From contig NZ_CP055157.1 in assembly GCF_013367775.1 (NCBI RefSeq), positions 1,839,001 through 1,903,000 on the forward strand: DNA of 64,000 nt, given 5' to 3'. Within the stretch, counting starts at the first letter, position 1, and each line of letters begins with the position of its first letter. This document shows, piece by piece, positions 1 to 64,000 of this stretch. This DNA comes from Microbulbifer sp. YPW1. Lineage in GTDB: Bacteria > Pseudomonadota > Gammaproteobacteria > Pseudomonadales > Cellvibrionaceae. The notes beneath the pieces were generated by a model that had not been told where the DNA came from, did not search any database, and was given only the letters and a program-made list of their open reading frames with translations. Both the position numbers and the translations under genes were made by a program.

Positions 1-626
1 GCGCGGTACTCGGTATAGCGGTCGGTTCCACCGAGTTTTTCTTCTACTTGCCAATCGCGATATACCTGTGCAGCACTTTTCGGTTTCGCGTTGCCAGTAA
101 TCGCTTTTGCGATTTGAGGATGGAATCGAGAAATGGATTCCAGACGGCTGTTCGGGATTCGACTGGCATCGCGAAAGTACTTCAGGCAGCGTTTGAAGTC
201 GGTGACGTCTGGGCTGTCGATACCAGCTTGATCGAACACCGTCGCATTATCTGCCGTAAGTAGTACGGCGGCGTGTACATGCGCCTTACGTAGTTCCGTA
301 AGGCCTTTATTACTCTCGCTAATAATGCTTGCCAATACCTTGGCATGGTGGCGTAGTTTTGCGAGGGGGGAATGGAAGGACAGTCGTCCTTCCGGATACC
401 ATTTTGAGCCATACACATCGATATTGCCCCGCGTGCCTTTAACGTCCACCAGATAGACTGCGTGAGGCGTGAGGATAGCGATGTCGATTTCGAACACCTC
501 TAGCCCCTGCCGCATCTCAAAGTTGTGGAATATCAGCCAGCTCTCCGGGAGATGATCCCGGAGAAAGCCTATGGCTTGGCGTTCAGATTCGTTCGCGGGT
601 TGGCCGATGGGTATGACTTTCGCCAC
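1..626 (-). CDS. NERD-domain protein, N-terminal part (probable NERD-protein kinase), runs off left edge
   Basis: Translation from a GTG at 626 gives about 208 residues that stay open to the window edge. The GTG overlaps the TAG stop of the upstream S-like gene (TAGTG), so translational coupling decides the start. Residues 1-150 fit a NERD domain (nuclease-related fold): an EIDIAI segment near residue 46 and a VDVKG segment near residue 61 supply the acid and D-x-K motif expected of the family. The visible C-terminal part (WQVEEKLGGTDRYTEYR) resembles the linker that precedes the Ser/Thr kinase domain in PglW/MAD6-type NERD-kinases. The kinase itself is outside the window and is inferred. It is the fourth gene of a methyltransferase-specificity operon, so a defence role as nuclease or signalling effector is likely. 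NERD is well supported; the kinase is not directly seen. Confidence 0.8.
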   Translation of the reverse strand, partial: MAKVIPIGQPANESERQAIGFLRDHLPESWLIFHNFEMRQGLEVFEIDIAILTPHAVYLVDVKGTRGNIDVYGSKWYPEGRLSFHSPLAKLRHHAKVLASIISESNKGLTELRKAHVHAAVLLTADNATVFDQAGIDSPDVTDFKRCLKYFRDASRIPNSRLESISRFHPQIAKAITGNAKPKSAAQVYRDWQVEEKLGGTDRYTEYR

Positions 627-2041
627 TAGCTGGCTCCTTCCTCGATTGTACGCTCCACAAGAGCTCGAGCCTCATCTTCTAGCTCGATTGCTTTTTCTCG
701 CGCCCTGTATGCTTCTATAACTAACTCATTGCAGCGCCGACGAACATCCTCAGGAGGGTAGGGAATAGGCAGTGCTGGCAGCATCGTATAATGATGATCC
801 TGAAGCTTACTGCCTACTGAAATAGAGCGAAGCATTCTGAAGGCTGTTTCTGATCGCATGAAGGCAAATAATGCACCTCTTTCTATTAATTCTTCATTTG
901 CCAAGACTCGTAGTATGTGTTCGGAATAAGCATTTTCTAAGGCCTTTCCGGTTGCAAACTCGGATCGGCAATAGAGCTCAGATTCACCAAGAGTTCCCTG
1001 TGCTGCGACCAGAACGCAGCCATCTTCAACAAGCACCCCGTCAGGGACAAAATTTTTCCCGATCCAGCGGCCTTGGGGTCGCAACCAAAATAATTCCTTC
1101 TGCCCTATCAGTCGATAAGCATATTCCGGATCAGCATCAACTCGACTAAAACGAACACCGCGCTTAAGTGTCCCTGGAACACAAAGCTCCCCCAATAGTT
1201 TCCAAGAGCCCTGTTTTATCCGATCGCAAAGTCGATTAAATCGAGGGTTGAAATTTAATGCTCGTAGAGATTTGGACCCCGCCAGTGAGCTAAAACCAAG
1301 GTCGGAGCCCCAGGAATGCCATTCACCTGGAGTGATATCTTCAAGGCCTACAGATTCTAAATAGAGTTGTGTTGCGTCATTTAAATATTTTTGATATTGG
1401 TCCAGTAGTGAGGCAGATCGCTCAATTAATTCATGCGCTTTATCCTCTATGAGATCTCCAAGGCGTGGAACAAGTAAATCACTAAAATGTTCGGGCTCTA
1501 GGTGCGTAATTACTGACCCATATTTGCCAGATAATACAAAGGGCACCCCAAAACGAGTGCACAGATATGCATAGAGATAACCTGACTTGACCTTAACTGG
1601 ATCCGCGACAACCTTTATGATGTCTTCGTTCGACCAGATGCCCGCCATGCTAGAGCGCGCATAGATAGTTCGACCTACACTCCCTGAGCGGGTGATTAAC
1701 GTCATTCCTTCACTAACTTTTTGGTTGATTAGCTTTCTTGATTCAGCTTCCTTTCTACTAATTAAGGGAAGTCGCGTTAAGTCGGCCTGCATCATGAAAG
1801 TTGTCGTCAAAAAAGGCACGCCGTAATTTGCATCTCTTACATAGGTGCGTGTGCTTCTCGGCCCATAGAAAATCCCACCTTCATGCCCTGTCGTTATATC
1901 TGGCAATCTTTCAGTGTCGTGCTTTTTTAGAAGTTCGCGAATTTCAGCTGCACCGGACATGTAGGGAGTACAGTCGAGCCGTCGACCATTCTGCTCTAGC
2001 CAGCTACTTGGAATCGCTTTTACCTGAAACTTTCTACTCAT
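626..2041 (-). CDS. HsdS-like specificity subunit
   Basis: The 471-residue protein has the two-half layout of type I specificity subunits, which bind DNA and direct M subunits to a target site. Each half has an S-type signature. The first half has GSVGRTIYA near residue 120 and an HLEPEHFSDLLVPRL segment near 185. The second has AQGTLGESELY near 345 and a DHHYTMLPALPIP segment near 420. Helical spacers follow each half, around residues 205-225 and at the C-terminus. Its ATG overlaps the stop of the second methyltransferase gene by 4 bp (ATGA), and its stop overlaps the NERD gene start. The length is somewhat above the usual 400 or so residues. It probably specifies a bipartite methylation site for the two upstream M proteins. 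Confidence 0.85.
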   Translation of the reverse strand: MSRKFQVKAIPSSWLEQNGRRLDCTPYMSGAAEIRELLKKHDTERLPDITTGHEGGIFYGPRSTRTYVRDANYGVPFLTTTFMMQADLTRLPLISRKEAESRKLINQKVSEGMTLITRSGSVGRTIYARSSMAGIWSNEDIIKVVADPVKVKSGYLYAYLCTRFGVPFVLSGKYGSVITHLEPEHFSDLLVPRLGDLIEDKAHELIERSASLLDQYQKYLNDATQLYLESVGLEDITPGEWHSWGSDLGFSSLAGSKSLRALNFNPRFNRLCDRIKQGSWKLLGELCVPGTLKRGVRFSRVDADPEYAYRLIGQKELFWLRPQGRWIGKNFVPDGVLVEDGCVLVAAQGTLGESELYCRSEFATGKALENAYSEHILRVLANEELIERGALFAFMRSETAFRMLRSISVGSKLQDHHYTMLPALPIPYPPEDVRRRCNELVIEAYRAREKAIELEDEARALVERTIEEGAS

Positions 2042-4059
2042 GACGAAACCTCGCCGCTTTCACAAAATTGCTTATATTTTTCGGCCACTACGGGCAGTTC
2101 ATCGTGAATACGGCGATTTCGCCTCGTCATCCGGCGAATTCTAACTTCTCCGCCTTCTCGTATTCGCTCGACCACATCCTCATCGAAAACCATCTCTTCG
2201 CCGTCGGGAGCCCGTTGGAATAGTTGGTTTCCGCGAGCATCGAGACCGGCTCGGTCCACTACAGCCATAAAGACCTTGTATTCTGGGTGCTCTGTTTTTA
2301 GTAATTCCTCTGGACTACGACGGCGTAGCAGCAAAAGACTAGGCAATGCAGGCGCCAGGCCATACTCCTTTACGGTCACCTTAAAGGGCTCTAAGGGCAG
2401 ATCAACCGAGGCCAGAACTTCACAATGTCGAAGAATCCACCAGCGGATGTATTCGTCACTGGGGTTGCCTAGAACACCATCAGGCAGAAGAATGCCAACA
2501 CGTCCAGTTCCCGGCTTGACCCAATCGAGCGCGCGCTCGATAAATAAAACTTCTGGGGGCACGCCTGCTGTATTGATCGCCCCGGAGTTAATGTAACCAA
2601 GACCTACTTCCTCTTCTTCCCAAACCTTGCCAAGGTCATACTGGGAAAGAATTGATTCATCAGTAATTACATCCCTTGTTGTAAACCATGGGTTAAGCAT
2701 TACGATATCCATGCTACCCAGGGGGATGGCCGGGCGGGCAGCTTCGATACCATCTAAGTCACCATCGGGAAACGTGCGTGCATCAATGCGGAAAACGCGG
2801 CCTGGGTTGCCCGTGGTGAATAGGAGGTTCATCCGGCTGGTCACGGCCAGAAAAGGGTCTATGTCACACCCCAGGGCATTGCTTGCTGCCCATTCAGCGG
2901 CTTCATTTTGAGCCTGGCGAATCTGTTCGTTGGTGGCCTCTTCAGGTGTTGTACCTATGGCCGCTAGCTTCTTTTTAAAGATGTGTGCGGCGGTAGTGGC
3001 GAGGAAGGTACCTGTACCGCTAGAGCAGTCCATAATGCGATCGCCAGCTTGCGGATCAAGCATTTCCACCGCCATTTCGGCAACGTTCAGCGGTGTAGGG
3101 TAGCGCCCCTCTCGGCCATCCATCACACTGCGGGCGACTGCCCGGAAAGCCTCGGTGCGGAAGCGGGGTTGAGTTTCGCTCAGCGAGTAACGAGCCAGCT
3201 CCATGACGACACGGGCTGTCTCGTGGGGTTCAAGATTTAGGTCCCAGCCACGGGTTAGTAGATTCGGTTGCCAGGACTTAGCTGCGCTAATGGACTCGTC
3301 GATGCGCCGTGCAATGGCCTGTTGGCCTTCTCCAGTAAAAGGTTCATCGCCCTTGGTCCAGAACTTATGCTCTCCGGTCGGGAGTGTCTCATCAAAGATC
3401 TTGGCTAGCATCAGAACTGCTAATTGCTTGAAGGAATCTTTGTGGTCGAGGCCCAAGTTCCGGTTTAGATACTGGTGGCAGCGTTTCAGTGCATCTCCTA
3501 GGTCTTCAGCATCCGCACTAATCTGGATAACACCTCCTGTACGGTCGAGGTCAGCGGTGTCTTCACCAGGAGCCGGCCATACACCTAGAGGCTTGGTGAG
3601 TGTTTCAAACCGCGCGTGCTCAACCTGAATAAGAAACTCTTCTTGGCCGTTAGTCCACATCCCGAGAGTAGCCGCAGGAATATGCTCGAGTAACTCCTTC
3701 AGTGGCTGGAGATCTGTATCCGCCTCGTCAAATGAGCGCAGCTTGTTACGGCTACTTTGGGCTTTACATACAATGACTCGCTGAAGGTTATCATTAGTAT
3801 GTTCTGTGCCGGGACGAAAAATCGCAATATCGACGCGCTTACGCATATGCCCCGGAATACGCGGGTGATAATTGACTTCTATATCACCGCGGTCAAATCC
3901 ATAGCTTTCGATTAGCATTCGCAAAATTTTCTGCGTAAGTCGATTTTTTGGTGAGGCGCTCTCCTTATTCCCAGTCAGAATGTCGACTAGAAAATTATCT
4001 GGGCCGCTCTCTTCGGTGGTTTCCTGTTGCGCCTCGATGGCATCGTTTTGATCGCTCAC
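2038..4059 (-). CDS. Second N6-adenine methyltransferase-like subunit, probably catalytically impaired
   Basis: The 673-residue protein is a paralogue of the gene immediately upstream, with the same architecture: an N-terminal type I R-subunit-like domain (about residues 35-130), a helical region, then a type I M-type methyltransferase domain. Key motifs are altered. The SAM-binding motif near residue 341 reads DCSSGTGTF where the neighbour has DPSCGTGGF, and the catalytic motif IV near residue 456 reads NPWF instead of NPPF. In N6-adenine methyltransferases the second proline position of (N/D)PP(F/Y) is highly conserved, so activity is doubtful and a structural or DNA-binding role in an M-M' heterodimer is plausible. 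The ATG overlaps the upstream stop by 4 bp. The methyltransferase fold is certain; inactivity is inference. Confidence 0.85.
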   Translation of the reverse strand: MSDQNDAIEAQQETTEESGPDNFLVDILTGNKESASPKNRLTQKILRMLIESYGFDRGDIEVNYHPRIPGHMRKRVDIAIFRPGTEHTNDNLQRVIVCKAQSSRNKLRSFDEADTDLQPLKELLEHIPAATLGMWTNGQEEFLIQVEHARFETLTKPLGVWPAPGEDTADLDRTGGVIQISADAEDLGDALKRCHQYLNRNLGLDHKDSFKQLAVLMLAKIFDETLPTGEHKFWTKGDEPFTGEGQQAIARRIDESISAAKSWQPNLLTRGWDLNLEPHETARVVMELARYSLSETQPRFRTEAFRAVARSVMDGREGRYPTPLNVAEMAVEMLDPQAGDRIMDCSSGTGTFLATTAAHIFKKKLAAIGTTPEEATNEQIRQAQNEAAEWAASNALGCDIDPFLAVTSRMNLLFTTGNPGRVFRIDARTFPDGDLDGIEAARPAIPLGSMDIVMLNPWFTTRDVITDESILSQYDLGKVWEEEEVGLGYINSGAINTAGVPPEVLFIERALDWVKPGTGRVGILLPDGVLGNPSDEYIRWWILRHCEVLASVDLPLEPFKVTVKEYGLAPALPSLLLLRRRSPEELLKTEHPEYKVFMAVVDRAGLDARGNQLFQRAPDGEEMVFDEDVVERIREGGEVRIRRMTRRNRRIHDELPVVAEKYKQFCESGEVSS

Positions 4060-6053
4060 CCGTTCTGCTCCTTCAGAAATTCACGGTACTTCCCTGCGAT
4101 AACCGGAAGATCATTGTCTTCAATCTTTTCACTGCGCGTCAGCGTACGTTCCACAAAGCGCCCCCCAATGCGGATACGCTCAATATGCTGCTTTGGCTCA
4201 ACGATTTCCTCGCCGTCGGGTGTACGCTTGTATAGCTTGTTGCCACGGCGGTCGAAGCCAACCTTGTCTGCCACGGCCATAAAGACTGGGTATTCCTCAA
4301 TACCGCCAAGCGCTTCCCGATGCTTTTCTTGCTCATCTTTTCTACGAAGGAACAGCAAGCTGGTCAGGATGTTGACATTGGCCTCGGCAATAAATGACTC
4401 AACTGGCAGATCGACGGATGCCAAGACCTGAGTTTCACGCATTATCCACCAGCGAATGTACTCTGCCGCCGGATTGCCGAGAACACCGTCGGGCAGCACG
4501 ATCCCCAGGCGCCCGGAGCCTGGCTTAAGCCACTTGATACAGCGTTCAATAAAGAGAATCTCTGGAGAAACACTGCTTTTGAGAACACCTGTATTGCGGA
4601 ATCCCCCCTCGCCATCGGACTCCCAGCTATGAGCAAGTTCATATTGCTCCAGGATATGCTTGTCTGTGATCGGGATGTCAGCACCAAATGGGGGGTTGGT
4701 CGCTATGATATCGATGGAGCCAAGCGGTATTTCCTTTTTTGCGGATTCCAGGTCCGCTAGGTGACCCAGCGGGAACTCCAGTGAATTGATGTTGTAAATA
4801 TGACCTCGACCATCGCCCGCCAGCACCATGTTCATTTGCGCAGCACGGATTAAGAAAGGGTCAAAATCCGCGCCGTAAACGTTTGCGCCGGCATACTCTT
4901 TCAAGCGCTCAATATCGTTTAGAAAGCCCGTAGAGCTGTCATCACTTGATTTGGCCTCGTCGCGGAATTTATTGAGCATATGACCGAGCGTGGCAACTAG
5001 AAACCCGCCGGTTCCACAGGAAGGGTCAAGAATCGTCTCTGATTCCTTAGGATCAAGCATTTCAATAACGAGTTTGACAACCCCCCGAGGAGTGAAATAT
5101 TGCCCGCGGTCACCACGTAGATTTACGCCCACCAATTCCTGATAGGCTACGCCTTTAGCATCGACGTCGGTACGAGTGAAGTCATACTTGGCGAGTTCTG
5201 AAACAATAAACGCCAGAGCTCGATCCGAGAGTGTGATTTCTTCATTACCTCGGAATATATTGCTGTACTGCTTTTTTACTTCCGCAAAAAGCTCTTCGAT
5301 ACGCTTGCGAATGGCTTTTCGGCCCTCTGCTTCGAACTGCTCTTTTGGAGCTGCCCAAAAACGGCGTACCCAAGCCTGGCGAAGCTTTCCGCGAAGGTTT
5401 TCGTCATGCATTTTGCAGAATATAAGGTATAAAAACTGCCAAAAAGCAGCATCTTTTGGCATGCCTTCGTTGCCGTGAATAAAATTATGGCAGCGACGGA
5501 ATGTAATTTTGAGCATCTCATTATCGGCAACCCGCGTATAAGCATCCGATATGACTTCCTTGGTGCCGATCGATTCATCCGCTATTGGCCAGTCGCCGAT
5601 TGGGCTGCATTTCGTTTCGAAGCGCTTTTGCTCCTTTTCTAAGAAGAAAAATTCGAGGCCGTTGGTCCAAAGGCCGTATTGAACTGCCTCCACTTCACGC
5701 ATGATGCTCTCGATCTCGTCAAGATCTTTCGCGGCTTGCTCGAAGTCCCGAATGCGAACGGCACTTTTTCCGGCCTTGGGCTCCTGACGGCAGACCACTG
5801 CACGACCTAAATTTTCGATCGTATGCTCTTTGCCATGGTGGAATATGGCTACATCGACCTTCTTTCGGCCGCCGAGCTTATAGTCGAGCGCCATATCCTC
5901 AGGTGAGAACCCATATTCGTGAATGAGCGCTCGGACTATTCGCTGGCGTACCTGCTCTTTCTTCGATTCTTTGATTGGCTTGCCCGATATATAGTCAAGC
6001 GTATAGCCCGCCTGAATTGCATGTTCAACGGGCTTGTTTGGTGTGTTACTCAT
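4056..6053 (-). CDS. N6-adenine DNA methyltransferase (type I M-like, MAD2-like)
   Basis: This 665-residue protein is the first gene of the operon. The N-terminus (about residues 15-120) matches the type I restriction R-protein N-terminal fold, with KKVDVAIFHHG near residue 66. The usual E-x-K of an active nuclease reads VCR instead, so that fold is probably not a nuclease. The methyltransferase domain has an intact motif I (DPSCGTGGF, near residue 341) and motif IV (NPPFGADI, near residue 453). Family knowledge says such enzymes transfer methyl from SAM to adenine N6, guided by an S subunit. Most of the protein aligns by eye with the next gene, so the pair arose by duplication. In context it supplies self-marking methylation for a defence system. 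Confidence 0.88.
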   Translation of the reverse strand: MSNTPNKPVEHAIQAGYTLDYISGKPIKESKKEQVRQRIVRALIHEYGFSPEDMALDYKLGGRKKVDVAIFHHGKEHTIENLGRAVVCRQEPKAGKSAVRIRDFEQAAKDLDEIESIMREVEAVQYGLWTNGLEFFFLEKEQKRFETKCSPIGDWPIADESIGTKEVISDAYTRVADNEMLKITFRRCHNFIHGNEGMPKDAAFWQFLYLIFCKMHDENLRGKLRQAWVRRFWAAPKEQFEAEGRKAIRKRIEELFAEVKKQYSNIFRGNEEITLSDRALAFIVSELAKYDFTRTDVDAKGVAYQELVGVNLRGDRGQYFTPRGVVKLVIEMLDPKESETILDPSCGTGGFLVATLGHMLNKFRDEAKSSDDSSTGFLNDIERLKEYAGANVYGADFDPFLIRAAQMNMVLAGDGRGHIYNINSLEFPLGHLADLESAKKEIPLGSIDIIATNPPFGADIPITDKHILEQYELAHSWESDGEGGFRNTGVLKSSVSPEILFIERCIKWLKPGSGRLGIVLPDGVLGNPAAEYIRWWIMRETQVLASVDLPVESFIAEANVNILTSLLFLRRKDEQEKHREALGGIEEYPVFMAVADKVGFDRRGNKLYKRTPDGEEIVEPKQHIERIRIGGRFVERTLTRSEKIEDNDLPVIAGKYREFLKEQNG

Positions 6054-6405
6054 TAATTATCTCCACGCACCTTGCGGGGCGATTTCATATCTATTTGTTC
6101 TTCAATCTTTTGGGCCGTGAGTATTTACTCCTCGGCTCATCATTCATCAGTCGCGCACTCGGGCTGCAACCTGTAAGAACACGGCTCTTACAGTTGCTCA
6201 ATAGGCGAGTCATCTTGTCGCCATTAATGCTGTCTGAAGTCGCCACACTGTCGGTCAAGAAGTAACCCGTTCGTGTGATATCTGTTCGGCTGGATCGTTC
6301 TCGCGTCACGTTAGCTCAGGATGCCATTGGATACTGTTAGGTACCAGACGATAGCAGAATATTTATGTGTTGCATAACACTAAACACTGAGCTATTGTAA
6401 CTCCT
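6054..6405. promoter_or_regulatory. Divergent control region between methyltransferase operon and XRE regulator
   Basis: The 352 bp contain no convincing gene and must hold the promoters for both directions. Two symmetrical elements stand out. At 6171-6193 a perfect 8-bp inverted repeat (CTGTAAGA / TCTTACAG) is separated by 7 bp. At 6367-6380, 26 bp before the regulator ATG, the near-palindrome GTGTTGCATAACAC has 5-bp arms. The second is placed where a repressor acting on its own gene would bind. Binding by the adjacent XRE protein is inference. Confidence 0.5.
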
Positions 6406-6756
6406 ATGAGTAAATTTGGTGAAACTTTGCGCAGCTTGAGGGTGGCGCAAGACTTGGGATTAAGAGAGGCTGCTGTTAAAGCAGGGATCTCGCCTGCCTA
6501 TTTGAGCAGGATTGAGCGAGGTAAGGAGGGGCCGCCAAGCCCAGAAGTTATCAAGCATTTGGCTCGGGTAATGGCTGCAGACCCCGATGTCCTGTTCCGC
6601 TTGTCCTCTTCAACCGATCCTGAAGTGGTTAGCTACATCAATGAGCAGCCCATATTGATGTCTCTCTTACGCTATATCCAGGACTCCGGGTTCAGCGAGG
6701 CTGAAATTAAAAAATTGCTTAAGTCGGCAGAAAAAATAAAGAAAACTAGTGAGTAG
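6406..6756 (+). CDS. XRE-family helix-turn-helix regulator (MAD1-like)
   Basis: The 116-residue protein has a Cro/CI-type helix-turn-helix at residues 4-60: LRSLRVAQDLGLREAAVKAG, then an ISPAYLSRIERG recognition helix. The typical glycine- and proline-rich turn (KEGPPSPEVIKHLARVM) follows. The last 50 residues are charged and helical (SEAEIKKLLKSAEK) and may dimerise. It is transcribed away from the methyltransferase operon. MADS loci are described with a small HTH protein, so it could be the controller that delays effector expression until the host is methylated. Palindromes in its upstream region are candidate operators. Regulation is inferred from position. Confidence 0.85.
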   Translation: MSKFGETLRSLRVAQDLGLREAAVKAGISPAYLSRIERGKEGPPSPEVIKHLARVMAADPDVLFRLSSSTDPEVVSYINEQPILMSLLRYIQDSGFSEAEIKKLLKSAEKIKKTSE

Positions 6757-6876
6757 GTTGAGGTCGAAGTAAGCCAGTTCATCTGCGGCCATGCTTCAAA
6801 ATTTAATGAGTTCAAACCAATAGCTAAAGGTTGCTGTCGTTTGAGCATGAAGAAATAAAATAAAAGGGGAATCTTA

Positions 6877-8766
6877 GTGAGTAATAGTCAGGTCGCCAGG
6901 CACAGAGATTATGTTGAAAAGCTTCTGAAAGAAAATGTATTCGGGCACCAGCGAAGAGCAGCGAAAAATACATTTAGTGCACTGGGTCCTGGCTGTCGAT
7001 CAGTAATTATGGCTGCGGAGATGCAGTCTGGTAAGTCTGGCGTTGCGCTTGCTCTCGCGTGTCTTCAAAGAAATAGTTTGTCTGATAGCGATATCGTTGA
7101 CCAGTCTAAGTTGAGGGACACAATGTATGTCCTGACCATGCCAAACACAGATCTACTGGCTCAGGCGAAAGAAGACCTAAAGCCTTGCATGAATGCTGTA
7201 GTGACCAATTTGGTGCATTTTGAAAATGACCTGGAAAAATATTTCATCCGCCACGATCCGAAGCTGATCATTATTGATGAGTGCCATTATGGATCAGGTG
7301 AAAGCGCGGTACGCTATGAAAAGTTGTTTGAGTATGTGGAGAAGAAAAATAGGGAGTGTTCTATTGTTTTTATTTCCGCAACGCCGCTGAGTGCCCTTTT
7401 GGCCGCGGAAAATGAAGCGGTCCTCAGGAAGGATTTGAATACTAAACTAGTTTTTCATAAAGCAAGTGATGAATACCTTGGTATTACGAAAATGTTAAAC
7501 CAAGGGCAGGTTATTTCTCTAAATGGTAGAAACCGTAATCTCCTAAATAAGTCTCCCGCTAGAGATAAATTTTTATCCCATGTTCGAGACTCAAAAAGCG
7601 AAGGTTGGGCCCTGATTCGCGTGCCTTCAGGGGCTGCGATGGATGCAAAAAAAATGCTCATCAAGGAGGGCTTTGAGGAGGAGAATATTTTTATTCTTGG
7701 CTCTAGCCTTAGCGGCGTTCCTGCAAATGAGCTTATAGACATTGACCAGTTCAAAAATCATTGTCAGCAGGGAATGTTATTTGGAAAGAAGGTCATTGCT
7801 ATTACGGTAGCGGGTGTGCGAGCCGGAATAAATTTTGGCCAGGAAATGAAAGAGAATTTGCTTGCCTCATGGGATAGTACGGTTTCTAGTGTGGCGGCTA
7901 TTGTTCAGGCGAACATCGGGCGTGCATGCGGCTACCATGGAAATAGTAATGCGCTTCATTTTACTAATATGTCTGGGGTTAAGGCGTATGCAAGGATCGT
8001 TGCATTCTTAGAAGAAAATTGTACGACGCATGCTACTGATGACATGGAGGGTCTGAGGGATGAGTTTGAGCGAATTTGTGCAGATAACGATATCCGAGGG
8101 CTCGATGCCGGGGCGCGGATAAATAAAGGCAGGAGTCGGAAGGGCAATAAATCTCTGTCCGAATATAAGGCCTACCACACTGATAGTTACTTAGTGGTTC
8201 CAGCGCGGTTGACTGAAGATTTTGATTATTCGCAGTATACCGATGACCCAGAATACCTTGAGTCCATAAAGGTAGTACGAGATACCCTAATAAGTGGCGG
8301 GCTTATGGTCAAAGGCTCTAGGTCGTTGCCACCCGGAACAAACAGCGTAGCTAACTGGGTAAACGGAGACACTTTCTCGAACCCGGAAAAGGCTATTGCT
8401 GGAGGCCCAGTTTTCGAACGTGTTGGGCGATTTACGACGCAGTTAGATCTTGAACATGACGTTAAGTTTAACGATATCGTGCCCGCTGGTGGCGGCGTTG
8501 ATATTAATGAGCGGTCGATCGCGGTATTCGTGTTCAGTATTTACAATGAGTCGCGTCGGGATGTTGAGAAAAAGGTCATGACTCTTTCTGACGTTCATGA
8601 AGTCTCAGATGCCTACAATGTCGAAAGTGATGACACAGTTCTTGTTCTATTCAAAAAGGGTGAGTTCAGCCAGTCTCTAACTGATGAATTTATTGAAAGT
8701 AAGATCGAAGAAGAAAATAAGAGTAGAATTGTCGAAGAAAGTAAATTTCAGCGAGATTTTTCATAA
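6877..8766 (+). CDS. SF2-type DEAD-like helicase/ATPase of an uncharacterised cassette
   Basis: The 629-residue protein carries recognisable superfamily 2 helicase motifs. There is a Walker A variant (QSGKSG, residues 50-55), a DECH box near 135, an SAT motif (VFISATPL) near 167, and a motif VI-like segment QANIGRACGYHG near 350 that recalls the Z1-type ATPases of some defence genes. The C-terminal 200 residues match nothing I recognise. A GTG start at 6877 follows an AGGGGAAT-type ribosome site. The next gene starts 5 bp after the stop, so the two form one transcription unit. Base composition is visibly AT-richer than the chromosome to the right, consistent with transfer. I infer a nucleic-acid translocase working with the downstream HNH-like protein. 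Confidence 0.75.
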   Translation: MSNSQVARHRDYVEKLLKENVFGHQRRAAKNTFSALGPGCRSVIMAAEMQSGKSGVALALACLQRNSLSDSDIVDQSKLRDTMYVLTMPNTDLLAQAKEDLKPCMNAVVTNLVHFENDLEKYFIRHDPKLIIIDECHYGSGESAVRYEKLFEYVEKKNRECSIVFISATPLSALLAAENEAVLRKDLNTKLVFHKASDEYLGITKMLNQGQVISLNGRNRNLLNKSPARDKFLSHVRDSKSEGWALIRVPSGAAMDAKKMLIKEGFEEENIFILGSSLSGVPANELIDIDQFKNHCQQGMLFGKKVIAITVAGVRAGINFGQEMKENLLASWDSTVSSVAAIVQANIGRACGYHGNSNALHFTNMSGVKAYARIVAFLEENCTTHATDDMEGLRDEFERICADNDIRGLDAGARINKGRSRKGNKSLSEYKAYHTDSYLVVPARLTEDFDYSQYTDDPEYLESIKVVRDTLISGGLMVKGSRSLPPGTNSVANWVNGDTFSNPEKAIAGGPVFERVGRFTTQLDLEHDVKFNDIVPAGGGVDINERSIAVFVFSIYNESRRDVEKKVMTLSDVHEVSDAYNVESDDTVLVLFKKGEFSQSLTDEFIESKIEEENKSRIVEESKFQRDFS

Positions 8767-8771
8767 TATCC

Positions 8772-9566
8772 ATGATTGAGCTGGAGCAGGAAGTATATTC
8801 GAGGATCGTGCCTACTAGTGTTCGAGATGTAGGTAAATGCTATTACTGTGGATGTGAAGCTGAAGCATGTTTCGATGATTTTGCGCCACCGAAGTCTAGC
8901 GTTTCTTTTTACCTAAATTCGGGTGAAAACTGTTCATTTGCTGTAATACCCTCGTGTAAAGAGTGCCATTTTTTTTTGAAGACCTGTAGGGATGGGCTGC
9001 TTGAAGGCAGGAAGTTGTTTGTCAACAGGTGCATAAAGAAAAAATATAGAAAAGCGCTTAATATTTACGAGAGGTGGAGTGAAGAAGAGCTCGAAAATTT
9101 AAGTAGAACATTCTCTGAAAGTGTCAAGGCGGGAATTAGGCTAGGTGAGGAGGCTTATGTGCGCCTTAAATTTCCTGGGTATGAGTACGAGATCGACGGC
9201 ACTGTGTTCCATGCAAGACGTAGGAGTGTCGAATTATTTACCGTTTTCGGAGAAGAATTCGATAATTATAGAAATGCACTTCAATTTGCCGCTCGAACAT
9301 ATCGTATTAATATTAATGTCCTTAAAGAATGGTTGATCGAGCACGGAGCAAACTTCGACGAGGCGATTAATGCTTATTTTCGGCACATAGAGGAAGAAAA
9401 GCTTAGAAAGAAAAAGGATAAACTATGCCGTGAGTTTGCTAAAACCTATAAACAAAATAGCAATTTTGTGAAAGGGGCCTTGGACGCATATATGGATGCC
9501 AATCCATCGCTTTCTATGGAAGAGTGTCTGCAACTTATTTATAAAGAAAGAGTAAAAAAAGCTTAA
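8772..9566 (+). CDS. Divergent HNH-like zinc protein paired with the helicase
   Basis: The 264-residue N-terminus has the skeleton of an HNH/zinc nuclease: C23-x2-C26, then DDFAPPKS (residues 35-42) where classical HNH enzymes have DHxxP, then N53, then SCKECH (residues 61-66). The central histidine of the first HNH position is replaced by aspartate, so this is either a divergent nuclease or a zinc-binding recognition domain. Residues 80-264 are helical, charged and Lys-rich (about 205-225), with no family I know. It starts 5 bp after the helicase stop, shares its AT-rich composition, and is probably its partner. No established named system is claimed. Confidence 0.6.
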   Translation: MIELEQEVYSRIVPTSVRDVGKCYYCGCEAEACFDDFAPPKSSVSFYLNSGENCSFAVIPSCKECHFFLKTCRDGLLEGRKLFVNRCIKKKYRKALNIYERWSEEELENLSRTFSESVKAGIRLGEEAYVRLKFPGYEYEIDGTVFHARRRSVELFTVFGEEFDNYRNALQFAARTYRININVLKEWLIEHGANFDEAINAYFRHIEEEKLRKKKDKLCREFAKTYKQNSNFVKGALDAYMDANPSLSMEECLQLIYKERVKKA

Positions 9567-9734
9567 GTCCAAAAAAACGTGATTCTCCAATATGGTGCTG
9601 CCCAAGTTGCTCGGCTGAAATAACCCAGATAATGCTCAATTTCTTGATGATGCGTTTTGCACTCTGGAGGTCGTCCCATTCAATGGCTACAAGATCGGTT
9701 TTCTGAATCCAATTTGTGTATTGCGTACAGTTTC

Positions 9735-10439
9735 TTATCCACCAAAATCCCCCTGCTCAATCCGCTCTAATAAGGCAATAACTTTTTCTCGCCCGCCGTT
9801 AGTGGGAAGCAGGGCTGCTGGTGGGCACCCAATTGCCGGGACATGAGTTACAAACCAAAGCTTGGCTTTTTCCTCGCTCGAAAAGACCCTTACTGCGAAA
9901 GTCCATACATCAAGCAGCTGGAGAATTTTCTCAGTATTTTTCTCAACCGCGCAATGATGAGATTCGTTATCTGTCTCGGCGGCAGAGAGCCATTCGGTGT
10001 CATCCTGATCAGGAACAAATCTGGTTGCGGGGCTTGCCTTGGTCTGTTTCTCAAAAACCAGATCCTGCACAGAAAGCTGCTGATCAAGGAATCCACGGAC
10101 CATGTACATCCCCAGCATGCCGTGGCGCTCCACAATCTCTATAGCAGTCAGTCCGTCAAAGTGTTTATTTGGTTGTGATACCCATTGATACACCAAGTCT
10201 CTATTCTCGGGAAAAAGTACGCGCAGAGATTTATGGATGCGTAGCAGGGTACTGGCTCGCTCGACCTTGTCACGGTCGACGGCCAAAGATCCCCGGGAGA
10301 GATACTCGTTCGGATCAATGTGGCTCTCACGATCAAGACCGAGCAAGCTTAGCCTCTGGGGAGTGCTCAGCTGCCAATGCTCAAAGAGCTTGAGCAGCAT
10401 CTGACCGATCCGGCTCCTTTCCTTGGGTCCTCCTGTCAT
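9735..10439 (-). CDS. MbcA/ParS/Xre-type antitoxin with two toxin-binding-like domains
   Basis: The 234-residue protein looks like a full MbcA/ParS/Xre-family antitoxin. It has an LLKLFEHWQLS-type N-terminus, a central LLRIHKSLRVLFP segment near residue 66, and a WVSQPNKHFDGLTAIEIV toxin-binding signature near 85-105. A second similar module follows a linker: VFSSEEKAKLWF near residue 190, then PAALLPTNGGREKVIALLERI to the end. Ordinary family members have one copy in 100-150 residues, so this is a doubled or fused form. The ATG overlaps the upstream gene by 4 bp. These antitoxins usually neutralise NAD-consuming RES-domain toxins, but no RES protein is visible beside it. Confidence 0.7.
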   Translation of the reverse strand: MTGGPKERSRIGQMLLKLFEHWQLSTPQRLSLLGLDRESHIDPNEYLSRGSLAVDRDKVERASTLLRIHKSLRVLFPENRDLVYQWVSQPNKHFDGLTAIEIVERHGMLGMYMVRGFLDQQLSVQDLVFEKQTKASPATRFVPDQDDTEWLSAAETDNESHHCAVEKNTEKILQLLDVWTFAVRVFSSEEKAKLWFVTHVPAIGCPPAALLPTNGGREKVIALLERIEQGDFGG

Positions 10440-10801
10440 GAAGCTTCTTCCCCATTCCGCAGTTGCTGATGGTCCGGTTTTGCGCCATCCCTCCTATGCT
10501 CCGGCCAACAAATGGCCTCAGCCAATACCCCTTCTTGGCTCATCCAATCACCTATACACACCCAGGCAAACCAGTCCCCGACTTCAGGAATTGAACAGCC
10601 GCTACTATCAGCTAGCACGACGCAGTATGGTTGATTCTGGAATTTGAACCGGGACATTAGTGACGTATGACCGGGATAAGTCGGGATTCTTTCAAAATCG
10701 TCTATCTGTTGTGGCATCTCAAAAAAGCAGGCTTCCGCTAGCTGGTCATGCCCATTTTTACGTAGGGCGGTACGCAGTGATTGTCGAATTGTGGATAGCA
10801 T
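10436..10801 (-). CDS. Hypothetical protein coupled to the double-domain antitoxin
   Basis: The start at 10801 was chosen because an AGGAG ribosome site lies about 8 bp upstream. It gives 121 residues (MLSTIRQSLRTALRKNG...). An open-frame extension to 10924 looks non-coding. The protein has a basic N-terminal helix, a soluble middle with RFKFQNQPYCVVLADSSG, and a Trp-rich stretch (VGDWFAWVCIGDWMSQEG). I recognise no family. Its stop overlaps the antitoxin start (ATGA), so the pair is co-translated. It could be an unrecognised toxin or an accessory protein; the order (unknown gene first, antitoxin second) is the reverse of mbcAT-like pairs. Confidence 0.55.
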   Translation of the reverse strand: MLSTIRQSLRTALRKNGHDQLAEACFFEMPQQIDDFERIPTYPGHTSLMSRFKFQNQPYCVVLADSSGCSIPEVGDWFAWVCIGDWMSQEGVLAEAICWPEHRRDGAKPDHQQLRNGEEAS

Positions 10802-11640
10802 GATCTTTCTCCTGTTCAGAGATTTCACAATATCCCCAGTTGAATAAATGCAACTTCCCCTGTGTCGACGCCTTTGGCTCCTCTCCATAGCATGGCGATA
10901 AGGTCCAATTCTCTGTTGATCCATGAGCTGATGGCTTGCCAGTTAACCACCTTGTCCTCGCCCGGCCAGCTCATGAGTAAACCCAACGTAGGGAGTTGGG
11001 TTACACAATGCCAGCTGCGCAACAGGCAGGTAGACGCGAGCGCCCCAAGTTTGGGGGTCTCTCGGATACGCGTTACACGTCGATTTAAAGGGCTAGAGTA
11101 TCGCCGGACCGGAACAAGCGGTGGTTGCGGCGGCGTGGAGGGCGGTCCCAGAGGCGAGCGCGTGGTAGACAGCAGGAGCTCTGCATCGGAAAGCAGAGGG
11201 GCCTTGGTGTAGCGGGTAAGGGCACTGGATCGCACCAGGCGGACATGCCCGTGAGGTGCAACCCTGTGGCCGAGACCAGCAAGGCAGGCGGCCTGAACGG
11301 ACAGCTGCACAACGTGATTGGGCCACACAGCGGCACGGTTGCCGCGGCGCACGGTCATGGTTTCGACCGTCACTAGCCCCACACGGGTGGTAGTGCCTGA
11401 TCAATCCGGCAATGGAACGGGTACTGTGCACGCAGGACAGGGGTGCGCAAGTTGAAATATAGCCTGCCACACGCAGGTCATCTGGGAGACCAATACGCAC
11501 CAACCACCGGCAAATCACGACGAAAAAAAGGGCAAGAAGGGCTGCGATAGTAAGAAGTTTCTGGGCGCGAGCATAGCGGTTGCCCGCAGAAACTAGCAGG
11601 CACAGTGGGGCATGTCTTAAGGAGCCTCGCTCCGTTTGCC
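10802..11640. other. Region without a confident gene
   Basis: Several frames are open here, but none has good codon texture, a ribosome site and a family match. The most protein-like piece is minus-strand, around 11480-11590: a hydrophobic stretch with LLTIAALLALFFVVICRWLV, possibly the relic of a membrane protein. The minus-strand frame ending at 10825 is also open for 185 codons but rich in Pro/Arg/Ser in the way shadow frames are. I treat the stretch as decayed element DNA. Confidence 0.4.
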
Positions 11641-11664
11641 CCCCCGTTGGGATAATAGTAGTTC

Positions 11665-11806
11665 GTTTGTCCGAGAATATTCTCGGAGTAACAAACAGAG
11701 GGTAGGGTTTTCGGAGTAACAAACGGGATGCACCGATTCCGGAGTATCTAACAAGGTGGGGTTTTTGGAGTAACTAACGAAATGCACGTTTTTCGGAGTA
11801 ATAAAC
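11665..11806. repeat. Five direct repeats at 27-28-bp period beside a 16-bp palindrome
   Basis: A GGAGTAAC(A/T)AAC-type motif begins at 11685, 11713, 11741 (diverged), 11768 and 11795, a spacing of 28, 28, 27 and 27 bp. Parts of the spacers also repeat (ATGCAC at two positions). The first copy overlaps the right side of a perfect palindrome, CCGAGAATATTCTCGG (11671-11686), whose outer flanks GTTTGT and ACAAAC are also complementary. Regular spacing near 2.6 helical turns suggests iteron-like protein binding, for example for replication or control of the element. Function is inferred. Confidence 0.65.
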
Positions 11807-11831
11807 AACACGGAAAACGCTGGATATCCAA

Positions 11832-12028
11832 ATGTCGCCAGAGGGAGGCGATTTGGGCACCTCGAAGCGGGTATACAGGAGAGGCGTGGATACACTGCCG
11901 AAGCCACGATATGAAAAAGCTGAGCCGGAAGACAAGATATGTTCATTGGGTGATGTCAGGTAAGAGAGGGCTGTGGCAAGAGCGTGGTTTCCAGACTGCT
12001 AGAAGCATTGATATGCGGTGGTTACTGA
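11832..12028 (+). pseudogene. Frameshifted coding remnant with a P-loop-like fragment
   Basis: An ATG at 11832 opens 43 codons (MSPEGGDLGTSKRV...LGDVR) ending at 11963. The next reading frame continues from 11960 as VREGCGKSVVSRLLEALICG and stops at 12028. The second piece resembles the GKS(V)V start of ParA/TraL-like ATPases, with the usual glycine-rich loop eroded. A single frameshift near 11960 would join the two pieces. The assignment to an ATPase is weak; the picture of a decayed gene is stronger. Confidence 0.35.
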
Positions 12029-12072
12029 AGCCGGAGGATCGACATAGAGTCGAACAGCGCGATCCTCGCTGA

Positions 12073-12297
12073 ATACCGGGGTTTGGAGCATGCGATTTCT
12101 ACTTTGCTAACAACGAGGAACTGGTGGGTATGCTCTATGGGCTGAGCGTTACTTACGTGGCCAGGTACAACCAGCACTTCGGGAAGCTGGTGGTTGACGG
12201 AAAGCCTGTCGATGAATCACCGCAGTGGTTGAGACTTCAGAAAAAATTGAGGTTGCCGTACGTCGGGGAAGGCCGGCACTTCCAGGTACCCGAATGA
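12073..12297 (+). pseudogene. Small remnant gene without start codon
   Basis: A 74-codon open stretch has protein-like composition (ANNEELVGMLYGLSVTYVAR..., VGEGRHFQVPE at the end) but no upstream ATG; a stop lies just before it. An internal ATG at GMLYG would give a shorter product. Its TGA overlaps the ATG of the next tiny frame (ATGA), as expected for a former operon. The family is unknown. Confidence 0.35.
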
Positions 12298-12359
12298 ATG
12301 AAGAGTGGCTCGAACGGACCGGGGCTGCGAGATACCTAGGAGTGACACCACCTGATTAA
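12294..12359 (+). pseudogene. Truncated AlpA/MerR-like helix-turn-helix gene
   Basis: The frame opens MNEEWLERTGAARYLGVTPP and stops after 21 residues. The GAARYLGVTPP segment is the first helix and turn of AlpA/excisionase-type DNA-binding domains, which usually continue with VYRW; VYRGYR appears in another frame at about 12360-12377, just past the stop. I read this as a dead paralogue of the intact AlpA-like gene at 13381. Confidence 0.4.
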
Positions 12360-12686
12360 GTTTACCGTGGGTACCGGTAAGAACTTGTCGATGGTGGATG
12401 CAGGCACAGCTGCTGGAATTTACGCTACCAACCTACACAATTAACACCCCTATCTCTTCATCGATAGGGTGTCCCCCCCTCCCCGAAAAAACATCTCTCA
12501 CACCCCACCGAAAAGGCCTCCTTCCCCAATAGGGGCCATGCAAAAAATATCGTGGTGTCCCGAGATAACGCACATGGTTTCATCTGTTCCACGCGGAATG
12601 TGGAACGGGAACGGATAAAGCATTTTGAGTTGACTGAAAAATGTGCAATTTACTATAAATCAAGAGCTTGCCGCTGTTATAGAGTG
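12360..12686. other. Non-coding spacer with two hairpins
   Basis: No gene seen. A GATAGGGTG-type hairpin at about 12446-12472 (imperfect arms) is followed by a C-rich run. A perfect 7-bp inverted repeat (GTTCCAC / GTGGAAC) lies at 12586-12606; its left part, TGTTCCACGCGGAA, is three mismatches from a known chromosomal parS variant. It directly precedes the palindrome array. Confidence 0.35.
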
Positions 12687-13025
12687 TGTCTTTGCAGAGA
12701 AAAAGGGGCAAAAAGATCTGGATTCGTCAGGTGTCTCCCGGGAGACAAAAGGGCAAAAAAATCTAAATTCGTCAGGTGTCTCCCGGGAGACAAAGGGGCA
12801 AAAAATCTGGATTCGTCAGGTGTCTCCCGGGAGACAAAAGGGCAAAAAAATCTAGATTCGTCAGGTGTCTCCCGGGAGACAAAGGGGTAAAAAATCTGGA
12901 TTCGCAGGTGTCTCCGGGGAGACAAAAGGGCAAAAAAATCTGGATTCGTCAGGTGTCTCCCGGGAGACAAAGGGCCTAAAACTCGGGATTCGTCAGGTGT
13001 CTCCGGGGGAAAAAGGGCAAAAATG
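12687..13025. repeat. Array of eight 43-45-bp units each carrying a 16-bp palindrome
   Basis: The palindrome TGTCTCCCGGGAGACA starts at 12732, 12777, 12821, 12866 and 12954. A copy with one central change is at 12909, a degenerate last copy at 12998 and a degenerate first copy at 12687. Periods are 45, 45, 44, 45, 43, 45 and 44 bp. Between palindromes lies a conserved spacer (AAAGGGGCAAAAAATCT type, then GGATTCGTCAGG). Open frames through the array are repeat artefacts. The palindrome shares 12 of 16 positions with the parS consensus TGTTTCACGTGAAACA and the CCCGGG core of the Noc site. Binding by a ParB-like protein is inference; no parB is visible in the window. Confidence 0.85.
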
Positions 13026-13380
13026 ATGGGGATGGACCGCTGATTTCGCTGTCCTTCCATGTGTAAACCCAGCAGATATATAGGTCTTTCATTTTCTGGT
13101 GTGCGAGGAGGCGGCGGGAGTCGACCGTCTTGGGTCTAGTTGCCCGCGGATACGGGTGTATATCACGTGCGAGGGCAAGGGTAAGCCTGAGTGATACGGC
13201 CCGTGTTTACGAGACAAGCAGGAGGTTAGTTGGCAGGGTGTGCTACATGTTTTACGCGACGCCAGAAGCGCGGCTAATTTCAATTTGCGGCGAGGGACGG
13301 GTAATTGGGGGCCTCTCGCAGCAACGCATTTTTCCGGAGTGTGGTATCAATGTTGTTGAAAACCAATAGAGAGGTGAGTC
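13026..13380. other. Spacer upstream of the AlpA-like gene
   Basis: No gene is supported. A 79-codon plus-strand frame (13130-13369) lacks a ribosome site and any recognisable motif. The stretch presumably contains the promoter of the AlpA-like gene. Confidence 0.35.
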
Positions 13381-13569
13381 ATGGAAAAAGTAGATAAGTT
13401 TCAACTGCTACGCCGGTCTGAAGTTGCTCAGCTGCTGGGTATAGGGGAATCAACATGGTCGAGGTGGGTGGCAGAGGGGCGGGCGCCCCGACCGATTCGT
13501 CTGTCGTCCCACACGGTGGCCTGGCGCCACTCGGATATACTGGAGTTTATTAATGATAGAGAAGACTGA
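13381..13569 (+). CDS. AlpA-family regulator/excisionase-like protein
   Basis: A 62-residue protein with the AlpA-type winged-helix layout: LLRRSEVAQLLGIGESTWSRWVAEGRAPRPIRL, then AWRHSDILEFIN. An AGAGAGGTGAG ribosome site stands just before the ATG. In P4-like and related elements AlpA relatives act on integrase expression and excision. It lies 17 bp from the 3' end of the integrase gene and converges with it, at the tRNA end of the island. Confidence 0.85.
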   Translation: MEKVDKFQLLRRSEVAQLLGIGESTWSRWVAEGRAPRPIRLSSHTVAWRHSDILEFINDRED

Positions 13570-13586
13570 TGTAGAGGCCCCTTTGG

Positions 13587-14834
13587 CTAGCTGCTTTTTA
13601 TCGCGACTCGTTTCAGTTCGTCCAGGTAGTCTGCCCATTTTTGCATCATGGTGCGGCGCTCGGGCAGATGTGTGGTGCGATTGTAAGCTCGGCCGAGTGA
13701 GTCGCGCACACGGTGCGCAAGTTGCGCTTCGATGAGCTCTACTCGTTCGTGAAGTGTTTCATCAAGCAATGTGCGTGCACTTGCCCTAAATCCGTGTGCG
13801 CTATGCTCCGGCCTTTTGGTGTGACTTTTTTGGCTATTAATTCGATCTTTGTAGCCGAGTTTTTCTAGGGCACGATTTAGCGACTCTGGATTCGCGTGAT
13901 TTTGGTGGTCGCGTTGACCGCGAAACACGTACGGTAGGTGACCAGTGTAGGGATGAATTGTTCTAAGCAGATCGATTGCCTGCCGTGACAGGGGAACTAG
14001 GTGATCCATTTTATTGCTTTTCCCTTCCTTTTTATCTTGCCAGGGAATAGTCCAAAGAGATTCTTCCCAATTGATATTCTCCCAGCGCATTTTGGCTAGC
14101 TCGACCGGGCGCTGAAAAACCAGTGGTGCGACCTGCAGCATGGTGCGGATGACCATAGACCCTTGGTAATTGTCGATAGCGACAAGTAGGCGTCCGAATT
14201 TAGCCGGTTCCACAATTGCCGCATGATGCTCGACCTGTTTCGGTGGCAGCACGCCCTGAAGTACCGCAGCCGGATTGTGGCGAGCGAGTCCGGATTGAAC
14301 AGCAAACCTCAGAATCTGATTCAAAACTTGCCGTGCGTTATGCGCTGACTCCAATGCACCGCGGCCTGCAATCTCCTTTAGGAGCTGTGCGAGCTCAAAT
14401 GTCTCAATCTCGGTTACCGGGCGTGATCGCAAACGCGGAATAAGATCATTATCCAGTAGTGCCCGCCGCTTTTTCCGCGTCGACTGTGCCCAGGTTGGTT
14501 CACGGAGTTCATACCAGTGCTCGGCCACCTGCTCGAATCGATTATTTTGGATTTGAAATTTCTCCCGATCTTTTTGTTCACGCCAGATGCGGGGATCGAT
14601 CCCATCTGCCAATAGCTCTCGGTAATGGTCACGAACTGCTCGGGCCTTTTTGAGGGAGACAGCGGGGTAGGTGCCGAGGCCGATGTCGCACCTTTGCCCC
14701 TGCCAGACATAGCGGAAGAGCCAGCGTTTGGTGCCACTGGGAAGTACCTCGATCAGCAGGCCCTGCCCATCGCTCTTTCTGTACTTTTTATGCTCTGGCT
14801 TCAGAGACTTCAATTTGGGGTCTGTCAAATGCAT
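13587..14834 (-). CDS. P4-type tyrosine integrase
   Basis: I use the ATG at 14834 (415 residues, MHLTDPKLKSLKPEHKKYRK...), preceded by AGGAG 10 bp upstream. The open frame to 15185 overlaps att and arm-site DNA and lacks family character. Residues 1-95 are the DUF4102 arm-binding domain (DGQGLLIEV, RYVWQGQRCDIGLGTYP). The core domain follows, and the catalytic domain shows RPVELAKMRW (first Arg), HGFRASARTLL (His-x-x-Arg) and the nucleophile in AYNRTTHLPERR. It catalyses site-specific recombination at the neighbouring tRNA-Phe gene. It is transcribed away from the tRNA, as usual for such islands. Confidence 0.92.
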   Translation of the reverse strand: MHLTDPKLKSLKPEHKKYRKSDGQGLLIEVLPSGTKRWLFRYVWQGQRCDIGLGTYPAVSLKKARAVRDHYRELLADGIDPRIWREQKDREKFQIQNNRFEQVAEHWYELREPTWAQSTRKKRRALLDNDLIPRLRSRPVTEIETFELAQLLKEIAGRGALESAHNARQVLNQILRFAVQSGLARHNPAAVLQGVLPPKQVEHHAAIVEPAKFGRLLVAIDNYQGSMVIRTMLQVAPLVFQRPVELAKMRWENINWEESLWTIPWQDKKEGKSNKMDHLVPLSRQAIDLLRTIHPYTGHLPYVFRGQRDHQNHANPESLNRALEKLGYKDRINSQKSHTKRPEHSAHGFRASARTLLDETLHERVELIEAQLAHRVRDSLGRAYNRTTHLPERRTMMQKWADYLDELKRVAIKSS

Positions 14835-15250
14835 GGGGCTTGCTCTCCTATCCTCTCTGGCGTGTAGGTAGTGCCGATGATTGTTGCCTCGCGACAAGGC
14901 GCACCAAGGGTGCTCGTCGTGCAGAGGTACATGCTGGCAAGGAACCGGTAGCGCAGGTGCGGCGAGCGCCGGGGATAGAGGGGGTGCTCGCCTACGGCGT
15001 GATCGGAGGCGGGGTGCTTGAATTTGGAGGGTTGGCGTAGGGTAACAATTCGCGCTAACGCCCATGGTATAAGGGCTGGAGGCCGATTGTGTGGGTACGA
15101 AATTGCGGAAAGGCGCCGTAACCACACCCGTAACCACAGATTGTGGGTATACAGGGAGTGGACGTGAGTCGTTCTGAGAAAACAAAAAAGCCAGCAGACC
15201 TTATGGTTGCTGGCTTTTGAGCGTATCGGAGAAAATCCGATAATGGTAGA
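14835..15250. other. Integrase upstream and attachment region
   Basis: This non-coding stretch between the integrase start and the tRNA-Phe 3' end must contain one element boundary, most likely within or next to the tRNA 3' half. Four short repeats look like candidate integrase arm sites: GTGGGTA at 15091 and 15143, and GTAACCACA at 15118 and 15130, the second motif being close to the inverse of the first. The other att site is outside the window, so the core sequence cannot be fixed here. Confidence 0.5.
15185..15218 (-). terminator. Rho-independent terminator after tRNA-Phe
   Basis: A 7-bp stem (GCCAGCA / TGCTGGC) with an 11-nt loop is followed on the minus strand by six U residues. It lies about 35 bp beyond the tRNA 3' end. 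Confidence 0.75.
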
Positions 15251-15326
15251 TGGTGCCCAGAGGCGGAATCGAACCACCGACACGGGGATTTTCAATCCCC
15301 TGCTCTACCGACTGAGCTATCTGGGC
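15251..15326 (-). tRNA. tRNA-Phe (GAA)
   Basis: The 76-nt gene on the minus strand folds into a standard cloverleaf. It starts GCCCAGATAGCTCAG, the anticodon stem GGGGA/TCCCC encloses the loop TTGAAAA (anticodon GAA), the T-arm contains GGTTCGATTCC, and CCA is encoded at the 3' end. The 3' end faces the integrase, making this the integration target of the island. Confidence 0.97.
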
Positions 15327-15365
15327 TTTGCTGATTTCGGGGATGTCCCCGGCAGCGAGGCGCGT

Positions 15366-15394
15366 ATTAAACCTGCTCTTCCGGGGGGAGTCAA
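15366..15394 (-). promoter_or_regulatory. sigma70 promoter of tRNA-Phe
   Basis: On the minus strand TTGACT and TTTAAT are separated by exactly 17 bp, with the -10 box about 40 bp before the tRNA 5' end. A GC-rich stretch lies between -10 and the gene, as is common for stringently controlled tRNA promoters. Confidence 0.75.
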
Positions 15395-15492
15395 CCCCTT
15401 GATTGATAAATAGTTTTTGCTGTTTGTGAGCGGTTGCTTACCCGGCGTGGTTATCTTCACTGCGCCGGGTGCTGTGGCGCTGGTGGGGTGCG

Positions 15493-15768
15493 CTATTTGT
15501 CCGCTTCCGGTACGTAGCCTTCCGCTGCGTCGTAGTCTTCCCCGCTGAGGAATTTGGCCATCTGCTCGGCGAGGTAGGCGCGGGCGGAGGGCTCCATCAT
15601 GTTGAGGCGCTTCTCGTTGATCAGCATGGTCTGGTGCGCCATCCACTCCTGCCAGGCCTTGGCGGAGACGTTCTCGTAGATATCCTGGCCCTTGGGGCCG
15701 GGGAAGGGCGGATTGGGGAGACCTTCCAGTTCCTGTTGGTATTTGCGGCAGAAGACGGTGCGGGACAT
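15493..15768 (-). CDS. yggX: Fe(II)-trafficking/oxidative damage protection protein YggX
   Basis: The 91-residue protein matches YggX over its full length: [11 protein letters not shown] with the conserved Cys7, [38 protein letters not shown], and the PEADK end. It protects iron-sulphur clusters and DNA from oxidative stress in the cytoplasm. It starts 15 bp after mutY; the mutY-yggX pairing is widespread in gammaproteobacteria, linking DNA repair and iron-sulphur cluster upkeep. Confidence 0.95.
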
Positions 15769-15783
15769 GGGTTCTCCTAGGTT

Positions 15784-16905
15784 TCAGCAGGGCGCCAGTA
15801 TTGGCTCCTTGAGCGCGACAAGCTGTTTTACCAACTTGGCGATTGGGGCCGGCACTCCCAGATCCTGTGCGGATCGGGGCCGGTCGAGCTGGCGCAGTTT
15901 ATACCAGCCACTGGGTCCTTCTGCCACCTGTGCCGGTCTGGACGGCAGAGTTATCCACACCGGATGAATGTCCAGGTGGAAATGGGTGAAGGTGTGGCGC
16001 ATGGGCGGCAGGGCCTGGATCTCACCGGCATCCATGTCCCTTGCGGCCAACCATTCCTGGGCGCTGGCTTCACCGCCGTCGTCCCCTTCGAGCTGCGGCG
16101 GCGTCCACAGGCCGCCCCAGATTCCGCTGGCAGGGCGCTGCTCGAGGTAGAGTTCGTCGTCGTGCTCGATCAGCAACAGGGTAGCCTGGCGTTCCGGTTT
16201 TTCCTTCTTGGGCTTTTTGCCGGGATAGGCGGTGGGGTTGCCCTGGGCGCGGGCGACACAGTGATTCTCGAACGGGCAGCGCTCGCAGGCGGGTCGGGAG
16301 CGGGTGCAAAGGGTGGCGCCCAGATCCATCATCGCCTGGGTGTAATCGCCGGTGCGCTCTGCGGGCGTGTAGCGCTCGGCGATTTCCCACATATCCCGGG
16401 CCACAGCGGTTTGCCCGGGCCAGCCGTCGATGGCGTGGATGCGGGCCAGAACCCGTTTGACGTTGCCGTCCAGGATCGCTGCCGGCAGTCCCATGCTGAT
16501 GCTGGCAATGGCGCCGGCGGTGGAGCGGCCGATACCGGGGAGTGCTTCCAATAGCTCGACATCCCGCGGGAATTCGCCGGAGTGGTCGTTCACTACGGTC
16601 TGTGCACACTTGTGCAGGTTGCGCGCGCGGGCGTAATAACCGAGGCCACTCCAGTGGGCCAGTACCTGATCCTGGCTGGCGGCGGCGAGTGCCTGCACCG
16701 TGGGAAAGGATTCCATAAAGCGCTGGTAGTAGGGAATGACCGCGGTGACCTGGGTCTGCTGCAGCATGATCTCAGAGACCCACACCCGGTAGGGGTTGAT
16801 GTCCTGCTGCCACGGCAGGTCGTGGCGCCCGTGCTGGTCGAACCATTTGAGCAGGGCCTGCTGGAAGCGGGCTGGTGTCTTGGGCTTGGGGGCAGGATTT
16901 GGCAT
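15784..16905 (-). CDS. mutY: A/G-specific adenine DNA glycosylase
   Basis: The 373-residue enzyme removes adenine mispaired with 8-oxoguanine. Visible features are the catalytic-pocket WVSEIMLQQTQV near residue 43, the helix-hairpin-helix LPGIGRSTAGAI near 122, the catalytic Asp in ILDGNVKRVLAR near 145, the 4Fe-4S cluster cysteines in CTRSRPACERCPFENHC near 200, and a C-terminal MutT-like domain for 8-oxoG recognition. Length is normal for the family. It forms an operon with yggX, and asmA lies upstream in the same direction. Confidence 0.97.
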   Translation of the reverse strand: MPNPAPKPKTPARFQQALLKWFDQHGRHDLPWQQDINPYRVWVSEIMLQQTQVTAVIPYYQRFMESFPTVQALAAASQDQVLAHWSGLGYYARARNLHKCAQTVVNDHSGEFPRDVELLEALPGIGRSTAGAIASISMGLPAAILDGNVKRVLARIHAIDGWPGQTAVARDMWEIAERYTPAERTGDYTQAMMDLGATLCTRSRPACERCPFENHCVARAQGNPTAYPGKKPKKEKPERQATLLLIEHDDELYLEQRPASGIWGGLWTPPQLEGDDGGEASAQEWLAARDMDAGEIQALPPMRHTFTHFHLDIHPVWITLPSRPAQVAEGPSGWYKLRQLDRPRSAQDLGVPAPIAKLVKQLVALKEPILAPC

Positions 16906-17007
16906 AGGTCGAAATAAAAATGGGCACCGCAGAGGGTGCCCATGCTATCGGGATAAGGTTGTGAGGGATAGCCCACTCTGCCGGTAGGCTCCTACGGGTG
17001 TTGGGTA

Positions 17008-19122
17008 TTAATCCCCGCGGTTGAACAGGCCTTTGAACTTGTCCTTCAGCTTGTCTTTCAGTTCCTCGGTCTTTTCTTCGACCTTGTCACCGTACTTCTT
17101 CTCCGCTTTGTACTTCAGTTCCTCGCGGATCAGGTCGTCGAGTCGACGGCTGTCCGGCTTACAGGTGGTGGCGCCGGCCTCGTCAAACTTGGCTTTGCAG
17201 CGCAGCGGCAGGGCGCGGTTGCGCCAGCGGCTGTTCTGCACGGAACAGCCATTACCGGAGGTTTTTTCGCCTACCAGCGCCAGGCCGAGGGCGAAGTCGA
17301 ACTGCTGCTGTTCCAGGTCCACGGTGCCGTCGCCGGTCAGCGCGATATTCTCGATACCGGCATTGATGCCCTCCACCTTGGCAACGTCACCATTCAGGTT
17401 CACGCTGGTGCGCAGGTCCTGCAGGCGGGTTTGTGCGGGCCATTCTTTTTCCGGCATCGGGGTTTTCTCGGCGTAACTCACCAGCTGGCACATCCCTTTC
17501 TCCAGATTGAATGGGGCCAGTGACAGTTCCTTGGAATTTAGCTGTACCGCGGCGCGCAGGTTTTTCTGCAGGGCCAGGGTGTCGGCGCCGTTGGTCTGAC
17601 CCACCCAGGTAAGATCGGTTTTGCCGGACAGGGTGACCTTCTTGGCATTTGCCGCTTCCGGTTCATCGCTGGCGAACAGGGCTTCCTGTACCTTGGAGAT
17701 CTCCACGCCGGTGAGGCCGCCACTCAACTCGCCGCGGGCAGAGTTGCCGCGGGCGTTGAACACACCTGTGCTGTTGAGGGTGCCGCCGTAGAGGCCAGCC
17801 GCCAGTTTGTTCAGCTGATACAGGCCGTTATTCACGTTCACTGCCAGTTGCGGCTGGTCGATCTCGAAGTCCAGTGCGTGCAGTTTTTCCAGGGTCAGAT
17901 CCAGCTTGGCGTTAAAGCCACGCATGGATTCGAGGGGCAGCGGTACCGGTTGGGCTGCGGCCACATCTGCGGTCAGTTCGTCCGGCTGCGGGCCGGCTGC
18001 CGGCGGGGGCAGGTAGTCGTCCACATTCAGCTCGCCGCCCGTCAGTGACAGGGACACGCTGGGAACCCCGTTGGCCGTGGTACTGGCCTGGAAGCTGGCG
18101 CTGCCTTCGAGACGGTTGTCGTCCAGTACCAGTTGCAGTGGCTCCAGGAACATCTGCTTGTCGGTGCCGCTGATATCGGTCTCGATATGCAGTTTCTGCA
18201 GGGCGCTGCTGCTCTGCGGTTTGAACTCGCTGCCCACCGCGGCGAGCCAGCCGGTGATCGGCTCGACGTCCACATTCAGGTTCAGCTGGATCTGCCAGGG
18301 GGCATCGGACTTGGCGCGACGCACGTTGCCGCGCAGGTTGATTTTCGCCTCGGCGCCTTCGGCTCCGGTGAGCTTGATATTGGCGGGTTGTACCCGCAGG
18401 CCGTTCAGGCCTTCGTCGATGGCGAGGGTGCTGTGGATATCCAGGTTCACCGGCTTGGGAAGATCACTGCCTGCGATTTCCGCGCGCAGCTGTACTTCGC
18501 CGGGCTTGCCGCCGGGTACCAGGTTGTCTGCAGAAATATGCAGCTTGCTGATGGCGTATTCGGTGCCGGTCTGTTTGTCGGTATAGCGCAGCACACCGTC
18601 TTCCAGGCGCAGTTGTTCCAGAGCCAGTTCCAGGCCCTGTGCGGGTTCAGCGCTCTCTTCAGGCACATCCAGTTTGGGGGGCTGTTCCTGCTGCTGTTTC
18701 TCATCCAGCTTGGCCTTGGCTTCCATGGCCTCCGTGATCAGTTCCCAGTTGCCTTTGCCATTCTGGTCCACGGTGAGTGCAACCTGCGGGCCCAGCAGGA
18801 CGACTTCCTTGGCTTCGATACGTTTGTCTAGCAGCGGCATCAGCGCAACGCCGACGGCGACCTTGTCTGCTTCCAGCAGGGACTCACTGGGCAGTGCCAG
18901 CGGTGCCAGTTTCACACCTTCGAGCTTGAGTGCGATGTTGGGCCAGATCTGCCAGCCGATATCGCCGTCCAGGGTCAGGGCAATGCCCTGGTCCGCGGCC
19001 AGTTTTACGATTTTCGGTTTGTACTGATTGGCGTCGAGGCCGGAGAGGAACCAGGCGATAACACCGGCAAACAGAGCAAAAAGAACAACGAGGGTGATAA
19101 GTCCGCGCTTGATCCAGGCCAT
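17008..19122 (-). CDS. asmA: AsmA family protein
   Basis: The 704-residue protein has one N-terminal membrane helix (residues 7-28, LITLVVLFALFAGVIAWFL) followed by a long periplasmic region with the AsmA-type repeated beta pattern (GDIGWQIWPNIALKLEGVKL near 55). The C-terminus ends in a lysine- and glutamate-rich helical tail. AsmA-like proteins are thought to bridge the envelope and move phospholipids to the outer membrane. The asmA-mutY-yggX order is typical of Pseudomonas-like genomes. A REP-like half-site lies just downstream at about 16984-16998. Confidence 0.88.
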   Translation of the reverse strand: MAWIKRGLITLVVLFALFAGVIAWFLSGLDANQYKPKIVKLAADQGIALTLDGDIGWQIWPNIALKLEGVKLAPLALPSESLLEADKVAVGVALMPLLDKRIEAKEVVLLGPQVALTVDQNGKGNWELITEAMEAKAKLDEKQQQEQPPKLDVPEESAEPAQGLELALEQLRLEDGVLRYTDKQTGTEYAISKLHISADNLVPGGKPGEVQLRAEIAGSDLPKPVNLDIHSTLAIDEGLNGLRVQPANIKLTGAEGAEAKINLRGNVRRAKSDAPWQIQLNLNVDVEPITGWLAAVGSEFKPQSSSALQKLHIETDISGTDKQMFLEPLQLVLDDNRLEGSASFQASTTANGVPSVSLSLTGGELNVDDYLPPPAAGPQPDELTADVAAAQPVPLPLESMRGFNAKLDLTLEKLHALDFEIDQPQLAVNVNNGLYQLNKLAAGLYGGTLNSTGVFNARGNSARGELSGGLTGVEISKVQEALFASDEPEAANAKKVTLSGKTDLTWVGQTNGADTLALQKNLRAAVQLNSKELSLAPFNLEKGMCQLVSYAEKTPMPEKEWPAQTRLQDLRTSVNLNGDVAKVEGINAGIENIALTGDGTVDLEQQQFDFALGLALVGEKTSGNGCSVQNSRWRNRALPLRCKAKFDEAGATTCKPDSRRLDDLIREELKYKAEKKYGDKVEEKTEELKDKLKDKFKGLFNRGD

Positions 19123-19215
19123 ACAGAGGTTTCCTTAATCTGGTATTGGCAAAGGAGGATGCTGCCCCGGCAGAGCCGGGGCGCGTCAATTGCAGACTAT
19201 TGAAGCAGGTGCCGG

Positions 19216-21363
19216 TCAGAAATGAAACCTTACCCCGGCTTCGATACTGCGCCCTGCTTCCGGTGCGAAGTCCCGCAGCAGTGAGGTGGCGTTGCGGATT
19301 TCTTCATCCAGCAGGTTGCGCGCGTTGGCAAACAGCACGCCGTCGTTGCCCGCCAGTTTGAAGTTGTACTGCGCGGTGAGATCCATGCGTGTGTAGGCGT
19401 CGGTGGTTTCCTCGAAGGCGCCGGGGCGATCCTGCGCGGTGGCGCGGGTGTTGCGCCACTGCCAGTTCCAGGAATCGTAGTCACCGCCGAGGGCAAAACC
19501 GAAGCGCAGCGGCGGCATGCGCGGCACAGATCGGGGCTCGCCGGCAATGCGATCATCGAAGCTGGCGCGCACGCTGTCGCCGAACAGGGTCAGGCTGAGA
19601 GAGCTGGCCAGCGGGAATTGCACCGATGCTTCGGCGCCGTAGAAAGTAGCGTCGCGATTTTCGTAGCCGTAAATGGCGAATTCACTTTCCTCGTCTTCCA
19701 GGCCGGTATTGGCGGCGTAGATATAGTCGCCGATACGGTTGTAAAACACGTTGGCCTCGACTTTCGCAGCGTGCCAGCCAATGGCGTCCTGGTTGTGGTG
19801 GTGATAGCCCAGCTCCAGGTTGATGGAGTTTTCCTTGTCCAGCGTCTCGTTACCGACGATGTAGCGGGATTCCGCCAGATGTGCGCCGTCGGCAAACAGT
19901 TCCTCGGCTACCGGTGCACGCTCGGCGCTGGTGAGACCGACACTCAGGTGCTGGTGCTCGGTGAGGAAATACTGCAGGGCACCGGACAGGCCGACCAGAT
20001 TGAAGTCCTTGTCGCTTCCGTATTCCGGGTCAATGGTCACGTTTTCCAGGCGCGCGCCCAGATCCAGGTGCCAGTTGCCCCACTCGCGCTCCTTCATGGT
20101 GAAGGCACCGATACTGTCGGTGATGGACGGGCGAATAAACGCCTCATCGCCGATCGCGGCGAAGTCCTTGCGGGTCAATTGCAGGCCATAGGCGCCGCGC
20201 CATTCGCCGCCGTCGTCGTGGGTCAGTTCTACCCGGCTTTCCCAGGCCTTGTTGGTGAAGCGGGTGCCCGGCTCACCGTGTTCCAGTTCCACGTGCTGGT
20301 AATCGTTGTGGCCGAGACGGAAGCTGATTTTGTCCCAGTAGTCGCCATTGAAGTCGTGTTCGCCCTTGAGGTCGTAGCGGGTCTGGGCGAGGTCGATGCG
20401 CACCGCCTCTTCCCCGTGCTCCTCTTCCAGGTGCTCTTCTTCCGCGTGGCCCTCTTCCAGGGCGTGCTCTTCCTCCTCGTGATGCTCGTGGGCACCCAGG
20501 GGAATACCGTAATTGTTCTCCAGGCGGTTGACGGAGAAGCCAACAAAGCCGCTGTCTGTCACCCAGGAAAGGCCGGCGCTGCCGCTCTTGGCGCGGGCGC
20601 TGGTGTTGCCAACGAAACCGTCCGTGTTGAACTCTTCCTCGTGATGTTCTTCGTCAGCGTGCTCTTCGTGTTCTTCATGCTCGTCGTGCTCGCGGATGGC
20701 GAGACCCGGAATCTGGGTATCGTCGTTATCGCGGTAGACACCATCCAGATACCAGGCCAGGTTGCCGGCGCCACCGCTCAGGCGGAAGACACCGGCATCC
20801 TGCCGGTTGGCAGTGTCGTGGCGCATCTCCACCGCACCTTCGATTTCTTCCGGTACCCGGGTGGGGATACGACCGTCGATCACATTCACCACGCCGCCGA
20901 TGGCGCCGCTGCCGTAGCGCAGGGCCGCGGGACCGCGCAGGATCTCGATGTTGTTGGCGAGCAGCGGCTCGATACTGGCGGCGTGGTCGGAGCTGGTGTT
21001 GGAGGCGTCGGCCACGTCGAGGTTGTCGTTCAGCACCTTGACCCGGTTGGCGCTCTGGCCGCGGATCACCGGCAGGCCCACACCGCCGCCGAAGGAGGCA
21101 TTGGCCACGCCCAGCTGGCTGTTGAGGGTCTGGCCCAGGGTGGCGGATGCGGCCTTGCGCAGTTCATCGCCTTTCAGCACGGACACCGGCGCCGCCACGG
21201 CATCGGCAGGTTTGGCCAGGGGGGAGACGGTGACATTCACCTCCTCAATGGATTCCCCCTCCTTGTTAACCGCCTGAGCGGAAACGGCAGAAGACACAGC
21301 AGAAGAGAATGCGCAGGCAACGGCCAGCGCCAGAGTATTTACCCGGTACTTTTCACGAGACAT
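19216..21363 (-). CDS. TonB-dependent receptor of the ZnuD zinc-uptake type
   Basis: The 715-residue outer-membrane receptor has a signal peptide (to about residue 30), a plug domain (IEEVNVTVSPLAKP as TonB-box region, LPVIRGQSANRVKVL, EILRGPAALRYGSGAIGGVVNVID) and a beta-barrel ending in VRFHF. Two extracellular loops are extremely rich in His and Glu (about residues 228-248 and 293-323), as in ZnuD-type zinc receptors. It likely imports Zn(II) or a zinc complex. A small His-containing exported protein is encoded just upstream in the same direction. Zur control is likely from family knowledge, but I did not find a convincing Zur box. Confidence 0.85.
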   Translation of the reverse strand: MSREKYRVNTLALAVACAFSSAVSSAVSAQAVNKEGESIEEVNVTVSPLAKPADAVAAPVSVLKGDELRKAASATLGQTLNSQLGVANASFGGGVGLPVIRGQSANRVKVLNDNLDVADASNTSSDHAASIEPLLANNIEILRGPAALRYGSGAIGGVVNVIDGRIPTRVPEEIEGAVEMRHDTANRQDAGVFRLSGGAGNLAWYLDGVYRDNDDTQIPGLAIREHDEHEEHEEHADEEHHEEEFNTDGFVGNTSARAKSGSAGLSWVTDSGFVGFSVNRLENNYGIPLGAHEHHEEEEHALEEGHAEEEHLEEEHGEEAVRIDLAQTRYDLKGEHDFNGDYWDKISFRLGHNDYQHVELEHGEPGTRFTNKAWESRVELTHDDGGEWRGAYGLQLTRKDFAAIGDEAFIRPSITDSIGAFTMKEREWGNWHLDLGARLENVTIDPEYGSDKDFNLVGLSGALQYFLTEHQHLSVGLTSAERAPVAEELFADGAHLAESRYIVGNETLDKENSINLELGYHHHNQDAIGWHAAKVEANVFYNRIGDYIYAANTGLEDEESEFAIYGYENRDATFYGAEASVQFPLASSLSLTLFGDSVRASFDDRIAGEPRSVPRMPPLRFGFALGGDYDSWNWQWRNTRATAQDRPGAFEETTDAYTRMDLTAQYNFKLAGNDGVLFANARNLLDEEIRNATSLLRDFAPEAGRSIEAGVRFHF

Positions 21364-21445
21364 TGTTGATTATTCCTGTCAATCACAGGCAGCGGCCACC
21401 CAAAGGCCGGTGCCGGAACTTAAATCTGGTTTGGTTTGCTGAGAT

Positions 21446-21736
21446 TTAGCTGAGAGACAGGTGTGCGGGCGGGCCGCGGGCAGACTGGCGCTCCGGCTGG
21501 CAGTCGAGGGCCACCGGGGCCTGCTGTTCGCAGTACAGCGGCGCCAGGTCGGGGCTGGTAAAGGTGTACTCACTACCCACGGGGGCCGGGGTGTGATTGT
21601 GGGACAGATCGCAGAGCTGATGAGAGCGATCATCGATATGGATATGCTCCGCCAGCACCGGCTGCGCGAGCATCAGCGCGAACAGCAGTACAAAGCTGAC
21701 CCAGACGGGGGTCTTGTGGCGGGAGTACATAGTCAT
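21446..21736 (-). CDS. Small exported His-rich protein preceding the zinc-type receptor
   Basis: I take the ATG at 21736 (96 residues, MTMYSRHKTPVWVSF...), because it gives a clean signal peptide ending at PVLA-E. A longer frame from 21778 is possible. The mature part starts EHIHIDDRSHQLCDLSHNH and contains four further possible metal ligands, including two Cys. It resembles the small DUF2946-type proteins often found with metal-linked TonB receptors, but identity is uncertain. It ends 82 bp before the receptor start and is probably co-transcribed. A periplasmic metal chaperone or sensor role is inference. Confidence 0.6.
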   Translation of the reverse strand: MTMYSRHKTPVWVSFVLLFALMLAQPVLAEHIHIDDRSHQLCDLSHNHTPAPVGSEYTFTSPDLAPLYCEQQAPVALDCQPERQSARGPPAHLSLS

Positions 21737-21889
21737 GGGCGGTATGATATTTGATCTTTGCGATGAATCAAGTTTCATCTGAGACTATCGGCCAAATTCC
21801 ACTGCATTTGGGCGTATAATTCGCGCCTTCTGTCTCAGCGGGCCCGGAGAGATCGGGGTGGCCGCTACCCAACCAAGGATGTAGATCCC
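21737..21889. promoter_or_regulatory. Divergent promoter region, zinc-type unit / hisB
   Basis: A TATAAT box at 21815-21820 faces hisB, without a good -35. An 18-bp inverted repeat with arms GATGAA / TTCATC (21762-21779) lies just upstream of the small His-rich gene and is a candidate operator. It does not match the Zur consensus I know. Confidence 0.4.
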
Positions 21890-22477
21890 ATGCGCACCGC
21901 CAGCGTCAATCGCGATACCCTGGAAACCAAGATCAAGGTCAGCGTCAATCTCGACGGCAAAGGTACCGGTAAATTCGATACCGGCGTCCCCTTCCTCGAA
22001 CACATGCTGGATCAGATTGCCCGCCACGGCATGATCGACCTGGATATCAGCTGCGACGGCGACACCCATATCGACGACCACCACACCGTGGAAGATATCG
22101 GCATCACCCTGGGCAAGGCCATTGCCGAAGCCGTGGGCGACAAGAAAGGCATGACCCGCTACGGCCACAGCTACGTCCCCCTGGACGAGGCCCTGAGCCG
22201 GGTGGTCATCGACTTCTCCGGGCGTCCCGGTCTCACCCTGAATGTGCCGTTCACCCAGAAGCGTATCGGCAACTTCGATACCGAACTTTTCTACGAATTC
22301 TTCCAGGGCTTCGTCAATCACGCCCTGGTGACCCTGCACATCGACTGCCTCCGCGGCTTCAATGCCCACCACCAGATCGAGACCGTGTTCAAGGCCTTCG
22401 GTCGCGCGCTGCGCATGGCCCTGACCCCGGACCCGAGAATGGAAGGCGCCATGCCCTCCACCAAAGGCGTGCTGTAA
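21890..22477 (+). CDS. hisB: Imidazoleglycerol-phosphate dehydratase
   Basis: The 195-residue monofunctional HisB catalyses the sixth step of histidine synthesis in the cytoplasm. The duplicated manganese-binding motifs are both present: [20 protein letters not shown] (about 60-79) and [20 protein letters not shown] (about 161-180). [13 protein letters not shown] and the DEALSR motif are also intact. It lacks the phosphatase domain found in E. coli HisB, as in most Pseudomonas-like bacteria. hisH follows after 19 bp. Confidence 0.98.
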
Positions 22478-22496
22478 GGCAGGAGTAAGCAAGAAA

Positions 22497-23141
22497 ATGC
22501 AAAAAATCGTCGTCCTCGACTACGGTATGGGCAACCTCCACTCCGTCGCCAGCGCCTTGCAAAAGGTCGCCCCGACGGACGAAGTGGTGCTCGCCACCAC
22601 CCCGGAGCAGGCCGAAGGTGCAGATCGCCTGATCGTCCCCGGCGTCGGCGCCATCCGCGACTGCATGGAAGGCTTCATTCGCCCCGGATTCGTACCCCTG
22701 CTGAACCAGTGCATCGAATCGGGCATGCCCATCCTAGGTATCTGTGTGGGCATGCAGATCATGATGGCGAGCAGTGAAGAAAATGGCGGTATCGACTGCC
22801 TCGGCATCTTCCCGCAGCCGGTCAAATTTTTCGGCAAAGACTTGTACGAAAATGGCCAGCACCTGAAAGTCCCGCATATGGGCTGGAACCGGGTGCAACA
22901 GAAAATCGATCACCCGATGTGGAGCAATATCGAGAGCGGCAGCCGTTTCTATTTTGTGCACAGCTACTATGTGCCCGCGGAAAACAACGATGCCGTCGCC
23001 GGTGAAACCGACTACGGTGTAAAACTTGCCGCTGCCGTTACCAACAATAATATTTTCGCCACTCAGTTCCACCCGGAGAAAAGTGCGGATGCGGGTATGC
23101 AGCTGTTGAAGAATTTTGTCGGTTGGAATGGAGCGTTCTGA
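22497..23141 (+). CDS. hisH: Imidazole glycerol phosphate synthase, glutaminase subunit
   Basis: The 214-residue class I glutamine amidotransferase supplies ammonia to HisF. The nucleophile Cys sits in LGICVGMQIMM (near residue 83), and the His-Glu pair of the triad is in ATQFHPEKS near 195. The N-terminal VVLDYGMGNLHSVASAL and VPGVGAIRDCM are typical. It is in the his operon, with a REP-like palindrome directly after its stop. Confidence 0.98.
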   Translation: MQKIVVLDYGMGNLHSVASALQKVAPTDEVVLATTPEQAEGADRLIVPGVGAIRDCMEGFIRPGFVPLLNQCIESGMPILGICVGMQIMMASSEENGGIDCLGIFPQPVKFFGKDLYENGQHLKVPHMGWNRVQQKIDHPMWSNIESGSRFYFVHSYYVPAENNDAVAGETDYGVKLAAAVTNNNIFATQFHPEKSADAGMQLLKNFVGWNGAF

Positions 23142-23143
23142 TC

Positions 23144-23230
23144 GGCATTCGTAGGAGCCTGCCCTGCAGGCGAACATGAATGGCCACCCAGATTGTTCGC
23201 CTGCAGGGCAGGCTCCTACGGGGTAATGCC
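23144..23230. repeat. REP/BIME-like long inverted repeat between hisH and hisA
   Basis: Perfect 25-bp arms at 23151-23175 and 23195-23219 flank a 19-bp loop. Short extensions (GGCATT at 23144 and AATGCC at 23225) lengthen the symmetry. Each arm has its own small hairpin (GCCTGC CCT GCAGGC). The arm begins GTAGGAGCCTGC, like the REP families of pseudomonads mobilised by RAYT transposases. A related half-site (GGCTCCTACGGGT) is at about 16987-16999. It probably affects mRNA stability within the his operon. Confidence 0.85.
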
Positions 23231-23318
23231 GCGTAAATGCTTACGAAGTAAATAACTAGATGCTCTGCCGCCACCGGACCTGAAAAAACCGGGACCCCGA
23301 AACAGGAAGTTAACCAAA

Positions 23319-24065
23319 ATGATAGTAATCCCAGCCATTGATCTGAAAGACGGCGAGTGCGTACGCCTGCGCCAGGGTGAAATGGAAGACGCTACCGTCT
23401 TTTCCGACGACCCCGTCGCCACCGCCGAACACTGGCTCAGCCAGGGCGCCAAGCGCCTGCACATTGTTGACCTGAACGGCGCCTTCGCCGGCAACCCGGT
23501 TAACGGCGACGCCGTCAACGCCATTGCCCGCCAGTTCCCGCAATTCCCGATCCAGATCGGCGGCGGCATCCGCGACCTGAAAACCATCGAGTGGTATCTA
23601 GACGCGGGTGTCAGCTGGACCATCATCGGCACCGCCGCAGTAAAAAATCCCAAGCTGGTTAAAGAAGCCTGCCGTGAATTCGAAGGCCGCATCATCGTCG
23701 GCCTCGATGCCAAAGACGGCCTCGTCGCTACAGAAGGCTGGGCCGAAGTCTCCGACGTGCAGGCCACCGAACTCGCCAAACAGTTCCAGGACTGCGGCGT
23801 CAGCGCCATCGTCTACACCGACATCGCCCGCGACGGCATGATGCAGGGCGTCAATCTCGAGTCCACCCTCGATATGGCCCGCGCCGTGCAGATCCCGATC
23901 ATCGCCTCCGGCGGTGTCAGCAGCATCGAAGATATCCAGCAACTGCTGGAAGCCGGTGACGAGAAGACCCGTATCTTCGGCGCCATTACCGGCCGCGCCA
24001 TCTACGAAGACAAGCTCGACCTGCGCCAGGCGCAGGAACTGTGCGACAACTGGAACCAGCAATAA
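23319..24065 (+). CDS. hisA: ProFAR isomerase
   Basis: The 248-residue TIM-barrel enzyme isomerises ProFAR to PRFAR in histidine synthesis. The N-terminal [17 protein letters not shown] has the catalytic Asp8. [38 protein letters not shown] (catalytic Asp near residue 130) and IASGGVSS are all intact. hisF begins 13 bp after the stop. Confidence 0.98.
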
Positions 24066-24078
24066 GCGGATTAACTCA

Positions 24079-24849
24079 ATGGGCCTCGCCAAACGCATTA
24101 TTCCCTGTCTCGACGTCGACGCCGGCCGAGTGGTCAAAGGCGTCAACTTCGTCGACATCCGCGATGCCGGAGATCCGGTGGAAATCGCGCGACGCTACAA
24201 CGAAGCCGGTGCCGATGAAGTGACCTTCCTCGACATCACCGCCACCCATGAGGGCCGCGACACCACGTTGCACACGGTGGAAAAAATGGCTTCACAGGTG
24301 TTCATTCCGCTGACCGTGGGCGGCGGGGTGCGCGAATTACAGGATATCCGCAACCTGCTGAATGCGGGCGCGGACAAGACCGCAATCAATTCCGCCGCGG
24401 TATTCAATCCCGACTTCGTGCGCGAAGCCGCCGACCGTTTCGGCAGCCAGTGCATCGTTGTCGCCATTGATGCCAAACAGGTTGGCAATGACAAAGAGCC
24501 CAAGTGGGAGATTTTTACCCACGGCGGACGCAAGCCCACCGGTATCGACGCGGTGGAGTGGGCGAAGAAGATGGACAGTTACGGTGCCGGGGAACTCCTG
24601 CTGACCAGCATGGACCGGGACGGAACCAAAAACGGTTTTGACCTGGCGCTGACCCGTGCCATTTCCGACGCGGTTTCCGTACCGGTGATCGCCTCTGGTG
24701 GTGTTGGCAACCTGCAGCACCTGGCGGATGGTGTATTACAGGGCGGTGCGGACGCGGTGCTCGCGGCGAGCATTTTCCACTTCGGCGAATACACAATTGG
24801 AGAGGCCAAAGCCTTTATGCAGGAAGCGGGCATCGAGATGCGGATCTAA
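24079..24849 (+). CDS. hisF: Imidazole glycerol phosphate synthase, cyclase subunit
   Basis: The ATG at 24079 gives 256 residues starting [21 protein letters not shown], the canonical HisF N-terminus with catalytic Asp11. An upstream extension of the frame into hisA is an artefact. [31 protein letters not shown] (second catalytic Asp near 130) and VIASGGVGN are present. It forms IGP and AICAR with ammonia from HisH. It is the last his gene visible here; hisIE and the rest are elsewhere. Confidence 0.98.
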
Positions 24850-24872
24850 TCCCGCGTAAAGATTGTCCGCAA

Positions 24873-25118
24873 TCAGAACTTGTGTGCATTGTGCCAGCGC
24901 CTTGCGCGCTGGCTGCCAAACGGGCGTACATTTCCGGAGTATTCTGTCAGTGGATTGAGGAATCGCTCCACCGCCTTCTGTGCTTCCGCCTTGCAGGCGA
25001 ATGGACCGAACGTATTGCCACCGCGTACGGTGAAATACCAGTCGTCATCCAGTTTGAAAAAACGGTCAGCACGGGGAGGGATGGATTCCCCCTGTTCGCC
25101 ACGACGATACCGCTGCAT
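24873..25118 (-). CDS. DUF6316-type small protein
   Basis: This 81-residue soluble protein (RADRFFKLDDDWYFTVRGG, then GPFACKAEAQKAVERFL) looks like the small family now listed as DUF6316 in Cellvibrionales and relatives. The core is a GYF/WYF-like beta motif followed by one helix. The function is unknown. It converges with hisF (23 bp apart). The ctpA gene lies upstream in the same direction, 129 bp away. Confidence 0.65.
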   Translation of the reverse strand: MQRYRRGEQGESIPPRADRFFKLDDDWYFTVRGGNTFGPFACKAEAQKAVERFLNPLTEYSGNVRPFGSQRARRWHNAHKF

Positions 25119-25247
25119 GACTACCTCGCTACTGCTTCCGTTACCACTTTCACTGCTTCCACTGTGCCGAATACTCGACAGTGGAATACCGCACCCAATT
25201 TAAAGACTAGCCAAAAACCGGGTGCGGTTTGCGGGAATACGCGAAGA

Positions 25248-26642
25248 TTACAGATCCTCGGCGCGAATCCGCGCCACCTGATCCTTCGCTGCCGGCGCGC
25301 TGCTTTCCTCGCTCGCAGCCGGCGCACGACGCACGTACAGGTTCAGGCCTTTGAGCACATTCAGTGCCTCGAACACCTGATTGTCGCGGCTGTACCAGTC
25401 GTCCTGTTTCGCCTTGGCGCGCTTGCGGTCTTCCGATCCGCTTTCTTCACCGCCGTTGCCATTGCCCAGGTGCCCGGCCAGATCCGCTTCTGTGGTGCGG
25501 GCGCGGCCATCCATCCGGGTCACCTTCACACGCTCAACAGTGATATCCGGCTTGATGCCCTGGGCCTGGATGGAGCGTCCCTTGGGGGTGAAGTAGAGCG
25601 CGGTAGTGAGCTTGATTGCCCGTTCATCGTTGATCGGGATGACCGTCTGTACCGAGCCCTTGCCAAAGCTGTCGGTACCCATCACCACGGCGCGGCGGTG
25701 GTCCTGCAATGCGCCCGCCACGATTTCCGCCGCCGAGGCGGAGCCATCGTTGATCAGTACCACCAGCGGTGCACCATCGGTGACGTCACCGGCACTGGCG
25801 GAATAGCGCAGGTTGGAAGATTCGTTGCGGCCTTCGGTGTAGACCACCAGTCCCTCCTCGAGGAAGGCGTCGACCACTTCCACCGAAGACTGCAGCACCC
25901 CGCCGGGGTTGTTGCGCAGGTCGACCACCAGGCCTTTCAGCTCACCCTCTTTTTTGAGCTTTTTCATTGCCCGCATCAGGTCGCCACCGGTATCCAGCTG
26001 GAACTGGCTGATGCGCAGATAGCCGTACCCCTCTTCGAGCATTTCCCCGCGCACACTGTACACGCGCACCTTGTCGCGCTTGACGGTGACGTCGAAGGGC
26101 TCCTTGTGTCCCTTGCGGCCGATGGTGAGAGTGACCGAGGAGCCCACCGGGCCGCGCATTTTCTCCACCGCCTGGTCCAGGCTGACGCCGCGCATGGACT
26201 TGCCCGACAGGCGCAGGATCACATCCCCGGCGCGCAATCCGGCGCGTTCCGCGGGCGTGCCGTCCATGGGCGTGATGATAGTGATGTAATCATCCTCGAC
26301 ACCGACCTCGATCCCCAGTCCGGCAAACTCACCGGTGGTATTCGCCTGCAGGTCATCAAAGGATCGACTGTCGAGATAGGCCGAGTGCGGGTCCAATCCC
26401 TGCAACATGCCCTTGATGGCGTATTCCAGCAGGGTGCTGTCGTCCACCTCATTGATGTAGCCCTGGCGTATCTGCTCGAATACTTTGGCGAAACTGCGCA
26501 GGTCTTCGAGAGGCAGGCGGGATTCGGCTTCCAGCGATGCGCGCTCGCTGTCGCCCTGGCTGAGTCCCATCAGCGGCAGAGCGGTGAGAGCTGCCGCGCC
26601 TAGCAGGCGAGCCAGCAATTTTGGGGTGAACATAATCTGCAC
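25248..26642 (-). CDS. ctpA: S41-family C-terminal processing peptidase
   Basis: The 464-residue protein has an N-terminal signal sequence (ALTALPLMGLSQG region), a PDZ domain at about 95-175 (GLGIEVGVEDDYITIITPMDGT, then LRAGDVILRLSGKSM) and a tail-specific protease domain. The catalytic Ser sits in NDGSASAAEIVAGAL near residue 305 and Lys in SFGKGSVQT near 330. It trims C-termini of periplasmic proteins and often regulates cell-wall hydrolases, which fits its place after envC. The C-terminal 90 residues are charged and linker-like. Confidence 0.93.
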   Translation of the reverse strand: MQIMFTPKLLARLLGAAALTALPLMGLSQGDSERASLEAESRLPLEDLRSFAKVFEQIRQGYINEVDDSTLLEYAIKGMLQGLDPHSAYLDSRSFDDLQANTTGEFAGLGIEVGVEDDYITIITPMDGTPAERAGLRAGDVILRLSGKSMRGVSLDQAVEKMRGPVGSSVTLTIGRKGHKEPFDVTVKRDKVRVYSVRGEMLEEGYGYLRISQFQLDTGGDLMRAMKKLKKEGELKGLVVDLRNNPGGVLQSSVEVVDAFLEEGLVVYTEGRNESSNLRYSASAGDVTDGAPLVVLINDGSASAAEIVAGALQDHRRAVVMGTDSFGKGSVQTVIPINDERAIKLTTALYFTPKGRSIQAQGIKPDITVERVKVTRMDGRARTTEADLAGHLGNGNGGEESGSEDRKRAKAKQDDWYSRDNQVFEALNVLKGLNLYVRRAPAASEESSAPAAKDQVARIRAEDL

Positions 26643-26879
26643 GTCCTTGGCATTTATCGTTACTTTCTAGCCACTAGCTTTAGCTACTAGCTACACCGTG
26701 GGATGCCCGTAACTCGGGCTGCCCGCAAATTCGGCTGAGAATTCGTGATGTTCACTGAGAATTGTAGACCCGGCACTCCCCGCAGGTTTGAAGTTGGCGG
26801 GGAAGTGAACCGGCGTGTCAGTGCGGGGAATGAAACTGCAAGGGGAAGTGTGTTAGCGGATTGCGGGTGCGGAGCAAGC

Positions 26880-28025
26880 TCAGCGTCGACACCAGGCGGT
26901 GGGGTCCTGGGGTTTGCCGTGTCGGCGGATTTCAAAATAGAGGCCCGCCTGGCTCATGCCGCCGGTGTTGCCCACGCGGGCAATGGTGTCGCCGCTTTCC
27001 ACCCACTCGCCAATGGCGCGGGTTAGGGACTGGTTGTGGCCGTACAGGCTCATGTAGCCGTCGCCGTGGTCGAGAATGATCAGCATGCCCTGGCCGCGCA
27101 GGTAATCGGCAAAGACCACCCGCCCGCGGTGGATCGCCTTGACCGGGGCGCCCTCGTTAGCGCGCAGGGTTACGCCGGTCCAGGTGATGCCATTGGCGCG
27201 GCGCTGGCCAAAGGCGTTGGCGCGGCGTCCGCTGGTTGGCCACTGCATGCGTCCGCGCTGTTTGGCAAATGGCGTCTGGTCGCTGGGATTGATCAGGCTG
27301 GCGATGGCGCGGCCGACTTCATCCACCAGGCGCTGCAGGCGGCTGCGATCACTGTGCAGCTGATTGAGTTCTCCACTTTTGCTCGCCAGCTGCTTCGCCA
27401 GTTTGTCCAGGGTGCGCTGGCGCGACTGCTGCGCGCTGGTCAGTGCCCGACGTTTCTGTTCCAGCTGGTCGCGTTCGCGGGCGAGGGTGTCCTGTTCGCG
27501 CTGGATGCCGGCGCTGACAGTGGTGAGTTGATCGAGGGTGTTGACGTATTCGCCGATGACTTGGCTGCGTTGCTTGAGGAAGTAGTCGTGGTAGCGGAGT
27601 TGGCGGGCGATGTGCTGGGGGTCTTGTTGGTTGAGGAGCAGCTTGATCTGCTCCTGGCGACCGAGTCGGTATGCGGCGGCGACTTCCTGCTCGGCCCGCC
27701 GCTGCATACTTCGCCGGGATTCCTCCAGCTGTTTTTCTTCCCGCTTCAATTCCTGCAGCTTCTCGCCGCGGCTCTGCATGTCCGACTTGATCTTGTCGAT
27801 CCGTTGCAGCAGCTCGGAGATGTCTTTCTCGTTGGACTCCAGGTCCTTGAGCAGCTGATCGCGCTCACCCTTAACCTGGTTCAGCTCCTCCTGCAAAGAC
27901 TCGATACGCTGCTTGATTTCCGTCAGCCGCGCTTGCTGCTCCTCGTCCGCCGCCTGCGCGAAGCAGGCGGGAACCAGAAGCAACGAGGACAGCAGGGCTG
28001 TGATGACAACTGCAGAAAATTTCAT
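26880..28025 (-). CDS. envC: Murein hydrolase activator EnvC
   Basis: The 381-residue protein has a signal peptide (cleaved after ACFAQA), a long coiled coil (about residues 28-250) and a C-terminal LytM/M23 domain (about 270-380: GVTLRANEGAPVKAIHRGRVVFA, LDHGDGYMSLYGHN). The zinc-ligand H-x3-D of active LytM enzymes is missing (ANEGAPV) and YFEIR replaces HFEIR, as expected of EnvC, which activates amidases AmiA/AmiB at the septum rather than cutting peptidoglycan itself. The gpmI-envC-ctpA order matches E. coli and Pseudomonas. Confidence 0.93.
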   Translation of the reverse strand: MKFSAVVITALLSSLLLVPACFAQAADEEQQARLTEIKQRIESLQEELNQVKGERDQLLKDLESNEKDISELLQRIDKIKSDMQSRGEKLQELKREEKQLEESRRSMQRRAEQEVAAAYRLGRQEQIKLLLNQQDPQHIARQLRYHDYFLKQRSQVIGEYVNTLDQLTTVSAGIQREQDTLARERDQLEQKRRALTSAQQSRQRTLDKLAKQLASKSGELNQLHSDRSRLQRLVDEVGRAIASLINPSDQTPFAKQRGRMQWPTSGRRANAFGQRRANGITWTGVTLRANEGAPVKAIHRGRVVFADYLRGQGMLIILDHGDGYMSLYGHNQSLTRAIGEWVESGDTIARVGNTGGMSQAGLYFEIRRHGKPQDPTAWCRR

Positions 28026-28061
28026 GAAGACAGTTTCTTAACCTCGCGGGCTGAACCCGGA

Positions 28062-29606
28062 TTAATTCAGTTTTACCAGCGGCTCGCCGCTCATTTCGGC
28101 CGGCTGTGGCATGCCCATCAGTGCCAGCATGGTCGGTGCCACGTCGGCGAGGCTGCCGCCATCGCGCATGCTCACATCGCGCGCACCGATATACACAAAC
28201 GGTACCGGCAGGGTGGAGTGCTGGGTGCTGACCTGGCCGGAGCCGGCGTCGAACATCTCTTCCACATTGCCGTGGTCGGCGGTGATCAGTACCTCACCAC
28301 CGGCGGCCAGGGCTGCCTTGGTTACGCGGTCGACACAGGTGTCCAGCGCTTCCACCGCTTTTACCGCGGCCTCGAATACACCGGTGTGGCCCACCATGTC
28401 GCCGTTGGCGTAGTTACAGATGATCGCGTCAAACTTGCCGCTCTCGATCGCGGCTACCAGTTTGTCGGTCACTTCCGGCGCGCTCATTTCCGGCTGCAGG
28501 TCGTAGGTGGCCACATCCGGGGATTTGATCAGGATGCGCTCTTCGCCATTGTAGGGCTCTTCGCGGCCACCGCTAAAGAAGAAGGTCACATGTGCGTACT
28601 TTTCTGTCTCGGCAATACGCAATTGGGTCTTGTTCTGGTTCTGCAGGTACTCACCAAAGGTGTTGACCAGGTTTTCCGGCGGGAAGGCGCAGCTGGCGTC
28701 GATATCGGCAGCGTATTCCGTGGTCATCACGAAATCTGCCAGCTTGGGGGTAACCGCGCGGGCAAAGCCGTCGAAGTTCGGGTCGGTAAAGGCGCGGGTC
28801 AGCTGGCGGGCGCGGTCCGGGCGGAAGTTCATAAAGATCAGCGCGTCGCCGTCTTTGACCGGTGCCGCGTCGCCAATCCGGGTCGGCGCCACGAATTCGT
28901 CGTTCTCATCGCGGGCGTAAGCGGCGGCGAGTCCGGCGAGGGCGTCTGCCGCCTGGTGCTCGGAAACGCCCTGGGTCATCAGGTCGTAAACCGGTTGTAC
29001 ACGGTCCCAGCGGTTGTCGCGATCCATGGCGAAATAGCGGCCGGAGATACTGGCGATGCGGGCATTGCCCAATGCGTCACAGACCTGGGTCAGGCGCGCC
29101 AGCGGGGCCTCCGCGCTGCGCGGTGCGGTGTCGCGGCCGTCGGTGAACGCGTGGATGTAGATTGCCCTGGCGCCGCGCTGGGCAGCCAGGGTGGCCATTG
29201 CCACAATGTGGTCGTCGTGGCTGTGCACACCGCCGTCGGACAGCAGGCCCATGATGTGCACCGCGCCGTTATTGGTGATGGCCTTGTCGACCGCGGCGGT
29301 GTAGGCGGGGTTCTTGAAGAACTCGCCGTCCTTGATGGCCTTGTTGATGCGGGTGAAGTTCTGGTACACCACGCGGCCGGCGCCGAGGGTCATGTGGCCC
29401 ACTTCGGAGTTGCCCATCTGGCCTTCCGGCAGGCCTACCGCCATGCCTGAAGTCTGGATCAGGGTTTTCGGGCGGCTGGCCCAGATCTGGTCCCATACCG
29501 GGGAGTTCGCCGCCGCAATGGCGTTGTGCTCGGAGTGCTCACTGTGGCCGAAGCCGTCCAGAATCAGCAGTACCACGGGGCGTTTGGGCGAAGACTCGGA
29601 TGCCAT
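28062..29606 (-). CDS. gpmI: 2,3-bisphosphoglycerate-independent phosphoglycerate mutase
   Basis: I prefer the ATG at 29606 (514 residues, [20 protein letters not shown]); a frame to 29654 adds 16 residues not seen in the family. This alkaline phosphatase-fold enzyme interconverts 3- and 2-phosphoglycerate. Metal and active-site motifs are LILDGFG, the phosphoserine in [29 protein letters not shown], and [11 protein letters not shown] near residue 445. It heads the gpmI-envC-ctpA cluster and diverges from the rhodanese-grxC-secB genes. Confidence 0.97.
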
Positions 29607-29913
29607 GGGATCGGTATTCCTGTGTTGGGTTGATGGGTGATCGTTCGGCGTCATTGCCAGAGGACGGAACTCGTAAGGGAGTTTTACCGCAGGTGGCGGA
29701 TTTTAACCTGTTTCCGGGCCTGAGGTCAGGTATTAACCAGTATTCGGCGGCTTTCGGCAGTGAAATTGCTGGTTAAGATTTGGCCATGGTCGTGTATACT
29801 GCGCCACCTTCGAGCTGCCGGTTGGGTTGTTTTACAATACCGGCGCAAACGCGGCCGACTGATGCGTCAGTGGTCGAATTCAGAACAACAAACTTATATT
29901 TTCCGGGGGCGGA
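29607..29913. promoter_or_regulatory. Divergent promoter region gpmI / rhodanese-grxC-secB
   Basis: The region has no gene. A candidate sigma70 promoter faces right: TTAAGA (29773-29778), 16 bp, TATACT (29795-29800), giving a leader of about 107 nt before the GTG at 29914. Confidence 0.5.
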
Positions 29914-30324
29914 GTGGACTTTTTCGTCTTTATCAGCGAGCAGTGGCTGCTGGTGAGTCTGTTGGTGGCGCTGGTGTATGCGCTGGCAATTACCGAACGT
30001 ATCAAAGCGGGCAAACCCGCGTCGGCCCACGAGGCCACCCGACTGATCAATACTGAGGATGCCCGGGTGGTGGATCTGCGCGATCGCGCCGAGTTCGCTG
30101 CCGGACACATCGTCGACGCCATCCATATCCCCCACGGGGATATCGAGAAGCGCATCGGCGAACTCGCACCCTATAAAGAAAAGACCCTGATCCTGGCGGA
30201 CAAGATCGGCCAGCATGCGGGCCCGGTCGGGCGTCAGCTGAAAAAGGCGGGCTACACCGTGCGCCGCCTGGAAGGCGGTATGTCCGAGTGGGCGAACCAG
30301 AAGCTCCCGCTGGTGAAGGGCTGA
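29914..30324 (+). CDS. Membrane-anchored rhodanese-like protein (YibN type) lacking the catalytic Cys
   Basis: A GTG start gives 136 residues: one N-terminal membrane helix (about 10-26, WLLVSLLVALVYALAI) and a rhodanese domain (ARVVDLRDRAEFAAGHIVDAIHIPHGDI, then RLEGGMSEW). The active-site loop where rhodaneses carry Cys reads LILADKIGQHAGP, so sulphur transfer by the usual mechanism looks impossible. The yibN-grxC-secB gene order is the same as in E. coli. A scaffold or binding role is likely. Confidence 0.88.
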   Translation: MDFFVFISEQWLLVSLLVALVYALAITERIKAGKPASAHEATRLINTEDARVVDLRDRAEFAAGHIVDAIHIPHGDIEKRIGELAPYKEKTLILADKIGQHAGPVGRQLKKAGYTVRRLEGGMSEWANQKLPLVKG

Positions 30325-30433
30325 TCCCTGACTCTGGCCGGTATAAACCGGCGCTGAACTGGCTCGACCGGACGAGACTGGAGCTGAAGAGTCCCGTTCG
30401 GTCAGGTAAAGCAAGCAAAGAGGTTTTCCGTCT

Positions 30434-30685
30434 GTGAAAGAAGTCGTCATCTACACCACCCGCTTCTGCCCCTTCTGTATCCGAGCGAAATACCTGCTGG
30501 ATAACAAGAATGTCCCCTACACCGAAATCTCGGTGGACGGCGACCGCGAGCTGCGTGCTGAAATGACCGCCAAGGCGGGCAGCCACACAGTGCCGCAGAT
30601 ATGGGTTGGTGAAAAACACGTGGGCGGTTGCGATGAACTGATGGCCATCGAGCGCAGCGGAGAGCTGGATCAGTTACTGGCGTGA
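30434..30685 (+). CDS. grxC: Glutaredoxin 3
   Basis: A GTG start after an AGAGG site gives an 83-residue glutaredoxin. The active site is CPFC (residues 12-15) rather than the commoner CPYC. The TVPQIWVGEKHVGGCDEL segment provides the cis-Pro and glutathione-binding part. It reduces disulphides and mixed glutathione disulphides in the cytosol. It sits in the conserved rhodanese-grxC-secB cluster. Confidence 0.96.
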   Translation: MKEVVIYTTRFCPFCIRAKYLLDNKNVPYTEISVDGDRELRAEMTAKAGSHTVPQIWVGEKHVGGCDELMAIERSGELDQLLA

Positions 30686-30820
30686 AGCCTCGCGTCAAGT
30701 ACAAGAATTTTCAGTGACATGCCTTGAAAGGGTATTTCGAGGCCCCCATAAGTAAGACCCATACAGGGAGTCTTCTTTCAGGGAAGGCAGTAAATAAACT
30801 TTTTTTAAGCAGGCAGTAAC

Positions 30821-31315
30821 ATGGCTGAAGAACAAAACGGCGCTGCAGTAAACGGCGAACAACAAGTACAATTCGCGATGCAGCGTATCTACCTGAAAGA
30901 CCTGTCCTTCGAGACTCCGATGGGTGCAGAGGTTTTCAAAAAGCAGTGGAAACCCCAGGTAAATCAGGAACTGAACACCAAAACCGCCAAGATCGACGAA
31001 GATCTGTACGAAGTGGCGTTGACCCTGACCATTACCGTCAAGGTTGAAGAAGAGACCGCGTTCCTGGTGGAAGTCCAGCAAGCCGGCCTGTTCGGCATCA
31101 AGGGCCTGGAAGGCCAGCAGCTGGCCCAGGCGCTGAACACTGCCTGCCCGCAGATCCTGTTCCCCTACGCGCGCGAAGTGGTAGACAACATTGTGACCAA
31201 GGGCTCTTTCCCCGCCCTGATGCTGCCGCCGATCAACTTCGACGCCCTGTTCGCGGCTGCCATGCAGCAGGCGCAACAGCAGGCCGAGCAAGGCGCAGAG
31301 AAGACCGACGCCTAA
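30821..31315 (+). CDS. secB: Protein-export chaperone SecB
   Basis: The 164-residue protein fits SecB throughout: [46 protein letters not shown], a [14 protein letters not shown] helix, and the [16 protein letters not shown]-terminus that contacts SecA. It keeps preproteins unfolded for the Sec pathway, a useful function given the many exported receptors and hydrolases in this window. A strong terminator follows. Confidence 0.97.
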
Positions 31316-31332
31316 GGCCCGGTTTTCTTGTC

Positions 31333-31359
31333 AAAAAAGGCTCCTTCGGGGGCCTTTTT
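31333..31359 (+). terminator. Rho-independent terminator after secB
   Basis: An AAAAAGGCTCC / GGGGCCTTTTT-type stem closes on a TTCG tetraloop and ends in five T residues, 18 bp after the secB stop. Confidence 0.85.
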
Positions 31360-31483
31360 CGTGTCTGAAGTAATGTCCAGTTGTTGCAGGGCTTGTTAAA
31401 TTGCCCGGTTTTTCGGTAATGCACGAACCTGCGATGCGCAGCCGGCAGAGCCGCCACGCACCAGCCTACGGAGTACAAGCCCC

Positions 31484-31927
31484 ATGAACTGGGACCTGCC
31501 AACCCCTTACATTCAAAGTGTCCAGGTAATGCCCGAACACGTCGATGGCCTGCACCACGCCAACAATGCCGAATACGTGCGCTGGTGTGAGCGTGCGGCC
31601 TGGTCGCACAGTCTGGAGCTGGGGCTGGATGTCACTAATTACCAGTCGATGGACCGGGGAATGGCCATTCGCCAGGCCGAGTACGACTATATACTGGCCG
31701 CTAGGGAGGGCGATGAGCTGCTGATCGGCACCTGGCTCACCAAGGTCGACAGTCGCCTCAACATGACCCGTAAGTTCCAGGTTTTCCGCGCCAGTGACCA
31801 GGCTCTGATCCTGCGCGCCACCTGGCAGATGGTGTGTATCGAGCTCTCCAGCGGCAAACCCAAGCGGATGCCGCAGACCTTCAAGGACATATACGGCCCC
31901 GCAGTGGTCATCTGCGAGGGCGGTTGA
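31484..31927 (+). CDS. Acyl-CoA thioesterase (4HBT hotdog fold)
   Basis: The 147-residue protein matches the YbgC/FadM-like hotdog family: HVDGLHHANNAEYVRWCERAAW at residues 14-35, then IRQAEYDYILAAREGDELLIGTWL and FQVFRASDQALILRATWQMV. It probably hydrolyses acyl-CoA thioesters in the cytoplasm. The short-chain dehydrogenase gene follows by 39 bp, suggesting linked lipid metabolism. The exact substrate cannot be read from the sequence. Confidence 0.85.
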   Translation: MNWDLPTPYIQSVQVMPEHVDGLHHANNAEYVRWCERAAWSHSLELGLDVTNYQSMDRGMAIRQAEYDYILAAREGDELLIGTWLTKVDSRLNMTRKFQVFRASDQALILRATWQMVCIELSSGKPKRMPQTFKDIYGPAVVICEGG

Positions 31928-31966
31928 TACCCCACAATCACACGGCAACCCCAAGGGAGCGCCTGT

Positions 31967-32830
31967 ATGAGCGACGCGATCACCCTCACTGAAAACACCG
32001 GCGCCCTCAAAGGCAAAACCATCTTTATCACCGGCGCCAGCCGCGGCATCGGCCGCGCCATCGCCCTCAAATGTGCCGCCGATGGCGCCAATATTGCCAT
32101 TGCCGCCAAGTCCGCAGAGCCCCACCCCAAACTCCCGGGGACCATCTACACCGTCGCCGAGGAGATTGAGGCTGCCGGCGGCAAGGCCCTGCCGATGCAG
32201 GTGGACGTGCGCGAAGAGGAGCAGGTCGCCGAGGCGCTGAAGAAAACCGCAGACATCTTCGGTGGCATCGACGCGGTCATCAACAATGCCGGTGCCATCA
32301 ACCTGACCAATGTCGAGTCCACACCGCCCAAGCGCTACGACCTGATGATGGATATCAATGCCCGCGCCGTGTACCTCACCGCGCACCTGGCGATTCCCTA
32401 CCTGAAGCAGTCCGAATGCGGGCACATTCTCAGCCTGTCACCGCCGCTGAACCTGGAGCCGCGCTGGTTGGGGCCCTTCGCGCCCTACGCGCTGTCCAAG
32501 TTCGGCATGACCATCCTCAGCATGGGGCTGGCAGAGGAGCTGCGCGAAACCAATATCAGCGTCGCCACCCTGTGGCCGCGCACCCTGGTGGCGACCGCGG
32601 CCATCGAGTTCGCCGTGGGCAGCCGGGAAATGTTCGAGCAGAGCCGCAAGCCCCTGGTGATGGCGGACGCCGCTTACGAGGTGCTGACAACCAGTAACCG
32701 GGGCCTGAACGGCGCCCAGCTGATCGACGAGACCCTGCTGCACGAACGCGGGGTGGAAGATTTCACCGAATATGCGCACAATCCCGCCAAGGCCGGTGAG
32801 TTGGCAGTGGATCTGTTTCTCGATCCCTGA
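31967..32830 (+). CDS. Short-chain dehydrogenase (HSDL2-like)
   Basis: The 287-residue SDR has the cofactor motif GASRGIGRAIALKCAADG (residues 21-38), NNAG near 107, and the catalytic region with YALSKFGM near 176; the usual catalytic Ser is in SLSPPLN. Its extra 40 C-terminal residues and KSAEPHPKLPGTI segment are typical of the hydroxysteroid dehydrogenase-like 2 group acting on fatty-acid or steroid-like substrates. An AGGGAG ribosome site precedes the ATG. It is probably co-transcribed with the thioesterase. Confidence 0.87.
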   Translation: MSDAITLTENTGALKGKTIFITGASRGIGRAIALKCAADGANIAIAAKSAEPHPKLPGTIYTVAEEIEAAGGKALPMQVDVREEEQVAEALKKTADIFGGIDAVINNAGAINLTNVESTPPKRYDLMMDINARAVYLTAHLAIPYLKQSECGHILSLSPPLNLEPRWLGPFAPYALSKFGMTILSMGLAEELRETNISVATLWPRTLVATAAIEFAVGSREMFEQSRKPLVMADAAYEVLTTSNRGLNGAQLIDETLLHERGVEDFTEYAHNPAKAGELAVDLFLDP

Positions 32831-32878
32831 GCAGACTCGCCGGTACCTACAGTCGGCAAGAGGTAAGCGGGGAACACT

Positions 32879-33487
32879 GTGGATAACAGCGATGTGGAAG
32901 ATTTTCGCGGCGCAATGGGCGCATTGGGCGACGTAAAGCCGCTGGCGCCCAAGCACCGTCAGTCCGCGCTGCGCAAAGACGACCGCGACGCTGCCGCCAA
33001 TTCCCTCAACCAGCGCGCCCGCAGAGAGGCGGCCACCGCGCAGACTGCGCGCGAGCTGAACCCCCTCGGTGGTGAGTTCGTAGAGCCGGTGGACCCCTGG
33101 GATCCCATCGAATTCAAACGCGACGGTGTGCAAAACGGGGTTTACCGCAATCTGCGCCTGGGCAAGTACACCGTGGACGCGCGCCTGGACCTGCACCATC
33201 ACACCATCGAGATGGCCCGCCGCGCCCTGTACCAGTTTATACGGGACTGCATGGATGCGGACGTGCGCTGCGCACTGGTGACCCACGGCAAGGGCGAGGG
33301 TCGCAAGCAGCCCGCGCTGTTGAAGAGCTGTGTCAACGCCTGGTTGCCGCAACTGCCCGAGGTGCTGGCTTTCCACAGTGCGCAGAAACAACACGGCGGC
33401 CTGGGGGCCACCTACCTGTTGCTGCGCAAGAGCGAACGCAAACGCCAGCAGAATCTGGAGCAGCACCAGCGCCGCTCGCGCCCGTAA
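32879..33487 (+). CDS. smrA: Smr-domain endonuclease-like protein SmrA
   Basis: A GTG start gives 202 residues. A basic, helical N-terminus (1-100) precedes a C-terminal Smr domain with the DLHHHTIEMARRAL motif (about residues 106-119), LVTHGKGEG (134-142), and an LPEVLAFHSAQKQHGGLGATYLLLRK end. Small MutS-related domains are nickases or RNA endonucleases; bacterial SmrA/SmrB members act in nucleic-acid quality control. It begins 48 bp after the SDR gene. Confidence 0.9.
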   Translation: MDNSDVEDFRGAMGALGDVKPLAPKHRQSALRKDDRDAAANSLNQRARREAATAQTARELNPLGGEFVEPVDPWDPIEFKRDGVQNGVYRNLRLGKYTVDARLDLHHHTIEMARRALYQFIRDCMDADVRCALVTHGKGEGRKQPALLKSCVNAWLPQLPEVLAFHSAQKQHGGLGATYLLLRKSERKRQQNLEQHQRRSRP

Positions 33488-33668
33488 CGCAACACAGAAA
33501 TATCAGACGCGCGCGCAGGTATTTTCGCGGGCTATTGGGAAAATTTCCCGGTTCGTAATCTGTTTGTCACGTCTGGCACCTACTCTAATTCCCACAACGA
33601 AATTTCGCTTGTCCGGTTGCTTCATCGCCAGCCGAAACAGTTTTCGTTGTTCTTCTCTCTTTGCATCG

Positions 33669-33692
33669 CACCAATTGAATTGGTGACTTTTT
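33669..33692 (+). terminator. Terminator-like hairpin after smrA
   Basis: Perfect arms CACCAATT / AATTGGTG around a single G, followed shortly by five T residues. Confidence 0.55.
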
Positions 33693-33778
33693 GCTTCCGA
33701 GTTTGGAGGTGCCTCCGATTGGAGGATTGGTCCCGGGCATCGCGCTGCGAATCGGGACCCTTCTTGAATGACGCTTGA

Positions 33779-33803
33779 AGCGGCCCTTGTGGCCGCTTTT
33801 TTT
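33779..33803 (+). terminator. Strong Rho-independent terminator
   Basis: A 7-bp GC-rich stem AGCGGCC / GGCCGCT with a CTTGT loop is followed by seven T residues. It lies about 290 bp after the smrA stop, further than expected for that gene, which supports a separate short transcript. Confidence 0.8.
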
Positions 33804-33847
33804 ATGTCTGCCTGTGCGTGGCGGAGCGTGTTTATGCGCGAGTGGCT

Positions 33848-34426
33848 TTAGCGGGCTGGCGGGGCGACTTCACCGGTCTGCTTGAACTCCAGCCGCGTGC
33901 CGTCGTCGCCTTCCAGGACCAGGGTATCGCCGCGGGCGTGAGCGCGGGTGACTCGCGGTAGCGCCAGCAGAAAGTCTTTCTCCAGCTCGCTACTCTTGCG
34001 GCGCCCCACCATGCGGGAAATCGTCGGTGGCTTGAGCCATTGGATGGTGCCGCCGTCGCTCAGCCGGAACTGGCCCAGATAGGGATTGGAGCCGGCACTG
34101 CCGCGCACAAAACCGAGCTTGTCGCAGCCCAGGTAGGGGCGATCGCGCCACATCTTCTGCCAGAACATTCGGGACTTGTGTTCGCGCCCATCGACGGACA
34201 GCGTATCCAGCAGCCACTGACGCTCGCAAATGGCGTCGCTATTGGTGGCGCGCATTGCCGATGGCTGGGTGTCGCTGCTACCGCAGCCGGTGAGGATTAG
34301 GCCCGCAAACAGCAGAGCGAGAAGGACCGCGTGCGCGCGCAGTGCACGGGTGAGGTTGAGTTGTGGCGGCAGAAACGGGCGGTGCATTTGTTCCATCCGG
34401 TGGGTATTTGCGCCATTTAACATCAA
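33848..34426 (-). CDS. META-domain lipoprotein
   Basis: The frame gives 192 residues; internal starts (for example MHRPFL) are possible. A hydrophobic leader ends in the lipobox LTGC (about residue 47), so the mature protein is lipid-anchored. The mature part follows the META/HslJ pattern: WLLDTLSVDGREHKS..., SNPYLGQFRLSDGGTIQWLKPP, and LVLEGDDGTRLEFKQ at the end. META-domain proteins are envelope stress or motility-related; the role here is unknown. A second META lipoprotein gene lies just upstream in the same direction. Confidence 0.75.
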   Translation of the reverse strand: MMLNGANTHRMEQMHRPFLPPQLNLTRALRAHAVLLALLFAGLILTGCGSSDTQPSAMRATNSDAICERQWLLDTLSVDGREHKSRMFWQKMWRDRPYLGCDKLGFVRGSAGSNPYLGQFRLSDGGTIQWLKPPTISRMVGRRKSSELEKDFLLALPRVTRAHARGDTLVLEGDDGTRLEFKQTGEVAPPAR

Positions 34427-34551
34427 TTGCCGGCGGGTGTCTGTGACCCATCCGGTCTATCCGGTACCTGATTACGGCTGAAATATCCGTTGCCGTGTTA
34501 GCCGTGGTGTGTGGTGAGGAGTGGGACGGCCAGGAAAACGGCGGGCTGCCG

Positions 34552-35025
34552 TCAGCTGCCCGCCTTGATGTATTCAATATAGATATCCCCGGACACGTCC
34601 CGCAGGATCAGGCGACCGCCGCCGCTTTTCACGAAGGCCTGGCGGGTGCCGGACAGGGCGCGCAGGTACTGGGTCTCCTGCTCCATCAGTTGCGGGGGGC
34701 CGGCCATCTTGGTGGATGCGAAACTGTCGGTGTCCCACAGGATCTGGCCATTGCTGGTCACCTGCATGGCACCGCGGTAGGTATTGATGCCACTTTTCCC
34801 CATGGCCTCGCCATCGCTGTTACACAGGAAGGTAAATTCCCGCGGCTGGTCCACCGGAATTGCCTGCCCATTGATGCGCAGCAGGCGCATTTCCCATTTG
34901 TCGCCGCATACACTACTCAGCGAGCCCGGGGTCTGGGTCGGGCCCGAGTCCTTGCCATCCATGTTCATACAGCCGGCAACGACAATGGCGAAGCCCATCA
35001 GCCACACCGGGAAAATTCTGTTCAT
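34552..35025 (-). CDS. Second META-domain lipoprotein
   Basis: The ATG at 35025 (157 residues, MNRIFPVWLMGFAIVVAGC) is preceded by a GGGAG ribosome site and gives a short lipoprotein signal with lipobox VAGC. The mature part has CGDKWEMRLLRINGQAIP, the YRGAMQVTSNGQILWDTDSF segment typical of META domains, and ends LRDVSGDIYIEYIKAGS. It is a diverged paralogue of the downstream gene. Both are probably outer-membrane lipoproteins of unknown function. Confidence 0.75.
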   Translation of the reverse strand: MNRIFPVWLMGFAIVVAGCMNMDGKDSGPTQTPGSLSSVCGDKWEMRLLRINGQAIPVDQPREFTFLCNSDGEAMGKSGINTYRGAMQVTSNGQILWDTDSFASTKMAGPPQLMEQETQYLRALSGTRQAFVKSGGGRLILRDVSGDIYIEYIKAGS

Positions 35026-35170
35026 AACCTTCCGCTCCCTGCTTGCAGATAGATGTAGCTTAGTCATCCCCGGCCATAGCGAGAGGACAGCGGCGACAGC
35101 TTGTGGCGGAAATGGTCACAGAAACGGGTATCGGCGGGCGCCAGCGCCCGCGCGGGTACCGCACAATGGG

Positions 35171-35455
35171 TTACGACTGTCGCACGCAGCGTACGACGAC
35201 TTTTGAATCCAGTTCCTGTTCGAAGCACCGGAAACGGGTGCCATTGACGTTGAGGGAGCGCGGCGCATCGCGGCGGCCACTCCTCGGCCTGCGGTCGGAA
35301 GATCTCACCGACATGTGGGCGGGGTTCATATGTGGGGGGACGGCGCTGCTGAAAGCGCGGTTGGCTTGACTTTCCCTCGGCTCGGTTGACGTACAACCGG
35401 CAACAACTCCTGTCGCTATCGCCGCAGTCAGCAGAATACAACTCAATTTCTGCAC
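35171..35455 (-). CDS. Small putative lipoprotein
   Basis: From a GTG at 35455 the frame gives 94 residues: VQKLSCILLTAAIATGVVAGC is a clean lipoprotein signal. A basic, low-complexity mature part (SSDRRPRSGRRDAPRS) ends in NGTRFRCFEQELDSKVVVRC with two cysteines. I recognise no family. Longer frames in this region (to 35503 or 35531) only add upstream residues or are out of frame. It may be a third small envelope lipoprotein beside the two META genes. Confidence 0.5.
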   Translation of the reverse strand: MQKLSCILLTAAIATGVVAGCTSTEPRESQANRAFSSAVPPHMNPAHMSVRSSDRRPRSGRRDAPRSLNVNGTRFRCFEQELDSKVVVRCVRQS

Positions 35456-35612
35456 GCGGATACCTCGATGGCTGATTCGAGGGTGCTTCACTGCAGCCCT
35501 CACTTTTCAGCCTAGAAGAGTCCGCTGCCAAAGTGTGATATTTGGCGCCAATTTAAGAAAAGATGCGCCGATACGGAGATCGAGGCGACAGTCCGGGATG
35601 AGAAAGCGGCAA

Positions 35613-35637
35613 TAAAAAAGGGGCCCCGAGGGGCCCC
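35613..35637 (-). terminator. Terminator after the TonB receptor gene
   Basis: On the minus strand a GGGGCCCC / GGGGCCCC-type stem with a short loop is followed by six T residues, 37 bp after the receptor stop. Confidence 0.85.
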
Positions 35638-35673
35638 ATTAATGCTATTCACAACAATGCAAGGAGGACGTGA

Positions 35674-37833
35674 TTAGAAGTTGTAACTACCTGTGAGTGC
35701 GATGGTGCGGGGTGCGCCGTAGAAACCGGTCTGCAAGCTGGGGCCGAAGTCATAACCAGCGATGCGGTATTCGGTATCGGTCAGATTTTTCCCTTGCAGT
35801 CCAAGATTCCAGTTGCCATCGGGGCTGTAGTAAGTAGCAGTCAGGTCAACCAGCGTGTAACCCTCTTGGTCGAGAATGCTCGGAGTCTCGAAAATCTGTG
35901 TGTCCGAGCGATACGATGCTGAGGGAACAATCACCATTTCGCCGCCGGCGACTGGCAGAGACCAGTTGAGCTGGATCATCGCAGTGGTGTCTGGCGTGTT
36001 CTGCATATCGCGGGTATCGGCAATATTTTCTCCGCCGGACATGAACTCGATGAACTCTGCATCCACCCAGCCGAGGTTGGCGTTGGCGGACAGGTTGTCG
36101 GTCAGCGCTAAAGACGCTTCCAGCTCGATACCCTGAATTCGGGATTTACCAGCATTCAGAACGTCACCGGCAGTGGTCCCATCGTCAAGCAGGCGCTGGG
36201 TAGTCAACTGCATGTCGGTATAGTCTGCGCGGAATAGCGCACCGTTCAGGCGTAAGCGATTGGCGAGGAGGTCAAGTTTCCAGCCGAACTCCATAGTGTC
36301 CACTGTTTCCGGTGCGTAGCCCTCTCTGGTGAGCGGGTTGGCCGTCTCTACGCCGCGCATGTCGAAGCCGCCAGATTTAAAGCCAGTGCTATAAGTGGCG
36401 TACAACATGGCATCGTTACTGAGTTGGTAATCAATGCCAACTCTGGGTGTAAACTCCCCCCAGGAGTCACTGTTTGTATAGTCGGTACGAACGGCCGCTA
36501 CGATAGGGGCAGCCGAATCCGCATAGTACTTGTCGTGGGAGAAGTCACTGCCGAGACCCGCGATCACGGCGTTGTAAACGTCCGCTTCTTTGTCGTCTTT
36601 GGTATAACGTCCGCCGAGATTCAGGTTCCACTGGTCAGCAAACTGCCAGTTATAGTGCGCGTAGGCGGACAGGCTTTGGGTATCTACGCTGCCGTTAACG
36701 GCCACACTAATGGGAGCCAGTACAGCGTCGTAGGCGCCAGAAGCGGTGCCGTCGTAGTAGTAAATACCACTGACCAGGTCTGCATTTTCACCCTGCCAGA
36801 TGAGCTGGAATTCCTGAGTGAATTGTTCATCGTCGTAAATCGCGGGAACGTCAAAGCTCGGGGTGTTGACGCTGTCAAAATCAATAACGGTATCGGATTC
36901 GCCCTCGCGGCTCGCTGTTACTGATTTCACAGTTACGCTGTCAGAAAGTTGCCATTCCGCGGTGAAGGACATACCGCTGGTTTCCACCAGGTTGTCCGAC
37001 GGCAGGTTCGACTCGGTATCGTAAACACTGTCCAGTACCGGTTCACCGTTGACGCCCGGATCAAAGCGATGGCCGTGTTTGGACGCGGACTTATCCGTGG
37101 TTTTATCGGCAGCGAAGCGGAAAAACAATGCTTCGGTCGGTGAGTATTCAAGGCTTACTCGAGCTGCGAGAATATCTTTGTTGTACTGGTCTTCACCGGT
37201 AATAACGTTCTCACCGAAGCCATCGCGATTGAAGCTAGCGATGGCCGCGCCAATATTCAGGTTTTCGGTCAGCCCGGTGGAGGCTTTCAGTTTCAGGTCG
37301 CGCTGGTTGTAGCTGCCCAGTGCGCTACCAATGGAAATCTCAGTGTCACCGGTCATTTTCTTGGTGACATATTTCACCGCGCCGCCGATGGTGTTCTTGC
37401 CGTACAGGGTTCCCTGCGGGCCGCGCAGTACTTCGATTCGCTCTACGTCGAACACGTCCATTACCGCGCCCTGCGGACGGGCGATATAGACATCGTCAAT
37501 GTAGATGCCAACACCTGGCTCATAGCCCCACAGTGGGTCTTGCTGGCCAATGCCGCGAATGAATGCGGTGAGGGTGGAGTTGGTACCGCGGCTCACCTGC
37601 AAAGTGGTATTGGGGGACATCTTCTGGAGCTCGGTCATATCGGAAATGCCGTTCTCCATCAGCTGGGCTTCACCAATGGCTGATACCGCCACCGGCACTT
37701 CCTGCAGTGACTGCTCGCGCTTCTGCGCGGTTACGGTTACTTCTTCGAGCTGGGGCTCGGCGTAGGCGAAGCTGGCACCGCAGGCGAGCATGACACCTAC
37801 GGCGAGGGGGTTGAACTTTATCGTTTTGCGCAT
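35674..37833 (-). CDS. TonB-dependent receptor
   Basis: The 719-residue outer-membrane receptor has a signal peptide (cleaved near AYAEP), a TonB box (LEEVTVTAQKREQSLQEVP), a plug domain with RGPQGTLYGKNTIGGAVKYVTKK near residue 135, and a 22-strand barrel ending in IALTGSYNF. The EVTVTAQKR...QEVPVAVSAI type is typical of broad-substrate receptors for vitamins, oligosaccharides or xenobiotics; the ligand cannot be read here. It is monocistronic, with its own terminator, and diverges from the transporter-like hybrid kinase. Confidence 0.9.
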   Translation of the reverse strand: MRKTIKFNPLAVGVMLACGASFAYAEPQLEEVTVTAQKREQSLQEVPVAVSAIGEAQLMENGISDMTELQKMSPNTTLQVSRGTNSTLTAFIRGIGQQDPLWGYEPGVGIYIDDVYIARPQGAVMDVFDVERIEVLRGPQGTLYGKNTIGGAVKYVTKKMTGDTEISIGSALGSYNQRDLKLKASTGLTENLNIGAAIASFNRDGFGENVITGEDQYNKDILAARVSLEYSPTEALFFRFAADKTTDKSASKHGHRFDPGVNGEPVLDSVYDTESNLPSDNLVETSGMSFTAEWQLSDSVTVKSVTASREGESDTVIDFDSVNTPSFDVPAIYDDEQFTQEFQLIWQGENADLVSGIYYYDGTASGAYDAVLAPISVAVNGSVDTQSLSAYAHYNWQFADQWNLNLGGRYTKDDKEADVYNAVIAGLGSDFSHDKYYADSAAPIVAAVRTDYTNSDSWGEFTPRVGIDYQLSNDAMLYATYSTGFKSGGFDMRGVETANPLTREGYAPETVDTMEFGWKLDLLANRLRLNGALFRADYTDMQLTTQRLLDDGTTAGDVLNAGKSRIQGIELEASLALTDNLSANANLGWVDAEFIEFMSGGENIADTRDMQNTPDTTAMIQLNWSLPVAGGEMVIVPSASYRSDTQIFETPSILDQEGYTLVDLTATYYSPDGNWNLGLQGKNLTDTEYRIAGYDFGPSLQTGFYGAPRTIALTGSYNF

Positions 37834-38003
37834 GGCTCTCTCCGATCACCAGTAGTTATGGTTTTTATCTAAGTTACGGATCTGCACTGTATCTTCTGTG
37901 TAGAGCCTTGCCTGCTAGACCAAGGTATGAAGCCCGGGTCGTAGTCAGAGCAGGACAAAAAACAGCCGTTAGGGTAGGCTTTCAATAATAACCAAAATAA
38001 TGA

Positions 38004-41000
38004 ATGAGGCGCCAATTGTTCAGTCTCTCCCTGCTGGCCGCCGTGGGCCTGATCTATCTGCTGCTGCTGTTTGCCATCGCCTTCTGGGGTGACCGGCTGC
38101 CGGCCGGGCGTATCCGTCCGCTAAAGCCCCTGTTGCTCGCCCTGGCCGGGACCTATACCAGTGCCTGGATGTTTTTCGGCGTGCCCGCCCAGGCGGTGAC
38201 CGAGGGCTGGCTGCTGCCGCCCACCTTTGTCGGCGCCAGCCTGATGCTGGTCTTCGGCGCCCCCCTGCTGATGCGCTTTGTGCGCCTCTCCAAGCAGCAG
38301 GGATCCACCTCCATCGCGGACTTTATCAGCGCCCAGTACGGCGGCTCCCAGTGGCTCGCGGCGGTGGTAGCCCTGCTCGCGGTGGTGGCCATCGTGCCCT
38401 ATCTGTCCCTGCAGCTGCGCGCGGTGGCGGACAGCTTTCTGCTACTGGCCCAGAACGTGGAGGACCGGGGCATCAGCGCCTCGGTGGTGACCGGGGTGGT
38501 GAGTGTCACCCTGGGACTGTTTGCGGTGCTGTTCGGCACCCGCCATATCGACAGCAGTGTGCACCGCAATGGTATGTTGCTGGCGGTGGCCTTCGAGGCG
38601 CTTGTGAAGATCGGTGCGCTGATCGCCGTGGCCTGGTTTGTGGTGTACAGCGCGTTCGATGGCGCAGCGGATCTGACCCGCGCGGCACTGGCGAGTGAAA
38701 AAGTCGCTGCGATCGCCGAGGCACGTCCCGGCGACACCGGCTATCTGGCGGTGGTGATACTGGGGATGGCGGCCATTTTCTGCCTGCCCCGTCAGTTCCA
38801 TATCCTGATGATCGAGAGCGACGACGAGCGGGATATCGGCCCGGTGCGCAAGTTGATTCCGCTGTATCTGGCCCTGGTCTCGCTTGCGGTGCTGGCGGTG
38901 GGTTACGGCGGCATGCTGTGGCTGCCGGAGAACTACACCAATGCGGAGCGCTTTGTTCTCGGGGTACCACTGGAAAGCGGCATCCCGTGGCTGGCGCTGC
39001 TGGCCTTCGTCGGCGGTCTGTCCGCCGGTTCCAGCATGGTGATCATTGCCACCATCGCCCTGTCCACCATGATTGCCAATACCATGATTGTGCCCTGGTG
39101 GTTGAAGCGCCTGCAGCAGCGCCCGGCGGGAGTGGCCCTGGGGAGCGACCTGCGGCGGGTGCGACGGGTCATTATTGGGCTGTTGATGCTGGCGGCCTTC
39201 GGCGTCAGCGAACTGATTGGCTCCGGGGTCAGCCTCGGTACCTTTGGTCTCCTGTCCCTGGCGCTGGCGGCACAGCTGGCGCCGGCGATGATTGCGGCGG
39301 TCACCTGGCCCGCGCGTTGGCCGCGATTGCGCGCCGCGGGTGTGGTGACAGGACTGCTGCTGGGCACCCTGGTGTGGGCGCTGTCTGCACTGCCGTCAGC
39401 CCTGGGCGGTGAGGACTGGATTGCCGGTGCACTGGGGCTCGCCTGGAGCCCGCTCTCCATCGCCTGTGTATTCGGCCTGGGTATCAATGCCGCCGCGCTG
39501 ATTGCCTGTTCCCTGTTGCAGCAGCGCTGGCTGCCGGGCAGTGCCGTTGCGGAAGTGGCACCGGTGGATCGCGCGCGTCTGCGCCAGCTGCTGGCGCGTT
39601 TCGTGGGTGAGGACGCCGCGGACCGCGCACTGGCGCCGGTGCTCGAAAGCAGCGAGCCGAAAAAACCGCGTGCCTCGGCGGAGCAGTTCCGCGATGCGGT
39701 GGAGAAAATCCTCGCCGGTATCGTCGGCAGTACCAGTGCCCGGCGCCTGGTGCGCCAGCTGAGTGAACCGGAGATCGCCGCCCAGCAACTGGACCAGGCA
39801 TCGGATATCTACCAGTTCGGGCGCGGACTCCTGCAGAGCAGCATCGACAATATCGATCAGGGCATCTCGGTGGTGGATGCCAACCTCAATCTCGTGGCCT
39901 GGAACCGCCGCTATCTGGAGCTGTTCCACTATCCGCCGGAGATGATTTACGTGGGCCGCCCGGTGGCGGAGCTGGTGCGCTACAACGCGAGCCGCGGTGA
40001 GTGCGGTCCCGGTGTGGTGGAAGACCATGTGAACAAGCGCGTGGAGCACCTGCGCAACGGCACCGCCTACCGGGTGCAGCGCAACCGCACCGACGGCACG
40101 GTGCTGGAAATTCGCGGCAATCCTCTGCCCGGCGGCGGTTTTGTAACCACCTATACCGATGTATCCGACTACCAGCGCGCGCTGGCGGAGCTCACCGATA
40201 TCCGCAACTCCCTCGAGCACAAGGTGGCCCATCGCACCGCCGAGCTGGAGAGCGTGAATGACGAGTTGCAGACCCTGAACCACGAGCTGCAGGAAGCCAG
40301 TGCCGGCAAGACCCGATTCCTCGCCGCCGCCAGTCACGACCTGGTGCAACCGCTCAATGCCAGTCGCCTGTTTATCGATGCACTGGCCGCACACCCGCTG
40401 GAAGACAACAGTCGCCAGTTGCTCACCCGCGCAGACAGCGCGCTGGCCGCGGCGGAAACCCTGATCACCGATATGCTGCAGATCGCGCGTATGGACGCGG
40501 GAGATATCAAGCCCAGCTTCGCGCCGGTGCCCCTCGACAGCATCCTCGACGACGCCGTGGCCCAGGCGCGCCTGGGGGCAGAAAGCCGCGGCATACGCCT
40601 GCGTTATCGGCGCAGTCACCTGTGGGTGCAGAGCGATGAAAAAATGCTGCGGCGCGTGGTGCAGAACCTGCTGGACAATGCAGTGAAATATACCCGCGAG
40701 GGCGGTGTCCTGATCGGTGCCCGCCGCAGGGGCGACGGCGTTTCCCTGGAGGTGTGGGATACCGGTGAGGGCATTGCGCCGGATCAGCAGCAGGCGATTT
40801 TCCGCGAGTTCTGCCGTCTCACGCCGAAGGATTCTTCAAGCCAGCGACAGCACGGCTACGGCCTCGGCCTCGCCACCGTGGAGCGCCTGTGTCGCCTGCT
40901 CAATGCGCCCATCGCACTCGCCTCGGTGCCCGGTCGCGGCAGTGTGTTCCGGGTACGCCTGCCCCGCGCCACGGCGCGGGTGGATGCCCTGCGCCGGGTC

Positions 41001-41405
41001 AAGCGGGGCAGCGGGCGCGGTGTTGCGCTGGACCTCCAGGTTCTGTGTGTGGATAACGAGCCCGCCATCCTCGAGGCCATGGCCGCGTTACTGGGTGGCT
41101 GGGGCTGCACCGTACACTGTGCCCAGAATCGGGCTGAGGCGCTGGCAGCGCCGGAGCCGGAACTGCTGTTGATGGATTTCCACCTGGACGATGGCGATAA
41201 CGGCATCGACCTTGCGGCGGAGTTGCTGGAACGCTGGGATGGCGATGTGCCCTGCGTGATTATCTCCGCAGAAAACACCAATACGGTAAAAACCCGCGCG
41301 CAGCAGGCCGGCTGGCAATTCCTGCAGAAGCCCCTGCGGCCCGCAGCCCTGCGCGCCCTGCTGCAGCAGAGTATCCGCGCTGCCGATGCGACCAAGGTCG
41401 TATAG
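38004..41405 (+). CDS. Hybrid sensor histidine kinase with N-terminal SSF-transporter domain (CrbS-like)
   Basis: The 1133-residue protein fuses four parts. Residues 1-510 form about 13 membrane helices of the sodium:solute symporter fold. Residues 610-715 form a PAS domain (LLQSSIDNIDQGISVVDANLNLVAWN). Next come a dimerisation helix and kinase: the phospho-acceptor His778 in AAASHDLVQPLNASR, NLLDNAVKYTREGG near 890 and GYGLGLATVERL near 952. The C-terminus is a receiver with Asp1058 in LLLMDFHLDDGDNG. CrbS-type relatives sense acetate or other solutes and signal to a LuxR-type partner, which is not adjacent here. The input solute is unknown. Confidence 0.9.
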   Translation: MRRQLFSLSLLAAVGLIYLLLLFAIAFWGDRLPAGRIRPLKPLLLALAGTYTSAWMFFGVPAQAVTEGWLLPPTFVGASLMLVFGAPLLMRFVRLSKQQGSTSIADFISAQYGGSQWLAAVVALLAVVAIVPYLSLQLRAVADSFLLLAQNVEDRGISASVVTGVVSVTLGLFAVLFGTRHIDSSVHRNGMLLAVAFEALVKIGALIAVAWFVVYSAFDGAADLTRAALASEKVAAIAEARPGDTGYLAVVILGMAAIFCLPRQFHILMIESDDERDIGPVRKLIPLYLALVSLAVLAVGYGGMLWLPENYTNAERFVLGVPLESGIPWLALLAFVGGLSAGSSMVIIATIALSTMIANTMIVPWWLKRLQQRPAGVALGSDLRRVRRVIIGLLMLAAFGVSELIGSGVSLGTFGLLSLALAAQLAPAMIAAVTWPARWPRLRAAGVVTGLLLGTLVWALSALPSALGGEDWIAGALGLAWSPLSIACVFGLGINAAALIACSLLQQRWLPGSAVAEVAPVDRARLRQLLARFVGEDAADRALAPVLESSEPKKPRASAEQFRDAVEKILAGIVGSTSARRLVRQLSEPEIAAQQLDQASDIYQFGRGLLQSSIDNIDQGISVVDANLNLVAWNRRYLELFHYPPEMIYVGRPVAELVRYNASRGECGPGVVEDHVNKRVEHLRNGTAYRVQRNRTDGTVLEIRGNPLPGGGFVTTYTDVSDYQRALAELTDIRNSLEHKVAHRTAELESVNDELQTLNHELQEASAGKTRFLAAASHDLVQPLNASRLFIDALAAHPLEDNSRQLLTRADSALAAAETLITDMLQIARMDAGDIKPSFAPVPLDSILDDAVAQARLGAESRGIRLRYRRSHLWVQSDEKMLRRVVQNLLDNAVKYTREGGVLIGARRRGDGVSLEVWDTGEGIAPDQQQAIFREFCRLTPKDSSSQRQHGYGLGLATVERLCRLLNAPIALASVPGRGSVFRVRLPRATARVDALRRVKRGSGRGVALDLQVLCVDNEPAILEAMAALLGGWGCTVHCAQNRAEALAAPEPELLLMDFHLDDGDNGIDLAAELLERWDGDVPCVIISAENTNTVKTRAQQAGWQFLQKPLRPAALRALLQQSIRAADATKVV

Positions 41406-41472
41406 GCAGGGGACGTGTTCACGCGCAGTCTGAAGCGTAATATCCGGAATAATAAGAAGTGGTATCAGAGCG

Positions 41473-42672
41473 ATGAAAAAATACCTGTTGGAAATACTGA
41501 TGTTCAGTGCCTACGCGCTGTTCGCGGCGAGCTGGGTCTCCGGCGCCATTCTCACGCCGGCGATTCAGGCGTCGTTTGGTGAGGAAGGCTTTGCCAATGC
41601 CACCTGGGGCAGCAACGTCATCACCCTCGCCAAGATCGTAGGCAACCTCGCCGCCGCCGCGCTGCTGATGCGTCTCGGCGCCAAGCGCGCCTTTGCCCTT
41701 GCGATTATCCTGATTGCCGCCGGCGGCCTCGGTGCCCTCGCCGGTAGCTACGGTGGCTGGCTGCTGTCACGCTTGGCCCTGGGACTTGGTGGTGCGCTCG
41801 CCATCGTCTACTTCGCGCCGGTGGTGCTGCACTATTTTTCCGCTGAGGAACGTCCCCTGATCAACGGTATCAACGCCGCTGCATTCAATACCGGCAACCT
41901 GCTCGCGCTGCTGTCCACCACTACCCTGCTCACCTGGCTTGGCAGCTGGCAATCGGTGGTTGTGCTGTATGGGGTGATGGTGCTGGCGCTGGGGGTGCTG
42001 TGGTGGCTCAGTGCAGAAAATTTCTCGCTGTCTGGTGGCGGTAACAAGCCGGATGAAAAATACGGTTTCAAGCAGGGCATCAAGCAAGGCTTTAACTGGT
42101 GGCTGCCGCTGGCGTATTGCGGCGTGCTGTTCTGTTATATCGCGGTGTTCGCGCTGTTCCCGCTGATCGACGGGTTTGCGGTGGCGAGCAGCGATCTCTC
42201 TGCAGTGATGATCGCCGCGGGCATGGTGGGTACCGTGGCCGGTATCATCATCACCAAGCGCTATGCACTGCGTCTGCCGGTGCTGCGCTACGCGGGCCTG
42301 GCGCTGGTGGGTTTTGCCGCACTCATGGTCACCAGCCGCGATCCGATCATTGCCTACTCCGCCGCCGCACTCGCCGGCTTCTGCATGTTCCTGCCAATGA
42401 CCGCCTTGGTTACTCTGCCGCAGGAGTTGCCGGGTATGACACCGGCGAGGATTACCGTCACCTTTGCCATGTTCTGGTCCATTTCTTACGGGGTGGAAAC
42501 CGTATTGATGTACGGTGCCGGATTGCTAGCTGACGCCACCGGCGAACCCGCCAGTGCAGCCTACTTTGCCGTGGCCTGCTCGGCGTCACTGTTTATCTTC
42601 TCTTTCCTGCTGCCGGAGAGCGGCAAAAAAATCGAAGCGGAAAACCTGGAGGCAGAAAATGCGGCAGCTTGA
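41473..42672 (+). CDS. MFS transporter
   Basis: The 399-residue membrane protein has about 12 predicted helices and the MFS sequence feel (LLMRLGAKRAFALAIILIAAGG after helix 2, YFAPVVLHYFSAEERPLINGI after helix 4). It belongs to the nitrate/cyanate-type or general solute branch; the substrate is not evident. It overlaps the downstream esterase gene by 14 bp, so the two proteins are probably made together, for example to import and then cleave an ester. Confidence 0.88.
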   Translation: MKKYLLEILMFSAYALFAASWVSGAILTPAIQASFGEEGFANATWGSNVITLAKIVGNLAAAALLMRLGAKRAFALAIILIAAGGLGALAGSYGGWLLSRLALGLGGALAIVYFAPVVLHYFSAEERPLINGINAAAFNTGNLLALLSTTTLLTWLGSWQSVVVLYGVMVLALGVLWWLSAENFSLSGGGNKPDEKYGFKQGIKQGFNWWLPLAYCGVLFCYIAVFALFPLIDGFAVASSDLSAVMIAAGMVGTVAGIIITKRYALRLPVLRYAGLALVGFAALMVTSRDPIIAYSAAALAGFCMFLPMTALVTLPQELPGMTPARITVTFAMFWSISYGVETVLMYGAGLLADATGEPASAAYFAVACSASLFIFSFLLPESGKKIEAENLEAENAAA

Positions 42673-43603
42673 TCACAAACTCGCGGAATGGCTGGTTGCA
42701 GTCAATGCCCAGGTCGCGCAACTAAAGAAAGCCGGTTTTGAGCCCACCCCGATTTCCGCGCGGGAAAGCCTCGCCAATCTGACGGCAAACTTTGTCGAGC
42801 CGGGTCCGGAAATGCCGGTGTGTGAAACCCTGGTGCACGGAGGGGAATACCCGGTGCCGGTGCGCATCTATCAGCCAAATGCGCAGTCGCAGGAAAAGTG
42901 CGACGGCGCGGCCATCATTTACTGTCACGGCGGCGGCCATATGGCGGGCAGCGTGTCCGTCTACGATCCCATTTGTCGCCGCTTCGCCGAGGCCTGTGGG
43001 CGCACCCTGATCTCGGTGGAATATCGCCTGGCTCCGGAAAATCCCTATCCCGCAGCACTCAACGATCTGCTCAGTGTGGTGCGCAATCTGGGCGCGGCGC
43101 TCGATAGAAAAAATATTGCCCACAACGGACGCTGGATCCTGATGGGCGATTCCGGTGGCGGCGCCCTGTGCGCATCTGCGAGCCGACTGTTACAGCATCA
43201 GCCCCATTGCATCGAAGCCCAGGTGCTTATTTATCCGAGCCTGGACTACACCATGCAGACGCCGTCCATCGAGGAAAACGGCCGCGGCTACCTGCTGGAG
43301 AAGGAAAAGATTCACTGGTACTTCGAGAATTACCTGAAGCGTGCGGAAAACCCGTTACAGGTTTCTCCACTGCATGGCGAGTTTACCCGCAAGCTGCCGG
43401 CCAGCCTGGTAGTCACTGCAGAGTTCTGCGCGCTGCGCGATGAGGGCGTGGAATATGTCCGCAAGGTGCGCGAGGGTGGCGCCAATGCGGAGCACCTGCA
43501 CTTCGACGATATGATCCACGCGTTCATGAATGTCGAGAAACTGGTGCCGGATGCGTGCAGCCGTCTGTATCGCCATGTGGCGGAGTACCTGCAGGGCGTT
43601 TGA
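42659..43603 (+). CDS. HSL-family alpha/beta hydrolase (esterase)
   Basis: The ATG at 42659, inside the transporter's last codons, gives 314 residues. The HSL-family oxyanion motif HGGG is at YCHGGGHMAGS (near residue 85), the nucleophile Ser is in GDSGGGALCA near 163, and a later Asp-His pair lies in CALRDEG and DDMIHAFMN. Such enzymes hydrolyse short acyl esters. The 14-bp overlap with the MFS gene indicates translational coupling. Confidence 0.92.
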   Translation: MRQLDHKLAEWLVAVNAQVAQLKKAGFEPTPISARESLANLTANFVEPGPEMPVCETLVHGGEYPVPVRIYQPNAQSQEKCDGAAIIYCHGGGHMAGSVSVYDPICRRFAEACGRTLISVEYRLAPENPYPAALNDLLSVVRNLGAALDRKNIAHNGRWILMGDSGGGALCASASRLLQHQPHCIEAQVLIYPSLDYTMQTPSIEENGRGYLLEKEKIHWYFENYLKRAENPLQVSPLHGEFTRKLPASLVVTAEFCALRDEGVEYVRKVREGGANAEHLHFDDMIHAFMNVEKLVPDACSRLYRHVAEYLQGV

Positions 43604-43705
43604 TAGCTCGACCGGGCTACTCTTTCCGGAAAAATAAACTCGTTTTCTGTGTCTGTAGAGACTAAAACTTCCGCTCCCGCGAATGTAATTAGCCCGGAGC
43701 GAGCT

Positions 43706-44314
43706 ATGGCCACAGAGAACGATCTGAATCCATCCTCCAATTACCTTTCTACCCGACCGCTATTGCGCGCCTTGGCGGACAACTGGTGGGTGGCGCTGGT
43801 GCGCGGCCTCTTCGCCATCCTTTTCGGTGTGCTCACTTTTCTCTGGCCAGGTATTTCCCTGCTGAGCCTGGTTATCCTGTTTGGTGTTTACTCGCTGATG
43901 GATGGCGCTGTGGCCATTTACGGGGCGATTACCGGGCGTGGCCAGGTCAGTCGTTCATCCCTGTGGTGGCTGTTGTTCGTCGGTATCACAGGTATTGCCG
44001 CGGGTATCGTCACCTTTATCTATCCACAGGTAACCGCGCTGGTGCTCGTGATCTTTATCGGTGCATGGGCGCTGGTGCGGGGCATATTCGAGATTATCGG
44101 TGCGGTGCGTCTGCGCAAGGAAATCGATCACGAGTGGTTGTTGATCTTCGCAGGGTTCATGTCGGTAATTTTCGGGCTGGTACTGCTTGTAAATCCCGGT
44201 GCCGGCGCTCTCGCTCTATTATGGCTGATCGGCGGCTATGCCATCGCTTTCGGCATCATTTTGGTCTGGCTCGCGTTCCGCTTACGTAAATTGGCACATA
44301 AAACGCATACCTGA
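43706..44314 (+). CDS. HdeD-family membrane protein
   Basis: I start at 43706 because a GGAG site lies 6 bp upstream; a GTG at 43649 would add 19 residues. The 202-residue protein has six predicted membrane helices and the family layout: WWVALVRGLFAILFGVLTFLWP, SLVILFGVYSLMDGAVAIYGA, then the repeat-like second and third helix pairs. HdeD relatives are linked to acid resistance, but outside enterics the role is uncertain. It lies 102 bp after the esterase gene. Confidence 0.88.
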   Translation: MATENDLNPSSNYLSTRPLLRALADNWWVALVRGLFAILFGVLTFLWPGISLLSLVILFGVYSLMDGAVAIYGAITGRGQVSRSSLWWLLFVGITGIAAGIVTFIYPQVTALVLVIFIGAWALVRGIFEIIGAVRLRKEIDHEWLLIFAGFMSVIFGLVLLVNPGAGALALLWLIGGYAIAFGIILVWLAFRLRKLAHKTHT

Positions 44315-44454
44315 CTGGCGATCGCCAGGTTCTCTGTGCGGGGCTGGCGTTACTGGACTGGCGCCCGCCCTTGAATGTCCCTCAGCCCCGCGGCAAACTG
44401 CCTCAGCGGTTGAATCCCATTTAGGCGGCGATAACAAATTATAACGAGCCAAAC

Positions 44455-46254
44455 ATGAGCGAAGCACTGATCGTTCTCGACTCCTCTGCGGAAAAAAGTC
44501 TGCAGCAGCAGATTCGTGAAAAACTGATCCAGGGTATTCTGTCTGGGAGCATTCCCGCCGGACATAAAATGCCGTCATCACGACGCATGGCCGAACAGCT
44601 TGGGGTTGCTCGCAACACGGTGGTGCTCGCTTACCAGCAGCTGGTGGATGACGGATTTATGGTCACCCGCGAACGCAGCGGCTTTTACGTCAGTGAAACC
44701 GTATCTCAGCAGGGACTTATCAGCCACAGTGCGGGTGGGCCTCAGCGAGATGAAGATGACCGCAACTACTGGCGCAGCCACTGCAATCCGGTCTCGGTCA
44801 GCCGCCGTGCCCTGCAGGCCCGTCCGGCCAATTGGCTGCAATACCCCTATCCGTTTGTCAGTAATGAATACGACCCGCGCCTGTATCCCGGCGCGGAGTG
44901 GCGGGAGTGTACCCGGGATATCTTTACCGCGAGGGAAGTGGCCCAGTGGGCTACCCTGGGTAATAACGAGGATGATCGTCACCTGGTTGAACAAATCTGT
45001 ACTCGCCTGTTGCCCCGCCGCGGTATCTATGTCGACCCGGGCCAGATACTGTTAACCAGTGGCATGGAGCAAGCCTGTTATCTGCTGGGCGAACTATTAC
45101 TTGGCAGTCAACGTAAACTTGCGCTGGTGCACCCGGCGGCTGGTGAGACCGGGGAAATTTTCCGTCGCACCGGTGCGCAGATATTGCCGCTCACCCAGGA
45201 TGCGGATGGGCCGCAACTGGACGATAACCTGAAAGCTGCTGACTGTATTTACCTGCAGCCCAATGTACATAACCCCACCGCTGTTACCAGCAGCCTGGAA
45301 CGGCGCCGACGGCTGCTGAAGCAGGCCCGTGAGCAGCAGGCTGTGATTATCGAAAACGACTGCGATCACGACTTCTGTTACCACGGCAACCCACTGCCGC
45401 CCCTGAAAAGTATGGAGGGCGGTAGCCCGGTTATTTACCTTTACCAGTTCCCCAAGGTCATCGATCCCGGTATGCAACTGGCTTTTATGGTTGCCCCCAA
45501 ACCGGTAATCCAGAGATTGCGTGCGTTGCGCTACACACAGCGCGAGCGCGTGCCTACGCTAAATCAGCGCCTGTTGGCAAAGTTTGTCGCAGCCGGGCAC
45601 CTGGATGCGGCACTGTTCAAGATTACTCAGCAGTTGAAAGAGCGTTGGATCGCATTGGGCGAAGCGCTGATGTATCACCTCCCCAAGTTGAAAGTTCGGC
45701 GTGCCAGCTGCGGCACCGCCTGCTGGCTGGAATTGCCAGAGCACATGGACGGGACGCAGTTACAGATTAGTGCGGAACGGAATGGGTTGCTGCTGGAGCC
45801 GGTTAGTGATGGAAGTGCTGTGCGCCTCGGTTTTTCTGCCATCGACGCAGATAGAATCGAGGGGGGTGTGCGGGTGCTGGCGCAACTGATTAACGGAGAG
45901 CTTCAGGCGGAAGAGGAAACCCTGGACATCGCGAGCGGTCGGCGCCTGAGTGCAAAAGAATTGCAGAGTGAAATGCCCGGAGCGATTTTCCTGGGTACGA
46001 ATACCTTGGGAGAATCATATCGCATTGAACTCAAACCCGACGGCACCATGCTCGGTTACTCCCGCAATGATGTGGAGATGGACGAGACCGACACCGGTCG
46101 CTGGTGGCTCGACGGCGACCAGTGGGTGCGCCAGTGGCGCACCTGGTCCTATGGCCGCAGAGCGAGCTTCCATGTGGTAACCGATGGTCACCGGATCAAG
46201 TGGTTCAATGAAACCGGTAAGCTGATCGATGCGGCGATCATTGCCAACGAGTAA
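44455..46254 (+). CDS. MocR-type regulator with an extra C-terminal domain
   Basis: The 599-residue protein starts with a GntR winged helix (residues 16-80: QQQIREKLIQGILSGSIPAGHKMPSSRRMAEQLGVARNTVV). An aminotransferase-fold domain follows: LTSGMEQACYLLGELL, EARRRLLK-like segment, and YQFPKVIDPGMQLAFMV, where the PLP lysine is expected. The usual DDYD motif reads NDCDHDF. Family members end near residue 480; here about 105 further residues (from ASGRRLSAKELQSEM) form a beta-rich module with several Trp (GRWWLDGDQWVRQWRTW). It may control the flanking transport genes. Confidence 0.85.
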   Translation: MSEALIVLDSSAEKSLQQQIREKLIQGILSGSIPAGHKMPSSRRMAEQLGVARNTVVLAYQQLVDDGFMVTRERSGFYVSETVSQQGLISHSAGGPQRDEDDRNYWRSHCNPVSVSRRALQARPANWLQYPYPFVSNEYDPRLYPGAEWRECTRDIFTAREVAQWATLGNNEDDRHLVEQICTRLLPRRGIYVDPGQILLTSGMEQACYLLGELLLGSQRKLALVHPAAGETGEIFRRTGAQILPLTQDADGPQLDDNLKAADCIYLQPNVHNPTAVTSSLERRRRLLKQAREQQAVIIENDCDHDFCYHGNPLPPLKSMEGGSPVIYLYQFPKVIDPGMQLAFMVAPKPVIQRLRALRYTQRERVPTLNQRLLAKFVAAGHLDAALFKITQQLKERWIALGEALMYHLPKLKVRRASCGTACWLELPEHMDGTQLQISAERNGLLLEPVSDGSAVRLGFSAIDADRIEGGVRVLAQLINGELQAEEETLDIASGRRLSAKELQSEMPGAIFLGTNTLGESYRIELKPDGTMLGYSRNDVEMDETDTGRWWLDGDQWVRQWRTWSYGRRASFHVVTDGHRIKWFNETGKLIDAAIIANE

Positions 46255-46266
46255 ATTTGCCGGGCC

Positions 46267-47496
46267 TTAATTTGTTGAGGCGTGGTCCAGCCGCGCGGCG
46301 GCTGGAATCGCGACCATGCAGATAGCCAATACCACAACGGTCAGGATGATCAGCTGGGTATAGCTACCGCCGCCGGTAATAAAATACCCGGCAAACAGCG
46401 GCCCACACGCCAACCCAAGCTTGGATGCAAAACCACCAAACGCTCCCATCTGCCCCGCGCTGTCGAAGCGTGCAGCCATGGTCAGGAAATAGGGCACGCA
46501 GAATGCCCAGGTCATACCGGTTACCACGTTCGCAAGGATAAAGACCGGGCGAATATCGCTGTATGCGAACAGTAGCAAACCCAGCAACGTAATTACCAGC
46601 GCGGCCGCCAGCGGCTTGGCCAGTGGGTATTTTTGCCCGGTGACCGCGGCCAGCGCAGCGCCGCCGATGGCGATCAGGTTAGCCCAGAACAGAGTCTGGC
46701 TGATAAAGCCGAGTGGTAGCTCGAAAGTTTTTCCGAGATCGAAAATAAATGCAAACAGGGCCATGTTCGCGAACTGGAAGCAGAACAGTGCAACCAGTGT
46801 GACTATGATGGGAAGCATGGGTAACGGTGTTGCATTTTCCTTATGCGAACGGCTTTCCGCTTCCGTCGGCAGTGGGTAATCGGCAATCAGCGGCAGCATG
46901 CACAGGGTGATGGCACTGAATGTAATCAGTGCAAAGAATGGAACATAAGTGCCGTGCTCTGCCACCAGCGCAGGCAGGAACCCCACGCCGATAGCCCCGC
47001 CAGTGTATTGAACCAGCAGCACCATGCTGTAACTCCTTCCCGCGATACCACTGCGGGCAATCGCCGCAAAGCCCAGGCCTACCAGCGCACCGCCGAGAAT
47101 ACCGTGTACCAGTCGCAAGGGGATCAGCAGATCCAGATTTGCCAGCTGAATGGTCAATACATCCATGCCAATGGAACAGCACAGAAGAATGGCTGCAGCG
47201 CGTTTCCAGCGAGGGATATGGCGGATCAACCAGGAAACGATAAAGGCCCCGATCACCGCGCCTATGGTATTGGCAAAGGTAATCTGTCCCGCCTGCTCCG
47301 CACTCAGGCCGGCGCCTGCCATCAGCGCATCCACAATGACCGGAAAGATATTTACATAGTACAGGCCGGCCGAAGACAGAAAGGCGAGAAATATACTCGC
47401 CGCCCAGCCGTTGCTGACCGCAGCAGGGCGAGTGCCACCATCGTCGGCAAGGGCGGCTGGGATTTCAGTTGCTGCGCTGTTGGCTGGTTCTTGCAT
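46267..47496 (-). CDS. MFS transporter
   Basis: The 409-residue membrane protein has 12 predicted helices in two halves with a charged central loop (YPLPTEAESRSHKENATPL) and the MFS signature WLIRHIPRWKRAAAILL between helices 2 and 3. The gene ends 12 bp past the MocR stop and converges with it. The nitrilase gene diverges on the other side. The substrate is unknown; with an amidohydrolase next door an amide or nitrile-like compound is possible. Confidence 0.87.
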   Translation of the reverse strand: MQEPANSAATEIPAALADDGGTRPAAVSNGWAASIFLAFLSSAGLYYVNIFPVIVDALMAGAGLSAEQAGQITFANTIGAVIGAFIVSWLIRHIPRWKRAAAILLCCSIGMDVLTIQLANLDLLIPLRLVHGILGGALVGLGFAAIARSGIAGRSYSMVLLVQYTGGAIGVGFLPALVAEHGTYVPFFALITFSAITLCMLPLIADYPLPTEAESRSHKENATPLPMLPIIVTLVALFCFQFANMALFAFIFDLGKTFELPLGFISQTLFWANLIAIGGAALAAVTGQKYPLAKPLAAALVITLLGLLLFAYSDIRPVFILANVVTGMTWAFCVPYFLTMAARFDSAGQMGAFGGFASKLGLACGPLFAGYFITGGGSYTQLIILTVVVLAICMVAIPAAARLDHASTN

Positions 47497-47783
47497 GCCT
47501 GCTCCGGTGACTCTTTATTGGATTGTTCTTGTCAGTTAGTGCTGGTTGCATCAGTGGCCAGCTCCCGGACCAACGCTAACCTATTACATGGCCAGCCATA
47601 GTGCCAGATTGGCATCGGCGTTGGGGCCAAATGCCGGCTCTCCGCTCCAGAACACGCTGTTGAGTCGCGAAACGCGCTGTGGACTCATGTCAGGTTCAAA
47701 TCTGGCCCTATAGCCACTCTGCCGATTGGGCCAGTATGGCCCCAGGCAATAAGAAACAAAATGCGCAATCAGGAATCGGTGTG

Positions 47784-48653
47784 ATGAGTAGCAAAACCAG
47801 TAATTTCGTATCCCGGAGTTTCGGGATCGCCGCGCTGCAACTGAAGCTTGACGAGACGGACAACCTGGAACTGCTACTGCAGAAAATCCAGCGCACGAAG
47901 TTGCGCTACCCCTGGGTGAAGATGATTGTACTGAGCGAGTTGGCGCTACGCGGTGTGGGTGCGCAACATGCCCGAGAACTGCCGTCTCCGGAGGAGGAAG
48001 CCTTCTGTCACGCTGCACGTGAACTGGGTATCTGGCTAATTCCGGGTTCCATGTACGAGAAGTGTGGCAGTGCGGTGTTCAATACCACCCCGGTAATCAA
48101 CCCGGAAGGCGAAGTGATTGCCCGCTATCGCAAGATCTATCCTTTTCTGCCCTATGAGAAAGGTGTGACTGCCGGCGATCAGTTCGTGGTGTTCGATGTG
48201 CCGGAAATCGGCCGCTTCGGTGTATCGATCTGCTATGACATGTGGTTCCCGGAAACCACCCGCGCCATGGTATGGCTGGGGGCAGAAGTCATCATCCACC
48301 CGACCAAGACCGACACCATCGATCGCCTGGATGAACTGTCCATGGTGCGCGCCAGTGCAGCGATGAACCAGTGCTATATCGTCGATGTGAATTCCGCGGG
48401 CGCTCAGGGTGTGGGCCGCTCAATCATCGTAGGCCCGGAAGGTGAAACCATTCACGAGGCCTCGGTTGAGGAAGAAATTGTAGCTTTCGAGGTAAATGTG
48501 GAAAAAGTTACCCAGGTGCGCGAGCGCGGGATGAAAGGCCTGGGGCAGACGCTAAAAAGCTTTCGCGATGGCCGGGTGCACTATCCCCAGTACGAACCCG
48601 GCGCCGTATCACCGGCACTGGAGCAGCTCGGTGAGCTCAAGGTGCCGGAATAA
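47784..48653 (+). CDS. Carbon-nitrogen hydrolase (nitrilase superfamily)
   Basis: The ATG at 47784 (289 residues) is the most family-like start; the frame is open further upstream. The Glu-Lys-Cys triad is visible: VLSELALRGVG (Glu, near residue 48), ARYRKIYPFLP (Lys, near 117) and GVSICYDMWFPE (Cys, near 152). Family members hydrolyse amides, nitriles or carbamoyl compounds in the cytoplasm. It precedes a TonB receptor in the same direction and may process what that receptor and the nearby MFS proteins import. The substrate is not assigned. Confidence 0.9.
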   Translation: MSSKTSNFVSRSFGIAALQLKLDETDNLELLLQKIQRTKLRYPWVKMIVLSELALRGVGAQHARELPSPEEEAFCHAARELGIWLIPGSMYEKCGSAVFNTTPVINPEGEVIARYRKIYPFLPYEKGVTAGDQFVVFDVPEIGRFGVSICYDMWFPETTRAMVWLGAEVIIHPTKTDTIDRLDELSMVRASAAMNQCYIVDVNSAGAQGVGRSIIVGPEGETIHEASVEEEIVAFEVNVEKVTQVRERGMKGLGQTLKSFRDGRVHYPQYEPGAVSPALEQLGELKVPE

Positions 48654-48845
48654 CACGGGCCTGAAATAAATTCACTTTCACAGGATGAATGTTCACTACC
48701 GCAAAACTGGACCAGTCGATATAGACTAACTGGCACTAGGTATGGGCCAGGGTCCAGTTATAAAAACCAATTACAACAACAGCCGGCGCGTTCTGGCCAG
48801 CAGAGAAACCCGAGAATAAGAGATCCAAACCTAGCAGAGGGCAAT

Positions 48846-51293
48846 ATGAAACAACCAATCAAGCAGGGGTTCAGCAAGTCCATTCTGGCCAGTGCTGTTG
48901 CGAGCGTATCCGCCGGTACCTTGTTCGCCATTCCGCAATTGGTGCAGGCGCAAAGTACCGAAATGATTGAGGAAGTCATCGTTACCGCGACGCGCCGCTC
49001 ACAGAGTGTGCAGGATATTCCCTACAACATTTCAGCCGTTGCCGGTGATGAGCTGGAAGCCGGCCAGATTACCGATGCCGCAGAAATGATGCGCAGCGTT
49101 CCTGGGCTGACGGTTGTCGATCGCGGTTACCGGAATTCCGGTACCGTCAATGGTGTCATTATCCGCGGTATGAACGTCGATAGCGGCGCAAACGGTGATG
49201 TTCCCCTATCGGCAGTGCCCACGGTAGCAACCTACGTGGACGATACACCGCTGTATGGCAACTTTATCCTCAAGGATATTGAGCGCGTGGAAGTATTGCG
49301 CGGCCCACAGGGTACGCTTTACGGCTCCGGTTCCCTCGCAGGCACCGTCCGCTACATCATGAAGAAACCTTCAATGGAAGGTTTTGAAGCAAAAGTCGGC
49401 AGCAGTGTCAGCCAGACAGAAGGCTCGGCTGGCAACAACTTCAGCGCGGATGCGCTGGTGAATATTCCGCTGGGTGACAAAGCGGCGCTGCGCGCTTCGG
49501 CGGGCATGATCGACAACGACGGTATTGTCGATTACACCAATGTGTACGTACTCGACGCGCAGGGCGCCCCTGTGGCCGAGGGCGGTGACATTGCCAACGG
49601 CGCCCCGCTATTCCGCAGTGTGCAAGACGCCGATACCGTCGATATTACGTACGCCCGCGCGTCCCTGCTGATCGAGCCGAACGATCAACTGAGTATGCAG
49701 CTTTCCCACCAGATGCAGAGTGACGAAATCGGTGGCCGCCGACAGGTTACCCGTGGCACCAACTGGGTCAGCGGAGAGGAAGCCTTCTACGATGACTATG
49801 AAAACGGCGCGGTGACACTGGAGCCTTCCGAGCGCGACGTATCGCTGACCGCACTGGAAATATCACTGGATATGGGGTTCGCGACCTTTACTTCCAGTAC
49901 CTCCAGCTATTCCCACGATGGCATCGCCATCAGTGACAACTCCGGTTTCTACGCACAGAACGACTGGTTCGCTGCCTACTACGGTGGTTCGCCGAGACCG
50001 CTGGCAAAAGCCGAACGCTTCTACGACGACAGCGCCCTGGTTCAGGAAATCCGCCTGGTTTCCAATGGCGATCAGTTTGTGGATTGGGTCGCGGGCTTAT
50101 TCTACATGGACCAGGAGAGCAAGGCTGGCCAGAACAGTTATATGCCGGGCTGGGCGGCGTGGGCAGCCGAGGCTCCGTCAGCCTGGGGTGTTGGCGATAG
50201 TGTTGCCGAAGACTTCGCATTCTATGGCGCCAATGTACAGGACCAGGATTTCTACTTCCGCCGCAACCAGAGTTTTACCGATGCGGCGATCTTCGGGGAA
50301 ACCACGTTCAATTTCTCAGACACTTTCCGCATGACCCTGGGGCTGCGTCATTTCGACAATGAGCTCACCAATGACAGTGTACTGCAGCTGCCCATCTGGC
50401 CGGAGCCGGAGGAAGATACCCGCGCAAGCTTCACCACCAAAGAAAATGACACCCTGCTGAAAGCCAATGTGTCCTGGGATATGAGCGCGGACACCATGCT
50501 GTACGCAACGGTCTCCGAGGGCTATCGCCGCGGCGGCGCCAATGCGGTGCCCTTGACCGGGGGGTTCGCGGAAAGCCCGGACTACCTGCAGTACGGCTCG
50601 GACCAGGTGATGAACTACGAGCTCGGTGTAAAAGGTGCAACGGATACGCTGCGCTATACCGTGTCGCTGTTCCGCATGGACTGGAGTGATCCCCAGCTCA
50701 ATACCTCGACCGCGAACTGGGGCTTCTTTGCCGCGGTCAATGGTGATGAGGCGAGAACCCAGGGGCTGGAGGTGGAGCTGCAGGGTGACCTGACCGAAAG
50801 CATCGGTTACAGCCTCGGCTACGCGTTCGTTGATGCAGAATTGACCGCGGACTTCTACCAGCCCTATGGCAACTTCGGAGGCAGTGGTGTCACCGGAGAG
50901 TTCATTGTGGCCGAGTCAGGGGCGGCGCTGCCGGGAACCGCCGAGCATACGCTGTCGGTTTCCATGGATCACACTACAGAGGTCGGCAGCTACACCCTGG
51001 TCAGCCGCCTGAACGGTTACTATCAGTCCGAAACCTCCAACGCCATCGGTACAGGAAGAACGGCGGCTGAGTTTGACGCTTTCCAGCTGTGGAATTTGAG
51101 CAGCACTCTGGTAGCCGAGTCCTGGGACGCCACCCTGTATGCGAAAAACCTCTTCAACGAAGATGGTGTGACCGGCGCCCTGACCGAGGCTCATATGGGC
51201 ACGGACCCGGCAGAGAACTTCTACGGCAACTCGTCCAAAGACTACATAAGCCTGCCGCGCACCCTGGGTGTTTCCGGACGCTACCACTTCTAA
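48846..51293 (+). CDS. TonB-dependent receptor
   Basis: The 815-residue receptor has a signal peptide (cleaved near VQAQS), a TonB box (MIEEVIVTATRRSQSVQDIP), a plug with VEVLRGPQGTLYGSGSLAGTVRY near residue 155, and a barrel ending in LGVSGRYHF. It falls in the large receptor group of Cellvibrionales and sphingomonads that is followed by TPR-sulfotransferase genes, as here. A terminator separates the two, so they may be separately transcribed. The ligand is unknown. Confidence 0.92.
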   Translation: MKQPIKQGFSKSILASAVASVSAGTLFAIPQLVQAQSTEMIEEVIVTATRRSQSVQDIPYNISAVAGDELEAGQITDAAEMMRSVPGLTVVDRGYRNSGTVNGVIIRGMNVDSGANGDVPLSAVPTVATYVDDTPLYGNFILKDIERVEVLRGPQGTLYGSGSLAGTVRYIMKKPSMEGFEAKVGSSVSQTEGSAGNNFSADALVNIPLGDKAALRASAGMIDNDGIVDYTNVYVLDAQGAPVAEGGDIANGAPLFRSVQDADTVDITYARASLLIEPNDQLSMQLSHQMQSDEIGGRRQVTRGTNWVSGEEAFYDDYENGAVTLEPSERDVSLTALEISLDMGFATFTSSTSSYSHDGIAISDNSGFYAQNDWFAAYYGGSPRPLAKAERFYDDSALVQEIRLVSNGDQFVDWVAGLFYMDQESKAGQNSYMPGWAAWAAEAPSAWGVGDSVAEDFAFYGANVQDQDFYFRRNQSFTDAAIFGETTFNFSDTFRMTLGLRHFDNELTNDSVLQLPIWPEPEEDTRASFTTKENDTLLKANVSWDMSADTMLYATVSEGYRRGGANAVPLTGGFAESPDYLQYGSDQVMNYELGVKGATDTLRYTVSLFRMDWSDPQLNTSTANWGFFAAVNGDEARTQGLEVELQGDLTESIGYSLGYAFVDAELTADFYQPYGNFGGSGVTGEFIVAESGAALPGTAEHTLSVSMDHTTEVGSYTLVSRLNGYYQSETSNAIGTGRTAAEFDAFQLWNLSSTLVAESWDATLYAKNLFNEDGVTGALTEAHMGTDPAENFYGNSSKDYISLPRTLGVSGRYHF

Positions 51294-51324
51294 GGGTTCA
51301 TTGTTGCTTCACTGTGTGGCACTT

Positions 51325-51349
51325 AGCCGGCCTTTTGGCCGGCTTTTTT
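51325..51349 (+). terminator. Terminator after the TonB receptor gene
   Basis: AGCCGGCC TTTT GGCCGGCT stem-loop followed by six T residues, 32 bp after the stop. Confidence 0.9.
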
Positions 51350-51406
51350 ATTGGGGAGATATCGGTAAACTGGCCATTCAATTTTTCCGTTATAACAGCA
51401 GTGATT

Positions 51407-53047
51407 ATGCAGCCGAAGATTGAATTTAGTTCTGAGCCAAGCAGTGAAGCGAAGCGAGCCTACACCAAGGCCCGTGAACTGTTTCGCAAGGGAAAATTGG
51501 CTGCGGCGCAGGACGCTGCCAAGGCGGTTATTGATTGTTCGCCGGGGTTTGCCAGTGGTCGGCGTCTGTATGCGGATATCCTGATCGGTTGCGGTCAGTT
51601 TTCCGCGGCCAGAGATCAGCTGCAGCAGGCACTGGGGTTATTTCCCGAAAGTGTCGAACGGCGTCGTCCGATACAGCTGCACCTGGCAACCGCTTTCGTG
51701 CGCGAGGGAGATTTGGCGGGGGCGCTGCGTGTACTTCAGTCTGCGGACCTCGCGCCAGTGGAACAGCTCGATCTGGCGTTGCTATCCCAACTGGGTTACT
51801 TGCTTACCTTGTGCGAATCTCACGGGAGTGCGCTTCAGGCCTTTGAAGCCGCTTTGCGCGAACGGCCAGATGACCCGTTGTTGTTGTTCAATTGCGCGGC
51901 GGCAAACCGCGCCATGGGGAAACTCGAGCGTGCCGAAGCATTGTATGACCGCGTGCTCGCGCTGAATCCGGATGACTGGGAGGCCTACAAAAATCGCTCG
52001 GATCTGCGCAAGCAGACACCTGATCACAATCATGTGCGAGAGCTTCAGCAGCGACTGGCTCGAGCGGACCTTCCCCAGGTTGCGAAAGTACAACTGCATT
52101 TTGCACTGGCGAAAGAGTATGAGGATCTCGGAGAGTATTCTGCGAGTTTCGATGCGCTGCAGCTTGGGTGCGGCGCGCGCAGATCTGGCATTGATTACGA
52201 GTTGGATCGCGATCTCTCCGTGATGCAGGGCATTACGGATGCGTTTGATACAAATTTTCTGGATCAGCCATCGGTTCCCGAATCGCTGGGGCAGGAAATC
52301 ATCTTCATCCTCGGTATGCCGCGCACTGGCTCCACGCTTCTGGACCGCGTGCTTTGTGCCGCTGGCGATGTGGTTTCTGCGGGTGAGCCGGATACCTTTG
52401 CCCGCACATTATTGCTTGAGGCACGGAGGGCCAGCGAGGGCCGTGATGGACAGAATCCAATTCTTGATGCCGCCGGAGATCTGAATATTGCCGAGGTTGG
52501 TTCTGCCTATGTCCGACAGTTGAAAGCGCGCGCGCAACTGGCTGGGGGCCGCCGGATCATCGACAAGAATCCGATGAATTTTCTCTATCTCGGCTGGATT
52601 GCCCGGGCGCTGCCCGGGGCGAAGATTGTTCACCTGTGCAGGAACCCGATGGATACCTGCTTTGCCATTTATAAAACTCTGTTCAAAAGCGCCTATCCAT
52701 TTTCTTATGATCAGGCAGAGATGGCGGAATATTACTGTGGCTACCGGAAACTCATGCACCACTGGAAACAGATATTTCCCGAGCGTGTGATCGACGTTCA
52801 CTATGAGAGGCTGGTCGCGGAGTTGGCACGCGAGGGCCGGAACCTGTATCAGGCCTGTGATCTTGCCTGGAGTGATGGGATTCTTGATTCCTATTATCGG
52901 GACCATACGGGAACAGCCACAGCCAGTGCCGCTCAGGTAAGACAGCCGGTCTACCTAACCTCCGTGAACAAGTGGCAACACTATGGCAAGGAACTGATAC
53001 CGATGCAGGAAATCCTGCGGCGAGAGGGTGTCGATTTCGATGGGTGA
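51407..53047 (+). CDS. TPR-containing sulfotransferase-family protein
   Basis: The ATG at 51407 gives 546 residues. Residues 15-250 are tetratricopeptide repeats (ARELFRKGKLAAAQDAAKAVI, ALRERPDDPLLLFNCAAANR, RAEALYDRVLALNPDDWEAY). Residues 280-545 are a sulfotransferase-like domain with the PAPS-binding loop IIFILGMPRTGSTLLDRVL near 303 and IVHLCRNPMDTCF near 408. Proteins of this family commonly follow TonB receptors in aquatic bacteria; whether they really transfer sulfate is not established. No signal peptide is seen, so it is probably cytoplasmic. Confidence 0.9.
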   Translation: MQPKIEFSSEPSSEAKRAYTKARELFRKGKLAAAQDAAKAVIDCSPGFASGRRLYADILIGCGQFSAARDQLQQALGLFPESVERRRPIQLHLATAFVREGDLAGALRVLQSADLAPVEQLDLALLSQLGYLLTLCESHGSALQAFEAALRERPDDPLLLFNCAAANRAMGKLERAEALYDRVLALNPDDWEAYKNRSDLRKQTPDHNHVRELQQRLARADLPQVAKVQLHFALAKEYEDLGEYSASFDALQLGCGARRSGIDYELDRDLSVMQGITDAFDTNFLDQPSVPESLGQEIIFILGMPRTGSTLLDRVLCAAGDVVSAGEPDTFARTLLLEARRASEGRDGQNPILDAAGDLNIAEVGSAYVRQLKARAQLAGGRRIIDKNPMNFLYLGWIARALPGAKIVHLCRNPMDTCFAIYKTLFKSAYPFSYDQAEMAEYYCGYRKLMHHWKQIFPERVIDVHYERLVAELAREGRNLYQACDLAWSDGILDSYYRDHTGTATASAAQVRQPVYLTSVNKWQHYGKELIPMQEILRREGVDFDG

Positions 53048-53052
53048 GTATG

Positions 53053-53083
53053 AAAAAAATGGCAGCGGAAGCTGCCATTTTTA
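53053..53083. terminator. Bidirectional terminator between convergent genes
   Basis: ATGGCAGC GGAA GCTGCCAT stem flanked by seven A on the left and five T on the right, so it can end transcription from both sides. Confidence 0.88.
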
Positions 53084-53096
53084 ATGGTAAGGAAAA

Positions 53097-55841
53097 TTAC
53101 TTTAAGCTTCCTACCAGTTCCTGCCCTTTATCTTTCAGTGCTACGCACAGGTTGATGCTCTCCTCGGTCTGCGACAGGGCGCGCTGGTAGCCCGGCACCA
53201 GTTTCTGTTGCTGGGTAAACAGCGCCTGAGCCTGCTTCAGTGTGTTGGCATCACAGAAGTTGGCGGCAAACCGCGGGGTGTTGCGTCGCCACTGTTCCGG
53301 GATCTTGGCAACCACTGCGCTGAAGTTGTGCTGCAGCCAGTCCCAGTTTTTTGCCTGCAGCGCCGGTTCAGCCAGGGCATTGCTGATCAGGCCGAAGGCT
53401 TCCCGTGCACCCATGTCATCGCTGAGTGCCAGTTGCTGGACGGTGTGCAGCAGCGCCGGGTCGGTCACGCGCCCCAGTGCATTGGCACTGGCGCTGTCGA
53501 ACAGGGGATCGTCCAGTTCGTTGCGCACTTCAATCAGCTTCTCCACAAATGCCTTGCCGGAATCCTGCACCGCAACAGTCAGTGCGCTCTGGTAGAGATC
53601 CGAGTTGAGTGCCTTGGGATCGCGGGACTGGTTAAAGCCGATAAATTTCTCCGCTTTCTGCTGTAGTAACTTGCGCGCATCCGCATCCTTGGCTTCCACC
53701 GCGAGGAAACCGAGCAGCTCGCTGTACAGCAGCTTGTTTTCATTGTCGCTGCTGTCTTGCAGGGACTTCACTTTCTCCCGGTAGAGCTTGGCGAGAAATG
53801 CCTGCCAGTTATCCCGCTGCTGTGGCTCCACATAGTGGTCGGCGTACTTGGCGAGATAGCCGAGCGGTGCTTCGACCACCTGGCGCTTGTCGGAGTTTGC
53901 GGACAGGCGCAACACCTCAAACAGCGTGTTCGATTTCAACTGACCGGCTTCAAAAGCGGCGAAGGCGCTATCTATCACCGACAGCCGCTCGGTGGGCGCC
54001 AGTTCGGCAAATTGCGCGAGCAGGGCCTGCCATGACTTTTCATCCATGGAGAAACGGTAGTAGCCGCTGCCATTGGCGTTGGGCAGAACCCATTCCGGGC
54101 ACTGGCCACCGGAAATGTCGATGACCTGTTCCTTTTCGGTCAGGAATTCGCACTGGGCCATGCCGGAGCTGCTGCGCATACAGAACGGAATACTCCACTG
54201 CTGGCCGCTATCGGAGATGGGTGAGCCGAGCGGCTTGTAGCGCTGCTGCGTGATCCGCACCGCGGCGGCGCCATCCTTGCTGCAATCCATGTTGACCTGC
54301 AGCAGCGGAACACCTTTCTGCTCGACAAAACTCCGGAAGGTGTCGGTGAGCTGCGGGCTGTTGGTCTCGTCACCGATGACCTTGTAGAAGTCCGGAGAAT
54401 CCGCGACGCCGTCGGCAAAAGCTTCGATATAGCGGCCGAGTGCCGGGCGGAATGTCTCCGCGCCGAAGAATTCATCCACCATGTGGATCACGCCGAGGCT
54501 CTTGGCGTAGGTGATGGCATCGTAGGCGTTACGGATATTGTTGTTGTCCACGATGGGTTCGCGGATGGCGCGGGTGCTGGCCAGTGAGTCCAGCTTCATT
54601 GCGCTGATAGCACGCACCGCGGCGTTCAGGTCGTGACCGCCGTCTGGTTCCATCAGGGTGAGTACCAGCGGGGTGCCCCAGGTTGAGAAGCCCTCCTTCA
54701 GCCACAGGTCGTCCCACCAGGGTGGGGTAACCAGGTTGCCGAACCACATGTGGGCGATTTCATGGGCGTGTACCCCGAGCAGAGCCAGGCGCAGGCCGGG
54801 TGCAGGTTCGTCACCCTCTACCAGGATGCGCTGCTCGCGATAGGTGATGGCGGCGGAGAGTTCGGTTGCACCGCTGGGCCACTGGGGTGCGGCGACGATA
54901 TCCAGTTTCTTGAACGGGTAGGGACGCTGCAGCTGCTCTTCGAAAATACGCAGCATTTCGGGAGTGACGTCGAGGATGTACTTCAGGTCCTTGCCGCGGC
55001 CCTTGCGCGCAAAGCCGCGCAGCGGCAATTCGTGCTTGCGGTATTTGTTGGCGGGGATAGCCGGGCGCTCGACCACGTCGAAGGGGCCCACCGCGAGTGA
55101 CAGCAGGTAGGTAGGCATGGGGCGGGTCCGTGCGAAGGTGACCTTTCCCATACCGTTGCCGGCGTCGGTGCGGCTGGTTTCCGGCGCATTGCCAATGGCT
55201 TTGTAGCCTTTGGGAATGGTGAGGCTGATGTCGTAGGTGGCCTTGAGCCCTGGCTCGTCGAAGCCGGGCAGGAAGCGGCGGGCCTGGATCGATTCGGATT
55301 TGGCCAGTGCGTAGGCCTCGCCTTTTTCTTCGACCTTGAACAGGCCGGCGAGGTTTTTATCAAACGGCGCCTGGTACTGGATGCGCAGGGTGATTTTTCC
55401 GGCGGGTACGCCGCCGGCGAAGTCCACGCGCACGACGCCGCTTTCAAGCATTTGCCGGTAGTGGGCGGAGACCGGGGCTTCTTTTCCCGGGACCAGGGCC
55501 TTGATATCGGTGACGTCGATGTTATTGCCGTGCATCCAGATGTGGTCGGTGGCTTCGTCGATCTCTATGTCGATTTCTACCTGCCCGCCGAACTGGTCCT
55601 GGCGCGGGTCCAGGTTCAGGTCGAGGCGATAGGCGGTGGGGCGCACGCCGTCGGGCAGTTTACCGGCGGGGGCCTGTGCTTCCACGCTGGATTCCGCGGG
55701 GGCCGCTTCGGTACTGGCGGCTTGTTCATTGGGGGCGGCGGTTTGCTGTGCGGGTTTTTCCGCTGAGCTTTTATTGTCTGTTCCGCAGGCGGTGAGCAGT
55801 ATCAACCCGGCGAGAAGGGCCGGAAGTGTGAGGATTCGCAT
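53097..55841 (-). CDS. M1-family metallopeptidase lipoprotein
   Basis: The 914-residue protein has a lipoprotein signal (LLAGLILLTAC, lipobox near residue 19), a low-complexity Ala/Glu linker, an N-terminal beta domain, and the gluzincin core: HEIAH near residue 358 with the third zinc ligand Glu 18 residues on (WLKEGFS). The exopeptidase GAMEN motif reads GATEL, altering the residues that hold the free N-terminus. The long helical ERAP1-like C-terminal domain runs to the end. It probably trims peptides at the cell envelope. Monocistronic; convergent with the sulfotransferase gene. Confidence 0.92.
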   Translation of the reverse strand: MRILTLPALLAGLILLTACGTDNKSSAEKPAQQTAAPNEQAASTEAAPAESSVEAQAPAGKLPDGVRPTAYRLDLNLDPRQDQFGGQVEIDIEIDEATDHIWMHGNNIDVTDIKALVPGKEAPVSAHYRQMLESGVVRVDFAGGVPAGKITLRIQYQAPFDKNLAGLFKVEEKGEAYALAKSESIQARRFLPGFDEPGLKATYDISLTIPKGYKAIGNAPETSRTDAGNGMGKVTFARTRPMPTYLLSLAVGPFDVVERPAIPANKYRKHELPLRGFARKGRGKDLKYILDVTPEMLRIFEEQLQRPYPFKKLDIVAAPQWPSGATELSAAITYREQRILVEGDEPAPGLRLALLGVHAHEIAHMWFGNLVTPPWWDDLWLKEGFSTWGTPLVLTLMEPDGGHDLNAAVRAISAMKLDSLASTRAIREPIVDNNNIRNAYDAITYAKSLGVIHMVDEFFGAETFRPALGRYIEAFADGVADSPDFYKVIGDETNSPQLTDTFRSFVEQKGVPLLQVNMDCSKDGAAAVRITQQRYKPLGSPISDSGQQWSIPFCMRSSSGMAQCEFLTEKEQVIDISGGQCPEWVLPNANGSGYYRFSMDEKSWQALLAQFAELAPTERLSVIDSAFAAFEAGQLKSNTLFEVLRLSANSDKRQVVEAPLGYLAKYADHYVEPQQRDNWQAFLAKLYREKVKSLQDSSDNENKLLYSELLGFLAVEAKDADARKLLQQKAEKFIGFNQSRDPKALNSDLYQSALTVAVQDSGKAFVEKLIEVRNELDDPLFDSASANALGRVTDPALLHTVQQLALSDDMGAREAFGLISNALAEPALQAKNWDWLQHNFSAVVAKIPEQWRRNTPRFAANFCDANTLKQAQALFTQQQKLVPGYQRALSQTEESINLCVALKDKGQELVGSLK

Positions 55842-56046
55842 GATAAATCTTTGCTTTGGTTTTTCGGGTTCACGGGTTTTTCTATTGTAGCGTTTTGATT
55901 GGGGATAACTGCAGGGGGGATGGGGTAGGCGGAGTTGGGCGCCAGTTCAGTGGAGGTTGCAGATAGTCTGGTGGCGATAACGCTAGCGGGTACACATGTG
56001 TGTACTCGCTTGCGTCACCTTCGCTATCGATTTCTGTTGGTGCGAA

Positions 56047-57618
56047 TTACAAATGCGGAATCGTCAGCACCGACTGCCGGTTACTTCTGTAGGGCACTTC
56101 AATTTCATACCAGGTATCGCGGGGCTTCTGGTAGATGAGGCCCTCGGTATCGATCGCCAGCGTCACCACGTGTCCGGGCGGCACATCGTAGGAGGTGGTG
56201 AACAGTTCCAGTGAGATCTTCTGGGCCTGGCCCACGGCGGCATCGTGCAGGGTGATGGGGGCGTGGGTGATGAGGCGGCCCCAGCCGAGGGGGTTGGTGT
56301 CGTACAGGTGTACCTGCAGTTGGACTTCGGGTTTGCTGGGTTTTATCCACATTTCCAGTGTCGGGGTGCCGCGGATTTTGAAGGTGCTCCAGTGCACCGG
56401 CGAGTTGTATTCTATGGCGTGGTAGCCGTTGATGCCATTCATATCCGTGTAAACGGGAATGCCGAAGCCTTCGAGGGCATCGGAGATTACCGGGATGCCG
56501 GTGCCGGCTTTGGTGTCGGCACCGCCGTGGAAGTCATTGTTCCAGCCCCAGCCGTTATAGGTGCCGGTCTTCATGCTGGCGTTGTTGAAGTAACTGAGCC
56601 GCGGGTGCAGGTAGTAGCGGGTGCGCTTGTCGGTCACCGGAAAGTCGTCGAACTGTTCGATCTTGTTGCTGATGCGCACCGCCATATCGACCTTGGGCTC
56701 GCTGTCGATACCGTTGGCGTCGCCCTTCAGGTAGTGATCGAACCAACGGAAGCTGGTGGCCCAGATATGGCCTTCGTTACCGCCCAGGGTTTCGCCCACG
56801 GCGTGGGTGCCGGGGTTGAGCAGGAGTTTTTTCGGCCCGTCGAGCAGGCTGTACAGCTGGGTCATGCTGTTGGGCTTGAACAGGTAATCGGCAAAGTTGT
56901 TGGACATCAGCACTGCGGTACCGTTGGCGTTGAGGTTATCCACATAGCTGAGGGCGGAACGCGGGGCGGCAAAGTTATACACACTGTCGATATCGGTGCC
57001 GCTGCGCAGGTTGCTCCAGATGACGTCCACCGAGGTGTCCAGATTGAATGCGGTAAGGGTCAGCAGTGAGCCCCACACCAGGTTGACGGTCTCGTTGGGG
57101 TAGAGCCCCTCGACGATATCGGACCAGCCCGAGAGCGCGGCAACCGCGTCTATGCGCGGGTCCTGGGCGGCCAGTACCAGGGAGGTGCCAGCGCCGTAGG
57201 AGATACCGGCGGCGCCCAGCTTGCCCACGGGGTAGTTTGCCTCGAGCCAGTCGATCAGCACCTTGCCATCGGCAATGGTGGCCGGACCGGTAACGTCGAC
57301 GGTGCCGCCGGAGGCGCCGAAGCCGCGGGTGGAGTAGCTCATCACCAGGTAGCCGTTTTCTGCCAGGGCTTTGGCCTGCAGCAGGTACTGGTGTTTATCC
57401 AGAACCCAACTGTTGGTGAACAGTACCGTGGGATAGCCGCCGGCGGGTGCGGGGGTGTCGGGTACAAACAGGTTGGCGTCTATCTCGGTGCCATCGAAAC
57501 TGACGATATCCAGGTCGGCAATAAAGATAGGGTCTGCGTGGGCGCGTTGCGCGCCGAACAGGGTGCTGGCCATTAACAGGACGCCGGCGAGCAGTGCCGG
57601 CAGGGCGGATGTGTTCAT
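56047..57618 (-). CDS. Secreted CocE/NonD (S15-like) hydrolase
   Basis: The 523-residue protein has a signal peptide (cleaved near AHADP), an alpha/beta-hydrolase domain with the nucleophile in AAGISYGAGTSLVLAA (near residue 147), NPGTHAVGE near 268 as a possible His site, and a C-terminal jelly-roll domain (about 370-523) as in X-Pro dipeptidyl-peptidase/CocE enzymes. The N-terminal IVSFDGTEIDANLFVPD and VLFTNSWVLDKHQY are typical. It probably cleaves ester or acyl-peptide bonds outside the inner membrane. It diverges from the DUF1570-like gene. Confidence 0.87.
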   Translation of the reverse strand: MNTSALPALLAGVLLMASTLFGAQRAHADPIFIADLDIVSFDGTEIDANLFVPDTPAPAGGYPTVLFTNSWVLDKHQYLLQAKALAENGYLVMSYSTRGFGASGGTVDVTGPATIADGKVLIDWLEANYPVGKLGAAGISYGAGTSLVLAAQDPRIDAVAALSGWSDIVEGLYPNETVNLVWGSLLTLTAFNLDTSVDVIWSNLRSGTDIDSVYNFAAPRSALSYVDNLNANGTAVLMSNNFADYLFKPNSMTQLYSLLDGPKKLLLNPGTHAVGETLGGNEGHIWATSFRWFDHYLKGDANGIDSEPKVDMAVRISNKIEQFDDFPVTDKRTRYYLHPRLSYFNNASMKTGTYNGWGWNNDFHGGADTKAGTGIPVISDALEGFGIPVYTDMNGINGYHAIEYNSPVHWSTFKIRGTPTLEMWIKPSKPEVQLQVHLYDTNPLGWGRLITHAPITLHDAAVGQAQKISLELFTTSYDVPPGHVVTLAIDTEGLIYQKPRDTWYEIEVPYRSNRQSVLTIPHL

Positions 57619-57983
57619 GGTTTTCTCTCGGTATTTATTGTCTTTATTACTTCGTTATTTTTTGTTCATCGCCCCGACCGAATCCGTGGATTGGGCGGGT
57701 CACCCGAGTTTAGGTGGTGGATCGGGCGAGAAAATCCCCGATGTTTTGTGACTGTGAATTTGTTCTCGGTCAGTGTCGTGTCACTAAACTCAGAACTTTT
57801 CGGTCATTTTGTGACTGCTTATGACCAGGTGTTCGTGACCGCCTTATGCACAGGGTGAATTACAGGTTCTCCTTTAAGATTGTTCTTTTTTTAAACAGTG
57901 AAAACCGGTATTGTGGCTTTTCGCGCAAGGTTGTTTAAAAAACGGCCAATTGCACTTTTAGCGAAACCACGGGTGGCCCGAAT
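57619..57983. promoter_or_regulatory. Divergent intergenic region with repeated GTGAC motifs
   Basis: The 365 bp have no gene. TTTTGTGACTG occurs at about 57743 and TTTTGTGACTGC at about 57814, with related GTGTCAC, TATGACC and CGTGACC sequences between and after them. They may be operator half-sites for the divergent hydrolase and peptidase genes; no known regulator consensus fits well. Confidence 0.4.
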
Positions 57984-59564
57984 ATGTTTTCACGATTCAT
58001 TGCTTCCATAGTCCTATTTTCCAGCGCATTACTTTTTGCGAGCAAAACGCTGGCAGATAACCTGGCGGCAGACACCTGGTACGAAATTGACAGCGCTAAC
58101 TTTCGCATCGTCACCAATGGTGACCCGGGGGCCGTGCGCTCTCTGGCGGAAGATCTGGAGCGCTACCGCGCGGTGGCTCTGAGCCTGCTGGGCGCAAACG
58201 ATGATGGCGCCAAGCTGACCATCTACGCTGCTGCCGACCGCGAAAGCTACGCGGGTCTGGTGGGCGACGATCTGTCCGAGCTGACCAACGGTCTGTTCGA
58301 TACCACCGCCGAGGGCAGTTATGCCCTGGTGAACCTGGACGGTCGTACCGGTGAGCGTCAGCTGGAAGCGCGGGAATTCCTGTTCCACGAATACACCCAC
58401 TTCCTGAGCTACAACGGCACCACCACGCACTACCCCTACTGGTACAGCGAAGGTTTCGCGGAATTCATGTCCACCATGACCTTTGGTCCCGGCCGCGCTT
58501 ATCAGATCGGTGCTATCCCCGGTGAGCGCGCCATGACCCTGCTGTACACCGCGCCGGTGCCCCTGCAGGAACTGCTGCGCGCTACGGTGCACAACACACC
58601 GGATGAAGAGAAAGGCCGTGTGTATGCCAGTGGCTGGATGCTGGCCCACTGGATTGTCATGAAGAGTGGCAAGACCGAAGAGTTCAAGCAGTTCGTCAAG
58701 GATTACAACAACGGTGCCGATCCGGTTGAGGCGCTGAGCAAAAACCTGGGCATGTCGATCGGTGAGATCGAGAAGGTGTACAACGCACAGTTCCAGGACG
58801 GTCGCTTTGACATGGCCCGCGGCGAGGTGCCGGCTAACTTCAAGTCCGTGCGTCCCAAGGTAAAGGCAATGAGCGGCCAGCAGACCGTGGTTGAACTCGC
58901 GCGCTTCCTGGTGAAGTCCGGTTACAACCTCGCGAGCCTGGAGCCGATGGTGAAGTACGCCGAGCGCAACGACTTGTACACATCCGAACTCACTGCGGTT
59001 CGCGCCGATGCGGCTACTCGTGTGGGTGATTTTGACAGCGCTGTCCATTTGCTCGCGCGTGTGCCGCCGTCCGATCGCAACAACTTCTGGTACCAGAAAG
59101 CCCAGGCGTGGTTGTGGCTGAATCGGGAAATCAGTTCCTTCGGTGGCGACCGCAGCAAGGAAATGCTGAAAAAGGCCCGCGACCAGTTTGTGAATCTGGT
59201 GAACAACCACGCAGACCAGGCGATGAACTGGTACGGCCTGGCCATCACCATGGAAATGCTGGGTTACCCGAAAAAGCAGTATGTCGAAATGCTCGAGCAG
59301 GCTTACCTGCGCGCACCCCGCGAACTGCACATCGCCCAGTGGATGGCCCAAGAACTGTACAACCAGAAAGACGCGGAGTATTTCGCGCAGGTGGCTCAGC
59401 CGCTGATGCTGGAGCTGACCAGCGAGGCCGAGTACAACCAGATGAAAAATATGCTCGCGGAGCTGAAGCCGTCCAAGGGCGACAATGCGAAAATCCAGGG
59501 CAACGCGATGGTGAAGAATAAGACGCATGCGTCTTCGGGTACTGCCGCTAAGGCAACACCTTGA
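57984..59564 (+). CDS. Secreted DUF1570-like gluzincin with TPR-like C-terminus
   Basis: The 526-residue protein has a signal peptide (to about residue 24), then a domain starting WYEIDSANFRIVTNGDPGA. It has an HEYTHFL zinc motif near residue 136 and a downstream YSEGFAEFMS glutamate near 155, the peptidase MA pattern of DUF1570-type proteins. Residues 300-500 are helical repeats (NWYGLAITMEMLGYPKKQY, RAPRELHIAQWMAQELY). It is probably a periplasmic or surface metallopeptidase; the substrate is unknown. A terminator follows. Confidence 0.8.
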   Translation: MFSRFIASIVLFSSALLFASKTLADNLAADTWYEIDSANFRIVTNGDPGAVRSLAEDLERYRAVALSLLGANDDGAKLTIYAAADRESYAGLVGDDLSELTNGLFDTTAEGSYALVNLDGRTGERQLEAREFLFHEYTHFLSYNGTTTHYPYWYSEGFAEFMSTMTFGPGRAYQIGAIPGERAMTLLYTAPVPLQELLRATVHNTPDEEKGRVYASGWMLAHWIVMKSGKTEEFKQFVKDYNNGADPVEALSKNLGMSIGEIEKVYNAQFQDGRFDMARGEVPANFKSVRPKVKAMSGQQTVVELARFLVKSGYNLASLEPMVKYAERNDLYTSELTAVRADAATRVGDFDSAVHLLARVPPSDRNNFWYQKAQAWLWLNREISSFGGDRSKEMLKKARDQFVNLVNNHADQAMNWYGLAITMEMLGYPKKQYVEMLEQAYLRAPRELHIAQWMAQELYNQKDAEYFAQVAQPLMLELTSEAEYNQMKNMLAELKPSKGDNAKIQGNAMVKNKTHASSGTAAKATP

Positions 59565-59603
59565 TAGCAAGCCGTTTAACCCGCTGATTGGTGGGGTAGT
59601 TTA

Positions 59604-59627
59604 AGGGGGGCCTGGCTCCCCTTTTTT
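59604..59627 (+). terminator. Terminator after the DUF1570-like gene
   Basis: Imperfect GGGG(G)GCC / GGC(T)CCCC stem followed by six T residues, 39 bp after the stop. Confidence 0.75.
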
Positions 59628-59637
59628 TATTGCCGCT

Positions 59638-59745
59638 TTATAGTTCGTAAAGTTCCAGCGGCAATCCATCCGGATCGCTGAAAAAGGCAAAGCGCTTTCC
59701 GGTGTATTCATCCAGCCGCACCGACTCCAACTCTATTCTCTGGAG
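59638..59745 (-). pseudogene. 3' fragment of a glyoxalase/VOC-family gene
   Basis: The last 35 codons of a VOC-family protein remain: VRLDEYTGKRFAFFSDPDG followed by LPLELYEL and a TAA stop. The segment is typical of the C-terminus of lactoylglutathione lyase-like proteins. There is no start, and the sequence upstream turns into the terminator of the pectate lyase gene. This marks a truncation, probably made when the lyase gene arrived. Confidence 0.75.
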
Positions 59746-59749
59746 AATG

Positions 59750-59775
59750 AAAAGACCGGGCGGGATGCCCGGTCT
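59750..59775 (-). terminator. Terminator of the pectate lyase gene
   Basis: On the minus strand AGACCGGGC / GCCCGGTCT with a 5-nt loop is followed by four T residues, 25 bp after the lyase stop. Confidence 0.85.
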
Positions 59776-59800
59776 CGAAAGGTTAACGCAAAGCGGCGTA

Positions 59801-60982
59801 TCAGAGCCCGCTTACGTCGGAACGGGACACGTTACAGCTGTAGGTGTTCCAGTATTCCCCGTACTTGGTGGACGAGCTGCCTTTCTGCACACCCCGGTAT
59901 TCCTCGCACACCTTGGGATCACCCGCGCGGTAGTTCCGGATACGCAGATCCCTGATGGTGGCTACATCACCGTAGTTGCGATTCACACCGGCAATGGAGC
60001 CGATATCGCCATCGACGTTCACGTCGTATGCCAGCAGGTTACGCGGCCCGCCGTTGTTGGTGCAGTTACCACAGGAGCGCCAAAGCTTTCCATTTTGGCC
60101 ATATGCGGTAAAGCCGCCGCTAACAATGGTGGTGCTGTTTTTGGAGTTGTGCTGGAAGATTTTATCTGGCTTACCGCCGTAACCGCCGCTTGCAGAGTTG
60201 TAAACGTGGCCGCCGACGATGGTCATGGTTCCACCCTCGGACTTGTTGGTGGCCGCATCTTCACAGATATCGTGCCATTGCACATCCGCCAGGGTGCAGT
60301 TGCCGGCGGTACAGTGGATGCCGTCGGAGCCACCGTTGGCCGCCAGTTTCACATTGCGGATGGAGGAATTGTGCAGGGTGAGTACTGGCGGTTGACTTTC
60401 GCTGTCACCGGAGCAGCTGAGACCAATGGTCTTGCCGCCACAGTCTACAAAGCGATGAGTAAGCGTTGCACCGGCATAACACTCACTGGAGCTGCCGACT
60501 CTTTGCAGAGTCCACAACTGACCCGGGCCGCCCCAGTACGTGTACAGGCGGGCATCGGCGCCGGCGTACATACTCGCTTCCCATACATCGATGGCTTTAC
60601 CGCTGAACTTGGAGATAATTGAGAAGTAACCACCGCCCTGGGGGTCGATCCACCAGCGCTGGTTATCTCCACCATTATAAGTCCACTGCCGCACTTCCGC
60701 GCCGTCCTCCGCGTTCCACTCCCAGACATCCAGAGACTTGTTGCTGTGTACCGGGCGAATGGAATAACTGCCGTCACTCAGTTGGGTGATATCAAACTGC
60801 TGGTTGTTGTAACCCAGGGTAAACCAGGTCATCACGTTGGCGCCGTCTGCGGTGTCGAAACTGTCGACGTCCAGAGCGTTACCGTTAAGTTTGGAGACGA
60901 TGACATACCTGCCATTGTCCAGTGCCGACGCATTGGCGCATAACAGCACCAATGCAATTGAGAAAAAGACTCTTCTCATCAT
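59801..60982 (-). CDS. Secreted pectate lyase (PL3-like) with N-terminal ricin-type lectin domain
   Basis: The 393-residue protein has a signal peptide (cleaved after ANASA), a ricin-B/CBM13 beta-trefoil at about 22-165 (repeated Q-x-W-like FDITQL, RWWIDPQGG, QLWTLQ), and a parallel beta-helix at 175-393. The latter shows the PL3 family pattern: LTLHNSSIRNVKLAANGGSDGIHC, ADVQWHDICEDAATN, FQHNSKNS and RNLLAYDVNV. PL3 enzymes cleave polygalacturonate by calcium-dependent beta-elimination outside the cell. It is flanked on both sides by truncated genes, suggesting recent acquisition. Confidence 0.87.
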   Translation of the reverse strand: MMRRVFFSIALVLLCANASALDNGRYVIVSKLNGNALDVDSFDTADGANVMTWFTLGYNNQQFDITQLSDGSYSIRPVHSNKSLDVWEWNAEDGAEVRQWTYNGGDNQRWWIDPQGGGYFSIISKFSGKAIDVWEASMYAGADARLYTYWGGPGQLWTLQRVGSSSECYAGATLTHRFVDCGGKTIGLSCSGDSESQPPVLTLHNSSIRNVKLAANGGSDGIHCTAGNCTLADVQWHDICEDAATNKSEGGTMTIVGGHVYNSASGGYGGKPDKIFQHNSKNSTTIVSGGFTAYGQNGKLWRSCGNCTNNGGPRNLLAYDVNVDGDIGSIAGVNRNYGDVATIRDLRIRNYRAGDPKVCEEYRGVQKGSSSTKYGEYWNTYSCNVSRSDVSGL

Positions 60983-61263
60983 CTAGTTCCTTGTCTTATT
61001 TAATTATTTTGGGTTGGAGCGCATCGAGGACGATGCACCTTCACTGTTGTGAAGCCGCGAGACTTCAAACGACAACCTGACATCGGAATACAGAAGTGAT
61101 GGGAGGCTACAGCGCGTTACAGGCAGCTATGTACCGCGGAGCACATCCGCGGACGCAGGATTCTAACTAATATTGTATTTTTGTACGATAAAAGAGGGGG
61201 CGGAAAGTGGCGGGTTTTTCAGCGCAGGGCTGGGTTTGTGAGAATACGTTTGCAGAATCGGAC
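60983..61263. other. Intergenic DNA upstream of the pectate lyase
   Basis: No gene seen. A perfect 7-bp hairpin (CCGCGGA / TCCGCGG) lies at 61135-61153, followed by an AT-rich stretch (61165-61190) that may contain the lyase promoter. Confidence 0.35.
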
Positions 61264-61470
61264 CTAAATGGTACGGATTACCTTCGCTGGATTGCCGGCA
61301 ATGACCACTTTATCGCCAAAGCTTTTCGTAACGACGGCACCTGAAGCGGCCACAACATGGTTGCCTAGTGTTACGCCCACAAACGGCGTTCCACCAGCTC
61401 CGGGTCCGCCGGTCTGTACATTTTTTCTGCGAGCATCTTTTTGCTTTTCAGATAATTTGTTCATCGCCAA
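61264..61470 (-). pseudogene. Chimeric fragment: hexapeptide-transferase C-terminus behind a foreign leader
   Basis: The 68-residue frame joins a charged leader (MAMNKLSEKQKDARRKN) to VGVTLGNHVVAASGAVVTKS and IAGNPAKVIRTI. The latter is the last turns and C-terminus of a left-handed beta-helix acetyltransferase (maltose/galactoside O-acetyltransferase type). The several earlier hexapeptide turns and the active-site His are missing, so no enzyme activity is expected. Its start lies just before the GyrI-like stop in the same direction. It is probably a remnant from the rearrangement around the lyase gene. Confidence 0.6.
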
Positions 61471-61941
61471 TTACTTCTCGCGCAGGGGGATATAGACGTC
61501 GGTAATCATATCCTCTTCCCGAATATCCGGGCCGACGTTCACGTAGTGAAAAATAATCGGATAGTCCGCCATCTGCTCGTCGCTACGAGGCAGCCACTCG
61601 CGATAAAGATAGTCTGCAGTGGTTACCCGATGGCGTGATCCCAGGTGCCTTGCGCGTGCGCAGCGCAACTGTGGAATCACATTGCCAATAACACCGAATG
61701 CATTGGGCGTGATGTCGCCCTCAAACGATACGCACAGGTCCACCCGGTACTCCGCAGGTGGTACCGCGGAAGGATCGTTATAGTGCAGTCCGTAACTGCG
61801 GTGCCTGTTCGATGGCGACAAGCCGTTGGCTTTGCGCCAGGCCACCAGGCGCATAATGGACTCGTGTTCCCGCTCCGGTGGTCCCAAGTGCTCGACCATG
61901 GCCACCGGGGTTTGTGGGAAGGTTACGATCTCTACCTGCAT
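61471..61941 (-). CDS. GyrI-like small-molecule-binding protein
   Basis: The ATG at 61941 gives 156 residues (MQVEIVTFPQTPVAMVEHLG). The sequence follows the GyrI/SbmC effector-binding fold: VAMVEHLGPPE, SYGLHYNDPSAVPPAEYRVDLCVSF, RHRVTTADYLYREWLP and a DVYIPLRE end. Such domains are found alone or at the C-terminus of AraC-type regulators and bind small molecules or inhibit gyrase. It starts 1 bp after the DJ-1/PfpI stop, so the two are co-expressed. It looks like the detached half of an AraC-type regulator. Confidence 0.85.
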   Translation of the reverse strand: MQVEIVTFPQTPVAMVEHLGPPEREHESIMRLVAWRKANGLSPSNRHRSYGLHYNDPSAVPPAEYRVDLCVSFEGDITPNAFGVIGNVIPQLRCARARHLGSRHRVTTADYLYREWLPRSDEQMADYPIIFHYVNVGPDIREEDMITDVYIPLREK

Positions 61942-61942
61942 C

Positions 61943-62533
61943 TCAGTCCTCAGTATTGTGTCGCCAGTCGAATTCCATTTGCCGCGCGGTGCGTTCTGCC
62001 AGCGCCACGGACGCGAGCCGTGCAACAAGATGCAGGCTCATGTCGATACCCGCAGAAATACCGCCGGAGGTAACGATCTGTCCCTGGTCTACCCAGCGCT
62101 GCTGTTCGATCACGGCGACATCCGGGTAGGCAGATTTGAGTTCCGGAATATCTTCCCAGTGCGTGGTCGCAGAAAGACCGCTTAATAGCCCTGCCTCGGC
62201 CAGAACGAATGCCCCGGTGCATACCGACGCCACCAGTTGTGCGCTCCGGGCGATGCGCGTGACCCAGTCGGTAACCGCAGTGTTTTTCATGACTTCTGTA
62301 TGCACACCGCCGGCAACGATCAGGACATCCAATGGCGGGTGGTCGTGTATCGTGCAGCGGGGGTTTACGCTGTATCCGCCACGTGCAGCCACAGGATCCA
62401 GGGTTTCCGCTATCAGCAGCGGTATAAATTGTTCTGCGATGCTCGACAAGCGATTCGCGGTGGAAAACACCTCGAACGGCCCGGAGAAGTCGAGGACCTC
62501 GGCATCCGGGTAAATGAAAATTCCGATATTCAT
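61943..62533 (-). CDS. DJ-1/PfpI-family protein
   Basis: The ATG at 62533 gives 196 residues (MNIGIFIYPDAEVLDFSGPFEVF), matching the DJ-1/PfpI group related to the N-terminal halves of GATase-type AraC regulators. The nucleophilic Cys is in LVASVCTGAFVLAEAGLLSG near residue 105, and TTHWEDIPEL follows. No AraC helix-turn-helix is present. Longer upstream frames overlap the next gene and are rejected. It may be an isonitrile-hydratase-like or glyoxalase III-like enzyme; its partner is the GyrI-like protein immediately downstream. Confidence 0.9.
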   Translation of the reverse strand: MNIGIFIYPDAEVLDFSGPFEVFSTANRLSSIAEQFIPLLIAETLDPVAARGGYSVNPRCTIHDHPPLDVLIVAGGVHTEVMKNTAVTDWVTRIARSAQLVASVCTGAFVLAEAGLLSGLSATTHWEDIPELKSAYPDVAVIEQQRWVDQGQIVTSGGISAGIDMSLHLVARLASVALAERTARQMEFDWRHNTED

Positions 62534-62550
62534 AGGCGGTGTTATTTCCC

Positions 62551-63525
62551 TCAGGCAAGCTTCAGGTTGGCATCGGCACGGCTCATCTGGTCGTGCAGGG
62601 ATTGAACCTCGCGGGTCTTCATGATTGTGCTGCCACTGCCGAGGGTGCGCACAAAGCGGCAGGCAGAAAATGCATCTGCCAGCTTGTTGTAATTCTTTAC
62701 CCACCGCGCGCGTGCCGACATGCGCTCGCTGCGGATCGGCCATACCCCGGGGCGTGGCCCCAGTCGCCCCATGCCAATGCGCCAGGGTTTGGGACTGACT
62801 CTGGCGCGGAAGCAATGCTGGTTGGTACACATGCGGACATACAGGGGGTCCGCATTTAGCTCATGCAGCAACTGGGTTGCTTCCTCACTGCCGGGCTCAA
62901 AAGTCTTGTGCATGGCCAGTACGCGAAAGCCCATGGGCGTGCGGTAGAGCCGCAAGTGTGACTGCGGGTGCTTGTTGGCGTAGTCCTCGATGACTCCAAG
63001 CGCGCGCTCTTCCGCACCGCCCTTGATGCGGACATATAGGTGATGCAGAAATTTGCTGATCACGGCGGTGAGCGACATCCCCAGAATTGCGAAAACCAGC
63101 AATATCCACCAGGACTGATACCAGTAAGCCGCAACAGCACCGCCCGTAAGCAGGGCGATCAATACGGCGCGGATCAGTGTGCCCGGCGGCGAGGTATCCA
63201 GATCTATATCGGCAAACAGTACGTCCGGCGTGTTCAGGCACAGGGCGCCGTAGGTATTGCGGGTGATAACGACGTCGCCGTGCTTTTCGATGATTTCCTC
63301 GCGGATTGGCAGGCCCTCGGCGCCGTTGTAAGCCACCTTGTGATCGATGCGTCGCACCTTCTCGCCACACTGCGCACGCGCCATCGCTTCTTTAGCCCGT
63401 TCGTCTGCGTGGGCCTGTGCAGCAGCTTCACTCTCGTCCGACCAGCCAAAACGCTTGATGGTCACCTGCGAGCCGTTAATACGTTCGCGTAATTTTGCTT
63501 CGGCCCAGTATTCCGGCACGATCAT
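62551..63525 (-). CDS. Conserved two-helix membrane protein of unknown function
   Basis: The ATG at 63525 gives 324 residues (MIVPEYWAEAKLRERINGSQVTIKRFGWSD). A soluble N-terminal region (1-120) with Ala/Glu-rich helix is followed by two membrane segments (about 122-165: AVLIALLTGGAVAAYWY and WILLVFAILGMSLTAVI), then a second soluble domain with HLRLYRTPMGFRVLAMHKTF and CTNQHCFRARVSPKPWRIG. Similar proteins occur as hypotheticals in many phyla; I know no function. It is upstream of the DJ-1 gene in the same direction, 17 bp apart, so probably in one operon. Confidence 0.75.
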   Translation of the reverse strand: MIVPEYWAEAKLRERINGSQVTIKRFGWSDESEAAAQAHADERAKEAMARAQCGEKVRRIDHKVAYNGAEGLPIREEIIEKHGDVVITRNTYGALCLNTPDVLFADIDLDTSPPGTLIRAVLIALLTGGAVAAYWYQSWWILLVFAILGMSLTAVISKFLHHLYVRIKGGAEERALGVIEDYANKHPQSHLRLYRTPMGFRVLAMHKTFEPGSEEATQLLHELNADPLYVRMCTNQHCFRARVSPKPWRIGMGRLGPRPGVWPIRSERMSARARWVKNYNKLADAFSACRFVRTLGSGSTIMKTREVQSLHDQMSRADANLKLA

Positions 63526-63729
63526 TGTCTTGATCCCTCTGTTGTTAGGCTGGTTTTGATCAGGGCGTGCACAGTGTGTAACTCGAATCACGAGCTGCCA
63601 TCACCGTTGTGGGAACACCCTCGGCACCGGCAAAGAAGACGATGATTATCGCCACAAGTGATACGGAATTCGCGGCGAGCGGATTCAAAACATACACACT
63701 ATTTCTGTCGGGCAAAATTTCGCCGGTGC

Positions 63730-64000
63730 TCAGGTCTCCACCTCGGTGCTATAGATGGTCATGCCGCGCGCCTGGTAATTGGCGAGTGCGCCTTCGTGGT
63801 CGAGGGTGCAGGTGTGTACCCACACGCGTTTACACGGCGCCCAGTCCCATGCTTCCTGCAGAGCCCGGCTGAGTAGATGTCCGCCGAATCCGCGGCCAAT
63901 AAACCGCGGTGCCAGGCCGAAGTACGCGATCTGGACGTCGTTATTGGTCTGTTTTTCCAGCTCAAAATAACCGGCGATTGCGCCGCGGTAGTAGGCCACC
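63730..64000 (-). CDS. GNAT-family acetyltransferase, C-terminal part, runs off right edge
   Basis: About 90 residues are visible, with the acetyl-CoA-binding motif in YFGLAPRFIGRGFGGHLLSRALQEAW (R-x2-G-x-G/A type loop) and the C-terminal strand VWVHTCTLDHEGALANYQARGMTIY. The N-terminus lies beyond 64000. GNAT enzymes transfer acetyl to amino groups; the substrate is unknown. The gene is separated from the membrane-protein gene by about 200 bp that contain no gene. Confidence 0.88.
   Translation of the reverse strand, partial: VAYYRGAIAGYFELEKQTNNDVQIAYFGLAPRFIGRGFGGHLLSRALQEAWDWAPCKRVWVHTCTLDHEGALANYQARGMTIYSTEVET

Follow-up and report, generated by a model that had tools for sequence, protein, structure and literature searches.

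The closest described relative of the locus analysed here is the methylation-associated defence system (MADS), whose eight-gene form comprises MAD1 to MAD8. Individual parts of the locus have further relatives. Non-canonical type I methyltransferases of the M1M2S kind, such as PacII, make m6A with a subunit carrying the motif NPPF and m4C with one carrying NPPY, and PacII is bound by Ocr and ArdA, according to the accessible parts of PMC9613975. Fusions of NERD, pseudokinase, kinase and DndF domains have already been published (PMC10853773, the accessible parts of which mention neither HsdM nor HsdS) and are mentioned again in the accessible parts of PMC12839542. What is added here is the tie of this fusion to MADS and its methyltransferases. 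Among the papers listed in literature searches, none dealt with MADS loci that have two methyltransferases; the original description of the system (Maestri 2024) lay outside the reach of these searches and may cover this composition as well as the tie to the fusion. The DNA under study, here called the window, is a stretch of 64,000 nucleotides that starts at base 1,839,001 of the Microbulbifer sp. YPW1 genome, a single contig of 4,578,595 bases.

A MADS operon with two methyltransferase genes

The gene order given in the original prediction, namely an HTH regulator, two methyltransferases, an S-like subunit and a NERD gene coupled by overlaps of 1–4 bp, is borne out by the open reading frames and by family searches (Table 1), with overlaps of 4, 4 and 1 bp between the genes for MAD2a, MAD2b, MAD5 and MAD6. 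Extension to the left and a search against the MAD families, both of which had been proposed, completed MAD6 and revealed MAD7 and MAD8 beyond position 1, all in the same direction. The operon is apparently an intact MADS that is cut by the window edge.

Table 1 Features of the operon and of the right end of the element that carries it. Positions refer to the window; the prefix L003 marks positions left of it.
Feature	Position	Strand	Basis or remark
MAD8, 1816 aa, outside window (left)	L003:7335-12785	-	
MAD7, 564 aa, outside window (left)	L003:12782-14476	-	
MAD6 start (NERD gene, runs off left edge); whole gene 1390 aa	1..626, on to L003:14454	-	
MAD5, specificity (S) subunit, 471 aa	626..2041	-	NCBIfam
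MAD2b, methyltransferase paralogue, 673 aa, motif IV NPWF	2038..4059	-	NCBIfam; motif table
MAD2 (here MAD2a), N6-adenine-type methyltransferase, 665 aa, motif NPPF	4056..6053	-	NCBIfam
Operator-like site GTTTAGTGTTATGCAACAC, palindrome GTGTT-ATGC-AACAC	6367..6385	-	alignment of upstream regions
Divergent XRE-type HTH regulator, 116 aa	6406..6756	+	ORF; Pfam HTH_31 56.3 bits
Tyrosine integrase, right end of operon-bearing element	13587..15185	-	Pfam
tRNA-Phe	15251-15326		adjoins integrase
Right copy of tRNA-Phe 3'-end repeat	15251..15275	+	genome base 1,854,251

Six of the seven operon proteins, all except the HTH regulator, exceed the curated NCBIfam cut-offs for MADS families: MAD2a with 1013.6 and MAD2b with 799.1 bits (model MAD2, cut-off 720), MAD5 with 534.3 (400), MAD6 with 815.6 (460), MAD7 with 677.9 (410) and MAD8 with 237.4 bits (175). 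The PADLOC matches for the operon include mad2, mad5, mad6, mad7 and mad8. These scores, together with a gene order that recurs across several phyla, place the locus beyond chance, and the predicted MADS of variant composition can be retained. The second methyltransferase had been placed where ATPase-type genes were expected, and this is indeed the position at which MAD3, an ATPase, and MAD4 stand in another type of the system; neither of the two was found in the operon and MAD2b occupies their place. The gene order is that of loci with MAD3-MAD4, from which the present locus differs by its second MAD2-family protein with the motif NPWF, by the divergent XRE regulator and by having none of MAD1, MAD3 and MAD4 among the matches found. 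Since MAD3-MAD4 fill 7 of the 44 visible slots described below, our claim is for a MADS subtype and not for the eight-gene form. Membership as a subtype without MAD1, MAD3 and MAD4 is firm, and the two-methyltransferase locus belongs within known MADS rather than being categorically new. As the NCBI model labels both proteins MAD2, annotation hides a second, consistently altered methyltransferase.

The expectation that a type I R gene is missing held for the seven operon proteins and for four proteins scanned among the left-flank ORFs beyond MAD8, none of which matched HsdR, PglZ or BrxC; as far as these proteins go, BREX and type I restriction-modification with HsdR were rejected as assignments. 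MAD6 shares NERD and tandem kinases with PglW of BREX type 2, but in the proposed comparison its score against the PglW model (218.6 bits) was far below the cut-off of 990.

The second methyltransferase, MAD2b

Judged from its sequence, MAD2b is a paralogue that separated from MAD2 long ago and whose catalytic site has been remodelled. Its identity to MAD2a is 38% and, in a tree of 72 rows, it forms one group on a long branch. Recent duplication was considered and rejected on the basis of this tree, which was built by a quick method with a long-branch warning, the MAD2b branch meeting another long branch. Motif IV reads NPPF in all 48 MAD2a rows, which represent 46 distinct loci because two were fetched twice (L068 as L036, L070 as L064), and NPW[F/Y] in all 144 MAD2b rows examined (143 F, 1 Y). 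The latter stem from 24 loci and from the 120 best-scoring among 475 database matches; the added proteins are thus closely related and possibly include some already counted in the 24 loci. The motif table covers MAD2a rows of at least 550 aa and 150 bits, which sets aside cut-off copies in L019, L031, L059 and L062 and a divergent protein of L060, and it omits the broken MAD2b of L041. The nearest relative, the genome G414, has the same motif pair as the window (NPPF and NPWF). The odd motif IV may still be active. When 39 MAD2a rows of MADS order were compared with 145 MAD2b rows, 62 alignment columns proved to hold a different residue in each group, fixed to 95% or more. The alterations extend to motifs X, I and IV, and the SAM loop retains its GxG. 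In a paired count of 23 rows with both proteins, conservation of MAD2b was slightly below that of MAD2a, and an impression of the opposite, which came from an uneven sample, was discarded. Being nearly as conserved as MAD2a, MAD2b seems to be under selection.

The AlphaFold model of MAD2b (pLDDT 87.4) has an HsdM-type fold and matches type I M subunits; the match to type IIB BsaXI extends over most of the length with a large rmsd. Against the PacII chains the Foldseek TM-score was moderate (0.41 by query length), a value that we counted against the working model proposed below. The fold also matches chain 7vru_B, which we judge to be PacII M2 from the chain length and the residue numbering in the accessible parts of PMC9613975. 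The likeness to PacII lies in two different M-type genes next to one S gene, with one M subunit carrying NPPF. The differences are that PacII M2 has NPPY and makes m4C (PMC9613975, accessible parts), whereas MAD2b has NPW[F/Y], and that the MAD2 proteins carry an extra N-terminal domain, HsdR not being found here. This domain, present in both MAD2a and MAD2b, is HSDR_N_2 by Pfam. Its usual nuclease Glu, according to what we take to be the family motif, seems to be replaced by Cys in the MAD2 proteins. In PHROGs, MAD2b had two matches, both of unknown function, and at E-values up to 1e-20 it matched 16 records of a plasmid and three of a phage collection, all below 60% identity.

The interval between mad2 and mad5

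A collection of one genome per species was searched with two short MAD7 patterns. This yielded 372 stretches, from which 52 loci were confirmed, and the interval between mad2 and mad5 was visible in 44 of these loci (cut off or unclear in 8). It contained MAD2b in 24 loci, MAD3-MAD4 in 7, a Fic protein in 2 (L029, L049), another AAA ATPase in 1 (L050) and nothing in 10, shares which are not a prevalence because the MAD7 query alignment consisted mostly of close relatives of the MAD7 of the window. Six of the ten empty slots belong to loci with a rearranged, MADS-like order. Among the MAD2b slots, that of L041 holds the gene in three pieces, that of L031 an extra M78-like gene and that of L019 a gene on the opposite strand. 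MAD3 and MAD4 were checked by NCBIfam in L043 and L069 and assigned by BLAST similarity elsewhere, MAD4 of L036 separately. Whether MAD3-MAD4 might be a split MAD2b was considered, as the summed lengths agree, and rejected, since MAD3 is an ATPase of the AAA_21 family and MAD4 belongs to a family of its own. With 24 of 44 visible slots alike, in a sample leaning towards relatives of the query, the "new subtype" of the original prediction is not unique to this genome. When 398 genomes were drawn evenly from the phylum, MAD7 matched in 8 and exceeded the cut-off in 4, of which two had MAD3-MAD4, one was MADS-like and one was the window genome; the latter was the only one with MAD2b, which we likewise counted against the working model.

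Hosts of MAD2b, taken from record titles, include Pseudomonadota, Thermodesulfobacteriota, Acidobacteriota, Verrucomicrobiota, Gemmatimonadota and Chloroflexota, and Bacillota with a broken copy. Mapping six slot states onto a MAD7 tree of 49 rows required 11 changes, compared with a minimum of 5 and a mean of 21.6 for shuffled states. Remnants of MAD2b were found in 3 of 12 slots searched: in L028 (empty slot, 3e-6), L029 (Fic, 1e-19) and L043 (beside MAD3-MAD4, 6e-13), with L016 as the query and E-values that apply to a tiny search set. This search comprised the 12 slots without intact MAD2b plus the gap in L019, with L053, L054, L058 and the MADS-like loci outside it. The remnants indicate that in these three loci MAD2b was probably there first and was displaced or decayed. 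MAD2b, which is present in several bacterial phyla, seems to be swapped in and out, and the exchange together with the remnants gives a hint of where the core of MADS lies and what can be replaced.

MAD6, MAD7 and MAD8

MAD6 consists of a NERD domain, a pseudokinase, a kinase and an SspF/DndF-like ATPase. Its C-terminal 625 residues match SspF (1.5e-30), MAD7 matches SspG (4.6e-9) and MAD8 weakly matches SspH/DndH (SspH 5.8e-6) and carries a HerA motor, a composition that appears to resemble DndFGH/SspFGH, although the NCBIfam model DptF scored no more than 16.8 bits against a cut-off of 50. The difference is that marking would here use methyltransferases and an S subunit instead of phosphorothioation. 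A sequence search for solved structures of MAD7 and of the MAD6 C-terminus gave nothing useful. In the MADS-like loci, MAD6 is represented only by its SspF-like part, a separate protein of about 600 aa.

Conserved residues were counted in MAD6 rows of at least 1200 aa and MAD8 rows of at least 1500 aa. The NERD residues E46, D48 and K63 are kept in all 44 MAD6 rows, as are K538, D632 and D649 of the second kinase, and the first kinase lacks the catalytic Asp (Asn in 41 rows, Ala in 2, Asp in 1). The candidate PD-(D/E)xK-like residues D1135, E1154 and K1156 of MAD8 are each present in 47 of 48 rows, and all 48 have the Walker Lys of HerA. The MAD8 C-terminus was modelled with a pLDDT of 77.9; the model resembles HerA and gives a match to the DndH C-domain. 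As the VIA list for MAD8 covers the HerA part only, it is from the conserved residues that we predict the nuclease.

Mechanistic considerations

Our preferred working model, to which we assign a probability of roughly 0.55, is a two-methyltransferase MADS in which MAD2a, MAD2b and MAD5 mark self and MAD6 to MAD8 destroy unmarked DNA; its observed basis is the composition, the conserved residues, the homologies and the differing slot contents with their remnants, and complex formation, marking and triggering are what we infer in it. MAD5 would recognise an asymmetric site and hold one MAD2a and one MAD2b, as in the M1M2S type I methyltransferases. MAD2a with its NPPF motif would write m6A as the self mark, and MAD2b would either leave its strand unmarked or sense the state of the site; with fold and GxG kept and the catalytic pocket rebuilt, MAD2b is most likely not a writer of the MAD2a mark. 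Unmarked DNA would then activate a DndFGH-like complex of MAD6, MAD7 and MAD8 with a HerA translocase and a PD-(D/E)xK-like nuclease, which the kinase and NERD domains of MAD6 may regulate or back up. The slot between mad2 and mad5 in which MAD2b stands is exchangeable, and losing MAD2b may be tolerable if two MAD2a subunits can take its place as a pair. The partnership is unlikely to be obligate, since MAD2b has been dispensable over evolution (remnants in L028, L029 and L043, slots without MAD2b). A more specific and rather improbable version of this two-methyltransferase model regards MAD2b as a methyltransferase turned reader: the MAD2a half would write m6A on one strand, the MAD2b half would sense the other strand and signal its state to MAD6-8, and the slot would be a swap site for readers or guards (MAD2b, MAD3-MAD4, Fic). 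With MAD2b, self/foreign discrimination by MADS becomes a question about named residues.

A possible, though rather improbable, alternative is that the slot is a guard or accessory position, in which MAD2b serves as a decoy or keeps watch over the M-S core, DNA-mimic anti-restriction proteins being one conceivable threat, with MAD3-MAD4, Fic and others as alternative guards and a core that works without them. The slot contents vary, with 11 changes on the MAD7 tree, between flanking genes that persist, and some slots are empty. In 24 loci the identities of MAD2b and MAD5 showed no covariation after correction for MAD2a and MAD7 (partial r 0.03, a value reached in 730 of 2000 permutations), which also counts against the working model; this lack of covariation and the repeated loss of MAD2b keep such a role under consideration. 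MAD3 of L043 matches the models AriA (4e-28), HEC-01A and AbiLi, and AriA belongs to PARIS, which senses anti-restriction proteins. The binding of PacII by Ocr and ArdA (PMC9613975, accessible parts) points the same way. However, MAD2b keeps a whole M-subunit fold under strict conservation, beyond the apparent need of a decoy.

We consider it unlikely that MAD2b retains methyltransferase activity with a different outcome, such as m4C or modification of a different adenine, which would give each strand its own mark. The pairing of m6A (NPPF) with m4C (NPPY) in M1M2S enzymes (PMC9613975, accessible parts) and the retained GxG would suit such an activity, but NPW[F/Y] matches neither of these motifs, motifs X and I are altered too, and NPWF was not found among the matches listed in a literature search that combined it with methyltransferase terms. 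Very improbable is the original proposal of a NERD-kinase as the main effector of a new subtype. The invariant NERD residues and the conserved catalytic residues of the second kinase speak for it, yet the protein is an ordinary MAD6 that is alike in every slot type of MADS order, and MAD8 offers a conserved nuclease motif together with a motor; a role as sole effector was rejected after the left flank had revealed MAD7 and MAD8.

Upstream region and genomic setting

Window positions 5991-6420 gave no match to MAD1 of L028 or L044 at E-values up to 10. Of the 56 loci searched, 21 have a full-length small MAD1 ahead of mad2, two have weak partial matches elsewhere, and many of those remaining are cut short or likewise without MAD1; in both loci scanned with PADLOC the small protein was confirmed as mad1. 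The absence of MAD1 is not special to the window, as it is likewise absent in L017, L027 and L049, where upstream sequence is present. The XRE regulator does not match PADLOC mad1. This model is unspecific, with matches at E-values up to 10 in 14 of 14 control genomes, and none of its 32 matches in the window genome lies at the operon. Homologues of the XRE regulator stand upstream of MAD2a on the opposite strand in 11 further distinct loci, 5 of them as edge fragments of 19-44 residues only, and in G414; the slots of the 11 loci hold MAD2b, MAD3-MAD4 or Fic or are empty. In the alignment of 9 upstream regions, the operator-like palindrome occupies the corresponding position in each. At up to 3 mismatches the site itself, an exact one, is the only match in the window (chance expectation 0.31 at 3 mismatches), and the exact form occurs in 18 of 86 fetched loci, some of which are overlapping copies. 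A search of Rfam near the operon promoter gave nothing.

The operon is carried on a 36.6-kb element at tRNA-Phe that is bounded by repeats and an integrase; the left repeat copy lies 36.6 kb leftward at G000:C1:1817625 and has 1 mismatch in 25. Among 48 genomes of the genus, MAD2 above the cut-off is confined to the window genome (G000) and G414, both with the pair. Between the two, MAD2b is 90.5% and MAD2a 97.1% identical, and the greater divergence of MAD2b is a further point that was held against the working model. MAD2a, MAD6, MAD7, MAD8 and the HTH regulator share 95-98% identity between window and G414 and MAD5 58%; the S subunit has thus either been exchanged or evolved quickly, in keeping with its role in specificity.

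Genomic setting of the MADS operon

The MADS defence operon is carried by a 36.6-kb integrative element with a tyrosine integrase, which is located at tRNA-Phe (G000:C1:1817625-1854275, on the single contig of the source genome). The 264-aa CxxC-bearing protein encoded beside the operon weakly matches the phage protein family phrog_36777, and no PADLOC defence-system model matched this protein or the helicase-like protein; the two genes possibly represent another defence pair. Repeated peptide units are apparent on both strands at window 12552-13060, as read from the ORF list. A second NERD-domain site of the genome is found at G000:C1:3670283 (locus L002), away from the operon.

Features of the window to the right of the operon
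Feature	Window position	Remark
DEAD/ResIII helicase-like protein and 264-aa CxxC-bearing protein	6877-9566	beside operon
Xre/MbcA/ParS-type antitoxin-like gene, then 162-aa ORF	9735-10924	
Right end of integrative element	15251	tRNA-Phe

Related loci

The MADS-like loci L061, L064-L067 and L076 share the order F-G-MAD2-MAD5-H (F, G and H being DndF/SspF-, G- and H-like proteins), in which the SspF/DndF-like protein is separate, of ~600 aa, and devoid of NERD and kinase domains. A protein similar to the MAD6 kinases is encoded on the opposite strand adjoining one of them (L066:4506-7667). In L031, a gene weakly matching Peptidase_M78 (IrrE-like) is inserted adjoining MAD2b, the second, altered MAD2-family methyltransferase (L031:1315-2442).
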